From: Acidobacteriota bacterium | GTDB taxonomy: Bacteria; Acidobacteriota; Terriglobia; Terriglobales; Acidobacteriaceae | Direction of reading: 5' to 3' | DNA: 64,000 nucleotides | Assembly (NCBI GenBank): GCA_003225055.1 | Contig: QIAU01000154.1 | Span: 1 to 64,000 of the forward strand | Shown here: positions 1 to 64,000 of the stretch, piece after piece | Layout: each line of letters begins with the position of its first letter | Position numbering within the stretch: position 1 is the stretch's first letter | The notes under the pieces: generated by a model | Seen by the model: only the letters and a program-made list of their open reading frames with translations | What the model was told of the DNA's origin: nothing | Databases searched by the model: none | Translations under genes and position numbers: made by a program

Positions 1-209
1 TGCTTCGAATACCATTCGCGCATCTGATCACGATTAGCGGATTTGAAGAAGACACCGCCGATTCCAAGGATGCGCCCGCGCTGCTCCATTTTGACAGGCG
101 GCTTCGACTTTTCAGGTTGCGGAGATTGCACTTCCTGTCCTCCTTTTGAGCAGGCCGAGATGAGCAACAGCGAGCCGAGCGCAATTGTGCTCCAGGGTAT
201 TGCTTGCAT
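1..209 (-). CDS. VOC-fold lipoprotein, 3' end outside the window
   Basis: The reading frame starts at an ATG at 209 and runs off the left edge, so only about 69 residues are seen. It opens with a lipoprotein signal: a short n-region, a hydrophobic stretch (IALGSLLLISAC) ending in the lipobox ISAC, and a mature protein starting at Cys20. A low-complexity linker follows, then RILGIGGVFFKSANRD and MREWY, the typical first beta-strand and helix of a vicinal-oxygen-chelate (glyoxalase/bleomycin-resistance) domain. I infer a membrane-anchored VOC protein facing the periplasm. VOC proteins are usually cytoplasmic, so the lipid anchor is unusual. Substrate unknown. Two more VOC genes lie within 4 kb. 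Confidence 0.6.
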   Translation of the reverse strand, partial: MQAIPWSTIALGSLLLISACSKGGQEVQSPQPEKSKPPVKMEQRGRILGIGGVFFKSANRDQMREWYSK

Positions 210-254
210 GTGTGGATTATACAAGTTTCGATTCGAATGGAGAAAACGGTTCGC

Positions 255-368
255 TCAAGGTTCGCCGCGATTCACTCTTTCTAGATCGCGCATGAGGTCT
301 CGAACTGGCTTGGCATCGCCCGTATAGAACCAGGCTTGCGGGATCGCAAAGTATCCCAGAGTGCGTGT
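255..368 (-). pseudogene. Unrecognised coding relic, 3' end only
   Basis: An open stretch of 37 codons ends at a TGA at 255-257 and is closed upstream by another TGA at 369-371. The residues (GYFAIPQAWFYTGD, then PVRDLMRDLERV) look like real protein rather than chance translation, with a plausible amphipathic C-terminal helix. No start codon fits. I take it as the tail of a decayed gene, but I do not recognise the family and it may be spurious. Confidence 0.22.
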
Positions 369-434
369 TCATCGGCACGAGGCGCGGATGACTCCTGCAA
401 AACGCCGCAGGCATCCGCAAACCGCGTGTTCACG

Positions 435-911
435 TCAGCCTCGCCGCGCTGCCTCGATGGCAGCGATGTCGATCTTCCTCATCGTCATCATCGCTTCGAA
501 GGCACGCTTTGCCTCACCGCCACCAGCCGCAAGCGCATCGGTTAGCGCGCGCGGGGTGATCTGCCAGGAGAGGCCCCAGCGGTCCTTGCACCAACCGCAC
601 TGGCTTTCCATGCCGCCATTGCCGACAATCGCGTTCCAGTAACGGTCCGTCTCTTCCTGATTCTCCGTCGCGATCTGGAAGGAAAAGGCCTCGGTGTGCC
701 TGAACGCCGGACCGCCGTTGAGACCGAGACAGGGAATGCCCAGGACGGTGAACTCCACCGTTAGCACATCGCCCTTCTTGCCGCCCGGATAGTCACTGGG
801 AGCCTCGTGAACAGCGGTTACTTTACTATCCGGAAAGGTGACGGCGTAGAAGCGCGCCGCCTCATGCGCCTCTTTGTCGAACCAGAGGCAGATCGTGTTT
901 TTGGGTTTCAT
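435..911 (-). CDS. VOC family protein of the PhnB / 3-demethylubiquinone methyltransferase-like type
   Basis: This 158-residue cytoplasmic protein starts NTICLWFDKEAHEAARFY, the usual opening of the PhnB-like VOC subfamily (PF06983). The conserved CGWCKDRWGLSWQ block lies near residue 105, and the acidic PGGKKGDVLTVEF strand is also present. These proteins are full length at about 150-165 residues, so the gene looks intact. Despite the historical family name they are not shown to methylate quinones; the substrate is unknown. The start is the only ATG that keeps the first beta-strand. A weak AAGGACCAC lies upstream. Family assignment is firm, function is not. Confidence 0.85.
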   Translation of the reverse strand: MKPKNTICLWFDKEAHEAARFYAVTFPDSKVTAVHEAPSDYPGGKKGDVLTVEFTVLGIPCLGLNGGPAFRHTEAFSFQIATENQEETDRYWNAIVGNGGMESQCGWCKDRWGLSWQITPRALTDALAAGGGEAKRAFEAMMTMRKIDIAAIEAARRG

Positions 912-1246
912 GTTCGTGTGGTCCTTGTGCTCGATCAGGGCGAAGGCCGCGGTCGTCGCGTCGGTCCGTATCAGTGACCCACCAGTTCATCTGCTGATCT
1001 ACTGCGGCCAACGTCTCAAATTGGTCGCCACCCGTCCTGCCCTTCTAAATCATATCGCTGGCAGGGATCGACTTCGAGATCCGAAGCTATGACAGGCCAA
1101 TTTCCGAATGGTCCCGATGCAGGTTCCTCCTAGGGGTAGATCACGCAAATCGGCGTAGCCTTACCGATCATGCCAGGATAGTCAGCAACCCTTCCCTTAC
1201 CAGAGTCCAGAATAAACGTGGAAAGCGAGTCTGGTTCCAACCATCG
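912..1246. other. 335-base intergenic stretch, no gene seen
   Basis: It separates the divided tails and starts of two leftward genes. I see no convincing coding frame, strong hairpin or repeat. A short open minus-strand stretch near 950-1030 (FETLAAVDQQMNWW) may be a coding remnant but is too short to assign. Confidence 0.5.
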
Positions 1247-3250
1247 TCAACGTTCCTCGAACACGTATTCGTGCTGCGCGTCTCGGATGGTCAACGTCTT
1301 TTTACTTCCAGAACCCACTGTAAACTCAAAACCGCTGGCGCCCGGGACAATGGTAATGAAGGAAATCGTTCCATCGGGATTCTTGCGAGAAGCTACTTCG
1401 CTCTTCCACTCGCCAAAATCAAATATCGTCGAATCACCTAACGTACTGACTCCTATTTCACCGAGTGACGAATTGGCATAGTGCTTGGCGAGCTTACGTG
1501 CTTCGTTCTTATCTGCTGGGATTGTGAGCAGTTTGCGATCGGCGGCAAGACTGGCATAGAAGCTCTTGCCGTCAGCATTGAGCTGGGCATCGGCCTCATG
1601 GCGTCCGTCAAAAAGAACTTCGAGCAACTTACGTCGGATGTGGTTCCGAAGCAACCACCCGGGATCGCCGTCCGTCAGGATGACGGCGCCGACGTTTTGC
1701 TGCGGCAGCCACATCATGTCGCTGTGATATCCGACCAGGTCGCCGCCGTGGTGAACGACCGGCACCCCGTAGGTGGTATCCACCTCCAGGCCCATGCCGT
1801 AGGACACATCTTTGCCGATATAAACCTGGGGAGCGCGCCGTTCGAGCAACGGCTCCTTCGATACATACGTCTTCCCATCCGGGAGCCTGCCTTCTGCAAG
1901 TTCCATAGAAACGTACTTCAACATATCGTGCACGCTGCTCCATGCACCTCCGGCAGGACGTAGAGGTATGACTGCGTCATTGATGGCGGTCAAAGCCTTT
2001 GCGGACTTTCCGTCCACGTCCGGCGAGTGCGGTGAGGCATGATTCCCAGAGAGCGCACGTTTGAAGTCGAACGTTGTGGCATTCATCTGCAACGGATCGA
2101 ATACGTACGACTGCATGGCGCGATCATAAGCAGCGCCGAGTTCCATCTGCGGGTAGAGCACGTAGGCGCCGGTATATCCCGCGGCTGCGGCCATCAGGTT
2201 GGAATATTGGAAGAGCTCACCGAACTTGGAGGTGGGCTGCATGCTCCCGAGGAGAGAGAGCGAGCTTCCGGGAGTGATATTTCCGTATTCGAAGATCCAT
2301 TCCAAATCCTGTCGTGGCATTCCAGTGCAGGCGCAGATCAGGTGTTTGACAAGAACACTCCGCGTTGTCGCGGTATCGCCGAGCCGAAAACTTGGAAGCA
2401 ACGTTGTGACCGCTGTCTGCCAGCTCACACGATGTTCATCGACCAGTTTGGCGAGTAACAGTGTTGTCATCGCCTTGGTGTTCGAGGCCACCATGAACAA
2501 CGTATCGGCGTCGGGCTTTTCACTCGTGCCAAGCTCCTTGGTTCCGAATCCATCAGCGAAGACGATTTTGCCGTCCTGTACTACGCCGAAAGCAACACCA
2601 GGGACTCCTAACACCTTCTGTCCCGACTCGATGAAGCGGACGAGTTCTGCAATGCTTGCTTGATCGAGAGTGTTCGCTTTTTTCCCGGCAAATGACTCGC
2701 GGCTGTAGCCCTTGGGCAGCAAGCGTCCAAAAACGAGCGCCACCTGAGCGCCACGCTTCTCGGCGACCGCATCTGCCAGGTCTTCTATGACTACGTTCCA
2801 ATTCGACCCGGAGTAGCTGACGAGTGCGGCCACTCCTCGTTTCTCGTTAGGCGAGGTCCGGTATTCGTAAACGCGACGCCGGCTCCAACCATCCTGATCG
2901 GACAGATCGTACGTGACCTTGATGGGCCACTTCGCATCGAGCTTGTAAGCCTTCCAAGCTGCGGTCAGCGCTTCATCAGGTCCCGTGGCTTGAACATCGA
3001 CAAGTGCGACCCAGGAGCCTCCCTCCGGCGCTGTGAGGATTGTGGCTGGGCCGTTGACCCGAATCGACCAATCTTTGGGCGCAACGAAAGCATTGCCGAA
3101 AACGGTGGTCTTGGGAGTGTCGGCAGCGAGACGCTCAGCTGCCTGCTCGGGCGCAGCATTTGTAGCTTGCGGAACGGATGAGGTTTGGCTTTGTCCCAAC
3201 ACCAGTATGGAAGTGAGCAGCAAGAGGAGGCCAGCGACAAGGTTCTTCAT
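1247..3250 (-). CDS. Secreted serine beta-lactamase-like hydrolase (class C / PBP4* family)
   Basis: The frame is open from 3337, but the start is placed at the ATG at 3250 because a clean signal peptide (KNLVAGLLLLLTSILVLGQ) begins there; the protein is then 667 residues. Residues of about 30-190 form an extra N-terminal domain of unclear type. The beta-lactamase domain (PF00144) follows, with the Ser-x-x-Lys pair at S256/K259 in VASNTKAMTT, a Tyr-x-Asn in FQYSNLM, and the third motif as HHGGDLVGYH. The C-terminal beta-rich tail resembles DUF3471-type extensions. Such exported enzymes are usually esterases, D-amino peptidases or unassigned hydrolases; antibiotic hydrolysis cannot be inferred. 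It is a single gene on this strand with the nearest VOC gene 348 bases upstream. Confidence 0.85.
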   Translation of the reverse strand: MKNLVAGLLLLLTSILVLGQSQTSSVPQATNAAPEQAAERLAADTPKTTVFGNAFVAPKDWSIRVNGPATILTAPEGGSWVALVDVQATGPDEALTAAWKAYKLDAKWPIKVTYDLSDQDGWSRRRVYEYRTSPNEKRGVAALVSYSGSNWNVVIEDLADAVAEKRGAQVALVFGRLLPKGYSRESFAGKKANTLDQASIAELVRFIESGQKVLGVPGVAFGVVQDGKIVFADGFGTKELGTSEKPDADTLFMVASNTKAMTTLLLAKLVDEHRVSWQTAVTTLLPSFRLGDTATTRSVLVKHLICACTGMPRQDLEWIFEYGNITPGSSLSLLGSMQPTSKFGELFQYSNLMAAAAGYTGAYVLYPQMELGAAYDRAMQSYVFDPLQMNATTFDFKRALSGNHASPHSPDVDGKSAKALTAINDAVIPLRPAGGAWSSVHDMLKYVSMELAEGRLPDGKTYVSKEPLLERRAPQVYIGKDVSYGMGLEVDTTYGVPVVHHGGDLVGYHSDMMWLPQQNVGAVILTDGDPGWLLRNHIRRKLLEVLFDGRHEADAQLNADGKSFYASLAADRKLLTIPADKNEARKLAKHYANSSLGEIGVSTLGDSTIFDFGEWKSEVASRKNPDGTISFITIVPGASGFEFTVGSGSKKTLTIRDAQHEYVFEER

Positions 3251-3598
3251 GGCCTCGGCATCTAACCCCATGCTTGCCAACAATACAAGATGTTTATTCC
3301 AACTCTGTTGCGGGTGGAGTTCATTAAATCGTCTCATATTGCAGCTTTAGGAAGCAGGGCGCCTTCTTTGAGGGAGCAGTGGCCACGGCGCGAGTCAGCA
3401 AGCCAAGGTCGTCAAAATCCTTCTGATGACCTTGGCCTGATTGAGCCATTGATCGGCAAACCTTCCCTTACCGTGTTATGGAAGGTTTGCCCGTCATCCG
3501 ACCGCACCTGGGCGCGAACTTTTCCGAAGCCACTTATGACACTCACTTCGTCGTGCACAGTCCAGAGTAGTATTTGGGGCGGGACAACCGAAACTAGA
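3251..3598. other. 348-base intergenic region with an inverted repeat
   Basis: This region holds the 12-base inverted repeat at 3455-3491. A minus-strand open stretch (about 3418-3590, ending SSEGF) contains protein-like text such as FGKVRAQVRSDDG but lacks a start; it may be a relic. Confidence 0.4.
3455..3491. repeat. 12-bp perfect inverted repeat, GGCAAACCTTCC
   Basis: GGCAAACCTTCC at 3455-3466 is followed after 13 bases by its exact reverse complement at 3480-3491. A third exact copy, in the orientation of the first, lies at 4084-4095. As a result the VOC gene at 3599-3967 sits between oppositely oriented copies of the same 12-mer. There is no T-run, so a simple intrinsic terminator is unlikely. 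Confidence 0.7.
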
Positions 3599-3967
3599 CT
3601 ACAAGTTCGCGCCGAAAGCTAGCAGACGACCATCACAATCCTTCACTACAAACTCACGCGAGTGCCATGGCATGTTGGCAAGTCCGCGCGTGAATTCCAC
3701 GCCTTGAGCTGCATACTCAGCGTAAAGCGCGTCCGCATCTTCGATGAATACGTACGCGTCGAGCAGTTCGTCCGAATATTTGTTGGGGTTGGCTGTGGGA
3801 GGTTCGGCACAGCGGAAGTGAATCGCCTGCTGGTCGCGCGCAACGATGGCGTAAACCGGCGGGTCCTGCCACGTGCCCAAACACTTGAAGCCAAGCCTAG
3901 CTTTGTAATAGGCAAGGGTGCCGGGAATGTCCATGGTGAAGAACAGAGGCGCGATCTGACGAATCAT
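3599..3967 (-). CDS. Glyoxalase/bleomycin-resistance (VOC) family protein
   Basis: This complete 122-residue single-domain VOC protein carries the opening beta-strand with the substrate-side pattern PLFFTMDIPGTLAYY, a middle strand AIHFRC, and the C-terminal signature MPWHSREFVVKDCDGRLLAFG. That signature carries the usual Asp-Gly turn before the last strand. The length is right for a one-domain bleomycin-resistance-like protein, which dimerises to build the active site. Substrate unknown; resistance cannot be inferred. It is monocistronic and flanked by copies of a 12-bp repeat (3480-3491 and 4084-4095). Confidence 0.85.
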   Translation of the reverse strand: MIRQIAPLFFTMDIPGTLAYYKARLGFKCLGTWQDPPVYAIVARDQQAIHFRCAEPPTANPNKYSDELLDAYVFIEDADALYAEYAAQGVEFTRGLANMPWHSREFVVKDCDGRLLAFGANL

Positions 3968-4083
3968 GGGGCAAGTCTACTCTAGAAAGATGCTGGGTGC
4001 CGGCCGCGGGTCAGTGGCTGTTTTCTCCTCCCAGTCGCAAGAACAGCATTCTGGTAACTCGTAAAATTCTGGGGCGGATCGTC

Positions 4084-4095
4084 GGCAAACCTTCC
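4084..4095. repeat. Third copy of the 12-mer GGCAAACCTTCC
   Basis: Exact match to the arm at 3455-3466 and reverse complement of 3480-3491. It lies just past the end of the integrase relic, next to the hairpin at 4105-4127. Confidence 0.6.
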
Positions 4096-4104
4096 ATCAT
4101 TCGA

Positions 4105-4127
4105 AGCCCCAGCTCAAAGCTGGGGCT
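4105..4127 (-). terminator. GC-rich hairpin at the end of the integrase relic
   Basis: AGCCCCAGCT pairs with AGCTGGGGCT around a three-base loop (CAA on the + strand). It overlaps the last codons and the stop of the integrase frame. A T-run is not evident, so it may be a factor-independent terminator remnant, an mRNA-stabilising hairpin, or a recombination-site feature. Confidence 0.4.
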
Positions 4128-4555
4128 CGATGCCGATCCGGTCATTGACCGCGGACTGAATTCGCTGCTTGCAGCCAAGATAGCGTTCCGTGGTTTGTAC
4201 TGACATGTGGCCCAGAAGGAACTGGATCTGCTCTAGTTCTCCTCCCGAAGCGTGGCACAGCCGAGCGCATGTGCGGCGGAGATCGTGAGGCGCCAGTTTA
4301 TCGAAACCGATGGCCTTGGAAGACTCCTGCACGATGTGCCACACCGATTTTTCCGTCATGCCGTCTCCCCATGTCTTCCCAGCCTTGTTGACCCGGCGGA
4401 ACAATTTCCCTCGATCAATAGCGGCTGCATTGAACCACTCTTGCAACTCGCATTTCACCCAGCCAGGGACAGGAACTGTGCGCACATGTCCGGCCTTGCC
4501 CACTAAGTCGCCTATGGCCGCATGATCTTCTCGCTGCTGCAACAAAAATCTCAGG
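4114..4555 (-). pseudogene. Tyrosine recombinase (phage integrase family), C-terminal relic
   Basis: The last 147 residues or so match the catalytic half of a tyrosine recombinase: LVGKAGHVRTVPVP (the beta-hairpin), HDLRRTCARL (the His-x-x-Arg motif), QFLLGHMSVQTTERYLG (the late His and the nucleophilic Tyr). Homology starts abruptly at LLQQRED near 4555; the core-binding domain and first catalytic Arg are gone. The frame continues open to 4740, but that part is the antisense of an amidohydrolase fragment and has no integrase character. This is a 5'-truncated pseudogene, the only sign in the window of an integrative element, and the truncation point is also where an unrelated relic begins. 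Confidence 0.8.
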
Positions 4556-4704
4556 GCTGGGACATGATCAAAATATTTCCCGGTCTGACGCGTGCTGAAT
4601 ACGATGCGATTATGACGACCGCACGACGCATCGGAATGAGGACCGGTGGTCACGTCCCGACTGATGTCGGAGTCGAGCACGCGCTGGAAACAGGCCAGGA
4701 GATC
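4552..4704 (+). pseudogene. Amidohydrolase internal fragment
   Basis: About 50 codons read GWDMIKIFPGLTRAEYDAI, then GMRTGGHVPTDVGVEHALETG. This is the central segment of an imidazolonepropionase-like amidohydrolase, including the Lys-containing strand and the metal-binding GGH. Both ends are missing: it abuts the integrase relic at about 4552 and fades at about 4704. It happens to be in frame with the PQQ dehydrogenase downstream, so that gene can easily be mis-called with 88 extra residues. Confidence 0.7.
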
Positions 4705-4785
4705 CTTGCTGTTTGCCGTCATACGTCCGCAAACAATCATCCGCGCGATGGCTTGGATCGAATTAATCCTGTTAGACTCTCCGGC

Positions 4786-6744
4786 GTGCGAAATAGATCT
4801 TGTAGGTTCAGTCGGCTTTGTCTGCTTCTATTTGCCTCTTGCGTTTTAAGCGCATCGCTCTCGGGACAGACCATTACCGATACGAATTGGCCCTACTATG
4901 GAGGCGATGCCGGTGGAATGCGCTACTCGCACCTGACTCAGGTCAATCCGGAGAACGTGTCGAAGCTCAAAATTGCCTGGGTCTTTCATACCGGCGATGT
5001 GTCAGATGGCAAACATGGAAAACAAAGAAGCGGATTCGAGGCTACGCCAATCCTTGTCGATGGCATCGTGTTCTTCACTACTGGCTTCAACCGAGTTATT
5101 GCGATCAATCCTGAAACCGGAAAACAGCAGTGGGCGTTCGACCCGAAGATCGATCCGACATGGGACTATGGCGATGCTCTGGTGAATCGTGGCGTGGCTA
5201 CGTGGTTAGACGCGGCGCGAAGTGTGGAGACTGGAAGAGCCTGCCGGCGACGCGTTTACGAAGCAACCCTGGACGCACGACTGATTGCACTCGACGCTGC
5301 CACGGGTATGCCGTGTGCTGATTTTGGCGACCGCGGTGAAATATCGCTCCGCAATGTACCGCGGTACATGCCTGGCCGATATCACATGACGTCTCCGCCC
5401 GCTGTTATCGACGACTTGGTAATTGTCGGCTCGGCCATCAACGACAATAACCGGGTGGATATGCCAAGCGGGGTCGTCAGGGCCTTCGATGCTCGCACCG
5501 GGGCCTTGCGCTGGAGCTGGGACCCCATCCAAAACAACAACCCGGCTACCACTGGGAGCACGGGTGCAGCCAGGACATGGCAGACCGGCGCTGGTAATGC
5601 TTGGTCCGTCATGAGTATGGATGCCGAACACGATCTCGTTTTCATTCCAACCGGCAGCGCTAGCCCAGATTACTACGGTGGGATGCGTCCAGGCGATGAT
5701 AGGTGGGCAGATTCGGTCATCGCGTTGCGCGGAAAGACGGGAGAGTTTGTCTGGGGATTTCAGCTGGTTCACCACGATCTTTGGGACTACGACACCGCCT
5801 CTCCACCATTACTCGCGACGCTGCGCCGCGCGGGAAAAAATGTCCCGGTTGTCGTCCAGGGAAACAAGACAGGTTTTCTCTACGTGCTGAACCGCGAGAC
5901 TGGTGTTCCGGTTTTTCCCGTCGAGGAGCGGCCGGTGCCCCAGAGCGACGTGCCTGGAGAACTGACATCGCCGACACAGCCCTTTCCTACAGCACCTCCT
6001 CCATTGGTCCCGCAGAAGTTCTCTGTCGATGCGGTGTGGGGCACGATTCCTCTGGATCACGAAAATTGCGCAAACTGGATTCGTTCGTTTCGCAACGAGG
6101 GCATTTTTACGCCACCCAGCCTGCAAGGCACATTGGTGATCCCTGGAAATATCGGCGGCATGACCTGGAGTGGTTATGCATTTGATCCGGAACGGAATCT
6201 GCTGGTGGTTCCTACAAACAATATTGCCAGCGTGGCAAAACTCATCCCGCGCGAGAAGTTAGAAAGCGCTGCACAGAGCGGTGAGGATGGAGAGTACGCG
6301 CAACAGACAGGAGCTCCATATGGAATGTACCGGCGTTTTCTTCAAGGCTCGTCTGGCCTCCCCTGTACTCCCCCGCCCTGGGGCACGTTGAGCGGCGTCG
6401 ATATGAATCAAGGCACGATTAAATGGCGGGTTCCACTCGGCTCGATGGAATATTTCGGCGGAGGTCATGACTCTGTACCTCCGGGATCCATTGGCTTCGG
6501 CGGTCCGATCGTAACAGCCAGCGGTCTGGTCTTCATCGCCGGTACCTTTGACCCCTATATTCGGGCCTTTGATGTCGAAACCGGAAAAGAACTCTGGAAG
6601 GCACAGCTTCCGGCAAGCGGGAATGCCACGCCGATGACTTACAGTGTGAATGGCAAGCAATATCTTGTCATCGCTGCAGGCGGTCATCCTAAAATCACCG
6701 AGGAAGCCTTGAGTGACTCGCTGGTGGCCTTCGCGCTGCCATAA
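4786..6744 (+). CDS. Secreted PQQ-dependent dehydrogenase (glucose/alcohol dehydrogenase type)
   Basis: An eight-bladed quinoprotein propeller of about 652 residues. The start is placed at GTG 4786, immediately before a signal peptide (RFSRLCLLLFASCVLSASLSG); residues encoded upstream belong to the amidohydrolase relic. The mature protein opens with WPYYGGDAGGMRYSHLTQV, the PQQ-family first blade. Tryptophan-docking blades follow (AINPETGKQQWAFDP; ALDAATGMPC; AFDARTGALRWSW). The GFQLVHHDLWDYDTASPP segment contains the residues that usually contact PQQ and calcium in the membrane glucose dehydrogenase branch. No membrane anchor domain or cytochrome c motif is present, so it is probably periplasmic and passes electrons to a separate acceptor. 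Substrate not determinable. It stands alone. Confidence 0.85.
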   Translation: MRNRSCRFSRLCLLLFASCVLSASLSGQTITDTNWPYYGGDAGGMRYSHLTQVNPENVSKLKIAWVFHTGDVSDGKHGKQRSGFEATPILVDGIVFFTTGFNRVIAINPETGKQQWAFDPKIDPTWDYGDALVNRGVATWLDAARSVETGRACRRRVYEATLDARLIALDAATGMPCADFGDRGEISLRNVPRYMPGRYHMTSPPAVIDDLVIVGSAINDNNRVDMPSGVVRAFDARTGALRWSWDPIQNNNPATTGSTGAARTWQTGAGNAWSVMSMDAEHDLVFIPTGSASPDYYGGMRPGDDRWADSVIALRGKTGEFVWGFQLVHHDLWDYDTASPPLLATLRRAGKNVPVVVQGNKTGFLYVLNRETGVPVFPVEERPVPQSDVPGELTSPTQPFPTAPPPLVPQKFSVDAVWGTIPLDHENCANWIRSFRNEGIFTPPSLQGTLVIPGNIGGMTWSGYAFDPERNLLVVPTNNIASVAKLIPREKLESAAQSGEDGEYAQQTGAPYGMYRRFLQGSSGLPCTPPPWGTLSGVDMNQGTIKWRVPLGSMEYFGGGHDSVPPGSIGFGGPIVTASGLVFIAGTFDPYIRAFDVETGKELWKAQLPASGNATPMTYSVNGKQYLVIAAGGHPKITEEALSDSLVAFALP

Positions 6745-7014
6745 GGCGATGCAATCGCAAACCGGAGAAATGACTCCCGCATGGTCGGCAACCTTGAAAT
6801 TGCCAGAAGCTCCAACTGACGGTTTGCCATCATTCGGACGCAATAACGAAGGAAACGATTTCGGGCGGATTAGGCTGTCCATTCCCGGACAGCTCTTTCC
6901 ACGGGCGCACAGGCTGCATCGGTTTGCCACATCACCTACCCTTCCAGTTGCTCCCTGAAATCAGCAGCTTGTCCGGATTGGCCGTTTGGCCCTCCGTGTG
7001 CATTTCCTCTACCC

Positions 7015-8184
7015 ATGGAAGCCGCAACCATGCCCGAAACGTACCCAGGAGCAGCGCCCACAGGCACCCGCGTGCTGATTGCCGACGATCAGCCGCAAAT
7101 CTTGGAAGCGCTCCAGCTGCTGTTGAAGGGCTGCGGCTTTTCGACCGAAGCCGTCACTCATCCGGCGCGCGTGTTGAGGGCCCTGGAAGCAGCTTCTTTC
7201 GATGCCGTCCTGTTGGACCTGAACTATGCGCGCGATACCACGGCCGGCCAAGAGGGGCTGGAACTGGTGTCGCAGATTCGATCAATGGATAAACTCCTGC
7301 CCGTGGTGGTAATGACTGCCTGGGGCAGCGTGGACCAGGCCGTCGAAGCGATGCGGCGCGGCGCCTCGGATTTTGTGCAGAAGCCCTGGGAGAATCGGCA
7401 GCTCCTCGAAAGATTGCAGAACCAGATGTCGCGGGCACAGGCGCAGCGCCGGGCACAATCACGGCGCGACGACGAGGTTCGGGAAGCGCGCGAGATTCAG
7501 GACAACCTCCTGCCCAAGCAATTGCCAGAGGTAGCGGACTATGAGATGGCTGCGATGACGCGGCCGTTGCGGTTCGTTGGCGGTGACTATTACAACGTGG
7601 TGCGCCTCAGCCCGCGACACACCATGCTCTGCATTGCCGATGTAGCTGGTAAAGGAATGCCGGCGGCGCTGCTAGTGTCAAGCTTCCAGGCAGCGCTGCA
7701 TCCGCTCATCGGGCAGAGGCTAGCGCCATGCGAACTGTGCCAGCGGCTGAATCGCATCCTCTGTGATCTGACGCCGGTAGGCAAATTCATTTCATTTTTT
7801 TATGCAGTGCTCGACAGCCAGGACAAGCGACTCACCTATTGCAATGCCGGGCACAATCCGCCACTCTTGATTCGAGCGGACGGGAGATCGACGGAACTGA
7901 ATGCCGCAGGAGCAGTTTTGGGGCAGTTCCCCGATTGGCGCTATGAACAAAGTGAGGTGCAGATCAGAAGTGGAGACACTCTACTGCTTTTCACCGACGG
8001 GCTGGTCGAGGCCTGTAACCCCGACGAGGAATCGTTTGGCGAAGATAAAGCGGTCTGGACAGTCCAAGAGAATCCCAATTCCAGCGCCGAGGATCTGATG
8101 GCCTTACTGATACGGGCGGCATCGCAGCATTGCGGCGAAGCGTTTCAGGATGACGCCAGCCTCATTGTGTTGAAGGCAATCTAG
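7015..8184 (+). CDS. Response regulator fused to a PP2C-type SpoIIE/RsbU phosphatase
   Basis: The protein has 389 residues. Residues 18-135 are a receiver domain: the acidic pair D24/D25, phospho-acceptor D68 in AVLLDLN, T101 and K123. A coiled-coil-like linker (residues 130-165, Arg/Gln/Glu-rich, ending REIQDNLLPKQLP) leads to a PPM/SpoIIE phosphatase domain. There metal-binding aspartates appear as GGDYYN (D191) and IADVAGKGMPAALL (D209), and as FTDGLVEA and DDASLIV nearer the end. By family, a sensor kinase would phosphorylate the receiver, switching on dephosphorylation of an anti-sigma-factor antagonist (partner switching). No cognate kinase or antagonist is adjacent. The ATG at 7030 is an alternative start, since the first five residues carry no domain. 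Confidence 0.88.
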   Translation: MEAATMPETYPGAAPTGTRVLIADDQPQILEALQLLLKGCGFSTEAVTHPARVLRALEAASFDAVLLDLNYARDTTAGQEGLELVSQIRSMDKLLPVVVMTAWGSVDQAVEAMRRGASDFVQKPWENRQLLERLQNQMSRAQAQRRAQSRRDDEVREAREIQDNLLPKQLPEVADYEMAAMTRPLRFVGGDYYNVVRLSPRHTMLCIADVAGKGMPAALLVSSFQAALHPLIGQRLAPCELCQRLNRILCDLTPVGKFISFFYAVLDSQDKRLTYCNAGHNPPLLIRADGRSTELNAAGAVLGQFPDWRYEQSEVQIRSGDTLLLFTDGLVEACNPDEESFGEDKAVWTVQENPNSSAEDLMALLIRAASQHCGEAFQDDASLIVLKAI

Positions 8185-8288
8185 CTACCTTGAGTCACGT
8201 CGATCGAGCACAAGCGTCTGCGAAGGAAAGTGATAGGTGGAACCGCGTTGTCGCGGCCATTGCTTCGGGCCGCCCAATCGGAGGAAAT

Positions 8289-8581
8289 ATGACTCTTATG
8301 CAGGACCTGCAGTTCGCTCTCCGCATGCTGCGCAAATCTCACGGCCTTACGATTGCCGCGTTTTGACACTGGCCTGGGCAATCGGCGCAAACGCGGTGGT
8401 GTTTAGTGTGATGAATGAATTCATCCTGCGCCCATCGAGTGTGCCGAACGCGAATAGCCTCTATTCGATCCATCATGCAAACGACCCCGACGCGCATCAG
8501 TCGTATCCCGACTATCTCGATCTGCGAGACCGCAACCACAGCTTTGAAGAACACATACGTTGCAAGAAAAAGCCTAAGTAA
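8289..8581 (+). pseudogene. ADOP-family (MacB/FtsX-like) permease, frameshifted 5' remnant
   Basis: A good ribosome site (GGAGGAAAT) precedes ATG 8289. The frame begins TLMQDLQFALRMLRKSHGLTI, the hallmark N-terminus of the acidobacterial duplicated orphan permeases, then meets a stop at about 8363. The adjacent frame continues exactly where expected (LTLAWAIGANAVVFSVMNE, then SYPDYLDLRDRNHSFEE), so one or two bases were lost or gained. After about 90 codons homology stops and the frame ends. Intact ADOPs exceed 800 residues, so over 85 percent is missing. The remains are non-functional. Confidence 0.8.
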
Positions 8582-8640
8582 ATCGTGCCAACCAGTACAC
8601 TTGGCGGCTGAAAAGCAAAGACCACTTTTGACCTTGTAGC

Positions 8641-8672
8641 AAACGGCCTCCCTCGCGAGAGGCCGTTTTTCT
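8641..8672 (+). terminator. Intrinsic terminator
   Basis: A 10-bp perfect stem (AAACGGCCTC at 8641-8650 with GAGGCCGTTT at 8659-8668) and an 8-base loop run straight into a T-rich tail (TTTTTCTT). This is the best rho-independent terminator in the window and is oriented rightward. It now ends transcription after a dead permease fragment; originally it may have belonged to the gene whose 5' end remains. It also separates that relic from the convergent Tat gene. Confidence 0.8.
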
Positions 8673-8697
8673 TGCGGTCGCTGTGAAAAGGTAGCTC

Positions 8698-9660
8698 CTA
8701 GTCATCCGCTTCCAAGTGGAAGAAGACACCGTTCTGTTCGTGACCGATTACCGAGTAAAGGTTGCGCGCAGGATTTGGGCTCTCCGACTGAAATGCAAAA
8801 TTGGCCGACTCAGCCGACCAGTCAATCGTTGCTCCAGTCTTCACAAACTGACCCCGGAAGTTCTGCATGACGTTGACCACTTTGGCAGAGTCGGTAATCC
8901 CGCTCCACTCGATGTCAAACGACACCGTGGCGGGCACGGGAGCGATGGGTGGAACACCCTGGCTGGGGAACCCCTGGCCATTGGTGAGATTGTTGAGCAG
9001 ATCGTGCGCGTCCGTCACGGGAACGTCGCGAAGTCGGAGAGAGGCCACACCCTCGTCGAAGTCAATTTCCATTGAATCGCGCGGGGTGGGAATCACCCAG
9101 AAGAGACCGTTTGCGGCGATCCCCGGGCTGTAGTCATGGATCTGTATCAGAGGGTTAGCGACGCCTACCGTACCGGAGGCGTAGATGTCGAGTCATATGA
9201 AGACGAAGGAACCATGGTGGTGCCTTCCGTCCTCCCCGACATATTCGCCCTGCATTGCTCCCATGTCAGCGCGAAACGAGACTGGTGCGCCCAGTCCGGT
9301 GCCGGTGCCCAGCCCGCGGATCTGGGTGTCAAGGATCGTACCGCTGAAATCACCGATTTCCGACGGATCATTGAGCTGGGTGAGAGGTATTGGTGTGGTC
9401 GGCAGGGGATTGTGATGAACCAGCAAGCCGAACACCGTGGCGCCGCCGGGAATGGGTTTGGGTTCCGCAGTCTTTGCGGCCGCCAGGGCCAAGGGGCGAA
9501 GCGCGAACTCCGTCGCGACCGCCAAGCCTGCCGCGCCTGCGGCCGTACTCAAGAATCCGCGGCGCGTGAAGTTCCTGGCATCGGAGTGAAAGCGGCGAAA
9601 GTGCTCATCAGTCTTTCTCCGTAGAAGTCCTTTCCAAGGAGGAACAGGAACTCTGTTCAT
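8698..9660 (-). pseudogene. Tat-signal secreted protein interrupted by one in-frame TGA
   Basis: Two open segments lie in the same reading frame, separated only by TGA at 9193-9195. The first (9660 to 9196) has a Tat signal with the twin-arginine motif TRRGFLSTAAG near residue 31, an alanine-rich hydrophobic core, then HHHGSFVFI directly before the stop. The second continues LDIYASGTVGVANPLIQ without a break to a natural stop at 8698. Translation through the TGA gives about 320 residues with uniform composition. The family is not one I can name; it looks like a small secreted beta-rich protein. Either a nonsense mutation has inactivated it or the base is a sequence error. RBS-like GGAG lies upstream of 9660. 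Confidence 0.7.
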
Positions 9661-10385
9661 TGTTTTCTTCTCCTTTCAGCGAAAGTGTGATCGAGGCTAT
9701 GTGATCGAAGAACCGACCTCTATTTGAAGAAGGAGGGTTCAACAATCTCCTTATTGGAGAATTACTGTCTTCGATCCGTTCGAAGGTTCGTCTCGGGAAA
9801 CGGGGCACAGGAGCCGAGGGCCGGTTCAGTCACGCTACGCCAGATTTTGCACTGCGCGGTTGGCTGGGTAGGTCACTAATACGCTCAGGAATTAACTACT
9901 GTCAAGGGGTATTTCAACAGGGGTATTTCAACAGGGGTATTTCAACAGAATGTCACACGAGCCGTCTAGCTCAGCCGCTATCTCCGGCTCGGAGCAGTGT
10001 CGGCGATCCCGTCGCGGCGAGGAGCGTGCAGCTTAGCCGCACAGGGCCGTCGGCGGGTTGGAGGGCAACGCATTCGTGTTCGCCCTGGTTGGTTTGTACT
10101 TGCGTGTGGAGAGAAATTTTACGGGCAGACGGGTGCAGCAGGTTCATAGGCGACTTCGAAAGCGCCGTAAGCAATGGTTCCCCCCGCAGTTGCCAGAACA
10201 GCCAGGCGCTATTGTAATTTCTGATGTCCTGGCTGCTGCGCCGGGGAACAGGAGGGATGCCATGATACGCAAGTGGTGTATATCGGTATGGGGGGCCTGG
10301 AGAGACTCCCGCCATCAAATTGCGGATCTGGCCAAACCGGAGTTGGATATAGGCTGAGCGAAGCGCGATAAGCCAGGAGGAGCGC
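9661..10385. other. 725-base intergenic region
   Basis: Between divergent genes, so it should hold two promoters, although none is clear by eye. It contains the three-copy 14-bp repeat at 9906-9947 and then a GC-rich stretch (9960-10340). Open frames there (for example minus strand 9971-10318) lack family resemblance or a credible start. Confidence 0.45.
9906..9947. repeat. Three tandem copies of a 14-bp unit, GGGGTATTTCAACA
   Basis: Three perfect head-to-tail copies at 9906-9919, 9920-9933 and 9934-9947, followed by one more G. The repeat is AT-richer than its surroundings and lies about 245 bases upstream of the Tat gene and 440 upstream of the GH31 gene. It may be a replication-slippage microsatellite or a set of protein-binding sites. 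Confidence 0.9.
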
Positions 10386-12713
10386 GTGTCTCGAAATCGT
10401 CATTGCAGTCGGGTCGTTCTGCTACTGTTGGTTGTTGCCGGCGCGGCGCATGCGCAGTCGCAGTTTATTGTAGAACGAGGCCGGAGCACGATCGGGCTCG
10501 AACCGTACGCGAACAACATCGTGCGCTTGACCCTTAGCCGCCACAAAGAGGCCGCCACCGCCGCGCCGGGTTACGGCTTTCTGGTTTTGCCTTCGGCTGC
10601 AGGTTGGGCATTCAGCCGCGAAAACGGTTCTGACCTGCTGAAATCGGAGCGTCTGACCGTTAAAATTCCGCCCAACTCCGAGAACCTGACGGTCAGCACG
10701 CCGGAAGGGGCGGTGCTGGTGAATCTGCGGGCCTGGTCGATGAATCCCGCGGTGGTGGCGGGTGAGCGGACTTATCACGTCAACGCCAGCTTTGTCTCGC
10801 CCGCCGATGAGCATTACTACGGACTGGGAGAGAACCAGGAAGGCTTCCTCGATCATCGCGGACATCCCGTCGACTGCTGGCACTACTACGACGCGCCCGG
10901 GGGCGAGAGCGTTTGCATTCCCTTTCTCGTCACGAACCGTGGCTACGGCCTCATCTGGGATAATCCATCGAAAACGACTGTCACACCCGGCTTTGACGAG
11001 GTCACATCCTGGACCTCGGAAGTCGGCGAGCGAGTCTCGTTTTTTGTCATCGCCGGCAGGACGGTTGATGAAATCTACACAGGCTACCGCTATCTGACCG
11101 GTCCGACCCATATCCCGCCCAAGTCCGGCTTCGGATTCATCCAGTCGAAGCAACGTTACTCCAGCCAGGAAGAGTTGCTGAAGGTGGCGAAGGGCTATCG
11201 CGGCCGCCACTATCCCGCTGACATTCTGGTGGTGGACTGGTTTTACTGGACCAAGCTGGGATCGATGGATTTCGATCCGAAGTTCTGGCCCGATCCCGCA
11301 GGCCTGAACAAGCAACTGCACGACATGGGATTTCAGACGATGATCAGCGTCTGGCCGCGTTTCGAGCCGGGCTCGCGCTATTTCGATTTTCTCTCCGAGA
11401 AGGGCTGGTTGCTGTCGCGGGAGGACGGCCAGCCCGTCGTCAACTTAACGGAGCGCAGCGATTTCGCCGGTGCCCTGATCAACACCGTGAACCCCGAAGC
11501 TCGAAAGTGGCTGTGGGAGACGGTGAACGAGAATTTCGTGAAGAAAGGTTTCGATTACTTCTGGACCGACGAGACCGAGCCGGACTTGGTTCCCGACCGC
11601 TTCTTCTACGGGCCGGCCCTGGTGCGCGATGGATCGTTCGAGTTCAACGGCGCGCAATGGGGAGCAAAGGGGGCAACCGGAGCGCGGCTGCATAACCTCT
11701 ATCCTCTGACGCATACCACGGCATTTTACGAGGGTTTCCGGCGCGATGTGCCGCACCGCGCGCTGATCCTGGCGCGCGCCGCCTATCTGGGCGCACAGCG
11801 AAACGGCACTACTTTCTGGTCGTCGGACATTACTCCCACCTGGGATGCGCTGAAACGACAGATACCCACTGGCCTGAACTTTGCCGCCAGCGGATTCGCC
11901 TACTGGGGCAACGACGTCGGGGGCTGGCAGAGCCTTCCCCCGGAGCACAGGGCCGCGAAGCCGCCGCTGCTGGATGGTTCCGACGCCCGCGATAATATTG
12001 GCGGATATGAAGATTATCCTGAACTCTATGTGCGCTGGTTCCAGTACGGCGCGTTCCTGCCGACGTTTCGCACGCACGGCAGCCGGAAGTTCAATGAAGT
12101 CTGGAGCTACGGCAAGGCCGCCGAGCCGATCCTGGTGAAATATCTGGAGTTGCGTTACCGGGTGCTTCCCTACACCTACTCCCTCGGGTACCACACCTAC
12201 CAGACGGGCGCTCCTTTCATGCGCGCCTTGTTTATGGATTTTCCCAACGATCCCAAGGTGACCGACATTCGCGACGAGTACATGTTTGGCCCCGCCTTTC
12301 TGGTTGCTCCAGTCACCGAACAGGGCGCCACGGTGCGCGACGTGTATCTGCCCGCTGGATCCGACTGGTATAACTTCTGGACCAGCGAGAGAAGACGGGG
12401 CGGGCAGACCATCAAGGTAAATGCGCCCATCGATACCCTGCCGCTGTTCGTTCGAGCCGGCTCGATCGTGCCGCTGGGAGAAGTGATCGAACATACTGGA
12501 ATCCCGCAAAAGCTGACCGAACTGCGCGTGTATGCTGGCGCCGACGGCAGCTTCGATCTATACGAGGATGACGGGACGACGTATGCCTATGAGAAAGGCG
12601 ACTTCAAGCTGACGCACTTCAAGTGGGATGACGCGAATCGCAAGCTCACGCAATCCGGCGTGACAGCGCTGGCGGCACCGCAAAGTCAGTGGTTGAAGAT
12701 TATCGGAGACTAA
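10386..12713 (+). CDS. Glycoside hydrolase family 31 (alpha-glucosidase / alpha-xylosidase type), secreted
   Basis: The 775-residue enzyme starts at GTG 10386, justified by a strong GGAGG six bases upstream and an immediate signal peptide (VVLLLLVVAGAAHAQ). An N-terminal beta-sandwich (residues 25-220) precedes the TIM barrel. The nucleophile is D395 in YFWTDETEPD, and the acid/base is D481 in FWSSDITPTWDAL. Substrate-pocket residues are in VDWFYW and GFAYWGNDVGGW. C-terminal beta domains follow (DLYEDDGTTYAYE). GH31 enzymes release alpha-linked glucose or xylose from oligosaccharide ends with retention. The signal peptide places it in the periplasm. Exact specificity is open. It is monocistronic; a repeat-rich lipoprotein gene converges on it. 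Confidence 0.92.
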   Translation: MSRNRHCSRVVLLLLVVAGAAHAQSQFIVERGRSTIGLEPYANNIVRLTLSRHKEAATAAPGYGFLVLPSAAGWAFSRENGSDLLKSERLTVKIPPNSENLTVSTPEGAVLVNLRAWSMNPAVVAGERTYHVNASFVSPADEHYYGLGENQEGFLDHRGHPVDCWHYYDAPGGESVCIPFLVTNRGYGLIWDNPSKTTVTPGFDEVTSWTSEVGERVSFFVIAGRTVDEIYTGYRYLTGPTHIPPKSGFGFIQSKQRYSSQEELLKVAKGYRGRHYPADILVVDWFYWTKLGSMDFDPKFWPDPAGLNKQLHDMGFQTMISVWPRFEPGSRYFDFLSEKGWLLSREDGQPVVNLTERSDFAGALINTVNPEARKWLWETVNENFVKKGFDYFWTDETEPDLVPDRFFYGPALVRDGSFEFNGAQWGAKGATGARLHNLYPLTHTTAFYEGFRRDVPHRALILARAAYLGAQRNGTTFWSSDITPTWDALKRQIPTGLNFAASGFAYWGNDVGGWQSLPPEHRAAKPPLLDGSDARDNIGGYEDYPELYVRWFQYGAFLPTFRTHGSRKFNEVWSYGKAAEPILVKYLELRYRVLPYTYSLGYHTYQTGAPFMRALFMDFPNDPKVTDIRDEYMFGPAFLVAPVTEQGATVRDVYLPAGSDWYNFWTSERRRGGQTIKVNAPIDTLPLFVRAGSIVPLGEVIEHTGIPQKLTELRVYAGADGSFDLYEDDGTTYAYEKGDFKLTHFKWDDANRKLTQSGVTALAAPQSQWLKIIGD

Positions 12714-12891
12714 GCGCAGCGCCTTAGACACCGGGTAGCGCCGCGGTTCGTGTCCACTTGAGAAACTTCGGTGCCGCGCGCGAAATCCCTTCGACTTCCC
12801 TCGCTCCGCTCGGGATCGCTCAGGGCAGGCGCTACGGCCGGGCTCACGCCCGACTCAGGATAAACGACACGGTTGAGACTGGCCCGTATTC
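12714..12891. other. Convergent intergenic gap
   Basis: A 178-base gap between two converging genes. It has a GC-rich low-complexity stretch (CTCGCTCCGCTCGGGATCGC and similar) of the kind common in intergenic DNA of these genomes, but no classic terminator. Confidence 0.4.
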
Positions 12892-15800
12892 CTACAACAA
12901 CAACGAAAGAGTTGCTGTCCGCGTCGTGCTGTTATACGACGCCGAGATGTTGACAGACGTAGAGACGACAACTATCGACGTGTTCACCGTGAAGGCCGCG
13001 CTCGTGGCTCCAGCCGGAATGGTCACACGGGATGGAACAGAAGCCAGACTGGTGTTGCTGCTGGAGAGAACAACGACCGCGCCGCCACTGGGTGCCGGAC
13101 CGCTCAGGGTCACCGTGCCGGTGGAGGACTGTACCCCGCCTACCACACTGGTTGGGTTTAAGGTCAGCGACGAGAGGGTTACAGGTGGAGGTGTGACGGC
13201 AAGCGACGCCGTTCTGCTCGCTCCGCCAAACGATGCTGTGATGCTCACTGTGGTGGATGCGACCACGGCACCAGTTGTCACGGCGAAGCTTGCGGTGCTC
13301 GCTCCCGCCGGAACCGTTACGCCGGCCGGAACCGCCGCCGCACTTGGATTGCTGCTGGAGAGGGAGACGACCGCACCACCGCTGGGCGCCGGTCCGCTCA
13401 GAGTCACTGTGCCTGTGGAGGATTGCGTGCCCCCAACCACGCTCGTTGGGTTCAGCGTTAGCGACGACAGGGTTGCAGTTGGCGGTGTGACGGTGAGCGA
13501 TGCCGTTCTACTCGCCCCGCCGTAGGACGCCGAGATGGTGACCGCAGTCGATGCGACCACCGCGCTGGTGGTCACCGTGAAGCTTGCGCTGCTCGCTCCC
13601 GCCGGAACCGTCACGCTCGCCGGAACAGCTGCCACACTTGGGTTGCTGCTCGCGAGGGAGACGACCGCACCACCGCTGGGCGCCGGTCCGCTCAGAGTCA
13701 CTGTGCCTGTGGAGGATTGCGTGCCGCCAGTCACACTCGTTGGGTTTAGCGTCAGCGACGACAGGGTTGCAGTTGGCGGTGTGACGGTAAGCGATGCCGT
13801 TCTACTCGCCCCGCCGTAAGACGCCGAGATGGTGACCGCAGTCGATGCGACCACCGCGCTGGTGGTCACCGTGAAGCTTGCGCTGCTGCCTCCGGCCGGA
13901 ACGGTCACACTGGACGGGAGAGCCGCTATGCTCGGGTTACCGCTGGATAGAGAGACGACCGCACCGCCGCTGGGTGACGGTCCGCTCAGAGTCACTGTGC
14001 CTGTGGAGGATTGCGTGCCGCCAGTCACACTCGTTGGGTTTAGCGTCAGCGACGACAGGGTTGCAGTTGGCGGTGTGACGGTAAGCGATGCCGTTCTACT
14101 CGCCCCGCCGTAGGCCGCCGAGATGGTGACCGCAGTCGATGCGACCACCGCGCTGGTGGTCGCCGTGAAGCTTGCGCTGCTCGCTCCCGCCGGAACCGTC
14201 ACGCTCGCCGGAACAGCCGCCACACTTGGGTTGCTGCTGGAAAGAGAGACGACCGCGCCGCCGGTGGGCGCTGGCCCGCTTAGGGTCACGGTGCCCGTCG
14301 AAGACTGTGCACCGCCAACCACGGTCGTCGGGTTCATTGTCAGCGAGGAAAGAGATATGGGGGTTGAAGGAGCTGAACCCTGCTCGAAGGTCCAGACTGC
14401 AGGATTCGGGTCGCTCAAAGGGATCGCTATGAACCTCGATGGCGAGACCACATACATGACCGCACTTCCTCCTGTTCCGGAAGTGATGGTCATCGATCCC
14501 CGGCCGTCCGTTGGTGAAGAGGCTATGGAGTAGGTGGCATTCAACGCCGAGCCTGAGACGGGTCCACCCGCCCCGCCGGTATCCTCGGTGCCGGTCATAG
14601 TGGCCGTAGGGCCGGCACCATCGGCCGTGAACTCGCCGGAGAAGGTAACGGCACCAGAGGGCGCAGGAAGGGTCGTCACGCCAGCATAGGTACCGATTAC
14701 CGCGTTATTGGTGAACGGCCCGGCTGCCCGCGGCTCGCTGAATCCGAAGAAAGCAGAAGTATTGGTGACAACAAAGAACGCTTGGTCCAAGTTCGCCAGA
14801 TAGGCAACCATGGTGACCGTCCCCACCGTGATCGCCGCCCGGCCATCGCTTGTCACGCTGTAGGTGCCCGAAAGACCTGCACTGGAGACCACCCCGCCAC
14901 AATTCCGATCGTAGCTCAGGCTGATACTGCCATTGCCGTCGGCAGTGAGCAAACCGGCGACTACGTCGGGTGCAGGAGAAGAAACACATAGGGTAAGTGT
15001 TGTAAGGTAAAGTACCATGCCGCCATTCAGCGAAGCGTTGGAGAAACCTCCCGCTGGATTTTGCTGTTGCAGCATGGTGCCACTGAGCAGTGGGGTGGTA
15101 GTCGCCACCACGTCCCTGCCCATCAGGAAGATTTTCCCCGAATTCACGATGTAAAAGACGAAACTAAGGCTGAATGGCTTTCCACTGAAGATGATGGAGA
15201 AATTTATCGTGCCCCGTCCGTTAGCGGTGTCGGATACCGTGTAATTGGACGTTGTAAAGGTGGCCGGACCAGCGGCATCGGATGCGTTGATGTCGGCGGC
15301 TCCGTTAGTGAAATTGCCCGCCCCGTCCGCAGTAAGACGACCCACGAACGTCACGCGACGGTTCGAGGGGTCAAAGCCCGCTATTCCAAGTGCATAATCT
15401 CCTGTGATCTTGGCCGTGCCGTACGCGGTGGTGTCCGCCTTTTCGATGGTTCCGGACGCGACCCTTCCAGTCCCTCCCGCGGCATCGAATTCAATGACCT
15501 CGGCGTTGCCACTCGCGCTCATGGCGAACGCGAGCTTCGATGACCCTCCCTGAGCAGTAGTTAAGGTCATCACGCCCCTATGGTCCGCGCCAATCGAATA
15601 GGTCCCGGTGAAGGCCTGAGCGACGAGCGGAGTGGCCAAACCTGCGCCGTTGGTGTCCAGTTCCCCGTTCGTCAAATTCCCCGCTCCGTCCGCCCTGAAT
15701 CTTCCCCCCGCCGAGAAAACGGACGACCCGGTACTACTGGCGGAGAACCCAGTGAAATTAAAGGCGTAGTCGCCCTTCAGTTCGGCATTGTTCACCGCAA

Positions 15801-15909
15801 GGATCTGGGCTTGGCCCGCTGATGGCGAATGGCTGGCTGTCCCACCTCCGCACCCAAGAAGCGCCGCCAGACACACGACCAGCGGGACATTCAAGCTCCT
15901 CATTTTCAC
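12892..15909 (-). CDS. Large surface lipoprotein with five tandem Ig-like repeats
   Basis: The product has 1005 residues. It starts at ATG 15909 with GGAGGG ten bases upstream. The lipobox is ALLGC, followed by GGG and a Ser-rich linker. Residues 40-510 are built of repeated beta-rich modules with [22 protein letters not shown] and [11 protein letters not shown] motifs, a pattern frequent in acidobacterial secreted proteins of unknown role. The last 490 residues are five near-identical 98-residue Ig-like units ([46 protein letters not shown]), the final one ending at the stop codon. No catalytic motif is seen. Probably an outer-membrane-anchored stalk or adhesin. Two 15-bp sites 21 bases apart and a hairpin lie upstream and may regulate it. 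Confidence 0.8.
12895..14365. repeat. Five in-frame tandem repeats of 294 bp
   Basis: The DNA encoding the five Ig-like units repeats with a 294-base period; units beginning near 13530, 13824 and 14118 are nearly identical at nucleotide level, while the outer units are more diverged. This implies recent unequal recombination or gene conversion in the middle of the array. The repeats also produce long, identical antisense open frames, which are artefacts. Confidence 0.9.
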
Positions 15910-15986
15910 TTTCCCTCCGGGAGTGAGTGGTTGGATGTTTTTCGCGGCGAGCCGCCGAACCTAACTGGCGCTTGTTTTTCAACGAC

Positions 15987-16023
15987 GCTAGCGAAAACCT
16001 GGGGAGGTTTGAAAAGCGCTAGC
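15987..16023. promoter_or_regulatory. Nested inverted repeat in the leader of the lipoprotein gene
   Basis: The outer arms GCTAGCG (15987-15993) and CGCTAGC (16017-16023) enclose an inner pair, AAACCT and AGGTTT around four G/C bases. The structure lies 78-114 bases upstream of ATG 15909, inside the probable 5' leader. It could fold as a two-part stem-loop in the mRNA or act as an operator. Confidence 0.45.
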
Positions 16024-16066
16024 ATCGAGCAGAATACGAAATTCTTAGCAGCCCACAATCAGGTGA

Positions 16067-16102
16067 ATTCCTGAAATCAGAACCTTTATTCCTGAAATCA
16101 GA
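16067..16102. promoter_or_regulatory. Paired 15-mer direct repeat spaced two helical turns
   Basis: ATTCCTGAAATCAGA occurs exactly at 16067-16081 and again at 16088-16102, giving 21 bases start to start. That spacing puts both copies on the same face of the helix, as for a dimeric activator. They lie 160-195 bases upstream of the lipoprotein start. Regulator unknown. Confidence 0.5.
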
Positions 16103-16234
16103 TCAGGCGAATACAGATTCGCGTGTACGGGATTGTGAGCCGCCTGTAAGGTGATTCATGGACAACGCACATATTTTGTGAACCGCGCGGAACAATGTCG
16201 GTGAGTTAGCGTGACCCGTGAACTTCGCGAAGTA

Positions 16235-16610
16235 CATCTGGGATGTAAGGTTCACTAAGATAGTTCAGGCCGGCCGATTGAACCAGTTTTGGGCCGACCG
16301 TAGCTCGTCCTTTGGAACCCACCAACCCTTCCGATCTTTTTCCCGGACAGAAGACAAACCTGACTGCGTCCAGATGGTTTTGGCATTGAGGGTCTCAGCG
16401 GTAGCGATAATCTCCGGCAACTCGCTGAGAGGACGGACTTGGCCGACTATATCTCCGATGATCTCCGATGTAGGGTTGACTAAAGGGGTTCAGTACGGGC
16501 CGCTGCAATGAGGCTTCGAGCCACCCATAGCTCGTGTTGCGGAACCCAGCAATCCCCTTGGATTTTTGCGCGGCGCCCAACAAGGCCTGATTGTGTCGAT
16601 ATGGCCACTT
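16235..16610. repeat. Degenerate direct duplication of about 140 bp
   Basis: Copy A (16236 to about 16380) and copy B (16461 to about 16607) align almost without gaps at roughly 60-65 percent by eye. Best preserved are GATGTA-GGTT-ACTAA, TAGCTCGT, GGAACCCA-CAA and CCTGA-TG-GTC--ATGG. On the minus strand both copies encode a similar short text (GWWVPKDEL in A, CWVPQHEL in B) before stops. B is preceded by a tandem ATCTCCGATG doublet (16451-16470). It may be two remnants of one small gene or of a short mobile element. Confidence 0.55.
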
Positions 16611-16856
16611 TTGTGTCCCGAGTGGTTTCGAACATGCCATTCCGCTGCCCGCCGGTGCCGGGCGATGATTTATTAGTCTCCGTCTGAGTAAAGCAACCGT
16701 GATGAACGGCAGCCAGGCCGCGACGTGGTCGAGCGGCTGCTTTGGACGCCTTCGAAGTCCTCCAGCCCCCCTTTAAGAGCGACTTTGAGAGAATGCCCGT
16801 CGGCTTCCGAGTGGTGACGCGCGCGGCGCTGGAGGCCGCGGGACACTACTTGGGCC

Positions 16857-19190
16857 TCACTTGCCCCGAGACTTTGTGTCGAAGCGGTAACCGAATGTGA
16901 ACAGCCACTGATCGTAGCTCTGCAATCCGCCGCGGCTGAAGGTATATCCACTCTGAACAAAGTAGTTTCTTCCGAGGTTGGCTTCAAAGAGGGCATTGAT
17001 GAAATGCGAGGCGTTGCTCGAAGTCGGTGAAGCAAACGACTGACGTCCGGCAAGCACTTCCCAGCGGAGGCTCTCACGCAGAGTGCGGGATAAAGAAACA
17101 GACTCGTAGGACCCGCTGCCGAAGGAACTGTTGAAGCGGGAGTAGTGCACATCGGCGCGGATCGTGGTCCGGGGCAGGTGCCCGAGCGTCACTCCGTAGA
17201 GTTGATTCAGTGAGGCCTTGGCATCGCTGGTGCGGCTACTGCGGCCCAAAGTGGTGTAGACCCAAAGATTATTCACTAGGTGGACACGCACGCCTCCGCT
17301 GTAGCCCTGGAACAGGTATTTGTCTAGCAGGCCGGTGCCGACCAATTGCTGATCGAAGGTGGGGATGTCTCGGAAATATGTGTGATTCAAATCGAGTTCA
17401 ACGCGCTCGTGGGGCTCGAACCGGATGGTGAGGAAGCTCCGGCTGAGGCCCGGCCCGGGAGCTCGGACGACCTGATTGCCGGCCGGGCTGTCGGCCTCAA
17501 GCGAATGATAGAGCGAGAGGTATCGCTTATAGGAGGCTCCGTTTTCGAAAAAAATGAAGGGGCGATCAATTTTCCACTTCAACGTACTGATGCCCGCGCC
17601 CGAGGTGCTGGTATAGTGCACCGCATCGTAATCGCCGCCTTCAAAATTGACGAAGGCGCCCCCCATACGGCGGTCCGGATTGTAGCTCCAAGAGGTTGGG
17701 TCGGGCGTGGAGCCGGCAAACAGGCCGGCAGTTCCCACCTTGCCGAGGCGGCGCCCAAAGTAGCCGCCGTCGATGGTATCGAGGCTGCTCGCCCACGGCA
17801 GGTAGAGACGTCCGAACCCGGCAACCCAGCGGGAATCGGGATTGTCATAGGTCAAGGCCAAGTGATAAGTGCGATTGATCAGATCCTGCAGCGTGGCCTG
17901 GCCGACGAAAGAGTTGGAAGTGACCCGGCCGCGCCAGTATCCGCCTAAGTTCCAGTAGGTACCGTTGATGCGGGTGATGTCGGTGCGCATCATCAGGCCG
18001 GCGCTCAAACTGTGCCCGCCGGCAGCGCCGTGATTCATGATGGTGGAGAAATCAAAGCCAAATCGGCCGCGGGCGCGGTTGATCTCCGGCAGCGGCGGCC
18101 GGGGAACTTCTGCGCGGATCTCTTCCTCGAGCGGATCGCCTTCGGTGAAGCTGATCACTGCCGGATATTTGCGGGTGGCGCTCAAGGAACGTTGCTCAAC
18201 CAGAGCGTCCGTGTCTTCGTGCGAGAGATACGCCCACTCACCCGCTTTCAAGTCCTGCTGGGGATTGTGAATCTCAGCTACCGCGGATGCCTCGGCCACC
18301 GAAGCCACCTGAACTTCAGCGATTTGCTGGCCCTGCTGATAATTGGCAGCGTTCAGGACGGTCGGCGGGTCGCCATCTCGGACGACCAGCTTCATGCCTT
18401 CGGCAAGACCATCATTGCGTCCGCCGTCCAGGTAAACGACTCCGTCCGCGACATATTTCACTTGGAATGCCATACGAACGCCAACATTGGGCTGGTTTCG
18501 GACCCGAGCCTGAATCGTCGAGTTCAATTCGGGGGTGGTGGCCGGCGGTGGGGCCGCAGCGGTGGCCACACGGTTGTTGGCCGGAGGCGCGGGGCTGCTG
18601 GCCGCGGCGGTGGTCGCCTGCTGATCCGCGGGAAATTCGAGCGGTGGAAGAGCGTGCGGCGGAGTCACAGGTTCAGGAGCCGGCGTTGCGGACAAGTCTT
18701 GCATAGTTTCCTGTCGTCGCCCATGTATCCGTCCGAATACGGACTGGACGGCGCCCGGAACCGGGCTGCCTTTCCGCTTGTTCTTCCGCCCTCGACTGGC
18801 TGGAGGCAGCACCGTCAGAATAATTTTGTTGCCCTCGGTGGACAACCCATAAGGGTGTTCCTGATCGAGAGCGACGACCACCGTGGTCGAGGAAGCGCCC
18901 GAGTTATCTACCACCAGGCGAACGGACTCCACACCATTGCCACTGACATTTATGAGCGGATGGTTGGTCCCTGGCACCGTGCCAGGCAGTTGGAGCAAAA
19001 GTCGACTAGGCTGGCTCGTTACCACCAGGCGGGGAGTAACCGGCGAGCTGACGGTGACCTCCACCCGCACTTCGTCCTTGCCTTTCGAGACGCTGAGATC
19101 CTCGACTGCGGCAGCGCTCTGCCCAGCGCTGTACGCGCTGAGAGCGCATACAGAGCCCACTACTAACATGAAATTTGCAAGTATCCTCAT
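16857..19190 (-). CDS. AMIN-domain outer-membrane beta-barrel protein, partner of the multiheme cytochrome
   Basis: The product has 777 residues, with a signal peptide at 1-23 ending AYSAGQ. Residues 28-130 resemble an AMIN domain (VEDLSVSKGKDEVRVEV, RLLLQLPGTVPG), which binds peptidoglycan in secretin-type proteins. A Pro/Ala-rich linker (150-225) leads to a FlgT-like segment (VVYLDGGRNDGLAEGMKL). From about 370 to the end, alternating aromatic strands (GYWRGRVTSNSFVG, WVAGFGRLYLPW, GYFGRRLGKVGTAG) and a final FGYRFDTKSRGK suggest a transmembrane barrel. It starts 40 bases after the 16-heme cytochrome gene stops and runs the same way, so the two are probably co-transcribed. I infer a porin-cytochrome conduit; a general porin or polysaccharide exporter cannot be excluded. 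Confidence 0.65.
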   Translation of the reverse strand: MRILANFMLVVGSVCALSAYSAGQSAAAVEDLSVSKGKDEVRVEVTVSSPVTPRLVVTSQPSRLLLQLPGTVPGTNHPLINVSGNGVESVRLVVDNSGASSTTVVVALDQEHPYGLSTEGNKIILTVLPPASRGRKNKRKGSPVPGAVQSVFGRIHGRRQETMQDLSATPAPEPVTPPHALPPLEFPADQQATTAAASSPAPPANNRVATAAAPPPATTPELNSTIQARVRNQPNVGVRMAFQVKYVADGVVYLDGGRNDGLAEGMKLVVRDGDPPTVLNAANYQQGQQIAEVQVASVAEASAVAEIHNPQQDLKAGEWAYLSHEDTDALVEQRSLSATRKYPAVISFTEGDPLEEEIRAEVPRPPLPEINRARGRFGFDFSTIMNHGAAGGHSLSAGLMMRTDITRINGTYWNLGGYWRGRVTSNSFVGQATLQDLINRTYHLALTYDNPDSRWVAGFGRLYLPWASSLDTIDGGYFGRRLGKVGTAGLFAGSTPDPTSWSYNPDRRMGGAFVNFEGGDYDAVHYTSTSGAGISTLKWKIDRPFIFFENGASYKRYLSLYHSLEADSPAGNQVVRAPGPGLSRSFLTIRFEPHERVELDLNHTYFRDIPTFDQQLVGTGLLDKYLFQGYSGGVRVHLVNNLWVYTTLGRSSRTSDAKASLNQLYGVTLGHLPRTTIRADVHYSRFNSSFGSGSYESVSLSRTLRESLRWEVLAGRQSFASPTSSNASHFINALFEANLGRNYFVQSGYTFSRGGLQSYDQWLFTFGYRFDTKSRGK

Positions 19191-19230
19191 TACTTCCTTG
19201 GGCGCATAACTCCGGACGCAGTTCGGGTCA

Positions 19231-20496
19231 CTAGCCGCCGCGCCCGTTCCGGTGGCAGTTGTAGCAATTCACGCTATTGTAGACGTAGCCTCCAACTCCC
19301 TGGTGCCTGGAATCGGTCTGTGCTTTGAGGTGACAGTTGGTGCACTGGAAGATGGCGTAGTTGCTGGGATTGGTGTGGCACGTCGCGCACACGCCGTTGG
19401 CACCGCCGTGGTTGAGCGGGAAGAAGGTGTGGTTGAAAGTCGCGCCCAGCCAGCTGGTCGTCGTGTGGCAGGCTTCGCAAGTTGTCGGGAACCCGGCGGA
19501 GGCATGCGCCGGATTGGTCGTGCCCTGGTAATCCGCTTTGTGACAGGAATAACAGTCGGTCGGAGTATTGCTGAAATTGTTGTTAATGTGGCAACTGGAG
19601 CACGGCACCTTAGCGTGCGCTCCGGTTAGCGGGAATGGCGTGTTGTTGTGATTGAAGGAAGCCGGAATCCAGCCGGCCGTCGTGTGGCAGACGTCGCATT
19701 GCTGCGGAATTCCACTGGTAACGTGGTTAGGATTGGTGGTGCCCTGGTAATCTTTCAGGTGACATGCGACGCAGGCAGCCTGCGTTCCCTGATATCTTCC
19801 TCCCACGTGACATGCCGCGCAGTCCAGCGTGGCATGCATTCCGGTCAAGGCGTAGCCGGTCATTTTCAGATGGTCAAAGCGGGCTCCCGCCCAGGTATTA
19901 ATCGTATGGCATTGTTCGCAGGTGGCGGGAAACGCGGCCGCCACGTGATTGGGAGAAGTGGTCTGCTGGTAGTCCTTCGCGTGGCAGGAGTAGCACTGGA
20001 ATGAAAGACCCTGGAACTGGCCGGTGGCGGCTCCTTTGTGACAGGAATCGCATTCCAGCGCGGCATGCGCTCCCACCAGGGGGAAGCGATTCTCGTGGTT
20101 CTGGACCGACTTCAGGGTAACCGTCCAGCCGCTCACGTTGTGACAACTCTCGCAGTTGGCGCCCATCTGGCGGCGATGGATGTCGGCATGACAGTCAGCG
20201 CATCTTGTGCCGGTGTTGGAGAACACCATCTTGGTATGGCATCGGGTGCACGCTACACCCTCGTGCGATCCGACCAGGGGATAGCTGGTCTTGTTGTGAT
20301 CGAATTCCGGAATGGCTCGTATCGGTTTCCAGCTGACCGAGGTATGGCAGTTCTGACAGGGGATCTGCAATCGGCCATGCGGGCTGCGCGAGGTGGAATT
20401 ATCCTGCCCTTGTCCCAGTCCGGGGGTTGCCGACAGGATCAAGAGAGACAAAATTGCGCTCGCGCAAAGTACGCCAGACCCTAGTCGGCATCTCAT
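19231..20496 (-). CDS. Secreted 16-heme c-type cytochrome
   Basis: About 421 residues from ATG 20496. An upstream GTG at 20514 is open too, but the ATG sits right before the signal peptide RLGSGVLCASAILSLLILS. I count sixteen CXXCH heme sites: CQNCH, CTRCH, CADCH, CESCH, CDSCH, CYSCH, CEQCH, CAACH, CVACH, CDVCH, CSSCH, CYSCH, CEACH, CATCH, CTNCH and CYNCH. They are arranged in repeating units with FDHNKTSYPLVGSHEGVAC-type spacing, where the distal His precedes the next heme. This is the class III/c7-like repeat architecture and suggests a heme wire. No other enzymatic domain is present. First gene of a probable operon with the barrel protein 40 bases downstream. Likely periplasmic or extracellular electron carrier. 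Confidence 0.88.
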   Translation of the reverse strand: MRCRLGSGVLCASAILSLLILSATPGLGQGQDNSTSRSPHGRLQIPCQNCHTSVSWKPIRAIPEFDHNKTSYPLVGSHEGVACTRCHTKMVFSNTGTRCADCHADIHRRQMGANCESCHNVSGWTVTLKSVQNHENRFPLVGAHAALECDSCHKGAATGQFQGLSFQCYSCHAKDYQQTTSPNHVAAAFPATCEQCHTINTWAGARFDHLKMTGYALTGMHATLDCAACHVGGRYQGTQAACVACHLKDYQGTTNPNHVTSGIPQQCDVCHTTAGWIPASFNHNNTPFPLTGAHAKVPCSSCHINNNFSNTPTDCYSCHKADYQGTTNPAHASAGFPTTCEACHTTTSWLGATFNHTFFPLNHGGANGVCATCHTNPSNYAIFQCTNCHLKAQTDSRHQGVGGYVYNSVNCYNCHRNGRGG

Positions 20497-20599
20497 CTCT
20501 ACGTTCACACACACCCCGCTGAAACTATCAAGGCAATTACACTTCCAAAGTGGCTGGGGGTTGGATGCGGGTTCTAAGTTTGAGGAACTGCGAGAAAAT

Positions 20600-20629
20600 A
20601 GGGTATTCCCCCGAATATCGCCGTGTCAA
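20600..20629 (-). promoter_or_regulatory. Candidate sigma-70 promoter of the cytochrome/barrel operon
   Basis: Read on the minus strand: TTGACA (20629-20624), an 18-base spacer, then TACCCT (20605-20600). The -35 box is perfect consensus and the -10 keeps T, A and final T. It would start RNA near 20593 and leave a leader of about 97 bases before ATG 20496. No riboswitch motif was recognised in that leader. Confidence 0.4.
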
Positions 20630-20728
20630 AAGGACTCAGACTGGGTGCGTAATTGTCGCACTCGTGAATCTTCTGTCGCCAAAATTCCGAGGAGAGGGGG
20701 GGTTGTTATTGACTTAAAGTGGCTTACG

Positions 20729-20749
20729 CCCCATCGCTAAAGCTAGGGG
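20729..20749 (-). ncRNA. Right-end hairpin / putative omega-RNA 3' end
   Basis: On the minus strand CCCCTAGC, a TTTA loop, then GCGATGGGG forms an imperfect stem two bases beyond the tnpB stop. By family knowledge this segment is both the TnpA recognition hairpin and the 3' end of the TnpB guide-RNA scaffold. Transcription is not shown. Confidence 0.45.
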
Positions 20750-20751
20750 CT

Positions 20752-21693
20752 TCAAGGGCCAGGCCCGCTATCGCAGGCGTTTCGGTCCTTAGGCGCAGTC
20801 CACGCCTTAAAACGCCTTAAAATCTCCAATGCCGAGGCGTGGTCGCGGATGGTCTTGAAACCGCAAGCCGAACAATGGTGCTTCCTGTCCCACAACTGCT
20901 TGGGCACAGCTCGACCACACGGGCATTGTTGCGATGTGCCACGGGCATTCACTTTCACCAGCCATCGACCAGCGCTTTCAGCCTTGTACGATAGCTTTCG
21001 GATGAAGCCTGACCACGCGGCATCGTGTATGGACTTGGCAAGCCTACCCCCCGCCAAGCCTTGGATGTTCAAATCCTCCACGGCGATGATGCCGTAGTTA
21101 TTCACCAGTTCACGAGACAGCTTGTGTTGGAAATCGTTGCGTTGGTGGAACACATGGCGATCGAGTTTGGCAACTCGGCGGCAGGCACGTTTCCAGCCGC
21201 TCGACCGCTTCGTGCATCGGGAAACGTGGCGCTGCTTGCGCCGAAGTTCTTTCTCGGCGGCGCGGAACCATCGCGGATTGTCTACGATTTCGGCATCACT
21301 GGTTACCGCGAAGGATTCCAAGCCAACGTCGATGCCAATGGCATCGTGGTTCTCCGGCAAAGGTTCGCTATCCAGGATCGAGGAAAAGCAGGCGTACCAC
21401 TTGGTGCGAAATTCCTGCCGCAAGGTGTACGAGGAAACCCCCTTGAGGTGCTTAACCAACCGATGGATACCCAACTGCGGGTCTACTTCTACCAGCACGT
21501 GTACGTGGTCGGGCATGATTTCCAAAGCCATGATTTCGGCACGATATTTGTTTGTCACTTGTCTAAGCACCTGTTCGCATCGTTTAGCGCTGGGTCCGAC
21601 CAGCACAGCTCGCCGATACTTAGGTGTCCCCACACAATGGTACTTGCTTGAATAGACCACGTTGTGGTTTGATTTGTAGCCTTCCAGGGCCAT
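20752..21693 (-). pseudogene. Chimeric TnpA-TnpB open reading frame (IS605 deletion product)
   Basis: The frame is intact from ATG 21693 (313 residues). Residues 1 to about 98 are TnpA (Y1 HUH transposase): VVYSSKYHCVGTPKYRRAVL, then MPDHVHVLVEVD with the His-x-His metal pair. The catalytic tyrosine helix that should follow is absent. At about 21400-21408 the sequence passes in frame into TnpB at KWYACFSS, with all three RuvC acidic residues visible: GIDVGLESF, IAVEDLNIQGLA and RDHASALEIL. The zinc finger remains as CPCG-HCSACG. The TnpB N-terminal recognition/wedge part is missing. The result is an HUH domain joined to a complete RuvC-Zn nuclease half. Probably inactive as a transposase or guide-directed nuclease, but the frame is undamaged. 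Confidence 0.8.
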
Positions 21694-21750
21694 ACTGATG
21701 CTTATACCCAAGGAAGCAATCTGATACAAGGCAAAATCACGCCTTATATC

Positions 21751-21770
21751 CCCAGCCCTAAAGGGCCGGG
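21751..21770 (-). repeat. Left-end hairpin of the IS605 relic
   Basis: CCCaGCCC pairs with GGGCcGGG around TAAA on the + strand. Its position about 60 bases upstream of the tnpA start fits the left-end hairpin bound by TnpA. Confidence 0.5.
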
Positions 21771-21850
21771 CTTTACGGCGCTTCTCGGTAATTCCCAAGT
21801 TCGAATAGCATGTTGCGGCACGTACTTCCGGCAGGGGGGCAAGTGGCCTC

Positions 21851-24800
21851 ATGAAGCGGCCGATCGCATTTTTTTTCTTCGTTGTTCTGCTACACGCAAT
21901 TTCCGGCTTCGCCCAACCGACCTCTGAAAATGCCCGCCCACCCGATCCCTACAAAGCTACGCTGGATCGCTTGGACTCCTTGACGACATTACCGTTGCCG
22001 GAGTGGCGCTTCCACACCGATGTTCCTCATCCCGAAAGTCCTTTGCTCGACGATTCCAGCTGGGAAGTCATGAAGGTTGGAGACAACTGGACGTCGGGTC
22101 CGCGCGTGCTGCGCCGCTGGATCGAAATCCCCGAAAAGATCAACCGCTACGCGATTCAAGGCGCGCGCGTGAAACTCGATTTGAATATCTCCAGCCATGA
22201 TGCCGAGACGCTGACGGTCTTCTCCAATGGCTCAGTGGCCGAACGAACGGATGAGGACATGCAGCAACCCATCCTTCTGGCCGAGAACGCCCAGCCGGGC
22301 CAGAAATTTCTGGTGGCGATCCGTATTGATGTGAACCGCGTGGAGAGCACATTAAGCAAGGCACAGTTGCTGATCGAGCCGCCCCCCAGCCGTCCCGATC
22401 CCAGGCGGTTGCGTGAAGAAATCCTTTCCGCGCGGCCGATCCTGGACGCTTACCAGGAGAATGAAAGGCAACGTGATCAGCAACTCAACCAGGCGGTCGA
22501 AGCCATGAATTTTGCGGCGCTCGATCAGGGTGATCAGCTTGCCTTCGACGCTTCCCTGCGGCAGGCGCAAACCAAACTGGAGGCGCTCGGTCCCTGGCTG
22601 AGGCAGTTCACCATTCACGCCGTGGGGAACTCGCATATTGATATGGCCTGGCTATGGCCGTGGACCGAGACGGTGGAAGTTGTGCGCAATACCTTCCGCA
22701 GCGCACTCGACCTGATGCGTGAATATCCCGATTTCAAGTTCACCATGTCTTCCGCGCGGACCTATGAGTGGATGGAAGAGAAATACCCCGATCTGTTCAA
22801 AGAAATTCAAGATAGGGTCAAAGAGGGACGCTGGGAGGTGATTGGCGGCATGTGGGTCGAGCCGGATCTGAACATGCCGGATGGCGAGTCGCTGAGCCGC
22901 CAGATTCTTGTGGGCAAACGTTATTTCCGGAAGAAGTTCGGCGTGGACGTCAAGATCGGCTGGAATCCGGATTCGTTCGGCTACAACTGGCAATTGCCGC
23001 AGATTTACAAGAAGTCAGGAATGGATTATTTCGTTACCCAGAAGCTGCTTTGGGCGCACGAGTTCACCACGTTTCCCTACAAGCTGTTCTGGTGGGAAGC
23101 GCCTGATGGCAGCCGCCTGCTCACTTATTTCCCGCACGACTATGCGGGCGGAATCGAAGCCGAAAGCATGGCGAGGGATTTATCGGTTTGGGCTCCCGCC
23201 ATCTACGGCCCGCAACTAAGCGACCGACTGGAGATGATGCACCTCTACGGTGTGGGCGACCATGGCGGCGGGCCCACGCGCACCATGCTGGATAACGCCG
23301 TGCGGCTGATGTCCCCGGACGTGGTTTATCCGAAGCTTGAGTTAGGTACGGCCAAAGGATTTTTCGACGACCTTGAGAAAAAACTTCCCCGCCTGAAAGT
23401 GCCGACTTGGAAAGACGAACTTTACTTCCAATACCACCGGGGCGTGATGACGACGCAGGCGGAAACCAAGCGGCGCATCCGGCGCAGCGAAGAAACCATG
23501 CTCAACGCCGAGAAATTCTCCTCCATCGCGCTGCTCTACGGCCACCCCTATCCGCAGGAAGAAATGGAACGCGCCTGGAAGCGGCTGCTGTTTGATCACT
23601 TCCACGACATCATGCCGGGTTCGGGTATCGCCGTGAACTATCTCGACGCCAAGCGGAACCTGGAGGATGTCGAGCGCGCGGGACGCGAGATCATGCAAGG
23701 AGCTTTCCATGAAATTCTGGCCCACATCAACACGCTGGGCGACGGAGTCCCGATCGTGGTCTTTAATTCTCTCTCCTGGCCGCGCACGGAAATCATCGAG
23801 ACCGAGGCGCAACTTCCCAACCCGGTGCGCGAAATTGAAGTCGTGGATGCGACGGGCAAGCTGGCCGAATCGGAAACCCTGAAGGTTGATTCCAAAACTC
23901 ACCGGGTGCGCTTTCTGCTGCTGGCCACCGTGCCCGAACTGGGCTACAAGACTTATTTCGTGCGGCCCGCCAAAACCCTCTTTCCCAAACACGCGGCGGT
24001 TAAAGCCACTGTGGATTCTCTGGAGAATGACTTCATTCGGCTCAAGCTGGATCCGCGAACGGGATGCGTAACCAGCCTGTTCGATAAGCGCAGCCAGACC
24101 GAGGCGCTAGCCCCAGCCGAAACCGATACGGGTGGCCCAAAGAATTTGGTTTGCGGGAATTTGCTCCAGACCTTCGTGGACAAGCCCAAGCGCTGGGACG
24201 CGTGGAACATCGACGCCGATTTCGAGCAGCAGCATTGGGATCTGGATAAGGCTGACGATGTAAGGCTCGTCGAGAGCGGGCCGCTACGGGCGGTGATTCG
24301 GGTGAAGAAACACTTTCAGAACTCGGCCTTCGTCGAGGACATCACACTCTCGAGCGGCGTGCCGCGCGTGGACGTCAAGATCGAAGCCGACTGGCGGGAA
24401 AAACACATTCTGTTGAAGGTGGCGTTTCCGCTGAGCGCGCACAACGACAAAGCGACATTCGAGATTCCCTACGGATCGATCGAGCGTCCGACCACGCGCC
24501 GCACACCGGCCGAGCAGGCCGAGTTCGAGGTGCCGGCGCTGCGCTGGGCAGACCTTTCCGATGCCAAGCACGGATTCAGCCTGCTGAACGACAGCAAATA
24601 TGGATACGACGCGAAAGGTAACGTGCTCCGGCTGTCCCTGCTGCGCTCGCCAGTCTGGCCCGATCCTCACGCCGACGAAGGCCATCACGAATCGATTTAT
24701 TCTTTGTATCCGCACGGAGGGAGCTGGCGTGAGGCCGAGACGGTTCGTAGAGGATACGAGTTGAATTACAGGCCGTTCACCATCGAGACCGACAAGCACC

Positions 24801-25117
24801 AGGGCACGCTCCCCGCTGAGCATGCCTTTGTCGAGGTTGAGGGTGACAATGTTGTCGTCACCGCTATAAAAAAAGCGGAGGATGATGAAGCATTGATTTT
24901 GCGCTTCTACGAGTGGGCGGGGAAAGAAAGTAATATCAAGCTGCAGCTTCCCCCGGGTGCGCGGTCGGCGTCCGAGACAGATTTAATGGAGAAGCCGATT
25001 GGGAAGTTGCTGGTCGAAAACGGCGTGGTTAGCGTCCACACCAGGCCGTACGAGATTAAGACTGTGAAGGTCGTATTTGGCCCCGAGACGGGCGGGCAAG
25101 CGGCGCGAAAACGCTGA
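21851..25117 (+). CDS. Secreted alpha-mannosidase, glycoside hydrolase family 38
   Basis: The product has 1088 residues with signal peptide PIAFFFFVVLLHAISGFAQ. An N-terminal beta-sandwich of about 200 residues precedes the GH38 catalytic domain. Zinc ligands H262 and D264 are in GNSHIDMAWLWPW, and the nucleophile is D374 in WNPDSFGYNWQLPQ. The downstream three-helix bundle contains FDHFHDIMPGSG, and a large C-terminal beta domain has VVFNSLSWPRTE and DNEF-like elements, all in family order. GH38 enzymes are retaining alpha-mannosidases. The signal peptide implies periplasmic trimming of mannose-containing glycans. The gene starts only 81 bases from the IS605 left-end hairpin, on the opposite strand, so the element may affect its promoter. 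A 7-bp stem (25142-25168) follows it. Confidence 0.92.
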   Translation: MKRPIAFFFFVVLLHAISGFAQPTSENARPPDPYKATLDRLDSLTTLPLPEWRFHTDVPHPESPLLDDSSWEVMKVGDNWTSGPRVLRRWIEIPEKINRYAIQGARVKLDLNISSHDAETLTVFSNGSVAERTDEDMQQPILLAENAQPGQKFLVAIRIDVNRVESTLSKAQLLIEPPPSRPDPRRLREEILSARPILDAYQENERQRDQQLNQAVEAMNFAALDQGDQLAFDASLRQAQTKLEALGPWLRQFTIHAVGNSHIDMAWLWPWTETVEVVRNTFRSALDLMREYPDFKFTMSSARTYEWMEEKYPDLFKEIQDRVKEGRWEVIGGMWVEPDLNMPDGESLSRQILVGKRYFRKKFGVDVKIGWNPDSFGYNWQLPQIYKKSGMDYFVTQKLLWAHEFTTFPYKLFWWEAPDGSRLLTYFPHDYAGGIEAESMARDLSVWAPAIYGPQLSDRLEMMHLYGVGDHGGGPTRTMLDNAVRLMSPDVVYPKLELGTAKGFFDDLEKKLPRLKVPTWKDELYFQYHRGVMTTQAETKRRIRRSEETMLNAEKFSSIALLYGHPYPQEEMERAWKRLLFDHFHDIMPGSGIAVNYLDAKRNLEDVERAGREIMQGAFHEILAHINTLGDGVPIVVFNSLSWPRTEIIETEAQLPNPVREIEVVDATGKLAESETLKVDSKTHRVRFLLLATVPELGYKTYFVRPAKTLFPKHAAVKATVDSLENDFIRLKLDPRTGCVTSLFDKRSQTEALAPAETDTGGPKNLVCGNLLQTFVDKPKRWDAWNIDADFEQQHWDLDKADDVRLVESGPLRAVIRVKKHFQNSAFVEDITLSSGVPRVDVKIEADWREKHILLKVAFPLSAHNDKATFEIPYGSIERPTTRRTPAEQAEFEVPALRWADLSDAKHGFSLLNDSKYGYDAKGNVLRLSLLRSPVWPDPHADEGHHESIYSLYPHGGSWREAETVRRGYELNYRPFTIETDKHQGTLPAEHAFVEVEGDNVVVTAIKKAEDDEALILRFYEWAGKESNIKLQLPPGARSASETDLMEKPIGKLLVENGVVSVHTRPYEIKTVKVVFGPETGGQAARKR

Positions 25118-25286
25118 GTGGCGGCGCCCACGCAATCGATGCATGCTTCGCTTCGCTAACTAAGCATGACCGCCTGATGAACTTCCCTGTTATCGGAATG
25201 CTGTCTCAAAATCGAGGGATGGTTCGACTCGGCTTGCCCTTCGTGCCCCGAGATAAGCTTGGCTCAGGAGGACGGCGTGGGAAAAG

Positions 25287-25979
25287 TTAGATGGTGGCCG
25301 AGGGGCTTGTACCCGTGGCGGCGAACACTTCCTCTACCTCCTCTTTGGCAATTCCAATGAAAGATTGGACGACCGCCGGATCGAATTGTGTCCCGCTGCT
25401 CGCCAGCAGACGCCGCACCGCTTCTTCGTGCGGCAGGCCCCTGCGGTAACAGCGGTTGGAGATCATCGCATCGTAGGCATCGATGACGGACACGATACGG
25501 GAACCGATGGGAATTTCGTTGCCCTTCAGCCCGCCTGGGTAGCCGGTTCCATCATAGTTCTCATGATGGTGCAGGGCGTACAGGCTCGCCTTCTCTAAAC
25601 CGGCAAACAGGCGCAGGATGGACCAGCTGTATTCAGGATGCTTGTTCATCTTGGCGCGCTCTTCGTCGGTGAGCTTGCCGTCTTTTCTCAAGATGGAATC
25701 AGGCACACCGATTTTTCCAATGTCGTGCAAGAGAGCGGCAACCTCGAGCGGATAGAAGTCGGCTTCCGCCAGCCCCATCTGGCGACCCACCCGGACCACC
25801 CACTCCGCCAGGCGCGTGCTGTGGACGCCGGTGTTGAGATCGCGCAAGTCGAGCAGCTGGTTGAAGGCGCAGATTACCGACCTGAGGAGCGTGTGTTGCT
25901 GCTCCTCAAGTTCCTTCACCCGCAAGTTGGTAGCGACGGCGGGGGCACGCGCTAGGTATTCGTCCGCAAAGCTTGCCAC
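25287..25979 (-). CDS. HD-GYP domain cyclic-di-GMP phosphodiesterase-like protein
   Basis: The start is set at GTG 25979 (230 residues) because GGAGG lies seven bases upstream and the frame further upstream is only the antiparallel reading of the protease gene. Residues 15-50 form a short helical lead (KELEEQQHTLLRSVICAF). The HD-GYP domain follows: HSTRLAEWV, LLHDIGKIGVPD (HD), KHPEYSW, YALHHHENYDGTGYPGG (GYP motif) and SVIDAYDAMISNR. All metal-binding residues appear present. It probably degrades c-di-GMP or senses it. There is no receiver domain, so input would come from a partner. It begins 17 bases after the S8 protease stop and is the last gene of the sigma/CHAT block, suggesting co-transcription. 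Confidence 0.85.
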   Translation of the reverse strand: MASFADEYLARAPAVATNLRVKELEEQQHTLLRSVICAFNQLLDLRDLNTGVHSTRLAEWVVRVGRQMGLAEADFYPLEVAALLHDIGKIGVPDSILRKDGKLTDEERAKMNKHPEYSWSILRLFAGLEKASLYALHHHENYDGTGYPGGLKGNEIPIGSRIVSVIDAYDAMISNRCYRRGLPHEEAVRRLLASSGTQFDPAVVQSFIGIAKEEVEEVFAATGTSPSATI

Positions 25980-25995
25980 AGGGCACCTCCGCCGT

Positions 25996-27417
25996 CTAGT
26001 CGAATCCCAGATAAGTGCGGAAGGCCCGTACCGCCTGATAGGTATCGAGGCGGCCATATCCCAACTGGGGCGCGGAGATGTATTGGGCATGGGACAGGGC
26101 ATTTGCCGCTTGCGGCTCGCCGGCCGCAGCGCTGGCACCGGTCGATGGGGAGATTGTTACCAGGCCCAGCAAGGATACGGATGTGCTGGCCTGAGCGTGA
26201 TAAACCGAGGCTATCACCGCGGTGGTTCCGCTTACGAAAGGAGCGCTGAACGACGTTCCCCATCCCGCGGCGTAGGTTCCGAACGGGTAGGTGGTCATGA
26301 TGGCCTCACCCGGCGCCGCCAGCCAAACCGGAGGAGCTCCGTAGTTGGAGAAGGTCGAAGGCTGGTCATTGAGGCTGGTGGAGGCGACGTCCACGACTCC
26401 CTTCAGAGCCGCGGGATAAACGGTCGCTTGCTGCCCGCTGTTCCCCGCTGCCGCGATAGAAATCGCTCCATTGGCCGTGGCATAGTTCACGGCGTTGGCA
26501 AGTTCCTGTGAGTAGGTGGTGTAGTTAAAGCTCATGTTGATCACCTTGGCGCCGTGACTGACCGCATAGTAAATGGCGCGCAAGATGTCCGAGTTGTAGC
26601 CCGAGCCGTCGGCGTGGAAAGCTTTCAGCGGCATGATCTTGGCTTGCGGGGCGACCAAGTGAACGATGCCCGAAACCATGGTGCCGTGTCCGAAGGCTTG
26701 GTAGTGGTGTCCATCGAGGACGGCGGCCGTGGATTGATCCAGAACCGCAGCCGTCGATTGGCTGACCTCGGCAACCTGCATGTTGTTGCTGTCGAGGACG
26801 GCAGCCGTCGACTGGCTGACATCCGCCATTTCCGAACCGCCACTCTGGTTGCGAGTGAAGTCGTAGCCGGTAACAACCGAACTCTTCAGGGCCGGATGAT
26901 TGGGATCAACGCCCGTATCTATCACCGCGACCGTGACGCCCGAGCCCGCCACGCCGAAAATGGAATGCATGGAATCGGTCTGGATCAGCTGGTTCGCAGG
27001 CTGATATACATAGCCGCGCCAAACTGTCGCGCCGTAGTAGGTGATGGGCGTTCGGTCGTTCAGATACGGCGGAATCGAAGTGACGGTGGCGCCCTGGGTG
27101 GCGACCAACTGGTCCGGCTCGACCGTGACCAACCCCAAGGGCTTCAAAACTAACAGCAGCACGGAATCGACTACAGAGGCGGTTTGGAGCAAGAAGAGCT
27201 GGCCGCCGGGATCACCAATCGCCGCGACCGACGAGCAGCCCAACAGCTTGCAGACGTTCAGAATTCCGGTGAGTCCCAGGCTATTGCGCATCACCAGCCG
27301 GTTCTGAGTTTGCGCCGCGGAAAACTGGCTGCTAATCAGCACCAGTAACAATAAACAGGCCTGAACTGCGCGGGGGAAAGGACGAATCGTTGACCGAGCT
27401 TGAACGCGAGTTCCCAT
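25996..27417 (-). CDS. Secreted subtilisin-like serine protease (S8)
   Basis: The product has 473 residues. A basic n-region and hydrophobic core (ACLLLLVLISSQFSAAQ) form the signal peptide. An I9-like prodomain region spans about 40-155. The catalytic triad is D167 (VAVIDTGVDP), H244 (FGHGTMVSGI) and S389 (GTSFSAP), with oxyanion N326 (AAGNSGQ). Three copies of QSTAAVLD lie between Asp and His (residues 202-235), inserted just before the catalytic His; this repeat is not part of the S8 fold. The gene lies 141 bases downstream of the Cys/His protein and 17 bases upstream of the HD-GYP gene. Export suggests it cleaves envelope or external substrates. Confidence 0.9.
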   Translation of the reverse strand: MGTRVQARSTIRPFPRAVQACLLLLVLISSQFSAAQTQNRLVMRNSLGLTGILNVCKLLGCSSVAAIGDPGGQLFLLQTASVVDSVLLLVLKPLGLVTVEPDQLVATQGATVTSIPPYLNDRTPITYYGATVWRGYVYQPANQLIQTDSMHSIFGVAGSGVTVAVIDTGVDPNHPALKSSVVTGYDFTRNQSGGSEMADVSQSTAAVLDSNNMQVAEVSQSTAAVLDQSTAAVLDGHHYQAFGHGTMVSGIVHLVAPQAKIMPLKAFHADGSGYNSDILRAIYYAVSHGAKVINMSFNYTTYSQELANAVNYATANGAISIAAAGNSGQQATVYPAALKGVVDVASTSLNDQPSTFSNYGAPPVWLAAPGEAIMTTYPFGTYAAGWGTSFSAPFVSGTTAVIASVYHAQASTSVSLLGLVTISPSTGASAAAGEPQAANALSHAQYISAPQLGYGRLDTYQAVRAFRTYLGFD

Positions 27418-27558
27418 CGAAGTGACCCTCTTCTACTCAGCTGAACCGCTGTCCATCGTTGCGGGCTCAGTCTAAAGCAAAACCGATGCTTGCTAAACTT
27501 ACGGGTGTAACTACTTGCTGCTGCCCATCGGTAACCGCTTAAGGTTACTTTCTGGCGA

Positions 27559-28221
27559 TCAGTCGAAATTTTTGCGGCCGACCGGCTTGCTGTCCACGCC
27601 GTAGAGGGGGAGAACAATCACTTTTTCTTCATCCATGCCGATAACCACACTCAAATCATTGCTGGCTTCAAATTCCAATTGAAACTCACCAAAATCATTG
27701 GTCGCGGTATTGGCGACGGGCAACACTCCCTTGAGCAGGCGTACCAGGATACCTTGCGCAGCACAGTTGGTCGTCAGGACCCCTTGTCCGTTATGGACCG
27801 CCCGGGTGCGATTCAAGACTTGCCCGACCAGCGAGATGCGGTCCAACTCGCGCTGTGGTTCCAGCCGAAGGTCGATGACGTAGTCATCGGCTTCGTACAG
27901 GAGCTGGCGGGCGGCAACCGCGCCTCGCAGACCGGCTGCGGCGGGTTGAAGACTGCTGTCGAAAACGAGCCGTGCTGTCTTACTGGCTTTGAGATCAAGA
28001 GCAATTCGGGCAAACTGGCTCTTGGCCACGCGAACCGTGTCCTCCGGCGGGACGTAAGCACTTTCTTCTTTTGCAACCAATCCAACCGCGTGCCAGATCC
28101 GGAAAGTTGCCTCGCACCTCTTGCAGCCGGCATCGATGTGGCGCTGCATCGTTGCCCTAGTGCCCGGTGCCACCAAATTCCTGGCAAAATCCGACCAGGC
28201 CTCTTCGCTGAAGTGTTTCAC
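27559..28221 (-). CDS. Cys/His anti-sigma-like protein of unknown function
   Basis: The product has 220 residues with no signal peptide. The first 60 residues resemble the zinc-binding anti-sigma (zf-HC2) layout: a helix HFSEEAWSDFARNLV, then MQRHIDAGCKRCEATF with one His and two Cys, CxxC-like. The remainder is beta-rich (LVFDSSLQPAAAGLRG, RQLLYEADDYVIDLRL, GEFQLEFEASNDLSVVIG) without a membrane segment, so a classical membrane anti-sigma is unlikely. Acidobacterial regulatory clusters often carry such soluble proteins beside ECF sigma genes. It lies 123 bases after the TPR-CHAT gene. Role inferred only from position and the Cys/His motif. Confidence 0.6.
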   Translation of the reverse strand: MKHFSEEAWSDFARNLVAPGTRATMQRHIDAGCKRCEATFRIWHAVGLVAKEESAYVPPEDTVRVAKSQFARIALDLKASKTARLVFDSSLQPAAAGLRGAVAARQLLYEADDYVIDLRLEPQRELDRISLVGQVLNRTRAVHNGQGVLTTNCAAQGILVRLLKGVLPVANTATNDFGEFQLEFEASNDLSVVIGMDEEKVIVLPLYGVDSKPVGRKNFD

Positions 28222-28344
28222 CTCTACCTCCGCTTGGGGGACCGGAACCTGTTAGACCGGGGTTCGTCCGGGAATGTGTTTCAATTTGCTAAAAAGGAAT
28301 CGGGCCGGGCCAAAAAATATAGGGGCAGGCGAAAATAATACCGA

Positions 28345-31209
28345 TCAAGCCTTACCTACCAGAATGAACGGAGCCCATTGATAAGGATGGGGATAGCGCT
28401 CCCTTAATTCCAGCATGGCGGCCCGGAGAGCAGCCGGCTTCGTGTTCCCTTCGCCTAAGTGGCGGTAAAAGGCACGCATATGTTCGGCCGTGCTCTTGTC
28501 GTGCACGTCCCACAGGCTGAGCACTAGCGATTGCGCTCCGGCGTGCAACAGGCCGCGCGCCAGGCCGATCAACTCGTCACCCGCCGCCACCACATTGACT
28601 CCGGTGGCACAACCGCTTAGGGTAATGAGTTCGACCGGCAGCCGAAGCTGGTAAAGATCGTACAAACTGAGAAATGAGCCGCCCAGCCGGATGGCCGAAA
28701 ACATGGGATTGTCTTTCCGAAAGTAGCCGTGGGTCGCGATGTGGATGATGCGGCTGACCGGACCCTTGCTGCGCAGAGTATCCTCGCTCGCCTCCTGACC
28801 CAGAAAGAGCTCCGCTTGAGGCAGAACCTCGGTTAGGGCACGTACTTCTTCGGCAATGGCGGGGGCCAGCGGGTCGGGAATGCCCAGCACGAGCGAAGCG
28901 CCGCAACGATTCCCTTCCCGCGACTGGCACAGCGCGTAAATGCTGGCGCTCGGCGCGTAGGAGACAGTGAAGTTGTCCACCAGGTACGATTTCCCATCGA
29001 AAAGCGCATGGAAAGGCACGTAGTGCAGCAGTCCATGGGGCACGAAGACGAGATGCCTGCAACTCAACTGTGCCCGGATCGGAGCTATCAGTTCGTTGTA
29101 AAGTTCCGCCAGGTGAGCTTGCGTGGCCTCGACGAGCGAACCCTGAAAGCGGTTGAGGTACTCGGGATCGAGGCGGAACTTCGAGAGCTGGAATTCGAAC
29201 AGACGCAGAAAGTTTGTGACGCGAGATTCCAGGGTTACTGGCGCGATCTCGAGGGTCTCCCGGCCGAGTAGGCAGACCAGAATCCGATCGCGAATGCGGA
29301 AATATTCGACCAGCCGGGTGCCGGCCGGGATGCGGTCGCGAATGGCTGGAATGGGAACGCTGGTGGGTCTTTGCAGGCCGGCTTGCTCGGCGTCCGACTC
29401 GCTGGCCTCGTGCAACATGCGAAGCAAATCATTCTCGCGGGCGCGAGCCTGCCTTTGAAGGTGATGGATGCGAGCGGGAGATGGCGCCACCGGCTGAAGC
29501 TGCTCTCTTTCAATCAGGCTGTAATACCAGTTCAACTCCTCGCGTAAATCGCGGATGGAGCGCACCAGTTCGCTCTGGCCTGTGTCCTCGGCTGAGGCCG
29601 CGCGCGCGGGCCGGACAAACAGGTCCATCAAACTGCGCGACTTGGCCTGCTCGATGTACCCCAGCGCCTCTTCCAGCGATGCTGGCTCGGCACTGCGGCT
29701 AAGACAAATTTCGACGAGGTCCTCATAAACTTCCAGTCGATTCTTGACAAACGCGATTTTCAGTTCTTCCCGGTGAAGGCTGCTGCGCAACGATTCCAGG
29801 GCTTCCCGCGCAGCCTGGTAGGAAGCGTAGGCCTTCTCGCGATCGTTTTCGGCGGAGTGGATGTTCCCCATCAGGAGGTGAGCGGCGTGGGCGAGCACCG
29901 GGATCTCCAGACCGGCGAGCTTCTCGAGCGCCGCTTCACCACGTGCGGCAGCCTCTCCGATGTTTTCCGTACGCAAGGCAATGCGGGCCAGCAGGAGCTC
30001 GGCCAGCACGGCCTTATTCTGAAGGTTCAGTTTCTGGAGAGCGGCGAGCGCTTCGGAGCACAGCCGGCGGGCCTCGAAAAAGCGGCCTTCGTTGAAGAAA
30101 ACCAGAGCCCGGTACAAATCAATCAGCGACGGCCAGGCGCGGTTCTTTTCTTTGACGAACAGCTCTCGTGCCCGGGAAAACAGCTCGAGGGCTTGGAAAG
30201 CGTGCCCTTGCTGGCTGGCCGCCATCGCCGAGAACGCGAGGCTCTTGGCCTCTTCATAGCCATTGCCCAGCTTGTGAAAACCGTCGTGCGCCTGCTGGGC
30301 AAGCTCGGCCGCCTCCGCCGCCAGATTCAAATCCAAGTAGAGTTCGGCAAGGTCAAGATTGCAGAGCGCGAGATGGTAGAAATCGCCGACCTTCTTGAAA
30401 GCTATGCGCCGCGCCCGGTACATCTCGATGGCGCGGCTGTACTCTCCGCGAAGAAAATAAAGATATGCGATGTTGTAATCGGCCTGCGTCTTGAGCAGCG
30501 GCATGCCATGCTCTTGGGAAAAATTGCGCGCCTTCTCGTGCGATTCGAGAGCCTGGGAGAAATCGTTCAGGCTGATGTAGCAGGTGGCCAGGTTGGTAAG
30601 GACCACCGCGACACCTTCCGGGTCCTCGTTCGCGGGCAGGCCGTGGTAAGCGCGTTTGTAACAGGCGATGGCTTCGGCGAACCGGTCCTGGCGGTAGTAG
30701 ATATTTCCCAGATTGATGTCGAGGCGAGCCAGTCTCCAGGTATTACCCTCCTCGGCAAAAATCTTCCGGGCTCGTTCCGCGGCGGCAAAGGCGCGGTTGT
30801 ATTCACCCATGAGCAGCAGAGGCTGAATCGATCCGCTCAGCGTTCGGGCTACTTCACTGGTGTCACCGAGAGCATCGAAAAGGGCAACTGCTTGCTGATG
30901 GAGATCGACCGCCTGGGCATTCTCGCCCCGTGCGTACAGCGTATTGGCTTTGGCGCGCAGGGCTTTCGCCAGCGCTCCCTGGTCATCCAGTTGCCTGGCA
31001 ATGGCGAGCGCAGCATCCGCCAACTGAAGGGCCTGGGCGACGTCGACCCGCACCTGCTCTCTTACCCTGTCGGCGATGTCCGAGACAATTTCGGGATGAA
31101 CCAGGGTAGGGTGGCGAACCAGAAATTTTCGGCGGTCGCCCTCATCGGCCAGACGGGTCAGCTGTTTCAGCAGGCGCTCCCGGTTTTTCATGCGCTCGGC
31201 TGCGGTCAT
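28345..31209 (-). CDS. TPR-CHAT caspase-like protein
   Basis: The start is ATG 31209 (954 residues), whose ATG overlaps the TGA of the sigma gene (ATGA), a sign of translational coupling. Residues 1-60 are helical. Residues 60-500 are a long run of tetratricopeptide units (for example LARLDINLGNIYYRQDRFAE, NLATCYISLNDFSQALE, YLYFLRGEYSRAIEMYR). A linker follows to the CHAT domain (about 650-950). The caspase-like dyad is visible: H827 in IIHIATHGYF and C867 in ITLSGCATGV, followed by ELIGLARGLLHAGAQSLV and LWDVHDKST. CHAT proteases are clan CD cysteine peptidases, known in Csx29 and separase-like enzymes, and cut partner proteins on activation. The TPR array is a likely sensor or substrate platform. 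Confidence 0.88.
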   Translation of the reverse strand: MTAAERMKNRERLLKQLTRLADEGDRRKFLVRHPTLVHPEIVSDIADRVREQVRVDVAQALQLADAALAIARQLDDQGALAKALRAKANTLYARGENAQAVDLHQQAVALFDALGDTSEVARTLSGSIQPLLLMGEYNRAFAAAERARKIFAEEGNTWRLARLDINLGNIYYRQDRFAEAIACYKRAYHGLPANEDPEGVAVVLTNLATCYISLNDFSQALESHEKARNFSQEHGMPLLKTQADYNIAYLYFLRGEYSRAIEMYRARRIAFKKVGDFYHLALCNLDLAELYLDLNLAAEAAELAQQAHDGFHKLGNGYEEAKSLAFSAMAASQQGHAFQALELFSRARELFVKEKNRAWPSLIDLYRALVFFNEGRFFEARRLCSEALAALQKLNLQNKAVLAELLLARIALRTENIGEAAARGEAALEKLAGLEIPVLAHAAHLLMGNIHSAENDREKAYASYQAAREALESLRSSLHREELKIAFVKNRLEVYEDLVEICLSRSAEPASLEEALGYIEQAKSRSLMDLFVRPARAASAEDTGQSELVRSIRDLREELNWYYSLIEREQLQPVAPSPARIHHLQRQARARENDLLRMLHEASESDAEQAGLQRPTSVPIPAIRDRIPAGTRLVEYFRIRDRILVCLLGRETLEIAPVTLESRVTNFLRLFEFQLSKFRLDPEYLNRFQGSLVEATQAHLAELYNELIAPIRAQLSCRHLVFVPHGLLHYVPFHALFDGKSYLVDNFTVSYAPSASIYALCQSREGNRCGASLVLGIPDPLAPAIAEEVRALTEVLPQAELFLGQEASEDTLRSKGPVSRIIHIATHGYFRKDNPMFSAIRLGGSFLSLYDLYQLRLPVELITLSGCATGVNVVAAGDELIGLARGLLHAGAQSLVLSLWDVHDKSTAEHMRAFYRHLGEGNTKPAALRAAMLELRERYPHPYQWAPFILVGKA

Positions 31210-31787
31210 GGGAAGCCCTTCTTCTCCAAGGCCTGGCGCAACTTGCCGAGGCACCGTCCGCGAATGAAGCCAATCGAACCGGTGGCCAGCCCCAGTTCCT
31301 TCGCCACGGCCTGGTAAGGACGGGGTGGGATCTCGAAGAAGAGCATGGCAATCATGCGACGACATCGCGGAGGCAGCGTGCTTATGGCTTCGCGGAGGCC
31401 CTGTTCCCGCTGCAACTGATAGAGCATCTGCTCGGGGAGATCGGAGCCGCTCGCCTCCTCCGCTTTCAAATCGACCTGGTCATCAAGCGGGGTGAATCGG
31501 TCTTTCTTCGAGCGCAAGCACTTGTGGTAGCTGGCCTGCATGAGCCACTTGGGCAGAGCCTTGGGATCGCGCAACTTTGACAGGTCCGCGAGCAGATCCA
31601 GGGCAACGGCCTGAAAAATGTCGGCGGCATCGTCCCGCGAAAGTCCGAACTTGATAGGAATAGAGAAGATGAGGTTCTTGTACTTATCAAGCAGAGCCGA
31701 CCATGCCGTCTGGTTCCCCTTACAGCATTCGCGAACCAAGCGGTCGTCTGACCATGCCTTTTCCGGCGCGTCCGATCTGGATTTCAC
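31206..31787 (-). CDS. ECF-type sigma-70 factor
   Basis: The start is taken as GTG 31787 (193 residues), since the frame upstream is low-complexity and lacks sigma homology. Region 2 is seen in CKGNQTAWSALLDKYKNLIF and LSRDDAADIFQAVALDLL; WLMQASYHKCLRSKK follows. Region 4 is ISTLPPRCRRMIAMLFFEI and YQAVAKELGLATGSIGFIRG, a helix-turn-helix for the -35 element. No anti-sigma domain is fused. It is the first gene of the block and overlaps the CHAT gene by four bases, so it probably drives expression of its own cluster or of a regulon under CHAT control. Sigma factors paired with TPR-CHAT or protease genes are frequent in Acidobacteriota and Planctomycetota. Confidence 0.85.
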   Translation of the reverse strand: MKSRSDAPEKAWSDDRLVRECCKGNQTAWSALLDKYKNLIFSIPIKFGLSRDDAADIFQAVALDLLADLSKLRDPKALPKWLMQASYHKCLRSKKDRFTPLDDQVDLKAEEASGSDLPEQMLYQLQREQGLREAISTLPPRCRRMIAMLFFEIPPRPYQAVAKELGLATGSIGFIRGRCLGKLRQALEKKGFP

Positions 31788-31912
31788 GCCGTTCCACCCG
31801 AATCTGTCCCGCTCCGTCCCGCGGTGTAATCGGAAAAAGGCGCATGGCGGAACGCAAGCGCGAGGTCGGCGAGACGAGCCAGACGCATAGAGTTCAAAGG
31901 TAAGAGCCCTAG

Positions 31913-31940
31913 ATTGTAGCCGATTGTAGGAACTAACCAA
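31913..31940 (-). promoter_or_regulatory. Candidate promoter of the sigma/CHAT block
   Basis: On the minus strand TTGGTT (31940-31935), a 16-base spacer, TACAAT (31918-31913). A second TACAAT lies at 31928-31923. The transcript would start near 31906, about 120 bases before GTG 31787. The -35 box touches the boundary of the IS605 relic, so insertion may have altered it. Confidence 0.35.
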
Positions 31941-31953
31941 GAGGGTGACTACT

Positions 31954-31973
31954 CCCCGACCTAAAGGTCGGGG
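31954..31973 (-). ncRNA. Right-end palindrome / putative omega-RNA 3' end
   Basis: CCCCGACC, a four-base TAAA loop on the + strand, then GGTCGGGG: a perfect 8-bp stem five bases beyond the tnpB stop. By family this is the TnpA-recognised right end and guide-scaffold terminus. Minus-strand sequence beyond it (GGAGTAGTCAC) would lead into the guide. Confidence 0.45.
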
Positions 31974-31977
31974 CTTC

Positions 31978-32289
31978 TCAAGCCAACACAGGGCTACTAA
32001 CTGTGCTTGACGCTTGAAGGCTCAGTCCGAGCCTGAGTATTTCTAATGCCGAGGCATGGTCTCGGGTAGTGTCTAATCCACACCCAGAGCACCGGTGGTC
32101 GTAGTAGTTAAGCGATTTGCGGCAGATCTTGTAGGCCTCTTTGCGCTCGTGCAGGGCGTCGTTGTAGAGTATCCGACACACCTCCAGAGTCTGTCCGAGC
32201 AAAGACTTTTGTCTTAAAGTTGGGTAAAGACGATATAGGGAAAGCCCTTTGCGTTGAGCTTCTAGAAAAGTGTTCGCTGGAGCTGCCAT
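31978..32289 (-). pseudogene. tnpB with large internal deletion
   Basis: The 103-residue frame joins the extreme N-terminus of TnpB (LYRLYPTLRQKSLLGQTLE, VCRILYNDALHERKEAY) directly to its C-terminal zinc finger and last RuvC residue (HRCSGCGLDTTRDHASALEIL). About 270-300 residues, including the first two RuvC acidic residues, are missing between Tyr-Asp near residue 67 and His-Arg-Cys. It cannot be a nuclease. The deletion removes the middle but spares both the 5' coding end and the right-end scaffold. Confidence 0.75.
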
Positions 32290-32349
32290 CCAGAGGCTAC
32301 GGCTAAGCTTTGCGAAGGTTGGTGCTGCCTTCGAGGCTCAGCTTGGGGA

Positions 32350-32507
32350 GATGGAGGGAAGAGGCCGACCAGGTGCATCTGCTAATCCACTACCCGCCCA
32401 AACATTCGGTATCGGCAATGGTTAACAGCTTAAAGGGGGTTGCCAGCAGGCTACTACGAAGCGCAAGACCTGATCTGGCCCACCAATACTGGAAGGGCGT
32501 ACTTTGG
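32350..32507 (+). pseudogene. tnpA (HUH Y1 transposase) fragment
   Basis: About 52 codons match the TnpA core: EADQVHLLIHYPPKHSVSAM, VNSLKGVASRLLRSARPDL and HQYWKGVLW. The first metal His of the His-x-His motif is replaced by Gln (QVH), and the fragment breaks off before the catalytic Tyr helix. The 5' third is also missing. Dead relic. Confidence 0.7.
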
Positions 32508-32603
32508 GTTTGGGTACGACGACTCTTGGACACGGCTGCAGGCTAGCAAGGCGGGCAGCACGAGAATGATCGGAAATCGGCGTTTGAGGTTTGCTCTACC
32601 CAT
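32508..32603 (-). pseudogene. Lipoprotein signal-peptide stub cut by the IS relic
   Basis: From ATG 32603 the minus strand reads GRANLKRRFPIILVLPALLACSRVQE: positive n-region, hydrophobic core and lipobox LLAC. After about 30 codons it runs into transposase sequence at 32508. It looks like the 5' end of a lipoprotein gene whose body was displaced by the IS605 insertion or a later deletion. The protein family cannot be told from the stub. Confidence 0.4.
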
Positions 32604-32715
32604 GCAGCAAGAATTCTCCAGGTCACAGATCATCGCGGTAAGCATCGCGCGCCAAGGCGCGTTCCCCGCCGTGACGAAAATCAGGCCCACTTCCGCGAAT
32701 TTTGGGCCCGCGGGA

Positions 32716-33519
32716 CTAGTGGGGCGTCCAGTGAGGGCTGCTGCCAAAAAGTCCCTGGACCACGCAGATCTGGTAGGCCAGTGCCAAGCCGAAAACCAGG
32801 CTCACCAGGCCGGAGACCATGGCTAAGCGGCGCCCGAAGAGCTGGAATCGGTTGCCCACAAAGTGGAAGGCAGACGCGATACTCATCGTGATCAGCATCA
32901 TGCCGGCGATGGTGCCGAGCCCAAACACCACCAGGTAAGCAATGGCCCAGTTGGAATTCCGGATACTGGCCAGAATCAACAGAGCGACTGCCGCCGAGCC
33001 GGCAAGCCCGTGAATGATCCCTACAATCAGCGGCCGGAGAGCTTGATACAGGGCACGGTTTCCCAGACCGCGATCGAGACGGGCAAGCGGATTCTCCTCC
33101 GGAGAATGAGGGTGGACCTCAGGTGCATGTCGGTGCGGGTGGCTGGGAACGTAGCTGCCGTGGCTGCGTGGGTGCGAATGAAAAATGGGCTGATTTTCCG
33201 AAATTCGCGCCGCCGGCGCGGAATTCACAAAGCTGACCAGGTTCCATCCCCCCAGCAGGATCAGCATGAGTCCCACCGATAACTCCATCGTCAGGCCAAG
33301 GCGAGCGGGAATCACAAGATTAAAGAGAATGATGGCAGTGCCAACGGCAAAGATCGTAAGCGTATGACCAACTCCCCAGAAGACGCCGATCAGGGCTGCG
33401 CGCTTGGCGTTCGGCTGCTGGCTGACGATTGTGCTGACGGCAATTACATGGTCGGGATCGGTGGCGTGCCGCATGCCCAGGAAAAATCCGATTGCGATAA
33501 TGGAGACGAATCCAATCAT
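32716..33519 (-). CDS. NicO/NiCoT-like nickel-cobalt transporter
   Basis: The product has 267 residues with about six membrane helices. The family signature HATDPDHVIAV (His-Asp-His metal pattern) sits in helix I-II, with FWGVGHTLTIF after it and GIIHGLAGSAAVALL in the second half. The central cytoplasmic or periplasmic loop is very His-rich (HSHPRSHGSYVPSHPHRH), consistent with metal capture or buffering. By family it moves Ni2+ or Co2+; direction (uptake or export as in RcnA) cannot be told. No hydrogenase, urease or cobalamin genes are nearby. It is divergent from uvrC, 106 bases apart. The last residues (GSSPHWTPH) are also His-containing. Confidence 0.82.
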   Translation of the reverse strand: MIGFVSIIAIGFFLGMRHATDPDHVIAVSTIVSQQPNAKRAALIGVFWGVGHTLTIFAVGTAIILFNLVIPARLGLTMELSVGLMLILLGGWNLVSFVNSAPAARISENQPIFHSHPRSHGSYVPSHPHRHAPEVHPHSPEENPLARLDRGLGNRALYQALRPLIVGIIHGLAGSAAVALLILASIRNSNWAIAYLVVFGLGTIAGMMLITMSIASAFHFVGNRFQLFGRRLAMVSGLVSLVFGLALAYQICVVQGLFGSSPHWTPH

Positions 33520-33625
33520 TGCTTTGGAAAGCGGATGGGGAAAGCGGGCAAAGAGGCACCCTTTCGCGGGTTGGCCCCCGAAGCTGAGCTTTCCACTAAA
33601 ATAAATCTACACGATTCCGCCTGGC

Positions 33626-35506
33626 ATGGCTTTACTCGAGAAAATTCGCACCCTGCCCGCCGCCGCCGGCGTGTACCTCTACAAGAACGCCGAAGACCAA
33701 GTCATTTATGTGGGCAAGGCCAAGAACCTGCGCAACCGGGTCAGTTCTTATTTCCACGAAGGCAAGGTGGAGGACACCAAGACCGGCACGCTGGTGCGCG
33801 AGGCGGTCGATGTTGACTACATTGTCGTCGCCAACGACAAAGAGGCGCTGGCGCTCGAAAACAACCTCATCAAGCAGAAGAAGCCCCGCTTCAATATCCT
33901 GCTGCGCGACGACAAGACCTATCCCTACGTAAAACTCACGCTGGGGGAGCGCTATCCGCGGGTGTACGTCACGCGGCGGCTCAAAAAAGACGGCAGCGCT
34001 TACTACGGACCCTACTTCCCTGCCAATCTCGCCTACCGCATCGTGGACTTGATCCACCGGCACTTCCTGATTCCATCCTGCCAAGTCGACTTGACGCGCA
34101 ACCACCCGCGGCCCTGCCTGCAGTATTACATCCGGCGCTGCCTGGGACCGTGCGTGGCAGGTCTGACCACGGCGGATATCTACCTGGAAGCGGTGCGCGA
34201 CGTGAAACTGTTCCTGGAAGGACGGCAGAGCGATCTGTCGCGCTCCTTGCGTGAGCGCATGGGCAAGGCGGCCGAGAGCCAGGAGTACGAGCGGGCCGCG
34301 AAGTATCGCGATCTGATCTCTACGGTCGAGCAGTTGCAGGAAAAGCAGCGGATCGCTTCGGTCGAAGGCGATGATGCCGATGTCTTTGGATATCACTATG
34401 AAAATGGCATGTTGGCCGTGAATCTGTTCCACATGCGCGGGGGCAAGGTGCTGGATCGGCGGGAATTTTTCTGGGAGGATCTGCCGGAGTTCGCCATCCC
34501 GAAGGAATCGGAGTCCATGACGACGGGCGAAGACGCCCGCCCCTCCACCGACTCGTTCCATCCCGAAGAGTTCTTCTCTGCCCTGCTGAAGCAGCTCTAC
34601 ATCAGCCAGCCCTACGCGCCGCGGAACATTTACATTCCGGTCGAGTTTGAGGATCACACGATGCTGGAGGAATTGCTCTCCGAACAACTGGCGGCGGCAG
34701 GTGCGCGTGCCACGCGAGTTCAGATCATCATTCCTCAGCGCGGAGAGAAACGATCTCTGATTGATCTGGCGGGCAATAATGCGAAGCAGTCTTATGACCA
34801 GCGGTTCAGGGTCATGAAGCCCAACCTGAAGGCTGTCCAGGAGGCTCTCGAGGATGCACTCGGCTTGCCCGAGCTGCCGCGGCGTATCGAGTGCTTCGAC
34901 ATCTCGCATATCCAGGGGACCGAGACGGTCGCTTCCATGGTGGTTTGGGAAGATGGCCAGATGAAGAAGTCTGATTACCGGAAGTTCATCATCAAGAGCG
35001 TGGATGGGGTCGACGACTTTGCCTCGATGCGGGAAGTTGTGAGCCGACGCTACCAGCGTGTCGAGGAAGAGAAGAAAAAAATGCCCAGCCTGGTATTGAT
35101 CGATGGGGGCCTGGGCCAGTTGCACGCCGCAGCACAGGCGCTCGATTCGCTCGAAATTATCAATCAGCCCCTGGCCGCGATCGCCAAGCGCCAAGAAATT
35201 ATTTATGTTTACGGACAGGAAGATGAGCCAGTGGTGCTGGATCACCACTCTCCGGTGTTGCACCTGGTGCAACTGATTCGCAACGAGGCGCACCGATTCG
35301 CGGTTGCGTTCCATCGCAAACGTCGCCAGATGCGGGATCGCTCGACGGAATTGATGGAAATCCCGGGCGTCGGTCAGAGCACCACTCGGCGTCTGCTGGA
35401 GCACTTTGGCAGCGTGCAGGCGGTGCGCCAGGCCGATCGAGCGGCGCTTTCGGCGGTGGTCACGCGCTCGCAAGCCGAGGCGATCTTGGATCATTTTAGA
35501 AAGTGA
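33626..35506 (+). CDS. uvrC: UvrABC excinuclease subunit C
   Basis: The product has 626 residues, full length. The GIY-YIG nuclease domain is at 12-95 (GVYLYKNAEDQVIYVGKAKN). The Cys-containing region RPCLQYYIRRCLGPC is near 170. The UVR motif that binds UvrB is at about 205-240 (SLRERMGKAAESQEYERAAKYRD). The RNase H-like C-terminal nuclease shows IECFDISHIQGTETVASMVV and PSLVLIDGGLGQLHAA. Tandem helix-hairpin-helix DNA-binding motifs close the protein (IPGVGQSTTRRLLEHFGS). UvrC cuts both sides of a lesion in nucleotide excision repair. ATG 33626 is supported by the conserved N-terminus. The PD40 gene starts 60 bases after its stop. Confidence 0.97.
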   Translation: MALLEKIRTLPAAAGVYLYKNAEDQVIYVGKAKNLRNRVSSYFHEGKVEDTKTGTLVREAVDVDYIVVANDKEALALENNLIKQKKPRFNILLRDDKTYPYVKLTLGERYPRVYVTRRLKKDGSAYYGPYFPANLAYRIVDLIHRHFLIPSCQVDLTRNHPRPCLQYYIRRCLGPCVAGLTTADIYLEAVRDVKLFLEGRQSDLSRSLRERMGKAAESQEYERAAKYRDLISTVEQLQEKQRIASVEGDDADVFGYHYENGMLAVNLFHMRGGKVLDRREFFWEDLPEFAIPKESESMTTGEDARPSTDSFHPEEFFSALLKQLYISQPYAPRNIYIPVEFEDHTMLEELLSEQLAAAGARATRVQIIIPQRGEKRSLIDLAGNNAKQSYDQRFRVMKPNLKAVQEALEDALGLPELPRRIECFDISHIQGTETVASMVVWEDGQMKKSDYRKFIIKSVDGVDDFASMREVVSRRYQRVEEEKKKMPSLVLIDGGLGQLHAAAQALDSLEIINQPLAAIAKRQEIIYVYGQEDEPVVLDHHSPVLHLVQLIRNEAHRFAVAFHRKRRQMRDRSTELMEIPGVGQSTTRRLLEHFGSVQAVRQADRAALSAVVTRSQAEAILDHFRK

Positions 35507-35565
35507 GCGGTAGGTCGGCGTCCGACGCAAGGTGTAGCGCCGGTATTCGGAAAGGCATCTATCTG

Positions 35566-36621
35566 ATGAAGAGAATTTCATTAGTTCTTCTCCTCCTACT
35601 CGCAAACCTCGCAGTCGCTCAGCAGAACACGTCTCAAAGTGCACCTGCCACGGGCTCTCAGGAAGAAAAACATCTCCGCAATATCCGCCAACTTACGTTT
35701 GGCGGCCAGAATGCCGAGGCTTACTTCTCGGCGGATGACAAGAAGCTGATCTTTCAGTCGACGCGTGACAATCTGAAATGCGATCAGATATTCACCATGA
35801 ACGTGGATGGCTCGGATGTTCGCATGGTATCGAATGGCAAAGGCCGCACGACCTGCGCTTACTTTTATCCCGGCGGCAAAAAAATTCTGTATTCTTCCAC
35901 GTATCTGGGCGGAGCCGATTGCCCGCCCAAGCCGGATTATTCGAAAGGATACGTCTGGGCGGTGTATCCGAGCTTTGATATTTTCACCGCCAATCCCGAC
36001 GGCTCGGATCTGAAGCGGCTCACCACCACGCCCGGCTATGACGCGGAAGCGACCATCTCAGGTGATGGCAAGAAAATCGTGTTCACTTCCCTGCGCCATG
36101 GTGACCTCGACATCTACACCATGGACGCCGACGGCTCATACGTGAAGCAATTGACTCACGAGCTGGGTTACGACGGCGGCCCGGTTTTCTCACCCGATGG
36201 TAAGTTCATTGTTTATCGCGCTCATCATCCCAAGACCGCGCAGGAGATTCGCGACTATAAAGAACTGCTGGCGCAAGACCAGATCCGGCCGACTTACCTT
36301 GAGCTGTGGATCATGAAGGCCGACGGAAGCGACAAGCGCCAGATTACGAATCTGGGCGCGGCCAGTTTCGCGCCATCGTTCTTTCCTGACGGCCAGCGGA
36401 TCATTTTCGCCTCCAATGTGGGCTCGACCGGCGGCATGGGCAATTTCGAGCTTTATGCCGTGAATGCGGACGGAGGGAATCTGGAGCGCATCACTTACAC
36501 GGAAGGCTTCGATGGCTTTCCCATGTTCAGTCCCGACGGCAAAAAACTGGTGTGGGTCTCGGGCCGCAACGGCAAGGTACCGCATGAGACAAACATTTTC
36601 ATCGCCGACTGGATCCCGTAA
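35566..36621 (+). CDS. Secreted TolB/PD40-type beta-propeller protein
   Basis: The start is ATG 35566, at the head of a signal peptide (RISLVLLLLLANLAVAQ); the frame is open further upstream into uvrC but without function. It has 351 residues. The mature part is a propeller made of WD40-like PD40 repeats: IRQLTFGGQNAEAYFSADDK, ATISGDGKKIVFTSLRHGD, PVFSPDGKFIVYRA, FAPSFFPDGQRIIFASN and FPMFSPDGKKLVWVS. No peptidase or TolB D1 domain is present. It is likely a periplasmic scaffold or ligand-binding protein. It may be read through from uvrC, since there is no terminator in between. Confidence 0.8.
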   Translation: MKRISLVLLLLLANLAVAQQNTSQSAPATGSQEEKHLRNIRQLTFGGQNAEAYFSADDKKLIFQSTRDNLKCDQIFTMNVDGSDVRMVSNGKGRTTCAYFYPGGKKILYSSTYLGGADCPPKPDYSKGYVWAVYPSFDIFTANPDGSDLKRLTTTPGYDAEATISGDGKKIVFTSLRHGDLDIYTMDADGSYVKQLTHELGYDGGPVFSPDGKFIVYRAHHPKTAQEIRDYKELLAQDQIRPTYLELWIMKADGSDKRQITNLGAASFAPSFFPDGQRIIFASNVGSTGGMGNFELYAVNADGGNLERITYTEGFDGFPMFSPDGKKLVWVSGRNGKVPHETNIFIADWIP

Positions 36622-36714
36622 CTCGTTTGCTTCGCTCCCCCTGGAGCTGGCTACACAGAAAGTGAAAAGGTTCTACTCTGGAATTTTCTTGACCAGCTAC
36701 TCGGCCGCTTGCCT

Positions 36715-37100
36715 TTTTTCCCCCGACGTAGTCAGCAGTTCCATCCAGAAAATGAACCTGTGCAGTCCACGCAATTCGCCAAGGACTTGGCGAACAATGT
36801 CCGGCCGGCCTATTCCTTCATCACGCCTAACCTAACATTTGCAACGACGCCCACAACTGCTCGTTGACAACGGCTGAGAATTGGTTGAAGACACATATCA
36901 ATCCCCTGATCCAGAACCCATCGTTTCAGAACGGCGGCCTGCTGATCATCGTGTTTGACAAATCAGGCAATGACAACGCGCATGGCGGCGGGCGAGTCGC
37001 CTGGGTCGCGATCAGCCCGCAGCACTCCAAAGCTGGGTACAAGCCGCCGACCCTTTACCAACATCAGAACACTTTGCGACTGATGCTGCAGGCACAGGCA
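36715..37100 (+). pseudogene. Secreted phosphoesterase (acid phosphatase-type) relic
   Basis: Three consecutive pieces in different frames match one family in order: FSPDVVSSSIQKMNL, then VQSTQFAKDLANNVRPAYSFITPNL, then TTAENWLKTHINPLIQNPSF and GLLIIVFDKSGNDN. The last is the metal-binding strand of the alkaline-phosphatase superfamily (PF04185), with the usual D/E replaced by K. Two frameshifts (near 36757 and 36845) and a missing 5' half show it is dead. After about 37100 the DNA is only the antisense of the trypsin-like gene. Intact relatives are the phosphoesterases at 54.1 and 57.1 kb. Confidence 0.75.
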
Positions 37101-37150
37101 CCCTCGCCGGTGCTGGGGCGGGCGGACACTCGGAGACGCCCGTCCCTCCA

Positions 37151-38902
37151 TCATTTCATCGGCATGATTGTCGCCCGCGGTTTCTTGCCAGGGATCAAGC
37201 ACTGTTTGGCCGCGTTCGGGTTCCAGTCCGAGGCTTTGAAGCGGCCGGTCGCGATGATGCGCGTCGGTATTCCTTCCAAGGCAGACGGGATAGCGCGGTG
37301 CGGCTTGCCGCGTTCGACGTAAATAACGATGCCGGGCTGGCCGGGGGTGCTGCTGGTCCCAATGCCGACAGCTAGCACCGCGGCATCGCTCATCAACTCG
37401 GCCTGGTGGCGCTCTTTGACGCGAATGGCGGCAGGCACGGCAGCCTGGAAAAGTTGCTGTTCGCTGGTGGCCGCGAACGGCGCCGGCTGCGCCGCCATGC
37501 CGGTGCACCCAGACACCTGATGCAGTGGGCCCCCAACAATCGTGGCCGCGTTGGTGCCGCTCTTAAACGCGTCAAGCACTTGTTGAATCGGGTTGCCTAC
37601 TGCGGCTCCGGTGTTATCTCCTGCGTACAGTAATGCGACCGGCTGGGCCGTCGTCGAGTCCACGATGAGGGAACCGGAATCGCCGGCATCGGCAAAACTC
37701 GCGCTGGTCATGACCTGGTTGCTGTAAGTGACCGTGGTGGTGGTAGCTCCACCACAACTAGTGGAGTAGTCCACCTTCACCGATACGTTTGTGAATTGTA
37801 CCGTGCCACAGCTAAGGCCCGTGGTGCGCCCGCTCTTCGCGATTGGCATGTTTACAGTGGGGGCAGCTACCGTGTTGGCGGGGGGGGCAGACTGGGGGAC
37901 CCCACCACTCACAGCACCCAGCTGGAGGATTGCGCCTGTCGTATCGACCTGTCCGGTGACGATTTGGGCAATAGCAGCATCCACGCCGTTGTTTTGCAGA
38001 GGCGCGAATTGCGAAAGGTCCGCAACATGCATTTCCAGCGCCGCCCTACATGACGGGCTGGTATCCACGAGTCCCGGTTGGCCAATCGGCTCTGGAAGTG
38101 CCGCTTGCCCGCTGCGCGCCAGAACGTGGCTATTGCTGAGAATGTAGAAGGTGCCTGCGCGAACTACCAGACTTCCCAGCGTGCCGGAGCAGCACAATTT
38201 CGTGGTTCTATCGTTCTCATTCCCGCCGGAGGTACCCAGCGCGATGGGCGCCGCCTCGATCTTCTGATTGATCGTCACATCACCAATCGTGACGGCAGCA
38301 TTTCCTGACTGAGTGGGATCCGCTGTCGAGACTGCACTGACTATCACCTGCGACGGGCTAGGGATAGCAGCAGGGGCGGTAAAAAGACCGGTGTTATCAA
38401 TTGTCCCGACCGTGGAATCCCCGCCCGGTGTTCCGTTTACTTCCCAAGTAACGGCGGTATTGCTTTGGCCACTTACGGTGGCGGCGAATTGCTGCTGTGC
38501 GCTGAGGTTCAGCATGGTCTGGGATGGAGTCACGCTGACGGCTACGGTCACGGTAACGCTGGCCGACCCTGATTTTGTAGGGTCAGCTTGCGACACCGCG
38601 GTTACGGTCACGATCGCGGGAGTGGGTATATTCGCCGGCGCGGTGTACAGTCCGGTGGGAGAAATCGATCCGGTGGTGGCGGGATTCCCCCCGATGACTC
38701 CGTTTACTTTCCAGGTAACCGTCGTGTTGGTTGTGTTGGTTACGGTCGCTGAGAAGGCGTGCGTGCCTCCCACAGGAACTCTTTGGCTTGTAGGAGTAAC
38801 GGTGATCGTAACCGGCGGAGGAGGAGGCGAGCCACCGCCACAATTTGCCAAAACTAGCGCCGATAGTGCCGTCGCCGCCAGCAGCAGGCTCCGCCTGCGC
38901 AT
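37151..38902 (-). CDS. Lipoprotein with two Ig-like domains and a trypsin-like protease domain
   Basis: The start is ATG 38902, with GGAGGTGAT directly upstream; 583 residues. The lipobox is ALVLANC followed by GGG and a Pro-rich spacer. Two bacterial Ig-like (BIg-2) units follow (FSATVTNTTNTTVTWKVNG and FAATVSGQSNTAVTWEVNG), sharing GLYTAPA/GLFTAPA turns. From residue 230 the fold matches a Nal1/trypsin-like serine protease: catalytic His in FYILSNSHVLA, Asp in NNGVDAAIAQI, Ser in FADAGDSGSLIVD. Probably a surface-anchored protease displayed on a stalk. A C-terminal segment of about 100 residues is unassigned. It converges on the phosphoesterase relic. Confidence 0.8.
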   Translation of the reverse strand: MRRRSLLLAATALSALVLANCGGGSPPPPPVTITVTPTSQRVPVGGTHAFSATVTNTTNTTVTWKVNGVIGGNPATTGSISPTGLYTAPANIPTPAIVTVTAVSQADPTKSGSASVTVTVAVSVTPSQTMLNLSAQQQFAATVSGQSNTAVTWEVNGTPGGDSTVGTIDNTGLFTAPAAIPSPSQVIVSAVSTADPTQSGNAAVTIGDVTINQKIEAAPIALGTSGGNENDRTTKLCCSGTLGSLVVRAGTFYILSNSHVLARSGQAALPEPIGQPGLVDTSPSCRAALEMHVADLSQFAPLQNNGVDAAIAQIVTGQVDTTGAILQLGAVSGGVPQSAPPANTVAAPTVNMPIAKSGRTTGLSCGTVQFTNVSVKVDYSTSCGGATTTTVTYSNQVMTSASFADAGDSGSLIVDSTTAQPVALLYAGDNTGAAVGNPIQQVLDAFKSGTNAATIVGGPLHQVSGCTGMAAQPAPFAATSEQQLFQAAVPAAIRVKERHQAELMSDAAVLAVGIGTSSTPGQPGIVIYVERGKPHRAIPSALEGIPTRIIATGRFKASDWNPNAAKQCLIPGKKPRATIMPMK

Positions 38903-39139
38903 GATCACCTCCAGCGAATGCCTTACGGGAAGGCTAGTAGTCTGGTCCGAGTAGAGCGGCGATGAAGTGGTCACGGGATACGAAAGTCAGGCGCCGTTAT
39001 CATTTGGACAGCCAAAATAATCTGAGTAGAGATGGGCAATCGTAGCCTGCCCTGCGATTGCGAGTCAATCTCCGTGTCAGTAGAGCTTTCCGCCCGAAGG
39101 TACATACTCGATCTAATGTCAGCGATCTACCAGGTGCCA

Positions 39140-39698
39140 CTAGGCCAAACGCATCCACTCGTAAACAGTGTTCTTGGCCCACTCCCGATCCGTCCACCAC
39201 TCCAAACCGAATTCGGTCGGATCATAGACAGCGGCTACACTAACCTTCAGGTCGGGAAACTCCCGGTGAAAGCTGCTGAGGGCGCGCCGGGGGTGAAAAT
39301 CCGAGGTCACCAGCAAGAGACTGTGAGCGCCGAGCGGCCTGAGACACCCGCCTGCCCCGCCGACCTCCTCCCGGGTAGAAAGGCCTGGGATGGGGCCAGT
39401 AACGATTTGCGGTGCCTGGGGCAGGCTTTGCACCCAGCGTTCGGCGAGTTCCCGCACTGTCTATTGATAGACGCGAGCGCGCGCGGGAACATCTAAGATC
39501 TACTTTGAGCCGTATGCTTGGCTGAGCAATTCTAGGCCACGAACTGGCCGGTAACGGGTCTCGCCGGCTATGACGAGGATAGCATCGGGACCTTCGTGGA
39601 TCGTCGATGACGAGCCAGCGCCTGGCCTTGGCGGCAAGGATAACGATAACGAGGAGGAAAACTGCGAGGACGGGAATAAAGATCGGGCGTTTCTTCAT
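39140..39698 (-). pseudogene. YdcF/SanA-like DUF218 membrane protein, decayed
   Basis: ATG 39698 opens with KKRPIFIPVLAVFLLVIVILA, a single membrane anchor, and RRWLVIDDP. A one-base-type frameshift near 39600 moves to the frame reading GPDAILVIAGETRYRPVRGL, the DUF218 nucleotide-like fold start. In that frame two stops interrupt at 39500-39502 and 39461-39463, then homology resumes (ERWVQSLPQAPQIVTG, HSLLLVTSDFHPRRAL, GLEWWTDREW) to the natural end at 39140. Three independent lesions show a real pseudogene. Intact relatives act in envelope polysaccharide or vancomycin-tolerance functions. Confidence 0.75.
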
Positions 39699-39844
39699 CC
39701 TCCCCTGATCAGGCCATGGGTGAAGGCGGGTCATAGACCCGCTTTCAGACGGACCATTCCATCATGGTAGCTGAACTAGATTTCGCTCGATCTAGCTAGG
39801 GGCGCCGGTTCGGGCCACTCACTGTGCTAGGATTATTTTTTCTT

Positions 39845-41203
39845 ATGACCACTCCTGCCATGCCGTCTGCCCTCTCCGAAGAACTCAAGAGCAAGATCGA
39901 AACCCGCCGCGCGAATGTAGCCGTCATTGGCATGGGCTACGTCGGGCTGCCGCTGGCGCTGCTTTATATTGGGCAGAAATTTCCCGTGACCGGCTTTGAT
40001 ATCGACCGCCGCAAAGTCGACACCCTCAATGAGGGCGGCTCTTATATTTACCGCATCGAAACTTCCGATATTAAGGAAGCGCTTAGCCGTGGTTTCTCGG
40101 CCACCTCCGATTATTCGCGCCTGACCACGATGGACGCCGTCATCATCTGCGTCCCCACGCCGCTCGATGAATATCACGAGCCAGACCTTAGCTACATCCG
40201 GGCGACTGCCGAAGCCATCGCCCCCAATCTGCGGGCCGGGCAACTGGTGGTCCTGGAGAGCACGACCTATCCCGGAACCACGGAAGAAGTGTTGATTCCG
40301 ATTCTTGAGAAAAACAACCGGCTCGGCCTCAAAGCCGCACGCGGAGGAGAGGCGAGCGGGCAAGAGTTCTTTGTCGCTTTCTCGCCCGAACGTGAGGATC
40401 CCGGCAATACCACCGTGGCGCGGCGGGATATCCCCAAGGTGGTGGGCGGACTCGATCCGCAGGCTGCCGATCTGGCGGCGGCGTTATACGGCTCGATTTT
40501 CAACCGGGTCGTGCGCGTCTCCTCGCCGGCAGCCGCCGAGATGACCAAGCTCCTGGAGAATATCTATCGCTGCGTGAACATTGCTTTGGTCAACGAGCTC
40601 AAGCTGTTGTGTCTGCGAATGGGCCTGGACATTTGGGAAGTCATCGACGCTGCTTCTACCAAGCCGTTTGGATTTCAGGCCTTCTATCCCGGCCCCGGCC
40701 TCGGCGGCCATTGCATTCCGGTGGATCCGTTCTACCTTTCCTGGAAGGCGAAGGAGTTTGATTTCCGCACGCGTTTTATCGAGCTGGCCGGCGAGGTTAA
40801 CGTGGCCATGCCGTACCACGTCCTTGCCGCCGTCATCAACGCACTAAACCGGCAGAAGAAGCCATTGAATGGCTCGCGCGTGCTTGTGCTGGGCGTCGCG
40901 TATAAGAAGGATATCGACGATCTGCGGGAATCGCCGGCCTTAACCATCATCGAACTGCTGCAAAAAGAAGGCGCCGAAGTTTCTTATCACGATCCCTACT
41001 TCCCCTTCATCGGCAAGGGCCGCAAGTATGACCTCGGAATGAAGCGCGCCGAGATCGAGAATCTGGGACAGTACGACTGCGTGCTGATTGTGACCGACCA
41101 TTCCGACTACGATTACCAGCGCATCGTCGAGGAATCGAAGCTGGTGGTGGACACGCGCAACGCCACGCGCGGCATCCGCCGCCCCAACCTGGTGCGCTGT
41201 TAA
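39845..41203 (+). CDS. UDP-N-acetyl-hexosamine 6-dehydrogenase (WbpA/TviB/WecC type)
   Basis: About 452 residues from ATG 39845; an upstream ATG at 39824 is open but sits before AT-rich DNA. The NAD-binding Rossmann motif is VAVIGMGYVGLPLAL. The central helical dimerisation part contains EMTKLLENIYRCVNIALVNE. The catalytic cysteine lies in GPGLGGHCIPVDPFYLSW, where the thiohemiacetal forms. The UDP-binding C-terminal domain has LVLGVAYKKDIDDLRESPAL. By family it oxidises UDP-HexNAc to the uronic acid for capsule or O-antigen synthesis; whether glucose or N-acetyl sugars are used cannot be told. No other polysaccharide genes are adjacent. Confidence 0.9.
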   Translation: MTTPAMPSALSEELKSKIETRRANVAVIGMGYVGLPLALLYIGQKFPVTGFDIDRRKVDTLNEGGSYIYRIETSDIKEALSRGFSATSDYSRLTTMDAVIICVPTPLDEYHEPDLSYIRATAEAIAPNLRAGQLVVLESTTYPGTTEEVLIPILEKNNRLGLKAARGGEASGQEFFVAFSPEREDPGNTTVARRDIPKVVGGLDPQAADLAAALYGSIFNRVVRVSSPAAAEMTKLLENIYRCVNIALVNELKLLCLRMGLDIWEVIDAASTKPFGFQAFYPGPGLGGHCIPVDPFYLSWKAKEFDFRTRFIELAGEVNVAMPYHVLAAVINALNRQKKPLNGSRVLVLGVAYKKDIDDLRESPALTIIELLQKEGAEVSYHDPYFPFIGKGRKYDLGMKRAEIENLGQYDCVLIVTDHSDYDYQRIVEESKLVVDTRNATRGIRRPNLVRC

Positions 41204-41509
41204 GAACTTCTAACCGCCCACGGTTGGGCCCCAAAGGAAATTCCCAATCCTGGGAGATTTGCTCCCGAAACCGGTAATTTTTTGGCGGGGCCGGCCCGAT
41301 GGCGTCTCGACCGATTGCTTCCCGGCGGCAAGTAGCTGGTGAGGAAACCCTTAGCCACGCCGCCGTGCTCTCGAACTTGGCCTTAAGCGTGCTGCTGACT
41401 GGGGGGAGCTAGCTGTGATCGTCTCCCCAGCAGGAAGCCCGGCGCTGGTGGGAGTATGCGGGCAGGAATTGTTGGCCGTAGAGGCATCAATTCAGCATCT
41501 CAGGTTAAC
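41204..41509. other. 306-base leader region before the TonB-like gene
   Basis: It contains a small GGGAG/CTCCC hairpin near 41255 followed 12 bases later by TTTTTT, possibly a weak terminator for the dehydrogenase. The remaining 220 bases are GC-rich and partly self-complementary. I tested the eye for cobalamin and c-di-GMP riboswitch boxes and found none. Confidence 0.4.
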
Positions 41510-42553
41510 ATGGGCACAGTTGTGAATGCGGGCCTGTTTTCTCTCTTGCCCGAGCCGAAATCCCGCTGGAGGGAGTTTTCCTTCAGTTACGGGATTGAGG
41601 TTGTGGCTGTGTCATTTGTACTCACGCTGAGTATCCTGAGGCCCCAGCTCATCACGGAAACAGCGCGCTATGACAAGATCATCTCCCTGGTGCCGACTCC
41701 GCCGCCGGTGAATCATCAGCCGGCACCGGTTCGCATCGTGGATCGGACCAAGGTAGTTGCCCAGTTTAAAGCGCCAATTCCCGACAACTTCCGCCTGCTC
41801 GCCCCGAAGCCAAGACCCGCGGCGCACGAGGAAGTCGCACCTAAGATAGAACTTGCGGCCGGCAAGGCGCCCGTCCTCTCCGATAAGCCGGTGATTCCAC
41901 GCCAACTAGTCCGCACCAACGTCTTCTCAACCGGCAGCTCGGCTGCTCCGACCCTGGCGGCTGCTCCACAGAAGGTCGAGACCGGCGGGTTTGGCGACCC
42001 CAATGGGGTGCCTGCCACAGAAAATCGCGGGAGGACAGTCAATATCGCGCAACTGGGTTCGTTCGATCTGCCTGCCGGGCCGGGATACGGAAATGGGACC
42101 GGCGGCGCACGGGGTATGAAGGGCGTCGTTTCCAGCGCGGGCTTTGGCAACGGCGTGGCAACCGGTGATGGGTCGGGGCGCATTTCGACCACCCGCGGCA
42201 CGGTACGACAGGGCGGATTCGGAGACGCGGAATCGGTGGTCGCTCAACCGACTCGCTCCCGTCCTCGCGAAGATGCCAAGTCGAAATTGACCCCCGCAGA
42301 GATCATCTCCAAGCCGACTCCGGCATACACCGAAGAAGCCAGAAGGTTGCGCATCGAAGGCGAAGTAGTTCTGGAAGTGGTGTTCGAAGCTTCGGGGAAG
42401 TTGCATGTGGTGCGGGTGGTGCGCGGTCTGGGCCACGGGTTGGACGAAAACGCGGTGCGAGCTGCGGAACAGATCCGCTTTAAGCCGGCGCTGCGCGAAG
42501 GCCAGCCCGCAGACTCCACCGCCATGCTGCACATCATTTTTCAGCTGGCTTAG
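41510..42553 (+). CDS. TonB-like energy transducer
   Basis: The start is set at ATG 41510 (347 residues), just ahead of the membrane segment. The N-terminal cytoplasmic part LFSLLPEPKSRWREFSFSYG precedes one helix (EVVAVSFVLTLSILRPQL). A long Pro/Ala/Gly-rich periplasmic linker (70-260, with repeated GGFGD and GFGN motifs) leads to the TonB C-terminal domain: KPTPAYTEEARRLRIEGEVVL, VVRGLGHGLDENAVRAAEQ and FKPALREGQP. It would couple inner-membrane energy to outer-membrane receptors, but no ExbB/ExbD or receptor is present here. It ends 19 bases before the M48 peptidase gene, so the two likely form an operon. Confidence 0.85.
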   Translation: MGTVVNAGLFSLLPEPKSRWREFSFSYGIEVVAVSFVLTLSILRPQLITETARYDKIISLVPTPPPVNHQPAPVRIVDRTKVVAQFKAPIPDNFRLLAPKPRPAAHEEVAPKIELAAGKAPVLSDKPVIPRQLVRTNVFSTGSSAAPTLAAAPQKVETGGFGDPNGVPATENRGRTVNIAQLGSFDLPAGPGYGNGTGGARGMKGVVSSAGFGNGVATGDGSGRISTTRGTVRQGGFGDAESVVAQPTRSRPREDAKSKLTPAEIISKPTPAYTEEARRLRIEGEVVLEVVFEASGKLHVVRVVRGLGHGLDENAVRAAEQIRFKPALREGQPADSTAMLHIIFQLA

Positions 42554-42572
42554 AAACTTTCAAAAAGGAATT

Positions 42573-44324
42573 ATGATCAGTTTCAAGAGCTTCTTCCTGG
42601 TCTTCACTCTGCTGGCCGCCTGGGCCCTCTCGTCGCTTGCGCAAGATGGCTCGCCCGACCACCCTTCGTCTTCTGAGGTCACGAAGCCCGAGAAGGTGGA
42701 ACCTCGGGACCTGGACGTCGAGCCGCCCCCCGCCCCATTGCCTGCGGCTTCTTTCGACGCCGTGGTCGATCGGGTGATCGAGCGGGAGCACTTCTTTCTC
42801 ACCCAGGTTCGGAAGCAGCATCCCTTGATTGAGACCTACATCCAGAACACTCGAAAAGACGAGGAATTAGGCGAAGTTCCATCCAGCGACCGGTATTTTC
42901 TCGGACGCCTGGACCTGAGCAATGGGACCAGGGACGATTCTTTTCTGGGGCAGCCCGGGTTCGGAAGCCGGTTCTTAAGCAAGCTGACCACCTTCTATTC
43001 GCTCAAGTTCCTGCCTCTGGGATTTGCGCAGATGGTCATACTCGATTCCGATTTCGAGCGCCAATATTACGACTTCCGCTTCGTCCGCCGGGAATTTATG
43101 GGCGAAGTGCGCTGTATCGTCATCGATGTTCAGCCCAAGCCGCACGCGGGCAATGGCCGGTTTGTCGGGCGCATCTGGGTGGAAGATCGCGACTACAACA
43201 TTGTGCGCTTCAACGGCACCTACGCGCCGCGGCCCCGCTACAGCTACTACCTGCATTTCGACAGCTGGCGCTTAAATCTCCGGCCTGGAGTTTGGCTTCC
43301 GGCCTATGTCTACAGCCAGGAAACGGACCTCAAATATCGGGGCTCGCAAACGCTAAGTTTCAAAGCGCAAACCCGGCTGTGGGGCTACGACCTCCAGCGC
43401 CTGGCGCGCAATGAAGAATTCACGCAGATCCTCGTAGACGAACCCGAGAGCGTGCGTGACCAAAGCCAGTCGACCGAGGACGCCGCGCCGGTTCAGGCAC
43501 AGCGGCTTTGGCAGCGGCAAGCGGAAGAGAACACGCTTGAGCGGCTCGAGAAAATTGGCCTGCTCGCGCCTCCCGGCGAGGTGGATAAAGTCCTCGAAAC
43601 CGTCGTCAACAACCTTGAGGTCACGAATAACCTGGATGTGCAGCCCGAAGTGCGCTGCCGCGTCCTACTCACTTCGCCGCTCGAGTCGTTTACCATCGGC
43701 CACACTATCGTCGTCAGCCGCGGAATGGTGGACGTGCTGCCCGACGAAGCGTCGCTGGCCATGGTGCTCGCCCATGAGTTAGGACACCTCGTATTAGGGC
43801 ATGAAATCGACACCAAGTTTGCCTTCAACGACAAACTGTTCTTCCCCGATGACCAGACCTTCGATCGCCTCGGCTTCGGGCACAGCTCGGAGGAGGAGGA
43901 GGCTGCTGACAAGAAAGCGCTGGGGTTTTTGCAGAACTCTCCTTATAAAGACAAACTGAGCAATGCAGGATTATTCTTGCGCGCGCTCCAGGAACGGGCG
44001 CCCGAGCTCAAGAGCCTGATCCGGCCACACCTGGGGGACCGGGTGGGCAGCAAGAACAGCGTGCGCATGGCGGATCTGCTTATCTCAGCTCCCAAACTGG
44101 ACGAGCGGCGTGTCGATCAGATCGCCGCTCTGCCCCTCGGCGGGCGGGTTAAGCTGGATCCCTGGAGCAACAAGATTGAATTAATTAAGACTAAACCGGT
44201 AGCCTTGATGTCTCCCCGCGAGAAGATGCCGTTCGAGGTCACGCCATTCTTTCCCTACTTGACCAGGCTCAAGGAGAACCCTGCGACGCCTCAGAAAGCG
44301 GCTCTGACCGGGCGTGTCGAATAG
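42573..44324 (+). CDS. Secreted M48-family metallopeptidase with long N-terminal domain
   Basis: The product has 583 residues starting at ATG 42573 with AAAGGA upstream. Signal peptide: KSFFLVFTLLAAWALSSLAQ. Residues 60-300 are a beta-rich domain (RYFLGRLDLSNGTRDDSFLG, IVIDVQPKPHAGNGRFVGRIWV) resembling outer-membrane or lipoprotein-carrier folds. The peptidase domain follows, with zinc site H401-E402-H405 in LAHELGHLVLGHE and third ligand Glu probably in SEEEEAADKKAL. The arrangement resembles BepA/YfgC-type proteases that supervise outer-membrane proteins. Pairing with a TonB-like gene suggests envelope maintenance. The operon is followed by a 116-base gap and convergent pilin gene. Confidence 0.85.
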   Translation: MISFKSFFLVFTLLAAWALSSLAQDGSPDHPSSSEVTKPEKVEPRDLDVEPPPAPLPAASFDAVVDRVIEREHFFLTQVRKQHPLIETYIQNTRKDEELGEVPSSDRYFLGRLDLSNGTRDDSFLGQPGFGSRFLSKLTTFYSLKFLPLGFAQMVILDSDFERQYYDFRFVRREFMGEVRCIVIDVQPKPHAGNGRFVGRIWVEDRDYNIVRFNGTYAPRPRYSYYLHFDSWRLNLRPGVWLPAYVYSQETDLKYRGSQTLSFKAQTRLWGYDLQRLARNEEFTQILVDEPESVRDQSQSTEDAAPVQAQRLWQRQAEENTLERLEKIGLLAPPGEVDKVLETVVNNLEVTNNLDVQPEVRCRVLLTSPLESFTIGHTIVVSRGMVDVLPDEASLAMVLAHELGHLVLGHEIDTKFAFNDKLFFPDDQTFDRLGFGHSSEEEEAADKKALGFLQNSPYKDKLSNAGLFLRALQERAPELKSLIRPHLGDRVGSKNSVRMADLLISAPKLDERRVDQIAALPLGGRVKLDPWSNKIELIKTKPVALMSPREKMPFEVTPFFPYLTRLKENPATPQKAALTGRVE

Positions 44325-44440
44325 ACGGGCTGATTCGGAATCAGACTTCTCGACGGGGCAGAGACGATGCCTTCGAGGAAAACACTACGGAGCTGTCTTG
44401 GGCGGCCATCCGATCGGAGCAAGCCTAGCCAGGAGGCTTC

Positions 44441-44605
44441 CTATTGAATCCCGCTGGCGACTCCCGAAAATACGGTGTTGGCACTGGAACCGATGAGGCG
44501 CACCGTACCGATCACAATCACTAAAATGACCGCCAACATGACGGCGTACTCGGCGATGTCCTGACCGCTCTCATCCGACCAAAATTGAACTAGTAGATCT
44601 GACAC
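44441..44605 (-). CDS. Flp/Fap-type IVb pilin
   Basis: The start is GTG 44605 (54 residues), supported by AAGGAG seven bases upstream; earlier open codons lack any family sequence. The core is DESGQDIAEYAVMLAVILVIV, the class III prepilin pattern in which TadV-type peptidase cuts after Gly and Glu sits at +5 followed by Tyr. A single hydrophobic helix ends SSANTVFSGVASGIQ. The length is normal for Flp pilins. No tad/cpa assembly genes are in the window, so its secretion system must lie elsewhere, or the gene is an orphan. The next gene upstream is the NarL regulator, 199 bases away, same strand. Confidence 0.75.
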   Translation of the reverse strand: MSDLLVQFWSDESGQDIAEYAVMLAVILVIVIGTVRLIGSSANTVFSGVASGIQ

Positions 44606-44803
44606 GACCGGGCTCCTTAAAAGTTTAACGGCTCCGGGCAGCGGCACGAGGGAAAAATGGAATAAATAAAGTGTGCACGCCCAGGCTCCCGTTATTACGC
44701 TAATGCTAGTTTTCTCCAGGGGGTCCGCCAATGGCCCGGTGGTGACCCCCGATGGCACAAAGGTGGTGTATCAAAGCGGTCCAGAAATTAGCCCAAAAAC
44801 CGG

Positions 44804-45490
44804 CTATTGGACGCTGATTAGCGGCAAAGACTGGTTCACAGCAAAAAGGGCAAGCTCCAAACGGGTCGAAACCCCGAGCTTATCGAAGATGTTGCTCAAG
44901 TGATGTTTGACTGTATCTTCGCTAATCTTAAAGTACTCAGCGATTTCCTTGTTGGCGAAGCCCGCCACTACGGCCGAGACGATCTCCAGCTCGCGGGGCG
45001 TGAGACCAAACTTCTTCTGCCGTGCGTCCTCCCCGGATGCCTGCATCAGCCCCTGCAGATACTGCACGAGGTTGGAAACGCTTTGCCGGGCCACCCAGTA
45101 TTCGCCGGCCATGACCGTGTGAATGGCCTTGAGGAGAAGCTCGGTGGCGGAGTCTTTCAACACCACGCCCCGGGCGCCCAGCTGCAGGGCTTCAACAATC
45201 TGGCTCTTTTCCGCGGCCGCGGTGAGCAGGATGACCCGTACCGCATTGGCAGAACTCCCCGCACTCAGCTCCCGCAATGCTTCCAGGCCCGGGTACTTGG
45301 GCATGGCCAGGTCGAGCAGCATGATGTCGGGCTTGAGCTGACGGGCCAGTTTGACGGCTTCGGCGCCATCCTTCGCTTCGCCAAGAACCTTCAGGTCGGA
45401 TTCTGCTTCCAAGAGACGGCGCAGGCCGTCCCGAAAAATGGGGTGGTCGTCGGCGATCACGATTCGGATGGGGTGGGCTTTCCTATCCAT
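44804..45490 (-). CDS. NarL/FixJ-type response regulator
   Basis: The product has 228 residues. Receiver domain 1-125 has acidic D14/D15, phosphorylation site D60 in IMLLDLAMP, a Thr in LLTAAAEK and Lys in VVLKDSA. The LuxR-type helix-turn-helix has FGLTPRELEIVSAVVAGFANKEIAEYF, then SEDTVKHHLSNIFDKLGVSTR. It overlaps the kinase gene upstream by eight bases, so the pair is translated together as a two-component system. Target genes are unknown; the Flp pilin gene downstream is a candidate. Confidence 0.92.
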   Translation of the reverse strand: MDRKAHPIRIVIADDHPIFRDGLRRLLEAESDLKVLGEAKDGAEAVKLARQLKPDIMLLDLAMPKYPGLEALRELSAGSSANAVRVILLTAAAEKSQIVEALQLGARGVVLKDSATELLLKAIHTVMAGEYWVARQSVSNLVQYLQGLMQASGEDARQKKFGLTPRELEIVSAVVAGFANKEIAEYFKISEDTVKHHLSNIFDKLGVSTRLELALFAVNQSLPLISVQ

Positions 45491-47321
45491 GAGCGGCTTC
45501 CTGCTCGTGCGGCACAGTTACCTCCAGGCGCGAACCTTGGCCCGGATTTGATTCTATCGTGAGTTCTCCATCAATCAAACGGACTCGTTCTTTAATTACG
45601 ACCGGGCCCTTGCGGGCCTCGTCCAACTGGGCCTGAGAAAGCCGACCGGAGAAATCGAAGCCGCGGCCATCATCCTCGATGATAAGCTTCCAATGATTGT
45701 GATCGGTGGAGAGCCGCACCACCACTTGGCGGGCCTTGCTGTGCTTGCGTACGTTCACCAGCGCCTCCTGGACGATACGGGTCAGCTCGCGGCAGGTGCG
45801 GGCGGGCATGCCGGTGGGTTCCAGATCGAAGACAAAGCGCGCCGAAATTCCGGTCTCGCGCTGGAATCTTTCGACCGTGTCGTTGACAAAGCTGGGCAGT
45901 TTGCGGGCGTCCACGTCGATGGACTTCATCTCTTGCATCAGTTCGCGCAGCTTCAAGATCTCTTCGCGCAGCAAACCCTGGATGCGGCCCAGTTCCCCCG
46001 AGATTCGCGGCGACTCACCCGTGGATTGGCGGCGCAGAACATCGACTTGCATCTCCATGGAAATCAGGGACTGCACGGCGCCGTCGTGGAGCTCGCGAGC
46101 CACGCGCGCCCGCTCCACCGCCCCCGCGCGCAAGCGCAGCCGGCGCAGCAGGAACACGTTATAGACAGCCGGGCTGACCTGACGGGTCAGCTCCTGTAAG
46201 AAGCGCAATTCGTCCGGCCGGTCGCCGCTCAGAAGGGGATCGAAGAGAAAGATACGCCCCCACCATTCCCGGCCCAAAGTAAAGGACACCGAAGCGACTG
46301 CCTGAAACTTATGGCGGCTGGTCAGCCGATCCACAAACTCGGAGGAGAGGCTGCGCTGCCGCACACCCTCCTGGTCCAAACCGATCAGCTCGAAGCTTGC
46401 TCCGTTGCGACTGGCATAAAAAACGTCGGCGGGAGAGTCAGCCAAATACAAATTGCGGTCGGCGGTGGCCGGGTTCAGCCATTTCAGCGGGGTGACGCTG
46501 CCACCGGAGACGGCGACTTCGCCGACAAAAATTCGGAAGCTGTTGGCTTCCTGGCTGGCCATCACCGCGGTTTGTGCGCCGAAGGTCGAAAGTAGTTCAT
46601 GAAGAATACCATGCAGAGTTCCGGTGGTTCCGAGCTCCACGCGAGCCTTTCCCAGAACGCGCGCGATCACTGCCTTTTCGGCGCGCAGTAGTTTTTGCTG
46701 CTCGGCGAGATAGCCCAGGAACAATCCAGTAATCATGAGAGAAACCGATCTCATGAAAAGGCGCTTGGGAAGAAACTCTTCGAGAACGGTTCCCGCGGGA
46801 TGAAAGACTCTCTCGAAGATAAAAGCCTCAACCCAAAACAGCGCCACCGCGGCGATTGCCGTTCCCAGGGTTTCCCACAAGCCCCAACGATAGGCGGCCG
46901 CTAGCAAAACGAATACAAAGAAGAGAAAGAACGGGCTGGGCTGCGCCGCCCCGTAAATCGAAATGACGGCCGGCCAGATAATGTCTGCGGTGTGCACCAG
47001 CAGCCGGAAGGCGGGCGTGGACTCGTGGCGCCAACGCACCAGCAGCATGACTACTACACTGTGCGCGATATAGATGCGCAGCAGCCAGTAAGGCGCAGCC
47101 GAGTTCGTGCTCAAGGCCGAGGGGTCCAGCCAGATCGCCACCAATGCGGAGATCGCCAAAAAAACCCGGGCGCTGGCCAGCCAGCGCTCGACACGACGGG
47201 TCTCGTCGGGGCTGATGGGGGCCCGCAGTCTCCACTGAAACCGGTGGCGATTGGCTAACAAGGGCAAAGGTAATGTTACCGCTAGTGCTGGTTGCCCGCT
47301 TTTCTGGGATATTATGGACAT
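45483..47321 (-). CDS. NarX-like sensor histidine kinase
   Basis: The start is uncertain; ATG 47321 is used (612 residues), and upstream ATGs at 47363 and 47429 are open. About five N-terminal membrane helices (residues 45-220: VFLAISALVAIWL, YIAHSVVVMLLV, FFLFFVFVLLAAA) are followed by a GAF-like domain (TLHGILHELLSTFGAQTAVM). The HisKA_3 dimerisation helix carries the phospho-His in ARVARELHDGAVQSL. The ATPase domain has IVQEALVNVRKHSKARQVVV, EDDGRGFDF and GQGSRLEVTVP. It pairs with the NarL regulator, overlapping it by eight bases. The signal may be sensed by the membrane part or GAF domain; ligand unknown. Confidence 0.88.
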   Translation of the reverse strand: MSIISQKSGQPALAVTLPLPLLANRHRFQWRLRAPISPDETRRVERWLASARVFLAISALVAIWLDPSALSTNSAAPYWLLRIYIAHSVVVMLLVRWRHESTPAFRLLVHTADIIWPAVISIYGAAQPSPFFLFFVFVLLAAAYRWGLWETLGTAIAAVALFWVEAFIFERVFHPAGTVLEEFLPKRLFMRSVSLMITGLFLGYLAEQQKLLRAEKAVIARVLGKARVELGTTGTLHGILHELLSTFGAQTAVMASQEANSFRIFVGEVAVSGGSVTPLKWLNPATADRNLYLADSPADVFYASRNGASFELIGLDQEGVRQRSLSSEFVDRLTSRHKFQAVASVSFTLGREWWGRIFLFDPLLSGDRPDELRFLQELTRQVSPAVYNVFLLRRLRLRAGAVERARVARELHDGAVQSLISMEMQVDVLRRQSTGESPRISGELGRIQGLLREEILKLRELMQEMKSIDVDARKLPSFVNDTVERFQRETGISARFVFDLEPTGMPARTCRELTRIVQEALVNVRKHSKARQVVVRLSTDHNHWKLIIEDDGRGFDFSGRLSQAQLDEARKGPVVIKERVRLIDGELTIESNPGQGSRLEVTVPHEQEAAHG

Positions 47322-47483
47322 TCCGGACAAAGGGCAAGCGAAACTTAAGACGCATCCCCTCATAAACTTGCAGGCTATTCCAGGTGCGGAGGAGGGCCGG
47401 GCGGAAACGATCTTTGGGTGAGCCGGCATAGGTTACTAAAGTAATTCCTGGTCCCGGCCATTCGCAGCTAGAATTGCCGCCGG

Positions 47484-49259
47484 GTGACTGTTTTGTCCAG
47501 GCGTTCGAAACTGTGGCTGCTGGCGACGGTGGTGTTGGTTGGTGCCCAGGCGTTGGCGGCGCTGTTGATTCCCCGCGGCTACCTGCTGACCGCGTTTAGC
47601 GACATCCTGCAAGCCTTGCTACTGGTTTCCGGCACGCTGGCTCTCATTCCAAACGCTAGCGCCACTCGCGGACGGATTCGCGGCTTCTGGATCCTGATGG
47701 CCGTCGGTGTCGCTTTCTGGTTCACCTATCAGTTGTGCTGGATTTATTTCGAAGTCTATCGGCAGCAGGAGCTGCCCGCTCTTTTCAGCGGGGACATCAT
47801 TCTGTTTTTGCACATTGTCCCCATGATGGCTGCGCTCGCACTCGAACCCGAGCGGCAGCAGGATGATCGCACCACCCGGCTGGGTTCCCTGGACTTTGTC
47901 CTTTTGCTGGTCTGGTGGGTCTATTTGTATCTGTTCACCGTCACGCCCTGGTCCGTCTACCCGAACGAATTGGCCTATCAGCAGAATCTGAACACAATTT
48001 ATCTGGCAGAAAAGCTGGTGTTTCTGGCAGCCCTCACCGTGGTGTGGACACGCAGTTCGCCGTCCTGGAAAACGATTTATGGCCAGCTTTTTGGCGCCAG
48101 CCTCATTTATTCCCTAAGTTCTTATGTGGCCACCTGGGCGATTCAGAAGCACGTCTATTACACGGGCAGTCTCTACGATATTCCCCTGGTGGTGTCCATG
48201 GGATGGTTCACGGTCTTCGCGCTGGTGGCCCGCGGTGTCCCGCCTCGCCAGGAAAAAACCTCGAAAACCGGGCATGGCGTGTGGGTGGCGCGACTAGGAA
48301 TGGCAGCCATCTTTTCTCTGCCTCTATTTGCTACCTGGGCTCTGCTTGACCGTACGGCGCCCCGCAGCATCGAGCAGTTGCGTCTGCTGCTGACGCTGGG
48401 CACCATCATGGTGATGGGCGCCATGGTTTTCATCAAGCAGCACGTGCTCGATCGGGAACTTCTCAGCCTCTTGCGAGCCTCGCAGCATTCCTGCGAAGAC
48501 TTAAAACGGCTGCAGGCACAGCTGGTACAGTCGGAGAAACTGGCTTCCCTGGGACAGCTGGTGGGGGGAGCGGCCCATGAATTGAATAATCCGCTCACTG
48601 CCATGCTCGGCTATGCTGACCTGCTGGCGTCGTCCCCCTTAAACGATGAACAACGCTCGCTGGCCGACAAGATCGGATACCAGGCGCGCCGCACCAAGAC
48701 GCTGGTCGCCAGCTTGCTCAGCTTTGCCAAGCAGGCTCCCGGGGAGAAGGCGCCGGTGGACATGAGCGCTCTGGCACAGACTGCGGTGAAGCTCTTTCAA
48801 CCGCAGTTACGGGCCCGCAAAATCGAGGTGCGCACCCGACTCACCACCGACCTGCCCGTCATCCGGGGCAATTCCAACCAGTGGCTGCAGGTGTTCATGC
48901 ACATCAGCAACAATGCCATGCAGGCGATGGAGGAAAGGGGTGGGGGAATTTTTACCATCACCACCGAACGCCAAGGCGACAGAATCGTGATCGAGTTCTG
49001 CGACAACGGTCCGGGAGCGCGACAACCCGAGCGGGTGTTTGATCCTTTCTACACCACCAAGCCGATCGGTCAGGGAACGGGTCTAGGCCTGAGCGCCTGC
49101 TACGGCATCGTCGAGGAACACCAGGGAAAAATTTCCTGTCACAACTGTCCCCAGGGCGGCGCGGTGTTTCGCATTGAACTTCCCGCCATTGACGCGAGCG
49201 ATTCGCTTCCGGAAACGAGGGCGGCGGGAGCGGCCGCTGGATCTTCGACGGAAAACTGA
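47484..49259 (+). CDS. Membrane sensor histidine kinase (NtrB-like core)
   Basis: The product has 591 residues starting at GTG 47484. About eight membrane helices (for example LWLLATVVLVGAQALAALL, FWILMAVGVAFWFTYQLC, LVFLAALTVVW) fill residues 10-310. A short coiled segment follows (DLKRLQAQLVQSEKLASLGQL). The phospho-His is in VGGAAHELNNPLTAMLGY, and the ATPase domain has NQWLQVFMHISNNAMQAM, FCDNGPGAR and GQGTGLGLSACYGI. No response regulator is adjacent; the NarL pair lies divergently next to it, so cross-talk is possible. Its multi-helix sensor resembles orphan kinases with integral-membrane sensing. Substrate unknown. Confidence 0.9.
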   Translation: MTVLSRRSKLWLLATVVLVGAQALAALLIPRGYLLTAFSDILQALLLVSGTLALIPNASATRGRIRGFWILMAVGVAFWFTYQLCWIYFEVYRQQELPALFSGDIILFLHIVPMMAALALEPERQQDDRTTRLGSLDFVLLLVWWVYLYLFTVTPWSVYPNELAYQQNLNTIYLAEKLVFLAALTVVWTRSSPSWKTIYGQLFGASLIYSLSSYVATWAIQKHVYYTGSLYDIPLVVSMGWFTVFALVARGVPPRQEKTSKTGHGVWVARLGMAAIFSLPLFATWALLDRTAPRSIEQLRLLLTLGTIMVMGAMVFIKQHVLDRELLSLLRASQHSCEDLKRLQAQLVQSEKLASLGQLVGGAAHELNNPLTAMLGYADLLASSPLNDEQRSLADKIGYQARRTKTLVASLLSFAKQAPGEKAPVDMSALAQTAVKLFQPQLRARKIEVRTRLTTDLPVIRGNSNQWLQVFMHISNNAMQAMEERGGGIFTITTERQGDRIVIEFCDNGPGARQPERVFDPFYTTKPIGQGTGLGLSACYGIVEEHQGKISCHNCPQGGAVFRIELPAIDASDSLPETRAAGAAAGSSTEN

Positions 49260-49262
49260 AGC

Positions 49263-51398
49263 CTACTTCGCCGGGCTCTCTTTCAACATGCGATCGAAGA
49301 AATCTGCCGCAGCCCCATAGGCCCTTATCCACGACTTCCACATCAGAAACCCATGAATCTCATCGGGAAAAACGAGTTGCTCGGTGTGAACGTGGTTTTC
49401 GCGTAATTTCTGGGCCAGATCGACGGTTTGGCTGAAGGGAACATTGCGGTCATCGTCGCCCTGAATCAAAAGCACAGGTGACTTCCACTGGACCAGAGAT
49501 CGGTTGGGCGAAGACTCGAAGGCCAGTTTTTCGGCTTCGGCTTTGTCGGGAGCACCCGGCATTTTCTCCCAACGAGGAAGAAACACGGACCAATCGTGCA
49601 CGCCGTGCAGATCCACTCCAGCGGCAAAAATATCGGAGTTGCGCGCCAGGCCCAACGCGGTCAGAAGGCCGCCATAGGAGCCGCCCCACAATCCGATTTT
49701 CTTCTTGTCCACGATGTCGAGACCCGCGAGGTATTTCGCGCCGGCCACGATGTCTTTGTACTCGGACGAACCACGCCAACCGGCATGGTCGGGCTCGCGG
49801 AAGGCACGCCCATACATGATGCCCAAGCGGTAGTTGACCGAGAGCACCAGATATCCGCGGCTCGCCAGGTATTGGTTCATGGCGTAGGCATTGTGGTAGT
49901 AATCCATGTAGTGAAACCCGAGCATCATCTGCCGGATGGGGCCGCCATGCATGAAGATCAGCGCCGGCCCGGCTTGAGCACGACCGTTCGGAACGAAGAG
50001 CTGGCCGTGAATTTCGAGTCCGTCTTCACTTTTGAAAATAACCTGCTTGGGAACGACCAGCTGGCGTGATGGAAAATCCCCCGGCAGAGCGGATGCCGCA
50101 ATCATCTCCCGGCCCCGGTCCCTGATCCGGTAGGGCATCGCCGGGCTGGTGGCGGTCGAACCCAGACAGGCAACATAATCTCCCAGTCCGGTGGCGACTG
50201 GATTCCATTCCATCGTCTCGCCTTGAGTGATGGGGCGAGGCTTCCCTTCGGGCAGTTCTACCCGCCAAAGGTGACGCCGATCGAGGTCACCCTGGTTCGA
50301 TGAATACAGCAGGGACTTCCTATCCGCGGGCAGCGTCACGTCTTCCACTTCGAATGGTCCAGGCGTGAGCAGCACGGACTTACCGCCGAATGTGGAAATC
50401 GAGTAGAGATGATTCCAGCCGTCCTGCTCGGAGGCGAACACAATCCGATCATTCGCCGGAAACAGGAAAGAAGTCTCGGCCGTGAGGCGGGGAAAGGAAT
50501 CGTCGGACTGGTTACCGCTGTGCCAGATCTCCCGTCCGTTGTCGCTTGCGGCCTCCGCCACCCAAATCGCCCAGGACACGACGCGTCGCGGAATCAAGGG
50601 CAATTTTTCCTCAACGCCGGGCACGCGGATAAAAGCAATCTGCCGGCCGTCAGGCGACCAGCGCGGATAGAGATCGCGATCGACGCTGGGGGAGAGGTAA
50701 CGTACCGAGTCGCGCCCGAAGTCATAAATCGCGATGAAACTGTGATCCTCGCGATGACTGACAAAAGCGATCTCGCGTCCGTCGGGAGACCACTTGGGAT
50801 TGAAATTCTCGCCGCGCACATCGGTCAACTGGTGAGCAGGCGTGGCTCCGGATACGGGCGCGATCCACAAGTGTTTGCGAGCTGCCCATACCGCAAACTG
50901 CCCATCGGGCGAGAGCTCGATGTCTTCGCAGCCCTCTTCGCCGCAACCCATTTCGCCCAGCAAACGCGGCCGATCGCCGTCCACGTCCATGGCCCAAACC
51001 TGCTGCTTGCGCGCCGTGACTCCGCTGGTGGGATCGGCGACCCGGCCTGCTTCATTGGTTTCCGAGCCGCGGGCATAGACCACGGTCCGGCCGTCCGGCG
51101 TCAGCCGCAGACTGGCGATCGGCTCGCCGTCGTCCCCTTGATAGTGCGTAACTTGCCGCGCGGCAAAGTTCGGCCCATCGGCAATCCACACGTTGCGTGC
51201 GCCTTTAGCGTCAAAGACCCACGCGATCCGGGGAGCATGGGAAGCCGCGACCAGGTTCGAAGGAAACGGCGAACTCATCACCTGTTCCAGCGTGAAGGTC
51301 TGCGCGCAAGCGGAAAGCGCGAGGAGGATGGCCAGAACCGCGAGCCAAAGCATTCGAACCGATGACGGAGTGCGAAAACAGGTGCGCTTGTCTGTCAT
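49263..51398 (-). CDS. S9-family prolyl oligopeptidase / dipeptidyl peptidase-like lipoprotein
   Basis: The product has 711 residues with a signal peptide ending in lipobox LSAC (LAVLAILLALSACAQ); an internal ATG at 51353 is an alternative start. N-terminal beta-propeller blades with WSPDGREIAFVSH and WSPDGRQIAFIR lead to the alpha/beta hydrolase: MHGGPIRQM (oxyanion), nucleophile Ser in GLWGGSYGGLLTALG, Asp in IQGDDDRNVPF, His in FPDEIHGFLMW. By family it removes N-terminal peptides with an internal proline preference. It lies four bases past the stop of the convergent kinase gene, so the ends abut. Confidence 0.9.
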   Translation of the reverse strand: MTDKRTCFRTPSSVRMLWLAVLAILLALSACAQTFTLEQVMSSPFPSNLVAASHAPRIAWVFDAKGARNVWIADGPNFAARQVTHYQGDDGEPIASLRLTPDGRTVVYARGSETNEAGRVADPTSGVTARKQQVWAMDVDGDRPRLLGEMGCGEEGCEDIELSPDGQFAVWAARKHLWIAPVSGATPAHQLTDVRGENFNPKWSPDGREIAFVSHREDHSFIAIYDFGRDSVRYLSPSVDRDLYPRWSPDGRQIAFIRVPGVEEKLPLIPRRVVSWAIWVAEAASDNGREIWHSGNQSDDSFPRLTAETSFLFPANDRIVFASEQDGWNHLYSISTFGGKSVLLTPGPFEVEDVTLPADRKSLLYSSNQGDLDRRHLWRVELPEGKPRPITQGETMEWNPVATGLGDYVACLGSTATSPAMPYRIRDRGREMIAASALPGDFPSRQLVVPKQVIFKSEDGLEIHGQLFVPNGRAQAGPALIFMHGGPIRQMMLGFHYMDYYHNAYAMNQYLASRGYLVLSVNYRLGIMYGRAFREPDHAGWRGSSEYKDIVAGAKYLAGLDIVDKKKIGLWGGSYGGLLTALGLARNSDIFAAGVDLHGVHDWSVFLPRWEKMPGAPDKAEAEKLAFESSPNRSLVQWKSPVLLIQGDDDRNVPFSQTVDLAQKLRENHVHTEQLVFPDEIHGFLMWKSWIRAYGAAADFFDRMLKESPAK

Positions 51399-51554
51399 AG
51401 GGGCAACAGCCTACCGCACGTTTTCCGGCTTTGCCAAGAGCGTGTGAGTTGTGTCGCCTCACGATGTGTTCACTGGCGGGATCGGTCAGCCCGGCACTAT
51501 AATGCGCAACTCTCGACGGTTACCCCCTAGGTTAGGGTCTACCGGAGGATCGTA

Positions 51555-53822
51555 ATGGCTCATCGTCACCTGCCCCTTCTGGCTGTCCTTGTTCTCTGCC
51601 TCACGGTTTCCGCCGCGGTCACGGATGATCGGGCTTTGTCCGGCTATTCGGCCGATTCTGCCCGCGCCGAGCGCGATTGGGAGACGAAGTTCCGCGCGAT
51701 TCCCAACGCCGACAATCAGCGCGAGTACATGAAGCGGCTCTCGGCGCGCCCGCATAACGTTGGCACGCCTTATGACCAGGACAATGCCGAATGGCTGCTG
51801 GCCAAGATGAAAGAATGGGGACTGGACGCGCATATCGAGAACTTCGACGTCCTGTTTCCTACTCCGAAAGAGCGCGCCGTGGAACTGGTAGAGCCCACCA
51901 AATTTACCGCTTCGCTCAACGAGCCGCCCCTCTCGATCGACCCCACTTCCAATCAGCAGGCCGAACAGCTTCCCACGTACAACGCGTACTCGGCGGATGG
52001 AGATGTCACCGCGCCGCTGGTCTACGTCAATTACGGCATTCCGGACGACTATGAAAAACTGGAGCGGCTGGGCGTTTCGGTGAAAGGCGCAGTCGTGATC
52101 GCCCGCTATGGGGAGTCTTGGCGCGGCATCAAGCCCAAAGTGGCCGCTGAGCACGGCGCGGTCGGTTGCCTGATCTATTCCGACCCGCGTGACGATGGTT
52201 ACTTCGAGGGCGACGTCTTCCCCGAAGGCGGCCTGCGCAACCAAAACGGCGTGCAACGTGGCAGCGTGATGGATATGCCGACTTATCCGGGTGATCCACT
52301 CACTCCGGGAGTGGGCGCTGGGCCTGGCGCGAAACGGCTTGACCTGAACCAAGTCAAGACGCTCACCAAAATCCCGGTGCTGCCTCTGTCCTACGGCGAC
52401 GCCCAGCCCCTGCTCGCGGCGCTGAAAGGTCCCCTTGCCCCGGAAGAATGGCGGGGCGCGTTGCCGATCACCTATCACATCGGGCCGGGACCGGCAAAAG
52501 TTCATCTGAAGGTGAAGGCCAACTGGGACATCAAGCGTCTGTACGACGTGATCGTGAAAATTCCCGGCTCGACTTATCCCGACGAATGGATCGTACGCGG
52601 CAATCATCACGATGCTTGGGTCAACGGCGCCGAAGATCCGATTTCCGCGGCGGTCGCCCTGCTCGAAGAAGCCCGTGCGCTGGGCGAGCTTCAGAAGCAG
52701 GGTTGGAAACCGAAGCGCACCATCCTTTATTGCCTCTGGGACGGCGAAGAACCCGGACTGCTGGGCTCGACCGAATGGGCGGAAACTCATGCTGACCAAC
52801 TGCGCCAGCATGATGCCGTCTACATCAACACGGACGGAAATGGCCGCGGCTATCTTTTTGTCAGCGGCTCGCACACGTTAGAGAAGTTCCTCAACACTGT
52901 GGCGCGCGACATCGAAGATCCGGAGAAGAAGATCAGCGTCTGGAAGCGTTTCGAGGCGCATAAAATTGTGGACAGCAAGACCGACGAGGATCGCAAAGAA
53001 GTGCGCCAGCGTCCCGACTGGCGAATTAATGCATTGGGATCGGGTTCCGATTACACGGTCTTTCTCGATCACCTCGGCATTGCCTCGGCCAACCTCGGTT
53101 ACGGCGGCGAAGATCGGGGAGGCATTTACCACTCGATCTACGACGATTTTTACTGGTATACGCACTTCTCCGACACCGATTTCAGCTATGGCCGCACGCT
53201 ATCGCAGACGGTTGGCACTGCCGTCCTGCGCCTGGCCGACGCCGATCTTCTGCCTTTCGACTTCACCGATTTCGCCGACACCATTCACAAGTACGCGGAC
53301 GAACTCGAAAAACTTCTGAAGAAGAAGCAGGACGAAGTCATCGAGCGCAACCAGGAAATTCAAGACGGAGTCTTACTTGCGAATGCCGATCCGAAAAAAC
53401 CTTATGTTCCACCGGCAGTCGACCAAGTGCCCCCGCACTTGAACTTTGCTCCCCTGCTCAACGCTTCGGAAGCTTTGACGCGCAGCGCCGAGCATTATCA
53501 AAAGGCTCTCGACCGGGTCACGAAGAACGGCGGCTTGGCGATTGGCAACGCTGCCCTTCGCGATTTGAATGCCAAGCTGATTCTCAGCGAGCGCAAGCTC
53601 ACCAGCCCGGAAGGGCTGCCGGGTAGGCCGTGGTTCCGGCACCTGATCTACGCTCCCGGGTTCTACACCGGTTATGGCGTCAAGACCATTCCCGGAGTAC
53701 GCGAAGCCATCGAGCAGAAGAAATGGAAAGAAGCGGATGAGCAGATGGTCCGCGTGGGCGCCGTTCTCGAGGACGAAGCCGCGTTGATTCAGTCGGCGGC
53801 AGCGGAGTTGGAAAAACAGTAG
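51555..53822 (+). CDS. Secreted M28-family peptidase, glutamate carboxypeptidase II-like
   Basis: The product has 755 residues with signal peptide LLAVLVLCLTVSAAV. Layout as in GCPII: a PA-type domain (VKGAVVIARYGESWRG, GAVGCLIYSDPRDDGY) inserted in the peptidase fold, a zinc peptidase domain, and a C-terminal dimerisation helical domain. Metal ligands are visible as GNHHDAWVNGAEDPISA, LWDGEEPGLLGSTEW, YINTDGNGRG and YHSIYDDFYWYTH, giving two zinc ions with the catalytic Glu in the EE pair. It likely trims acidic or small peptides outside the cytoplasm. It is divergent from the S9 peptidase gene, with 156 bases between them, so the two share a control region. Confidence 0.9.
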   Translation: MAHRHLPLLAVLVLCLTVSAAVTDDRALSGYSADSARAERDWETKFRAIPNADNQREYMKRLSARPHNVGTPYDQDNAEWLLAKMKEWGLDAHIENFDVLFPTPKERAVELVEPTKFTASLNEPPLSIDPTSNQQAEQLPTYNAYSADGDVTAPLVYVNYGIPDDYEKLERLGVSVKGAVVIARYGESWRGIKPKVAAEHGAVGCLIYSDPRDDGYFEGDVFPEGGLRNQNGVQRGSVMDMPTYPGDPLTPGVGAGPGAKRLDLNQVKTLTKIPVLPLSYGDAQPLLAALKGPLAPEEWRGALPITYHIGPGPAKVHLKVKANWDIKRLYDVIVKIPGSTYPDEWIVRGNHHDAWVNGAEDPISAAVALLEEARALGELQKQGWKPKRTILYCLWDGEEPGLLGSTEWAETHADQLRQHDAVYINTDGNGRGYLFVSGSHTLEKFLNTVARDIEDPEKKISVWKRFEAHKIVDSKTDEDRKEVRQRPDWRINALGSGSDYTVFLDHLGIASANLGYGGEDRGGIYHSIYDDFYWYTHFSDTDFSYGRTLSQTVGTAVLRLADADLLPFDFTDFADTIHKYADELEKLLKKKQDEVIERNQEIQDGVLLANADPKKPYVPPAVDQVPPHLNFAPLLNASEALTRSAEHYQKALDRVTKNGGLAIGNAALRDLNAKLILSERKLTSPEGLPGRPWFRHLIYAPGFYTGYGVKTIPGVREAIEQKKWKEADEQMVRVGAVLEDEAALIQSAAAELEKQ

Positions 53823-54145
53823 CCCGCACTGCTTGTCATCCGACCCAGGAGGAAGCGAAAACACGAGGTCCGAGTCGGGGGACCGGGTGTTCGCGGGTCG
53901 CCGCATCAGCGTGAAAACTGAGCGAGGAAAGCAGGCCGACCTCTCTATCTCTTGCCGTAAACTGCGTTGGCTTCCTCAAATCGCCCCGGCGGCCTGGTCG
54001 CAACCGCAACGCTCCGGCTAACACTCGTGTAGGAACCTTTGTGTTGCGTGGCCCGCTTAGATAGTACGATTCCTTCTTTCAATTTGCGTGGCACGCGGAA
54101 AGCTTTCGCGTGCCTCCTGTCTCAAGCAACTCCATCACATCCACG
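53823..54145. other. 323-base gap between converging genes, with a stem-loop
   Basis: The stem-loop at 54090-54114 has an 8-bp stem (GGCACGCG with CGCGTGCC) and loop GAAAGCTTT. It lies 32 bases past the end of the phosphoesterase gene, without a T-run. The rest shows no gene. Confidence 0.45.
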
Positions 54146-55762
54146 CTACTGCACAGGTTCTCCGGTTGTAGGATCGAGGAAAAGGCGCCCACTGTTCCGT
54201 GGCGCCTTGAAATCGAACATCTGTGTGATTGAGTTCGCCAGTGAATCAAACGATCCCTGACCAATTCGCTCCCCGCCAAGCCAGTTGTCTTCGATAAAGC
54301 GAAGAACCGAGGTCTGGTCGGTGACAGTGTGGTCTACAAAATTCTGCTTCGCCCATGGGGAAATCACAAGCAGAGGCTGACGAGGACCATAACCGCACCG
54401 CCCTTGTGCATGCGGGTTGCTGGAGTCGATCCCCGGCAGTGCCGTGCTGCCATCGCCACAGGCGCCAGGACCGGTGAGAGCATCAGCGGGACTGGTGGAC
54501 TGGTTAACAATCGGGCCCATCTTATGGTCGTACCAGCCGTCGGAGTCGTCATACAGGATTACGACTGCGGTACTGATCCACTGCGGTGACTTCTCGAGGA
54601 AGTTGACCATGTTAACAAGGAACGTCTGCTCATCGAGAGGATCCGAGTAACCCGCATGGCCATCCTGATATGCAGGTGCTTTAACAAAACTAACGCCGGG
54701 GAAATTACCTGCTTTCACAGCCGCAAAGAAGTCATTGACGTCGTATTGATGATTGGCCGGCCCATCGTGTCCAACCTCTGCGACTGAACTCGGCCGCGTG
54801 TGTTTGGGGTTGGCGGTCGATGCGTAATACTGAAAGAACGCATGGTGGGGAATGTAATCCTTAACAGTTCCCGTGTATGCGGATACTGTGCTGCGCGCGC
54901 ATCCGGTCGTGCCGTTTGGATTGGTGACGGTGAGGTCGAAGCCGCTCATGAACGACCCCCAGCTTACCCCGGCTGCATTCAACAAGTCGCCAATGTTCCT
55001 GCTACCCATCTGTACCTGATTGCGAGTTGGGCCAGAGCAAACGTCACCAATTGGATCAGGATCGCCGATTACAGTGAGCGTTCCATTGCCCCCATCGGTT
55101 TCTGATCCTGTTCCATTCAAGATCTGCGACACGCCATTCGTCTGCCCTGAGACCAGGTTCGTGAGTCCAGGGGTCGAGGGACCGAAAACTGTGCTATACG
55201 AGTTGTCGCTCATCGCAAAGCGTTGCGCGTAATTCCATAGCGCGGTAACGGTGTTGCCGTCATAGTAGCCCATGACCAGACCTGTGGTCGTCACTGTCGA
55301 TGGAGGGGGATTCGGCGGAGGGCCTGCTTCCCCGACCGAAGCCGGGAAAAGATCCATCAGGCCGTCGTGAAAAGCAGCCTGTTCTTGGGTATAGCCGTGT
55401 CCTTGATCGGCCGTTGCTGCCTGTGTCCGATCGAGGCGAAAGGGGTTTGACGCTCCCGCGCCATTCGCCGAATTTAGGAAATTGGGGTTATTGGTGAGCA
55501 ATGCCCCGTTTAGACCATTCACCGTCGGCGTGCCTAGCCTGGCGTGGAAGGGAGGTTCGCCTCCAGGGTTGAGCGCGTTGGGATAGGTTCCAAAGTAGTG
55601 ATCGAAGGAGACATTCTCCTGAAAAATGATCACCAAGTGTTGGATTGGCGTGGCTGTTCCTCGGGGCGAAGACTGCGCCAGCGCTGAGCTTGTTCCCAGC
55701 ACAGAGATTAAGAGAGCCAGGAATTTCCTCGCAACCGTGGACGATGTGAGTTGCTCGAACAT
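54146..55762 (-). CDS. Secreted phosphoesterase (acid phosphatase / phospholipase C-like)
   Basis: The product has 538 residues with signal peptide KFLALLISVLGTSSALAQ. Family PF04185: IQHLVIIFQENVSFDHYFGTY carries the metal-binding Glu and Asn and the active Asp region. Later come PGLTNLVSGQTNG, PGVSFVKAPAYQDGHAGYSDP, AVVILYDDSDGWYDHKMGP (metal-binding Asp/His) and RQPLLVISPWAKQNFVDHT. These enzymes cleave phosphate mono- or diesters, including phospholipid head groups. It is complete. A related gene lies at 57.1 kb and a dead one at 36.7 kb. The short ATG start has GGAG upstream. Substrate unknown. Confidence 0.85.
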   Translation of the reverse strand: MFEQLTSSTVARKFLALLISVLGTSSALAQSSPRGTATPIQHLVIIFQENVSFDHYFGTYPNALNPGGEPPFHARLGTPTVNGLNGALLTNNPNFLNSANGAGASNPFRLDRTQAATADQGHGYTQEQAAFHDGLMDLFPASVGEAGPPPNPPPSTVTTTGLVMGYYDGNTVTALWNYAQRFAMSDNSYSTVFGPSTPGLTNLVSGQTNGVSQILNGTGSETDGGNGTLTVIGDPDPIGDVCSGPTRNQVQMGSRNIGDLLNAAGVSWGSFMSGFDLTVTNPNGTTGCARSTVSAYTGTVKDYIPHHAFFQYYASTANPKHTRPSSVAEVGHDGPANHQYDVNDFFAAVKAGNFPGVSFVKAPAYQDGHAGYSDPLDEQTFLVNMVNFLEKSPQWISTAVVILYDDSDGWYDHKMGPIVNQSTSPADALTGPGACGDGSTALPGIDSSNPHAQGRCGYGPRQPLLVISPWAKQNFVDHTVTDQTSVLRFIEDNWLGGERIGQGSFDSLANSITQMFDFKAPRNSGRLFLDPTTGEPVQ

Positions 55763-56017
55763 GCGGTGCTCCTTGAAATGATGGACTGCGGTTTTGGGGT
55801 TCTTAATCGATTCTGTTCGTAAGGAGGATCTGGCGGCACAACTCTATGCAAGAAAGATGAAGAGCACGTGAACCCCTGATTAAAAAATGAAAAATCTATC
55901 AGCAGGCCAAGACGTAAACGTTACGGGGGAGAAGATCATTCGCGATCACAGTGATCACCTTTATCCCGTGTTCAATACCTACATTCCCCACGGGCCCGGC
56001 ACACGCGTCTCGCAGGC

Positions 56018-56809
56018 CTACCGTTGACTCGCCGCACCATCTGGCGACGAAATTGGCAGGCGAGGACCCATTCGTCCAAATTCCACGTCGATCATGTCGC
56101 CTGGCCTGAGGTTGACCTCGTGCCCCTTTTGAATCAGGAAGAACGTGGCCGCAGCGCCGAGCCCGATATACCGGGCGGTACCGGCACTTACTGCGATACC
56201 GCCGACGAGCTGTGCGAGGTCATCAGCGAACTTGGCGGTGAGAGCGGTGCCGCCTAGTTCAATAACCAGCCGCTTCTTGCTCAACGCGGGGTGCAGCATC
56301 CCCTCAGAATCGGACGTGACGGCGCTGCTGTCAGCCGATAGAAAGCTTAGACTGATCGGCCGGATAGACCCTCCGGGTAGCAAAACCCGGTCGAAGGTCA
56401 TGAACACTGAGCCCGGGCGCATGATGTGACGAGCGTGCCGGGTTTTCATGTGTCCTTCAAAGACCGTCCCTTCCGGCAAGAGCGTTTGACCATTCCTGGT
56501 CACCGCGTAGTCCAGCCGTGCTTGAAAAGAAGAGCCGTTGGGGAGCTTAGAGCTGACTCTGTTGAGCAAGCTGAGCTTGGCGCGGAGTCCGTCGAGTGAC
56601 ATCGGGTCCGCTGGGGAACTGTCTGGCGGAACGCGAGAACCAAGCCGGAGGAAATGCCGAATCGAGTCATGGGGAAGTTGCTTTGGCTGCGGGGCCTCAG
56701 GAAGAGCTCTGGCTGAACTTGGCAGATCGACGGAAGTTGGGTTCTCCTGCCCAACTGCGGGCATGATCATCGCCAAAGTGACCAGAACAACCGCAAGCCG
56801 CTTCAACAT
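56018..56809 (-). CDS. Secreted protein of unknown function with a TrbI-like C-terminal half
   Basis: The product has 263 residues, with signal peptide KRLAVVLVTLAMIMPAVGQ. A Pro/Ser-rich region (25-60) follows. From about 90, RLDYAVTRNGQTLLPEGTVFEGHM, PGSVFMTFDRVLLPGGSI and LRPGDMIDVEFGRMGPRLP resemble the beta-barrel core of TrbI/VirB10-type proteins, which occurs in many orphan acidobacterial secreted proteins. No secretion-system genes are near, so a scaffold role is not supported. A hydrophobic segment near 210-235 (GGIAVSAGTARYIGLGAAATF) may be membrane-inserted. Complete, monocistronic; function unknown. Confidence 0.6.
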   Translation of the reverse strand: MLKRLAVVLVTLAMIMPAVGQENPTSVDLPSSARALPEAPQPKQLPHDSIRHFLRLGSRVPPDSSPADPMSLDGLRAKLSLLNRVSSKLPNGSSFQARLDYAVTRNGQTLLPEGTVFEGHMKTRHARHIMRPGSVFMTFDRVLLPGGSIRPISLSFLSADSSAVTSDSEGMLHPALSKKRLVIELGGTALTAKFADDLAQLVGGIAVSAGTARYIGLGAAATFFLIQKGHEVNLRPGDMIDVEFGRMGPRLPISSPDGAASQR

Positions 56810-57071
56810 GGTTGAGTCCTCAAGATAAAGTCTTCCTCAATGTGAGCCGCGCCAATTCGCTCTTTTCAGCATGTTCCCACAGTCATCGCACGCTAATCGG
56901 CCTTGTTACACGACCTTCAAACCTAGGAACGATGAATTCTGGGTACCTGCTGTGGATATCCGGCCTGCCTCTGAGTTCGACTGAGCAGGGCTTGTCGAGT
57001 GCTGAATAGGCGTATCGGCACACACAAAAGACCCTTTCTGGAAACGCGTCTCTTTAAACAGAAAGCTTCTG

Positions 57072-59978
57072 TTACTGGTGACTGGGTTGTTCTGCGCCAG
57101 GGTTGCTGCTGACCTCGTGTGTCGCCGGATGAGGTGTGCTGCTCTTTAACAGTTGCTCGCGGTTCCGCCCGAGATCGGCGCCGGAACGGATGGTCGGATA
57201 CGGCTTGTCTCCCATCAGTCCTTGCCAGATAACCCGGTTGAATTTTTCCGGATCTACCCGATCTTCTTGACTGAAGTCAAAGCCCTTGGTTCTTGCCTCC
57301 CACCAGGCTGCGTCATGCGTCGGCCTGGGGATCGTGCTCAGATTCACCTTGCTCTTTCCCGGGAGCGGGAGTTGGGTGTTGTACAAGACCAGTGCCGGAG
57401 ACGCCGAGAAGGTCCAGCTGGCCTGCTTCGTATCGAAAGCATCGGTCATCGGCGGAACGCCGGAGTCGTGCACGCCCAGGTTCGACAATCCTAGTACCTC
57501 CTCGATGGTGCGCAAGATGTTGACGGTTGCATAGTGAGTGGAAACAACCGCTCCCTGTTTCACATACGGTCCAACCACATACCCGGTGCTCCGCTGTCCG
57601 CTCACATGGTCTGCCCCATCTTGCGGATCGTCTTCCACCGCGAAAATCAGAGTACTGTCAGCGTAGGAGCTGTGAGCAATCTTGTCGACCAGCAGGCCAA
57701 CAGCGTAGTCGTTGTCAGCGGCCTGCAGTTCGGGTGTATTCACGCCGTACACCGCGGTACCGAAGTCGCCAAAGTGGTCGTGAGAGAAGCGAACCAGTTC
57801 GAGGGCCGGAAAGCTATGCGATGCGACCTGCTGGTTGAACTCGCGCTCCCACTCTTTGAATCGGAAGAAATCCGGGAAATTGTTGTTGTATCCCCGGAAG
57901 CAGAAATCGGTTCTTGTGATCAAGGAAGGATGCGCCGGAAAGGCGACCTGGATAGGCGGATTGACAGAACATGGATCGACGATGTTGGGACTGATTCCAG
58001 CGGCCGAACCTAGATCCAGGAAGAAGCCGTAGTTGCGGACCGTTAGATGAGAGCGGATGGCGGCATCCCAAATATACCCAAGACCCTCCTCACCGTCGGG
58101 TCCGTCGGCAGCCACTTCATTGGCCGTACCCGGTAGCAAATTCGGATCGTTGGGATAGCGCGGTTGCCACGCCTTGCGCTCAGCAGCGGTAGCCAGACCG
58201 ACATTGACGTTGCGGGCCTCCCCTTCACTGTCATAGTTTGCGCCGCCCTTTCCGTAGTTGACGACAACGCTTTTCTCGTTCAGATCGAGGGCACGAGCGG
58301 CGGTCGACCACTGCCAACCGTCCATGCTCACGATGCCGCTGTCGTAAAAGTTGTCGAGGTCCACGAAATTCGAAGCAATCGCGTGCAGGTTCGGTGTAAC
58401 CGGCTGCGGGAACTGCGTCAGTGACGGATCCCCGTTGCCCACCGGCAGATCGCCGAGGATCTGATCATAGGTACGGTTTTCCTTGACAATGTAAATAACA
58501 TGGTGAATGTGCCCGCGCAGGAACCCCATAGTCGCCAGATCCTGTGCGCTTAGGCGCAGGTTGAAGCCGTTGTTCTGTGCGACCAAATCGGTCAATCCCG
58601 ACAGATAGCCATTGCCCGGTACGGGAAGAACTAGAAAACCGGCCTTCTGGTTTTGCCAAGCATACTGATTGCCAGAGCGGTTTTGCGCCGAAATGCTTTG
58701 ACACGCCGAGCCATAGTTACCACCCGCATTGATGTAACGGCAGTTCAAGGGATTCGGCCCCGGGTTGCTCTTGCCATTCACGACATAAAGGGTGGAAGCG
58801 TCAGGGCTGATGCTGACTGAGTTGGGCTGCCAGCCCGTCGGGATCAAGCCCATGACGACCGGCTGATCGCCTTTAACGCTGATCACCGCCACGTTGTTCG
58901 TGCCGCCATTGGTGACGTAGGCCGTGGTCTCGTCCGGGGACAGCGTTACGCTATTAGGATTGCTGCCTTTCGGCATTGTGTTTCCGTGCCCGAGCCTTCC
59001 CACTGGAGCACTGGTATTGACTTGGCCGATGACGGCATTCGTGCCAGTGTCGATGATCAGTAGAGCGTCAGAGTTGTTGGCAGCCACGTACAGCCTGCTC
59101 TGCGCGTGGTTCAGAACAAGCCGGTTGGGATTCCCCGGGACGGGAATTCGGCTGCTCAAGCTAAGCACTCCTCCGGCGAGATTAAGAACATCGATCTCCC
59201 GATCGCGAGCGCTGGAAACGTAAATGGTGTTGTTGCCTTTCACCGCGATCCCCACCGGGAACTCGCCACCCGGTACCCCCGATTGGGCGGGATTGATGAT
59301 GCCGGGCCGCAGATCGTAGTCAGCTAGCACCGTGCCGTGCACCACGTCAACGGCGGTAATGGAATCGCTTTCGTAATTCGCAACGATGAGGGTGCGTCCA
59401 TTGGCGGTTATTCCCAGGCCTGCGGCCGTCGGACCCACAAACGTCTCCCGGTTCATCAGATTACCGGCGTGGCTCAAGGAGATTGCGGTGCCGACTTCTG
59501 CCCACTGGCCATTGCTCTGAGTGTAAGTGTGTACGTCGTCGTCGGCCCCGCCAGCGACGTAGAACCTCCTACCACTTGGGCTCCACACCAGCCCGCCGAA
59601 CGCCCTCGGCACAAGCACGACCTGGGTTTTGACCGGCACGCTGGGCGACGAGATGTCATAAACAAAGATGTACTCACTGGAATCCGCCGCCTGATAATTC
59701 CCATTGCTGTCCAAGTTCAAGTTGAAGCCGCTGGTGAGGATCAGCAGCGTCTTGCCATCGGGGCTGATGGCTGTCGTCTCGGCGCTGTCTGGCGAGTAAT
59801 CCGGATAGTCTGGGAGCACCACAGTCAGAGGTTGGTAGACGGCCCCCGGGGCGGCATCAGGGGTGATGCTGGCGCCAGTCGGTAGCATTTCGCGCTCAGA
59901 CGCCGCGTAGGCGGCCGTCGTCACCGCAGCCAGAACGGCCGTGAAGCCAGCTCTGCGAAGAAAGCTCTTGATCTGCAT
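57072..59978 (-). CDS. YVTN beta-propeller fused to a phosphoesterase, secreted
   Basis: The start is ATG 59978, where a signal peptide begins (KSFLRRAGFTAVLAAVTTAAYA) behind GGAGG; 968 residues. Residues 40-480 form a YVTN propeller (AISPDGKTLLILTSG, GLGITANGRTLIVANYESDS, VTLSPDETTAYVTNGGTNNV). Residues 520-950 are a PF04185 phosphoesterase: HHVIYIVKENRTYDQILGD, NFYDSGIVSMDGWQWSTAA, LVRFSHDHFGDFG and TLIFAVEDDPQDGADHV. Such fusions are common in Acidobacteriota and are thought to act on phospholipids or phosphorylated polymers. Metal ligands look intact. It forms no operon with its neighbours. Confidence 0.85.
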   Translation of the reverse strand: MQIKSFLRRAGFTAVLAAVTTAAYAASEREMLPTGASITPDAAPGAVYQPLTVVLPDYPDYSPDSAETTAISPDGKTLLILTSGFNLNLDSNGNYQAADSSEYIFVYDISSPSVPVKTQVVLVPRAFGGLVWSPSGRRFYVAGGADDDVHTYTQSNGQWAEVGTAISLSHAGNLMNRETFVGPTAAGLGITANGRTLIVANYESDSITAVDVVHGTVLADYDLRPGIINPAQSGVPGGEFPVGIAVKGNNTIYVSSARDREIDVLNLAGGVLSLSSRIPVPGNPNRLVLNHAQSRLYVAANNSDALLIIDTGTNAVIGQVNTSAPVGRLGHGNTMPKGSNPNSVTLSPDETTAYVTNGGTNNVAVISVKGDQPVVMGLIPTGWQPNSVSISPDASTLYVVNGKSNPGPNPLNCRYINAGGNYGSACQSISAQNRSGNQYAWQNQKAGFLVLPVPGNGYLSGLTDLVAQNNGFNLRLSAQDLATMGFLRGHIHHVIYIVKENRTYDQILGDLPVGNGDPSLTQFPQPVTPNLHAIASNFVDLDNFYDSGIVSMDGWQWSTAARALDLNEKSVVVNYGKGGANYDSEGEARNVNVGLATAAERKAWQPRYPNDPNLLPGTANEVAADGPDGEEGLGYIWDAAIRSHLTVRNYGFFLDLGSAAGISPNIVDPCSVNPPIQVAFPAHPSLITRTDFCFRGYNNNFPDFFRFKEWEREFNQQVASHSFPALELVRFSHDHFGDFGTAVYGVNTPELQAADNDYAVGLLVDKIAHSSYADSTLIFAVEDDPQDGADHVSGQRSTGYVVGPYVKQGAVVSTHYATVNILRTIEEVLGLSNLGVHDSGVPPMTDAFDTKQASWTFSASPALVLYNTQLPLPGKSKVNLSTIPRPTHDAAWWEARTKGFDFSQEDRVDPEKFNRVIWQGLMGDKPYPTIRSGADLGRNREQLLKSSTPHPATHEVSSNPGAEQPSHQ

Positions 59979-60462
59979 ACTCTCTAATTCCTCCAGAAAT
60001 TTAATTGAAGGCCCGGGACAGAGTCTGGTTGGAAGCACAGACCCTTGACGTTCGACTTGGAACACTGTTCGCCAAGAAACTGCCCAGTGTTCCTCTGCTA
60101 GGCGTTGTGGTGTTAGCTGGTTAAGTGTCAGCCGGTGAAAAAGCGTGTAGCTTCGGTCACGAGAGTAACCGTCCTCTGTTAAACGAGTGTTGCGCAAGGG
60201 TGAATTTTTGGTGAAAAGCGGAGCGAATAATAAATAGAGGATAAACAATCGTCGCCTCCGAGCTTGGGCTGCGCTTTTTATGAGTGGCCTGGTGCGTGCA
60301 ACGGAGGCTTAGGCGCGTTATCGGGGCCCCAACGAGAATTTTGTTCTCGTAAGGACTGAATCAAGCAGCAGACTTCATCCCGACGGCGGCGAGCAATTCA
60401 TCCAGTTTGAGACAAAGGGTCCTTGGACTCCGGTGTCTGCACCCGGTCGACCTCACCGTCGC
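59979..60462. other. 484-base intergenic region
   Basis: It contains a 7-bp hairpin (ACGAGAA with TTCTCGT, loop TTTTG, 60332-60350). No gene is evident. It lies upstream of the phosphoesterase gene and downstream of rlmN, which are on the same strand, so the phosphoesterase promoter should be at about 60000-60200. Confidence 0.45.
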
Positions 60463-61611
60463 TCAGGATGACAGGGTTGGGGGGGGCGCCGGCTGGACTA
60501 ATTCGACCGTCCTCTTCAATTGCCCACAGGCGGCGTAAATGTCGCGGCCGCGGGGGCGGCGGATGAAGGTCGGGATTCGAGCGGCGATCAAAATCTTCTG
60601 AAATTCCAGGACTCGTTCTTCGGCGGGGGTTCGAAAATCGATGCCCGGCCCGGGATTGAGCGCGATCAAATTTACCTTCGCGCGTATGCCGCGAATCAGT
60701 TCTGCAACCTCGCGTGCATTTTGGGCGAAATCGTTCACCTCGTCGAGTAACACGTATTCAAAGGTCAGGCGCTCGCGCGCGCGCAGCGGGAAATCGCGTG
60801 CGGCGGAGATCAGCTTCTCGAGGTTCCACCTGCGATTGATGGGCATGAGGCGTGTGCGCAGCTCGTCGTTCGAGGCGTTCAAGGAAATCGCCAGCTTGGG
60901 ACGAACTGGCTCCCGGCCAAAATCAGCGATGCGCGGCACGATGCCGGCCGTGGAGACCGTCATGCGCGACTCTGGAATGCCGACGCCCTCGGCCAGTAGC
61001 CGCACGGCTTTCATGAGATTCTCATAATTCAGGAAAGGCTCCCCCATGCCCATAAAGACCAGGTTGACGCGGTCCTGGGGAGGAGAGACCTGCTGGTCGT
61101 TCAGCAGGGCGCAGATCTGGCCGACAATTTCGCCCGGACTGAGATTGCGTTTCACACCCAGCAACGCCGTCATGCAGAATTGACAATCAACCGCACAGCC
61201 GACCTGGCTGGAGACGCAAATCGTCGCCCGATCCCATGCCCGGGGAGCGCCCTTCTCGAGCTGGTCGCCGGCGTCGCTGCCGTCACCCGCCTCGCCGTCG
61301 TCCCCCTGGGGCATCCAGACGGTCTCAACGCTCTGGCCGTCAGCAAAAGCCATGAGGTAGCGCACCGTTCCGTCCCGGGAAACGAACTTCTTTTCGACAG
61401 CGGGGAGGACCGCCCCAAAGCCTTGGTCGCGGAGGTTGCGGCGAAAGTCCTGGGGCAGAGTTGAAATTTGTTCAAGCGACGCAACCCGCTGCCGATAAAG
61501 TCCCTCAAAGAGCTGCTGAGCGCGATACCCGGGCTCGCCGACGTCCTGGACCAAGGCGCTCAGTTCTTTGAGGTCAAGACCGAGCAGCTCGCATTGTTTG
61601 TTCGTGCTCAT
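60463..61611 (-). CDS. rlmN: Dual-specificity 23S rRNA / tRNA adenine C2-methyltransferase RlmN
   Basis: The product has 382 residues. The radical-SAM motif is C139-x3-C143-x2-C146 (GCAVDCQFC). The methyl-carrying Cys is C362 in IYAACGQLK. Other conserved blocks are VNLVFMGMGEPFLNYE, STAGIVPRI, LAISLNASNDELR, MPINRRWN and LNPGPGIDFRTP. It adds methyl to C2 of A2503 in 23S rRNA using SAM and a 4Fe-4S cluster. An acidic insertion of about 20 residues (PQGDDGEAGDGSDAG) precedes the radical-SAM core, which is longer than in typical RlmN. Intact, conserved housekeeping gene. Confidence 0.97.
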   Translation of the reverse strand: MSTNKQCELLGLDLKELSALVQDVGEPGYRAQQLFEGLYRQRVASLEQISTLPQDFRRNLRDQGFGAVLPAVEKKFVSRDGTVRYLMAFADGQSVETVWMPQGDDGEAGDGSDAGDQLEKGAPRAWDRATICVSSQVGCAVDCQFCMTALLGVKRNLSPGEIVGQICALLNDQQVSPPQDRVNLVFMGMGEPFLNYENLMKAVRLLAEGVGIPESRMTVSTAGIVPRIADFGREPVRPKLAISLNASNDELRTRLMPINRRWNLEKLISAARDFPLRARERLTFEYVLLDEVNDFAQNAREVAELIRGIRAKVNLIALNPGPGIDFRTPAEERVLEFQKILIAARIPTFIRRPRGRDIYAACGQLKRTVELVQPAPPPTLSS

Positions 61612-61807
61612 GCATCTAATCGGTAGTGTAATACCCGGCCCCCCTACGCGATGCTCGGCAGGCAGGCAGGTTGAGGCCAGTCAACTCTGGCTTTTTAAGT
61701 TATTGATAATAAAAGCGTAATGTCCTCAGGCACACTCCTCTCCCCTGTGTCACAATAGGAGGAGATTGGGCCAGCTTACTCGTACCTGGGCCCGCGGGAA
61801 CAACTCT

Positions 61808-63085
61808 ATGGTGGAAGACGTCAGGCACATCAAGCGCCAGGTACTGCCCAACGGTCTCACCGTGATCACCGAGGAGATGCAGCATATTCGCTCGATCTCG
61901 GTGGGCATATGGGTAAAGACCGGTTCCCGCGACGAAGACCCGCAGTGGAATGGGATCTCCCATTTCATCGAGCACATGGTCTTCAAAGGCACCAAGCACC
62001 GCACCGCCGAGGACATTGCCCGCCAGGTCGACTCCATCGGCGGCAACATGGATGCCTTTACCGCCAAGGAGTGCATCTGCTTTAACGTCAAAGTCCTGGA
62101 CGAGCACCTGCCCATCGCCATGGATGTGCTCAGCGATCTGGTGCTCAACCCGGTTTTTGAGATCAAGGATATTGGGCGAGAACGGGGCGTGATCCTCGAA
62201 GAAATCAAGATGGACGAGGATAATCCCGATTATCTGGTCCACGAGATCTTCACGCAGAATTTCTGGAAAGACCATCCGCTGGGCAAACCGATTCTTGGAA
62301 CTAAAGAGACGGTTCGAAAATTTGATCAGCCGGTGGTTTTTGATTCCTACACTCAGCGGTTCAACCCAGGAAACCTGATCATTGCCGCCGCCGGCAACAT
62401 CAACCACGAGCGCTTTGTGGACCTGGTGGTCCAGCACTTCCAGCACATGAAGCCGTCGAAGAACGGCTATCACAGCCAGGCGCCGAAGGTTTTTCCGCGC
62501 ATCATCATGCGGAACAAGAAGGCGTTGGAGCAGGTGCAGATTTGCATCGGCGTGCCCTGCCATCCCATTGCGCACGAAAAACGATACGCCTCTTACATTC
62601 TCAACACGGTGCTGGGCGGGGGAATGAGTTCACGGTTGTTCCAGAATATCCGCGAACGCCAGGGATTGGTTTACGCCATCTACAGCGATCTGAATCCGTA
62701 CCGGGACACCGGTTGCCTCGGTGTTTACGCCGGGACCTCGCGGGAATCAGCCTCGCGCGTAGTCGAATCGGTGATCAACGAATTCCGCAATTTGAAGGCC
62801 GCGCCAGTGCCCGAAGAGGAGCTTCGCCGCTGCAAAGACCAGTTGAAGGGCAGTCTGATGCTGTCGCTGGAATCGAGCACGGCGCGGATGTCGAACCTGG
62901 CGCGGCAGGAGATGTACTTCGACCGCTTCTACAGTCTCGATGAACTGATTGAACGCGTCGAAGAGGTCACGGCCGAGGATCTGCAAGGACTGGCCAACGA
63001 CTTCTTCCGCACGGAAAATATCGCCGTCACGGTTCTCGGCAATCTGAACGGCCTCAAACTGACCCGCGAACAGTTATCCTGTTGA
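61808..63085 (+). CDS. M16-family zinc peptidase (insulinase/processing-peptidase-like)
   Basis: The start is ATG 61808, the ATG just before the conserved N-terminus (HIKRQVLPNGLTVITEE); an ATG at 61766 is upstream. It has 425 residues. The inverted zinc motif HxxEH is H52-E55-H56 in GISHFIEHMVFKGT, with the distal Glu in ILEEIKMDED. The second half holds the Arg-Tyr substrate pair region (NIRERQGLVYAIYSD). The length fits a single-unit bacterial M16B peptidase that works as a dimer. Likely cytoplasmic or periplasmic peptide degradation; no signal peptide. It is divergent from rlmN with 196 bases between. Confidence 0.88.
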   Translation: MVEDVRHIKRQVLPNGLTVITEEMQHIRSISVGIWVKTGSRDEDPQWNGISHFIEHMVFKGTKHRTAEDIARQVDSIGGNMDAFTAKECICFNVKVLDEHLPIAMDVLSDLVLNPVFEIKDIGRERGVILEEIKMDEDNPDYLVHEIFTQNFWKDHPLGKPILGTKETVRKFDQPVVFDSYTQRFNPGNLIIAAAGNINHERFVDLVVQHFQHMKPSKNGYHSQAPKVFPRIIMRNKKALEQVQICIGVPCHPIAHEKRYASYILNTVLGGGMSSRLFQNIRERQGLVYAIYSDLNPYRDTGCLGVYAGTSRESASRVVESVINEFRNLKAAPVPEEELRRCKDQLKGSLMLSLESSTARMSNLARQEMYFDRFYSLDELIERVEEVTAEDLQGLANDFFRTENIAVTVLGNLNGLKLTREQLSC

Positions 63086-63118
63086 CAATCCAATTAAAGT
63101 AGAACCGTTCACCGAACC

Positions 63119-63133
63119 GGGCGGAATCCGCCC
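63119..63133. terminator. Small GC-rich stem-loop after the M16 gene
   Basis: GGGCGG pairs with CCGCCC around AAT, 33 bases past the M16 stop. No T-run follows, so it is a weak or non-canonical terminator candidate. Confidence 0.3.
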
Positions 63134-63399
63134 ACGAGGCCGGTGAGGGCAGGCTCAGAAAGCTGACGATCATGGTTTTCCGAGCCCACGGAGATTTTGG
63201 CTCTGCCTGCGCACGGCGCAAAAATTCCCCCGCGCCGGGCGCCCCCTTTGATTGCATCAAGTCGCTCGCCCTCTACCCACGACCTTGTTCGAAGAAAGGC
63301 TTCCGGTGCTTGGGCAGAGAGATCGCAGAAGAGCCGGTCCGGGCGCAGGAGGCAATCGGAGCAGCTCTGATGAATTGCGCTCTCCATGCTGCTGTGATT

Positions 63400-64000
63400 C
63401 GGTTGGTGGTGAGCGCCTTCAGGGCGGCCTTGTTCCGCGAATCAGGAGTGTCGATGCCCCTGGACTCGACGATCTGACGCTTCTTCAGATCGGCAAACCG
63501 ACGAGTCACCTTCTCGCGCGACGTGCCGATCATCTGCGCGATCTCCTCGTGGGTGAGCGCCAGCCTGTCGCGTGGTTCAACTTTCTTGGATTCACCATTG
63601 CGGGATCTCCACTCCAGTAAGAGCCTGGGCGAGTTTTTCGCCGGCGAAGCAGGCGTCGGAATTCTCCTTCAAGAAACGAAGGAAATCTTCGCGCTTGACG
63701 AAGTTCACCTGCCAGGGATCGATGGTTTCGCCAGTGAACGGTAGGGCTTTGCCGAAACGGTGGCGCTGAGTCGCAAAACTTCGCCCGGTTCGGCGATCTT
63801 CAGGATTTGGGTTTTGCCGTCCGTGGCGCAGATAGACAGCTTCACTCGCCCTTTGCCGAGCACGAAAACGCCGCGCGGCGCCTGACTTTCCACGAACCGG
63901 ACTGCGCCTTTGGGATAGGCGGTCGCGTACTTGATGGTTTCAAAGGCCTCGATCGCTGCGGTGTTCAGGTCGCGCAGAAGATCCGCGCGCGTCTTCGAGC
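63400..64000 (-). pseudogene. Crp/Fnr-family regulator, frameshifted; 5' end outside the window
   Basis: Reading leftward from the edge: TAAIEAFETIKYATAYPKGA and PRGVFVLGKGRVKLSICATDG are the cyclic-nucleotide-binding beta-roll, then LKIAEPGEVLRLSATVS. A frameshift near 63745 moves to QVNFVKREDFLRFLKEN. Next come a stop after GVEIPQW and another frame carrying the helix-turn-helix LALTHEEIAQMIGTSREKVT, ending RNKAALKALTT near 63405. The dimerisation helix between the two halves is shortened. Two frameshifts and a deletion make it a pseudogene. The frame is formally open to 63273 but past about 63405 it is not regulator sequence. Confidence 0.75.

Follow-up and report, generated by a model that had tools for sequence, protein, structure and literature searches.

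As shown in Table 1, five genes lie head to tail on the minus strand of the window, by which we mean the whole 64,000-nucleotide stretch of Acidobacteriota DNA analysed here. They encode an ECF-type sigma factor (SIG), a TPR-CHAT protease (CHAT), a Cys/His protein that we named ZAS, an exported S8 subtilase and an HD-GYP domain protein. Gene order, strand and coordinates agree with the preliminary description of this DNA. The spacings stood with one exception: the SIG and CHAT genes overlap by ATGA and the next gaps are 123 and 141 nt, as described, and the gap between the S8 and HD-GYP genes is 16 nt, not 17.

Table 1. Coordinates of genes and features of the block in the window.
Feature	Position	Strand	Basis or remark
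HD-GYP domain protein, HDIGK and HHENYDGTGYP	25287..25979	minus	HD_5 1.1e-40; motifs read off
Exported S8 subtilase, D167/H244/S389	25996..27417	minus	PF00082; triad invariant
Three QSTAAVLD octapeptides	26713-26736, 26737-26760, 26791-26814	minus	Between catalytic Asp and His of the S8 protein
Cys/His protein ZAS: zinc anti-sigma-like domain (H3, H28, C33, C36) and C-terminal beta-sandwich	27559..28221	minus	Invariants; RsiW profile match; zf-HC2/CarboxypepD_reg in members; model
Bipartite promoter-like element: CCTATATTTTTT, spacer 13-14 nt, CCTTTT	28292..28323	minus	In front of the anti-sigma-like gene
TPR-CHAT protease of 954 aa with catalytic dyad H827/C867	28345..31209	minus	Pfam; invariant dyad; model
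CHAT protease domain	28351..29118	minus	PF12770 match
Proposed receptor of the octapeptide: TPR superhelix of CHAT, roughly residues 55-480	29770..31047	minus	Model helices; co-variation with octapeptide
ECF-type sigma factor (SIG)	31206..31787	minus	TIGR02937 and aligned homologues
IS605 OrfB fragment, at the site of relatives' oligopeptide transporter genes	31978..32289	minus	PF12323 9.9e-13

The SIG reading frame opens with GTG at 31787, the start chosen in the preliminary description, and a longer frame extends to 31940. SIG scored 63.1 bits against the TIGR02937 sigma70-ECF model (cut-off 42.9) and stayed below the cut-offs of all Pfam sigma models. Pfam cut-offs were passed by CHAT, TPR_12 (5e-24), Peptidase_S8 and HD_5. 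The subtilase appears on reading to have a signal-peptide-like N-terminus, and its triad was invariant in 10 aligned sequences. HD-GYP phosphodiesterases have the motifs HDxGK and HHExxDGxGYP; the HD-GYP protein of the block is a candidate c-di-GMP phosphodiesterase. The source genome (7.4 Mb, 301 contigs, 98.7% complete) has four CHAT matches. One of them, on contig C231 (locus L034), is a paralogue of the window's CHAT with 50% identity and is accompanied by a sigma, a Cys/His and an S8 gene of its own.

Relatives of the block were chosen on CHAT similarity alone, by a search of genome contigs with a CHAT-alignment profile, and the best 80 of 271 relatives were compared. SIG adjoins CHAT in 75 of these 80 loci, a count corrected for an ORF-start artefact that had hidden SIG in L084, L138, L148 and L156, and four of the remaining five loci are cut off by a contig edge. 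Among the loci of this set with room for the gene in question, the Cys/His gene was found in 68 of 73, the S8 gene in 57 of 64 and the HD-GYP gene in 42 of 62. The full five-gene set was present in 37 of the 58 loci with room on both sides, as scored; L084 and L148, which also have all five genes after the ORF-start correction, are outside this count. The same models gave 7 S8, 3 Cys/His, 2 sigma, 2 CHAT and 1 HD-GYP matches in 559 kb of outer flank. Some of these outer-flank matches belong to second modules, for example in L136.

A strong CHAT homologue was present in 17 of 61 genomes (the source genome counted), and all five genes stood in the order of the window in 6 of the 20 regions around those homologues (L029-L033 and L037). 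Four contigs appear under two labels each, namely L029/L082, L030/L085, L033/L125 and L035/L155. Two distant CHAT loci, L046 and L047, had no SIG, ZAS or S8 match in their regions. The Cys/His profile matched in 43 of 396 genomes sampled phylum-wide. Forty regions, the stronger ones among the profile matches listed, were searched for the partners over their whole length and on both strands, and contained CHAT (37 regions), sigma (35) and S8 (32) genes. Gene order varied among these regions (SIG-ZAS-CHAT-S8, CHAT-S8-SIG-ZAS and others) and the partners were mostly kept together, which argues for functional coupling. The preliminary description had proposed a neighbourhood analysis of whether the genes co-occur beyond chance. 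They do so, with the five-gene set in nearly two thirds of the loci as scored and rare matches in the flank, and SIG beside CHAT marks the set as a conserved unit among the best 80 of 271 relatives. That the five-gene block is a conserved regulatory unit and not a chance cluster is strongly supported.

Zinc anti-sigma factors of the ChrR/RsrA/RsiW type have the signature H/C-x~25-H-x3/4-C-x2-C. In ZAS, residues H28, C33 and C36 were invariant in 40 of 40 diverse members (alignment A6, which excludes L164, L184 and L197, all three without zinc ligands), and the first ligand is His or Cys in most. In 61 closer homologues (A5), C36 was invariant and H28 and C33 were conserved in at least 90%. Zinc ligands have been lost from some homologues (L132, L135, L164, L184 and L197). 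The spacing of the ligands resembles that of ChrR. The ZAS profile gave weak matches in the zinc region to RsiW (5wuq, E 0.006) and to 3hug_B (E 0.056), which we take to be RslA; the best sequence match of ZAS, better than that to RsiW, was to 4v4c (E 1.5e-5) and fell on the beta domain. Pfam found zf-HC2 in 7 and CarboxypepD_reg in 18 of the 40 ZAS members, and ZAS of the window had no Pfam match, zf-HC2 included.

The model of ZAS (pLDDT 86.8, pTM 0.62) has four N-terminal helices followed by a beta-sandwich. In a PDB fold search with this model the best rows spanned residues 81-213 only and were Ig-like (best Z 8.9, 4zjg); no anti-sigma chain was among the matches listed, which is not evidence against an anti-sigma identity. 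Like ChrR, RsrA and RsiW, ZAS combines the zinc signature with four predicted N-terminal helices. It differs from them by its C-terminal Ig/transthyretin-like beta-sandwich, and neither a membrane anchor nor any other transmembrane stretch was evident when its sequence was read. The zinc signature, the RsiW match, the zf-HC2 domain of some members and the helices before the beta-sandwich agree with the preliminary description, in which the Cys/His protein was called anti-sigma-like. We consider ZAS zinc anti-sigma-like and a likely inhibitor of SIG.

The His-Cys dyad H827/C867, recognised earlier from the window's sequence, proved invariant in 45 aligned CHAT proteins (A7). When the model of the CHAT protein (pLDDT 82.7) was compared with known structures by VIA-align, Csx29 (8eey_B) came first (Z 34.4, 496 residues, rmsd 9.2), separases reached Z of about 32 and plain TPR chains (LGN) up to 28. 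Rap chains scored Z 23-26, amid generic TPR matches. Foldseek placed separase 9hn0_B at the top by E-value, with Csx29 8eey_B close behind. As judged from the model, the TPR-CHAT protein is closest in fold to Csx29 and separase.

In type III-E CRISPR systems, Csx29 cuts Csx30, which is an inhibitor of an ECF sigma factor (PMC10028731). As far as the sections of that paper used here go, the CASP/Craspase system and the present locus are alike in bringing together, at a single locus, an ECF sigma factor, a sigma inhibitor and a TPR-CHAT protease whose fold is the same in both. Unlike in the CASP system of those sections, no Cas7-11 or other RAMP protein was found here, the inhibitor would be ZAS with its beta-sandwich, and the input would be a peptide instead of CASP's target RNA. 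The RAMP family (PF03787) had no match in the source genome, so the window locus is not type III-E CRISPR.

The importer described below, the octapeptide repeats and the promoter-like element between CHAT and ZAS are all absent from the preliminary description. In 65 of the 69 loci that leave room for it (best 80 of 271 relatives), an OppA-like gene for an oligopeptide-binding protein (SBP_bac_5) stands immediately upstream of SIG and in the same orientation. In L125 it follows the HD-GYP gene instead, and L130, L131 and L136 have no OppA-like gene upstream of SIG. Two loci were examined further ahead of the OppA-like gene, where L079 has an ATPase and two permeases and L122 has two ATPases; Pfam matches across the two loci were ABC_tran, oligo_HPY, BPD_transp_1 twice and SBP_bac_5. 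In close relatives the importer genes run straight into the sigma gene, and there this predicted peptide importer is part of the unit. An OppA match was found in only 12 of 40 deeper regions (L159-L198). A tblastn search of the 64-kb window found no OppA-like match, and the place upstream of SIG holds IS605 debris there. The best OppA match in the source genome, 60% identical, is unlinked on contig C60, near another octapeptide-bearing S8 gene.

The repeats of the window's subtilase belong to a widespread type. Octamers of the QSTAAVLD type were present in at least two copies in 75 of 107 S8 proteins (233 copies), and an exported subtilase with them carries 2-17 copies. Any repeated octamer was found in 93 of 109 S8 proteins, a count that includes the low-complexity repeats of some deep S8 proteins. 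Several deep-branching S8 proteins, such as those of L166, L168, L170, L175, L177, L193 and L194, had no repeated octamer. Octapeptide copies within a gene differed with pS 0.72 and pN 0.03 (pN between genes 0.225), under a regex that fixes some octamer positions; in a recheck with one copy unconstrained, 59 of 82 were identical at 8 of 8 positions. Such a low pN within genes at saturated silent sites indicates that the peptide is held identical inside the protein; from one species to another it varies.

Subtilases that stand at the same locus beside a single module had the commonest octapeptide in common in 8 of 8 pairs, with core identities of 52-75%. In a random sample of 1500 pairs of S8 proteins from different loci, the commonest octapeptide was the same in 3% at 50-60% identity, in 2% at 60-70% and in 44% at 70-80%, a bin into which two of the eight same-locus pairs also fall. 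Within L136 the two modules have unlike octamers. Copies of the same peptide in neighbouring paralogues differed on average at 3.7 to 6.2 of 24 nt, and the sharing is therefore not explained by simple recent copying. The S8 genes on C60 and C231 have one identical 24-mer in common, and this pair may therefore be recent. Throughout the 7.4-Mb genome, codons for Q-S/T-S/T-A-A-I/V-L-D were confined to S8 genes, at 6 sites: the octapeptide is QSTAAVLD in the window and QSSAAILD in C231 and C60.

Co-variation of the octapeptide with the other proteins was studied in 53 of the 80 loci; L136, with its two modules, and loci without any partner or matching octamer were excluded. Octapeptide distance correlated best with the TPR domain (0.633), followed by the CHAT half (0.516), OppA (0.497), ZAS (0.479), SIG (0.475) and the S8 core (0.418), a pattern that shared ancestry can also give. 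In a multiple regression on these loci the TPR domain alone stood out (0 of 500 permutations). The margin of TPR over the CHAT half was 0.118 (bootstrap 0.077-0.158), which is larger than that of all 604 eight-column control windows taken from S8, ZAS, SIG and OppA (largest 0.116). One control window from the S8 core reached r 0.630 with TPR, near the value of the octapeptide, with a smaller margin over the CHAT half. Across 31 non-redundant loci the correlation was 0.54 for TPR and at most 0.39 for the others. With 26 independent sister pairs, the partial correlation was 0.31 (p 0.07) for the whole TPR domain and 0.27 (p 0.09) for OppA. The N-terminal TPR sub-region 60-220, which was picked post hoc, gave 0.53 (p 0.0045) with the same pairs.

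Asparagine-lined TPR grooves bind peptide backbones in LGN, kinesin light chain and RRNPP receptors. In the CHAT protein, residues 165 and 205 are at equivalent positions on the helix of consecutive TPRs and adjoin the near-invariant N166 and N206; the pair was noticed after looking at the data. Residue 205 ranked first of 750 columns in one co-variation test. In a tree-based test of co-change, with a tree built without TPR, columns 53 and 240 led and 165 and 205 ranked 3rd and 4th of 689. Octamers with Ile at position 6 went with Lys, His, Arg or Gln at residue 205 in 18 of 18 cases, and those with Val at position 6 went with Ser or Thr there in 28 of 37. By these comparisons, variation in the octapeptide appears to follow the TPR domain of CHAT more closely than it follows any other protein of the module.

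These data bear on two readings in which the octapeptide is no signal. The genes might form a nutritional regulon, in which the subtilase would break down protein from the surroundings and the importer would bring in the peptides, with TPR-CHAT sensing the general peptide supply and the octapeptides being incidental. An exported protease, a peptide importer and a regulator would make a sensible scavenging set, and HD-GYP could tie nutrition to motility. We consider this unlikely, since it leaves unexplained the identity of the octapeptides within genes at silent saturation, their sharing by paralogues and their tracking of TPR.

The octapeptides might instead be structural, forming either a stacked beta ladder or loops close to the active site, or be processing or inhibitory sites of the subtilase, with the remaining genes forming an ordinary protease-controlled sigma operon. 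The repeats do sit just ahead of the catalytic His, and identical residues favour stacking. However, some S8 proteins have octapeptide copies ahead of the catalytic Asp as well, and the octapeptide correlates least with its own S8 core and most with TPR, which makes a structural or processing role improbable in our judgement.

The promoter-like element in the CHAT-ZAS gap is rare and can also be written as CCTATATTTTTT-n13/15-CCCTTAT. A weight matrix reached a score of 8 or more in 61 of 80 stretches (best 80 of 271 relatives) and in none of 80 shuffled stretches; the 31 sites on which it was trained are themselves among the 80 that it scored. In a regex scan of both strands of 140 loci (2.2 Mb, the window excluded), the element gave 47 matches versus 4 for the reversed pattern, with some contigs present twice and three element sites double-counted. 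Of these matches, 41 sat between CHAT and ZAS, directly behind CHAT or in front of ZAS, with L086, L138 and L139 included; 5 were ahead of another gene and 1 was after an S8 gene. When up to 2 mismatches were allowed in 15 whole genomes, 24 sites were found versus 2 in the control, and 4 of the 24 precede no recognised module gene. The source genome has three sites: the one in the window, one on C273 that precedes a decayed ZAS-like stretch, and one on C68 that precedes a frame of 58 residues. L106, L108, L114, L122 and L126 have a second copy, in front of a gene for a conserved, exported protein some 146 residues long.

We rejected the idea that the element serves CHAT, as its terminator or another 3' element, because it keeps to ZAS: in L138 and L139 it still lies 83-100 nt ahead of ZAS although extra sequence intervenes between the two genes. 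In L086, with ZAS away from CHAT, the element again accompanies ZAS. The core of the element was absent from 72 of 72 SIG upstream stretches. We infer that SIG reads the element ahead of ZAS. Its place in the gap suggests at least two transcription units. Promoters between the genes had been named in the preliminary description as a finding that would speak against it; the element is in part such a finding, and it is outweighed by the conserved co-occurrence. A motif that EM found upstream of SIG is not a promoter, as it is the coding end of the OppA-like gene. A scan with sigma-70 and terminator consensus sequences gave no more matches than shuffled sequences. Upstream of S8, EM found a palindrome, GTAC-n4-GTAC.

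Together, the genes may form a peptide-sensing circuit of protease, anti-sigma factor and sigma factor, for which we see an even chance. The exported subtilase bears its 2-17 copies of a single octapeptide (QSTAAVLD here), which proteolysis would free outside the cytoplasm. A dedicated oligopeptide ABC importer, placed by synteny and unlinked in the lineage of the window, would take the octapeptide in. Inside the cell it may bind the groove of the TPR superhelix, a step supported by the co-variation, and the bound peptide would activate the separase/Csx29-like CHAT protease, which would then cut ZAS. That the TPR-CHAT protease acts on the Cys/His protein was proposed in the preliminary description, and by the parallel with Csx29, Csx30 and CASP-sigma (PMC10028731, as far as the sections used here go) it is still the most economical link. 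The freed ECF sigma factor would transcribe ZAS, S8 and HD-GYP from the element ahead of ZAS. More S8 would mean more peptide precursor, a positive feedback, and more ZAS would act as a brake, a negative one; HD-GYP would lower c-di-GMP.

For the peptide-signalling mechanism as such we hold the chances to be about equal either way. Its fullest form would be a new signalling class, in which the identical octapeptide copies in an exported subtilase are a pheromone that is re-imported, TPR-CHAT destroys ZAS and fires the ECF sigma factor, and pherotype specificity lies in the match between octapeptide and TPR. This form is a serious possibility, a little short of an even chance.

RRNPPA systems have a processed short exported peptide, small propeptides and effectors other than a protease. 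The circuit proposed here would share with the RRNPPA quorum sensing of Bacillota a TPR receptor, an oligopeptide importer and a short exported peptide. The Pfam scan found no HTH in the CHAT protein, which has the CHAT protease in the place of the effector. In the parts of the literature drawn on, RRNPPA systems combine TPR receptors with peptides that are imported, and some have propeptides of several copies (PMC9765709, PMC11343458), with up to 6 identical pheromone copies in a propeptide (PMC9765709). Unlike the HTH or phosphatase output of RRNPPA in those parts, the output of the present module would be a protease acting on an anti-sigma factor. Unlike in the RRNPPA systems of Bacillota described there, the peptide copies are inside a subtilase and the host phylum is Acidobacteriota.

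The nearest sigma factors by gene context are those of ECF54, for which proteolytic control without an anti-sigma factor was proposed from the conserved carboxypeptidase, subtilase and CHAT neighbours (PMC8999054). The likeness is one of gene context, namely a sigma factor flanked by genes for CHAT, a subtilase and a carboxypeptidase; the carboxypeptidase may correspond to ZAS with its CarboxypepD_reg-like tail. With this context in print, that of the present module is partly known. The statement in the preliminary description that no such system had been described holds in part: the context of sigma factor, CHAT, subtilase and carboxypeptidase is published for ECF54 (PMC8999054), and the exact set with importer and octapeptides was not found described. 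In the sections of PMC8999054 drawn on, ECF54 is described without an anti-sigma factor, whereas a ZAS domain is present here, and those sections make no mention of a peptide importer, of octapeptide repeats, of an HD-GYP gene or of a promoter element. In open-licence PMC literature we found no description of the anti-sigma domain, importer, octapeptides, element or co-variation for this set. Control in the manner proposed for ECF54 from those neighbours (PMC8999054), with the proteases holding the sigma factor inactive by direct degradation and no anti-sigma factor, is very improbable here, since the carboxypeptidase-regulatory-like neighbour appears to have a zinc anti-sigma-like domain and the subtilase probably carries an export signal.

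A CASP-like defence circuit, in which an intruder signal activates CHAT and the anti-sigma protein is cut, would suit Csx29 as the nearest fold and the same logic shown for Csx29, Csx30 and CASP-sigma (PMC10028731, in the sections used), but it is highly unlikely, since the source genome has no RAMP protein and an importer and an exported protease stand in place of a nucleic-acid sensor. With that lack of a RAMP protein, and with PADLOC finding only generic HD, subtilase and TPR models in the window, the defence reading was dropped; nothing observed points to the infection signal that the preliminary description had allowed for.

The gene set has the look of an undescribed system by which cells sense a peptide and turn on genes in response. 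If the peptide-sensing circuit is real, ECF54-like sigma factors would gain an anti-sigma factor and an input signal. It would also be a case of a Csx29-like protease at work in nature outside CRISPR, and would hint at where the CASP logic arose. Acidobacteriota, which are abundant soil bacteria, would gain a readable peptide language, in which the octapeptide variants name the pherotypes.

The ZAS-type promoter-like element also occurs at a second kind of place. In five loci, listed in the table, it precedes a gene whose product, some 146 amino acids long, is conserved and exported; the oligopeptide transporter genes come after this gene. The exported protein of L122 had no match in a Pfam scan. 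As shown in the table, a decayed ZAS-like stretch lies on contig C273 of the genome that the window comes from (G000), with a promoter-like element ahead of the remnant; it is the relic of one more module.

Coordinates of the features
Feature	Location	Strand
ZAS-type element before exported protein	L106:854; L108:982; L114:838; L122:952; L126:867	
ZAS-like relic	G000:C273:953 (L234)	
366-aa frame	window 20752-21852	-
ZAS-S8 gap with palindrome	window 27418-27558	

Some octapeptide subtilases are held in long frames of 613 to 1263 aa, extended C-terminally or N-terminally (loci L188, L192, L034, L106, L122, L131, L132). The SIG-ZAS-CHAT-S8 branch (L179, L181, L182, L183, L190) has a tandem octamer of another type, such as QQTSQAFI or RQRSLAFI, placed before the catalytic domain.

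The single 366-aa frame in the window matched both Y1_Tnp and OrfB_IS605 using the Pfam scan, and is either an unusual IS200/IS605 transposase-TnpB fusion or a frame artefact.

The palindrome GTAC-n4-GTAC was found by EM in S8 upstream regions (63 sequences; loci L079-L158), and GTAACC-n6-GGTTAC was found by reading in the ZAS-S8 gap of the window. The palindromes of this gap are possibly an operator for a different regulator.
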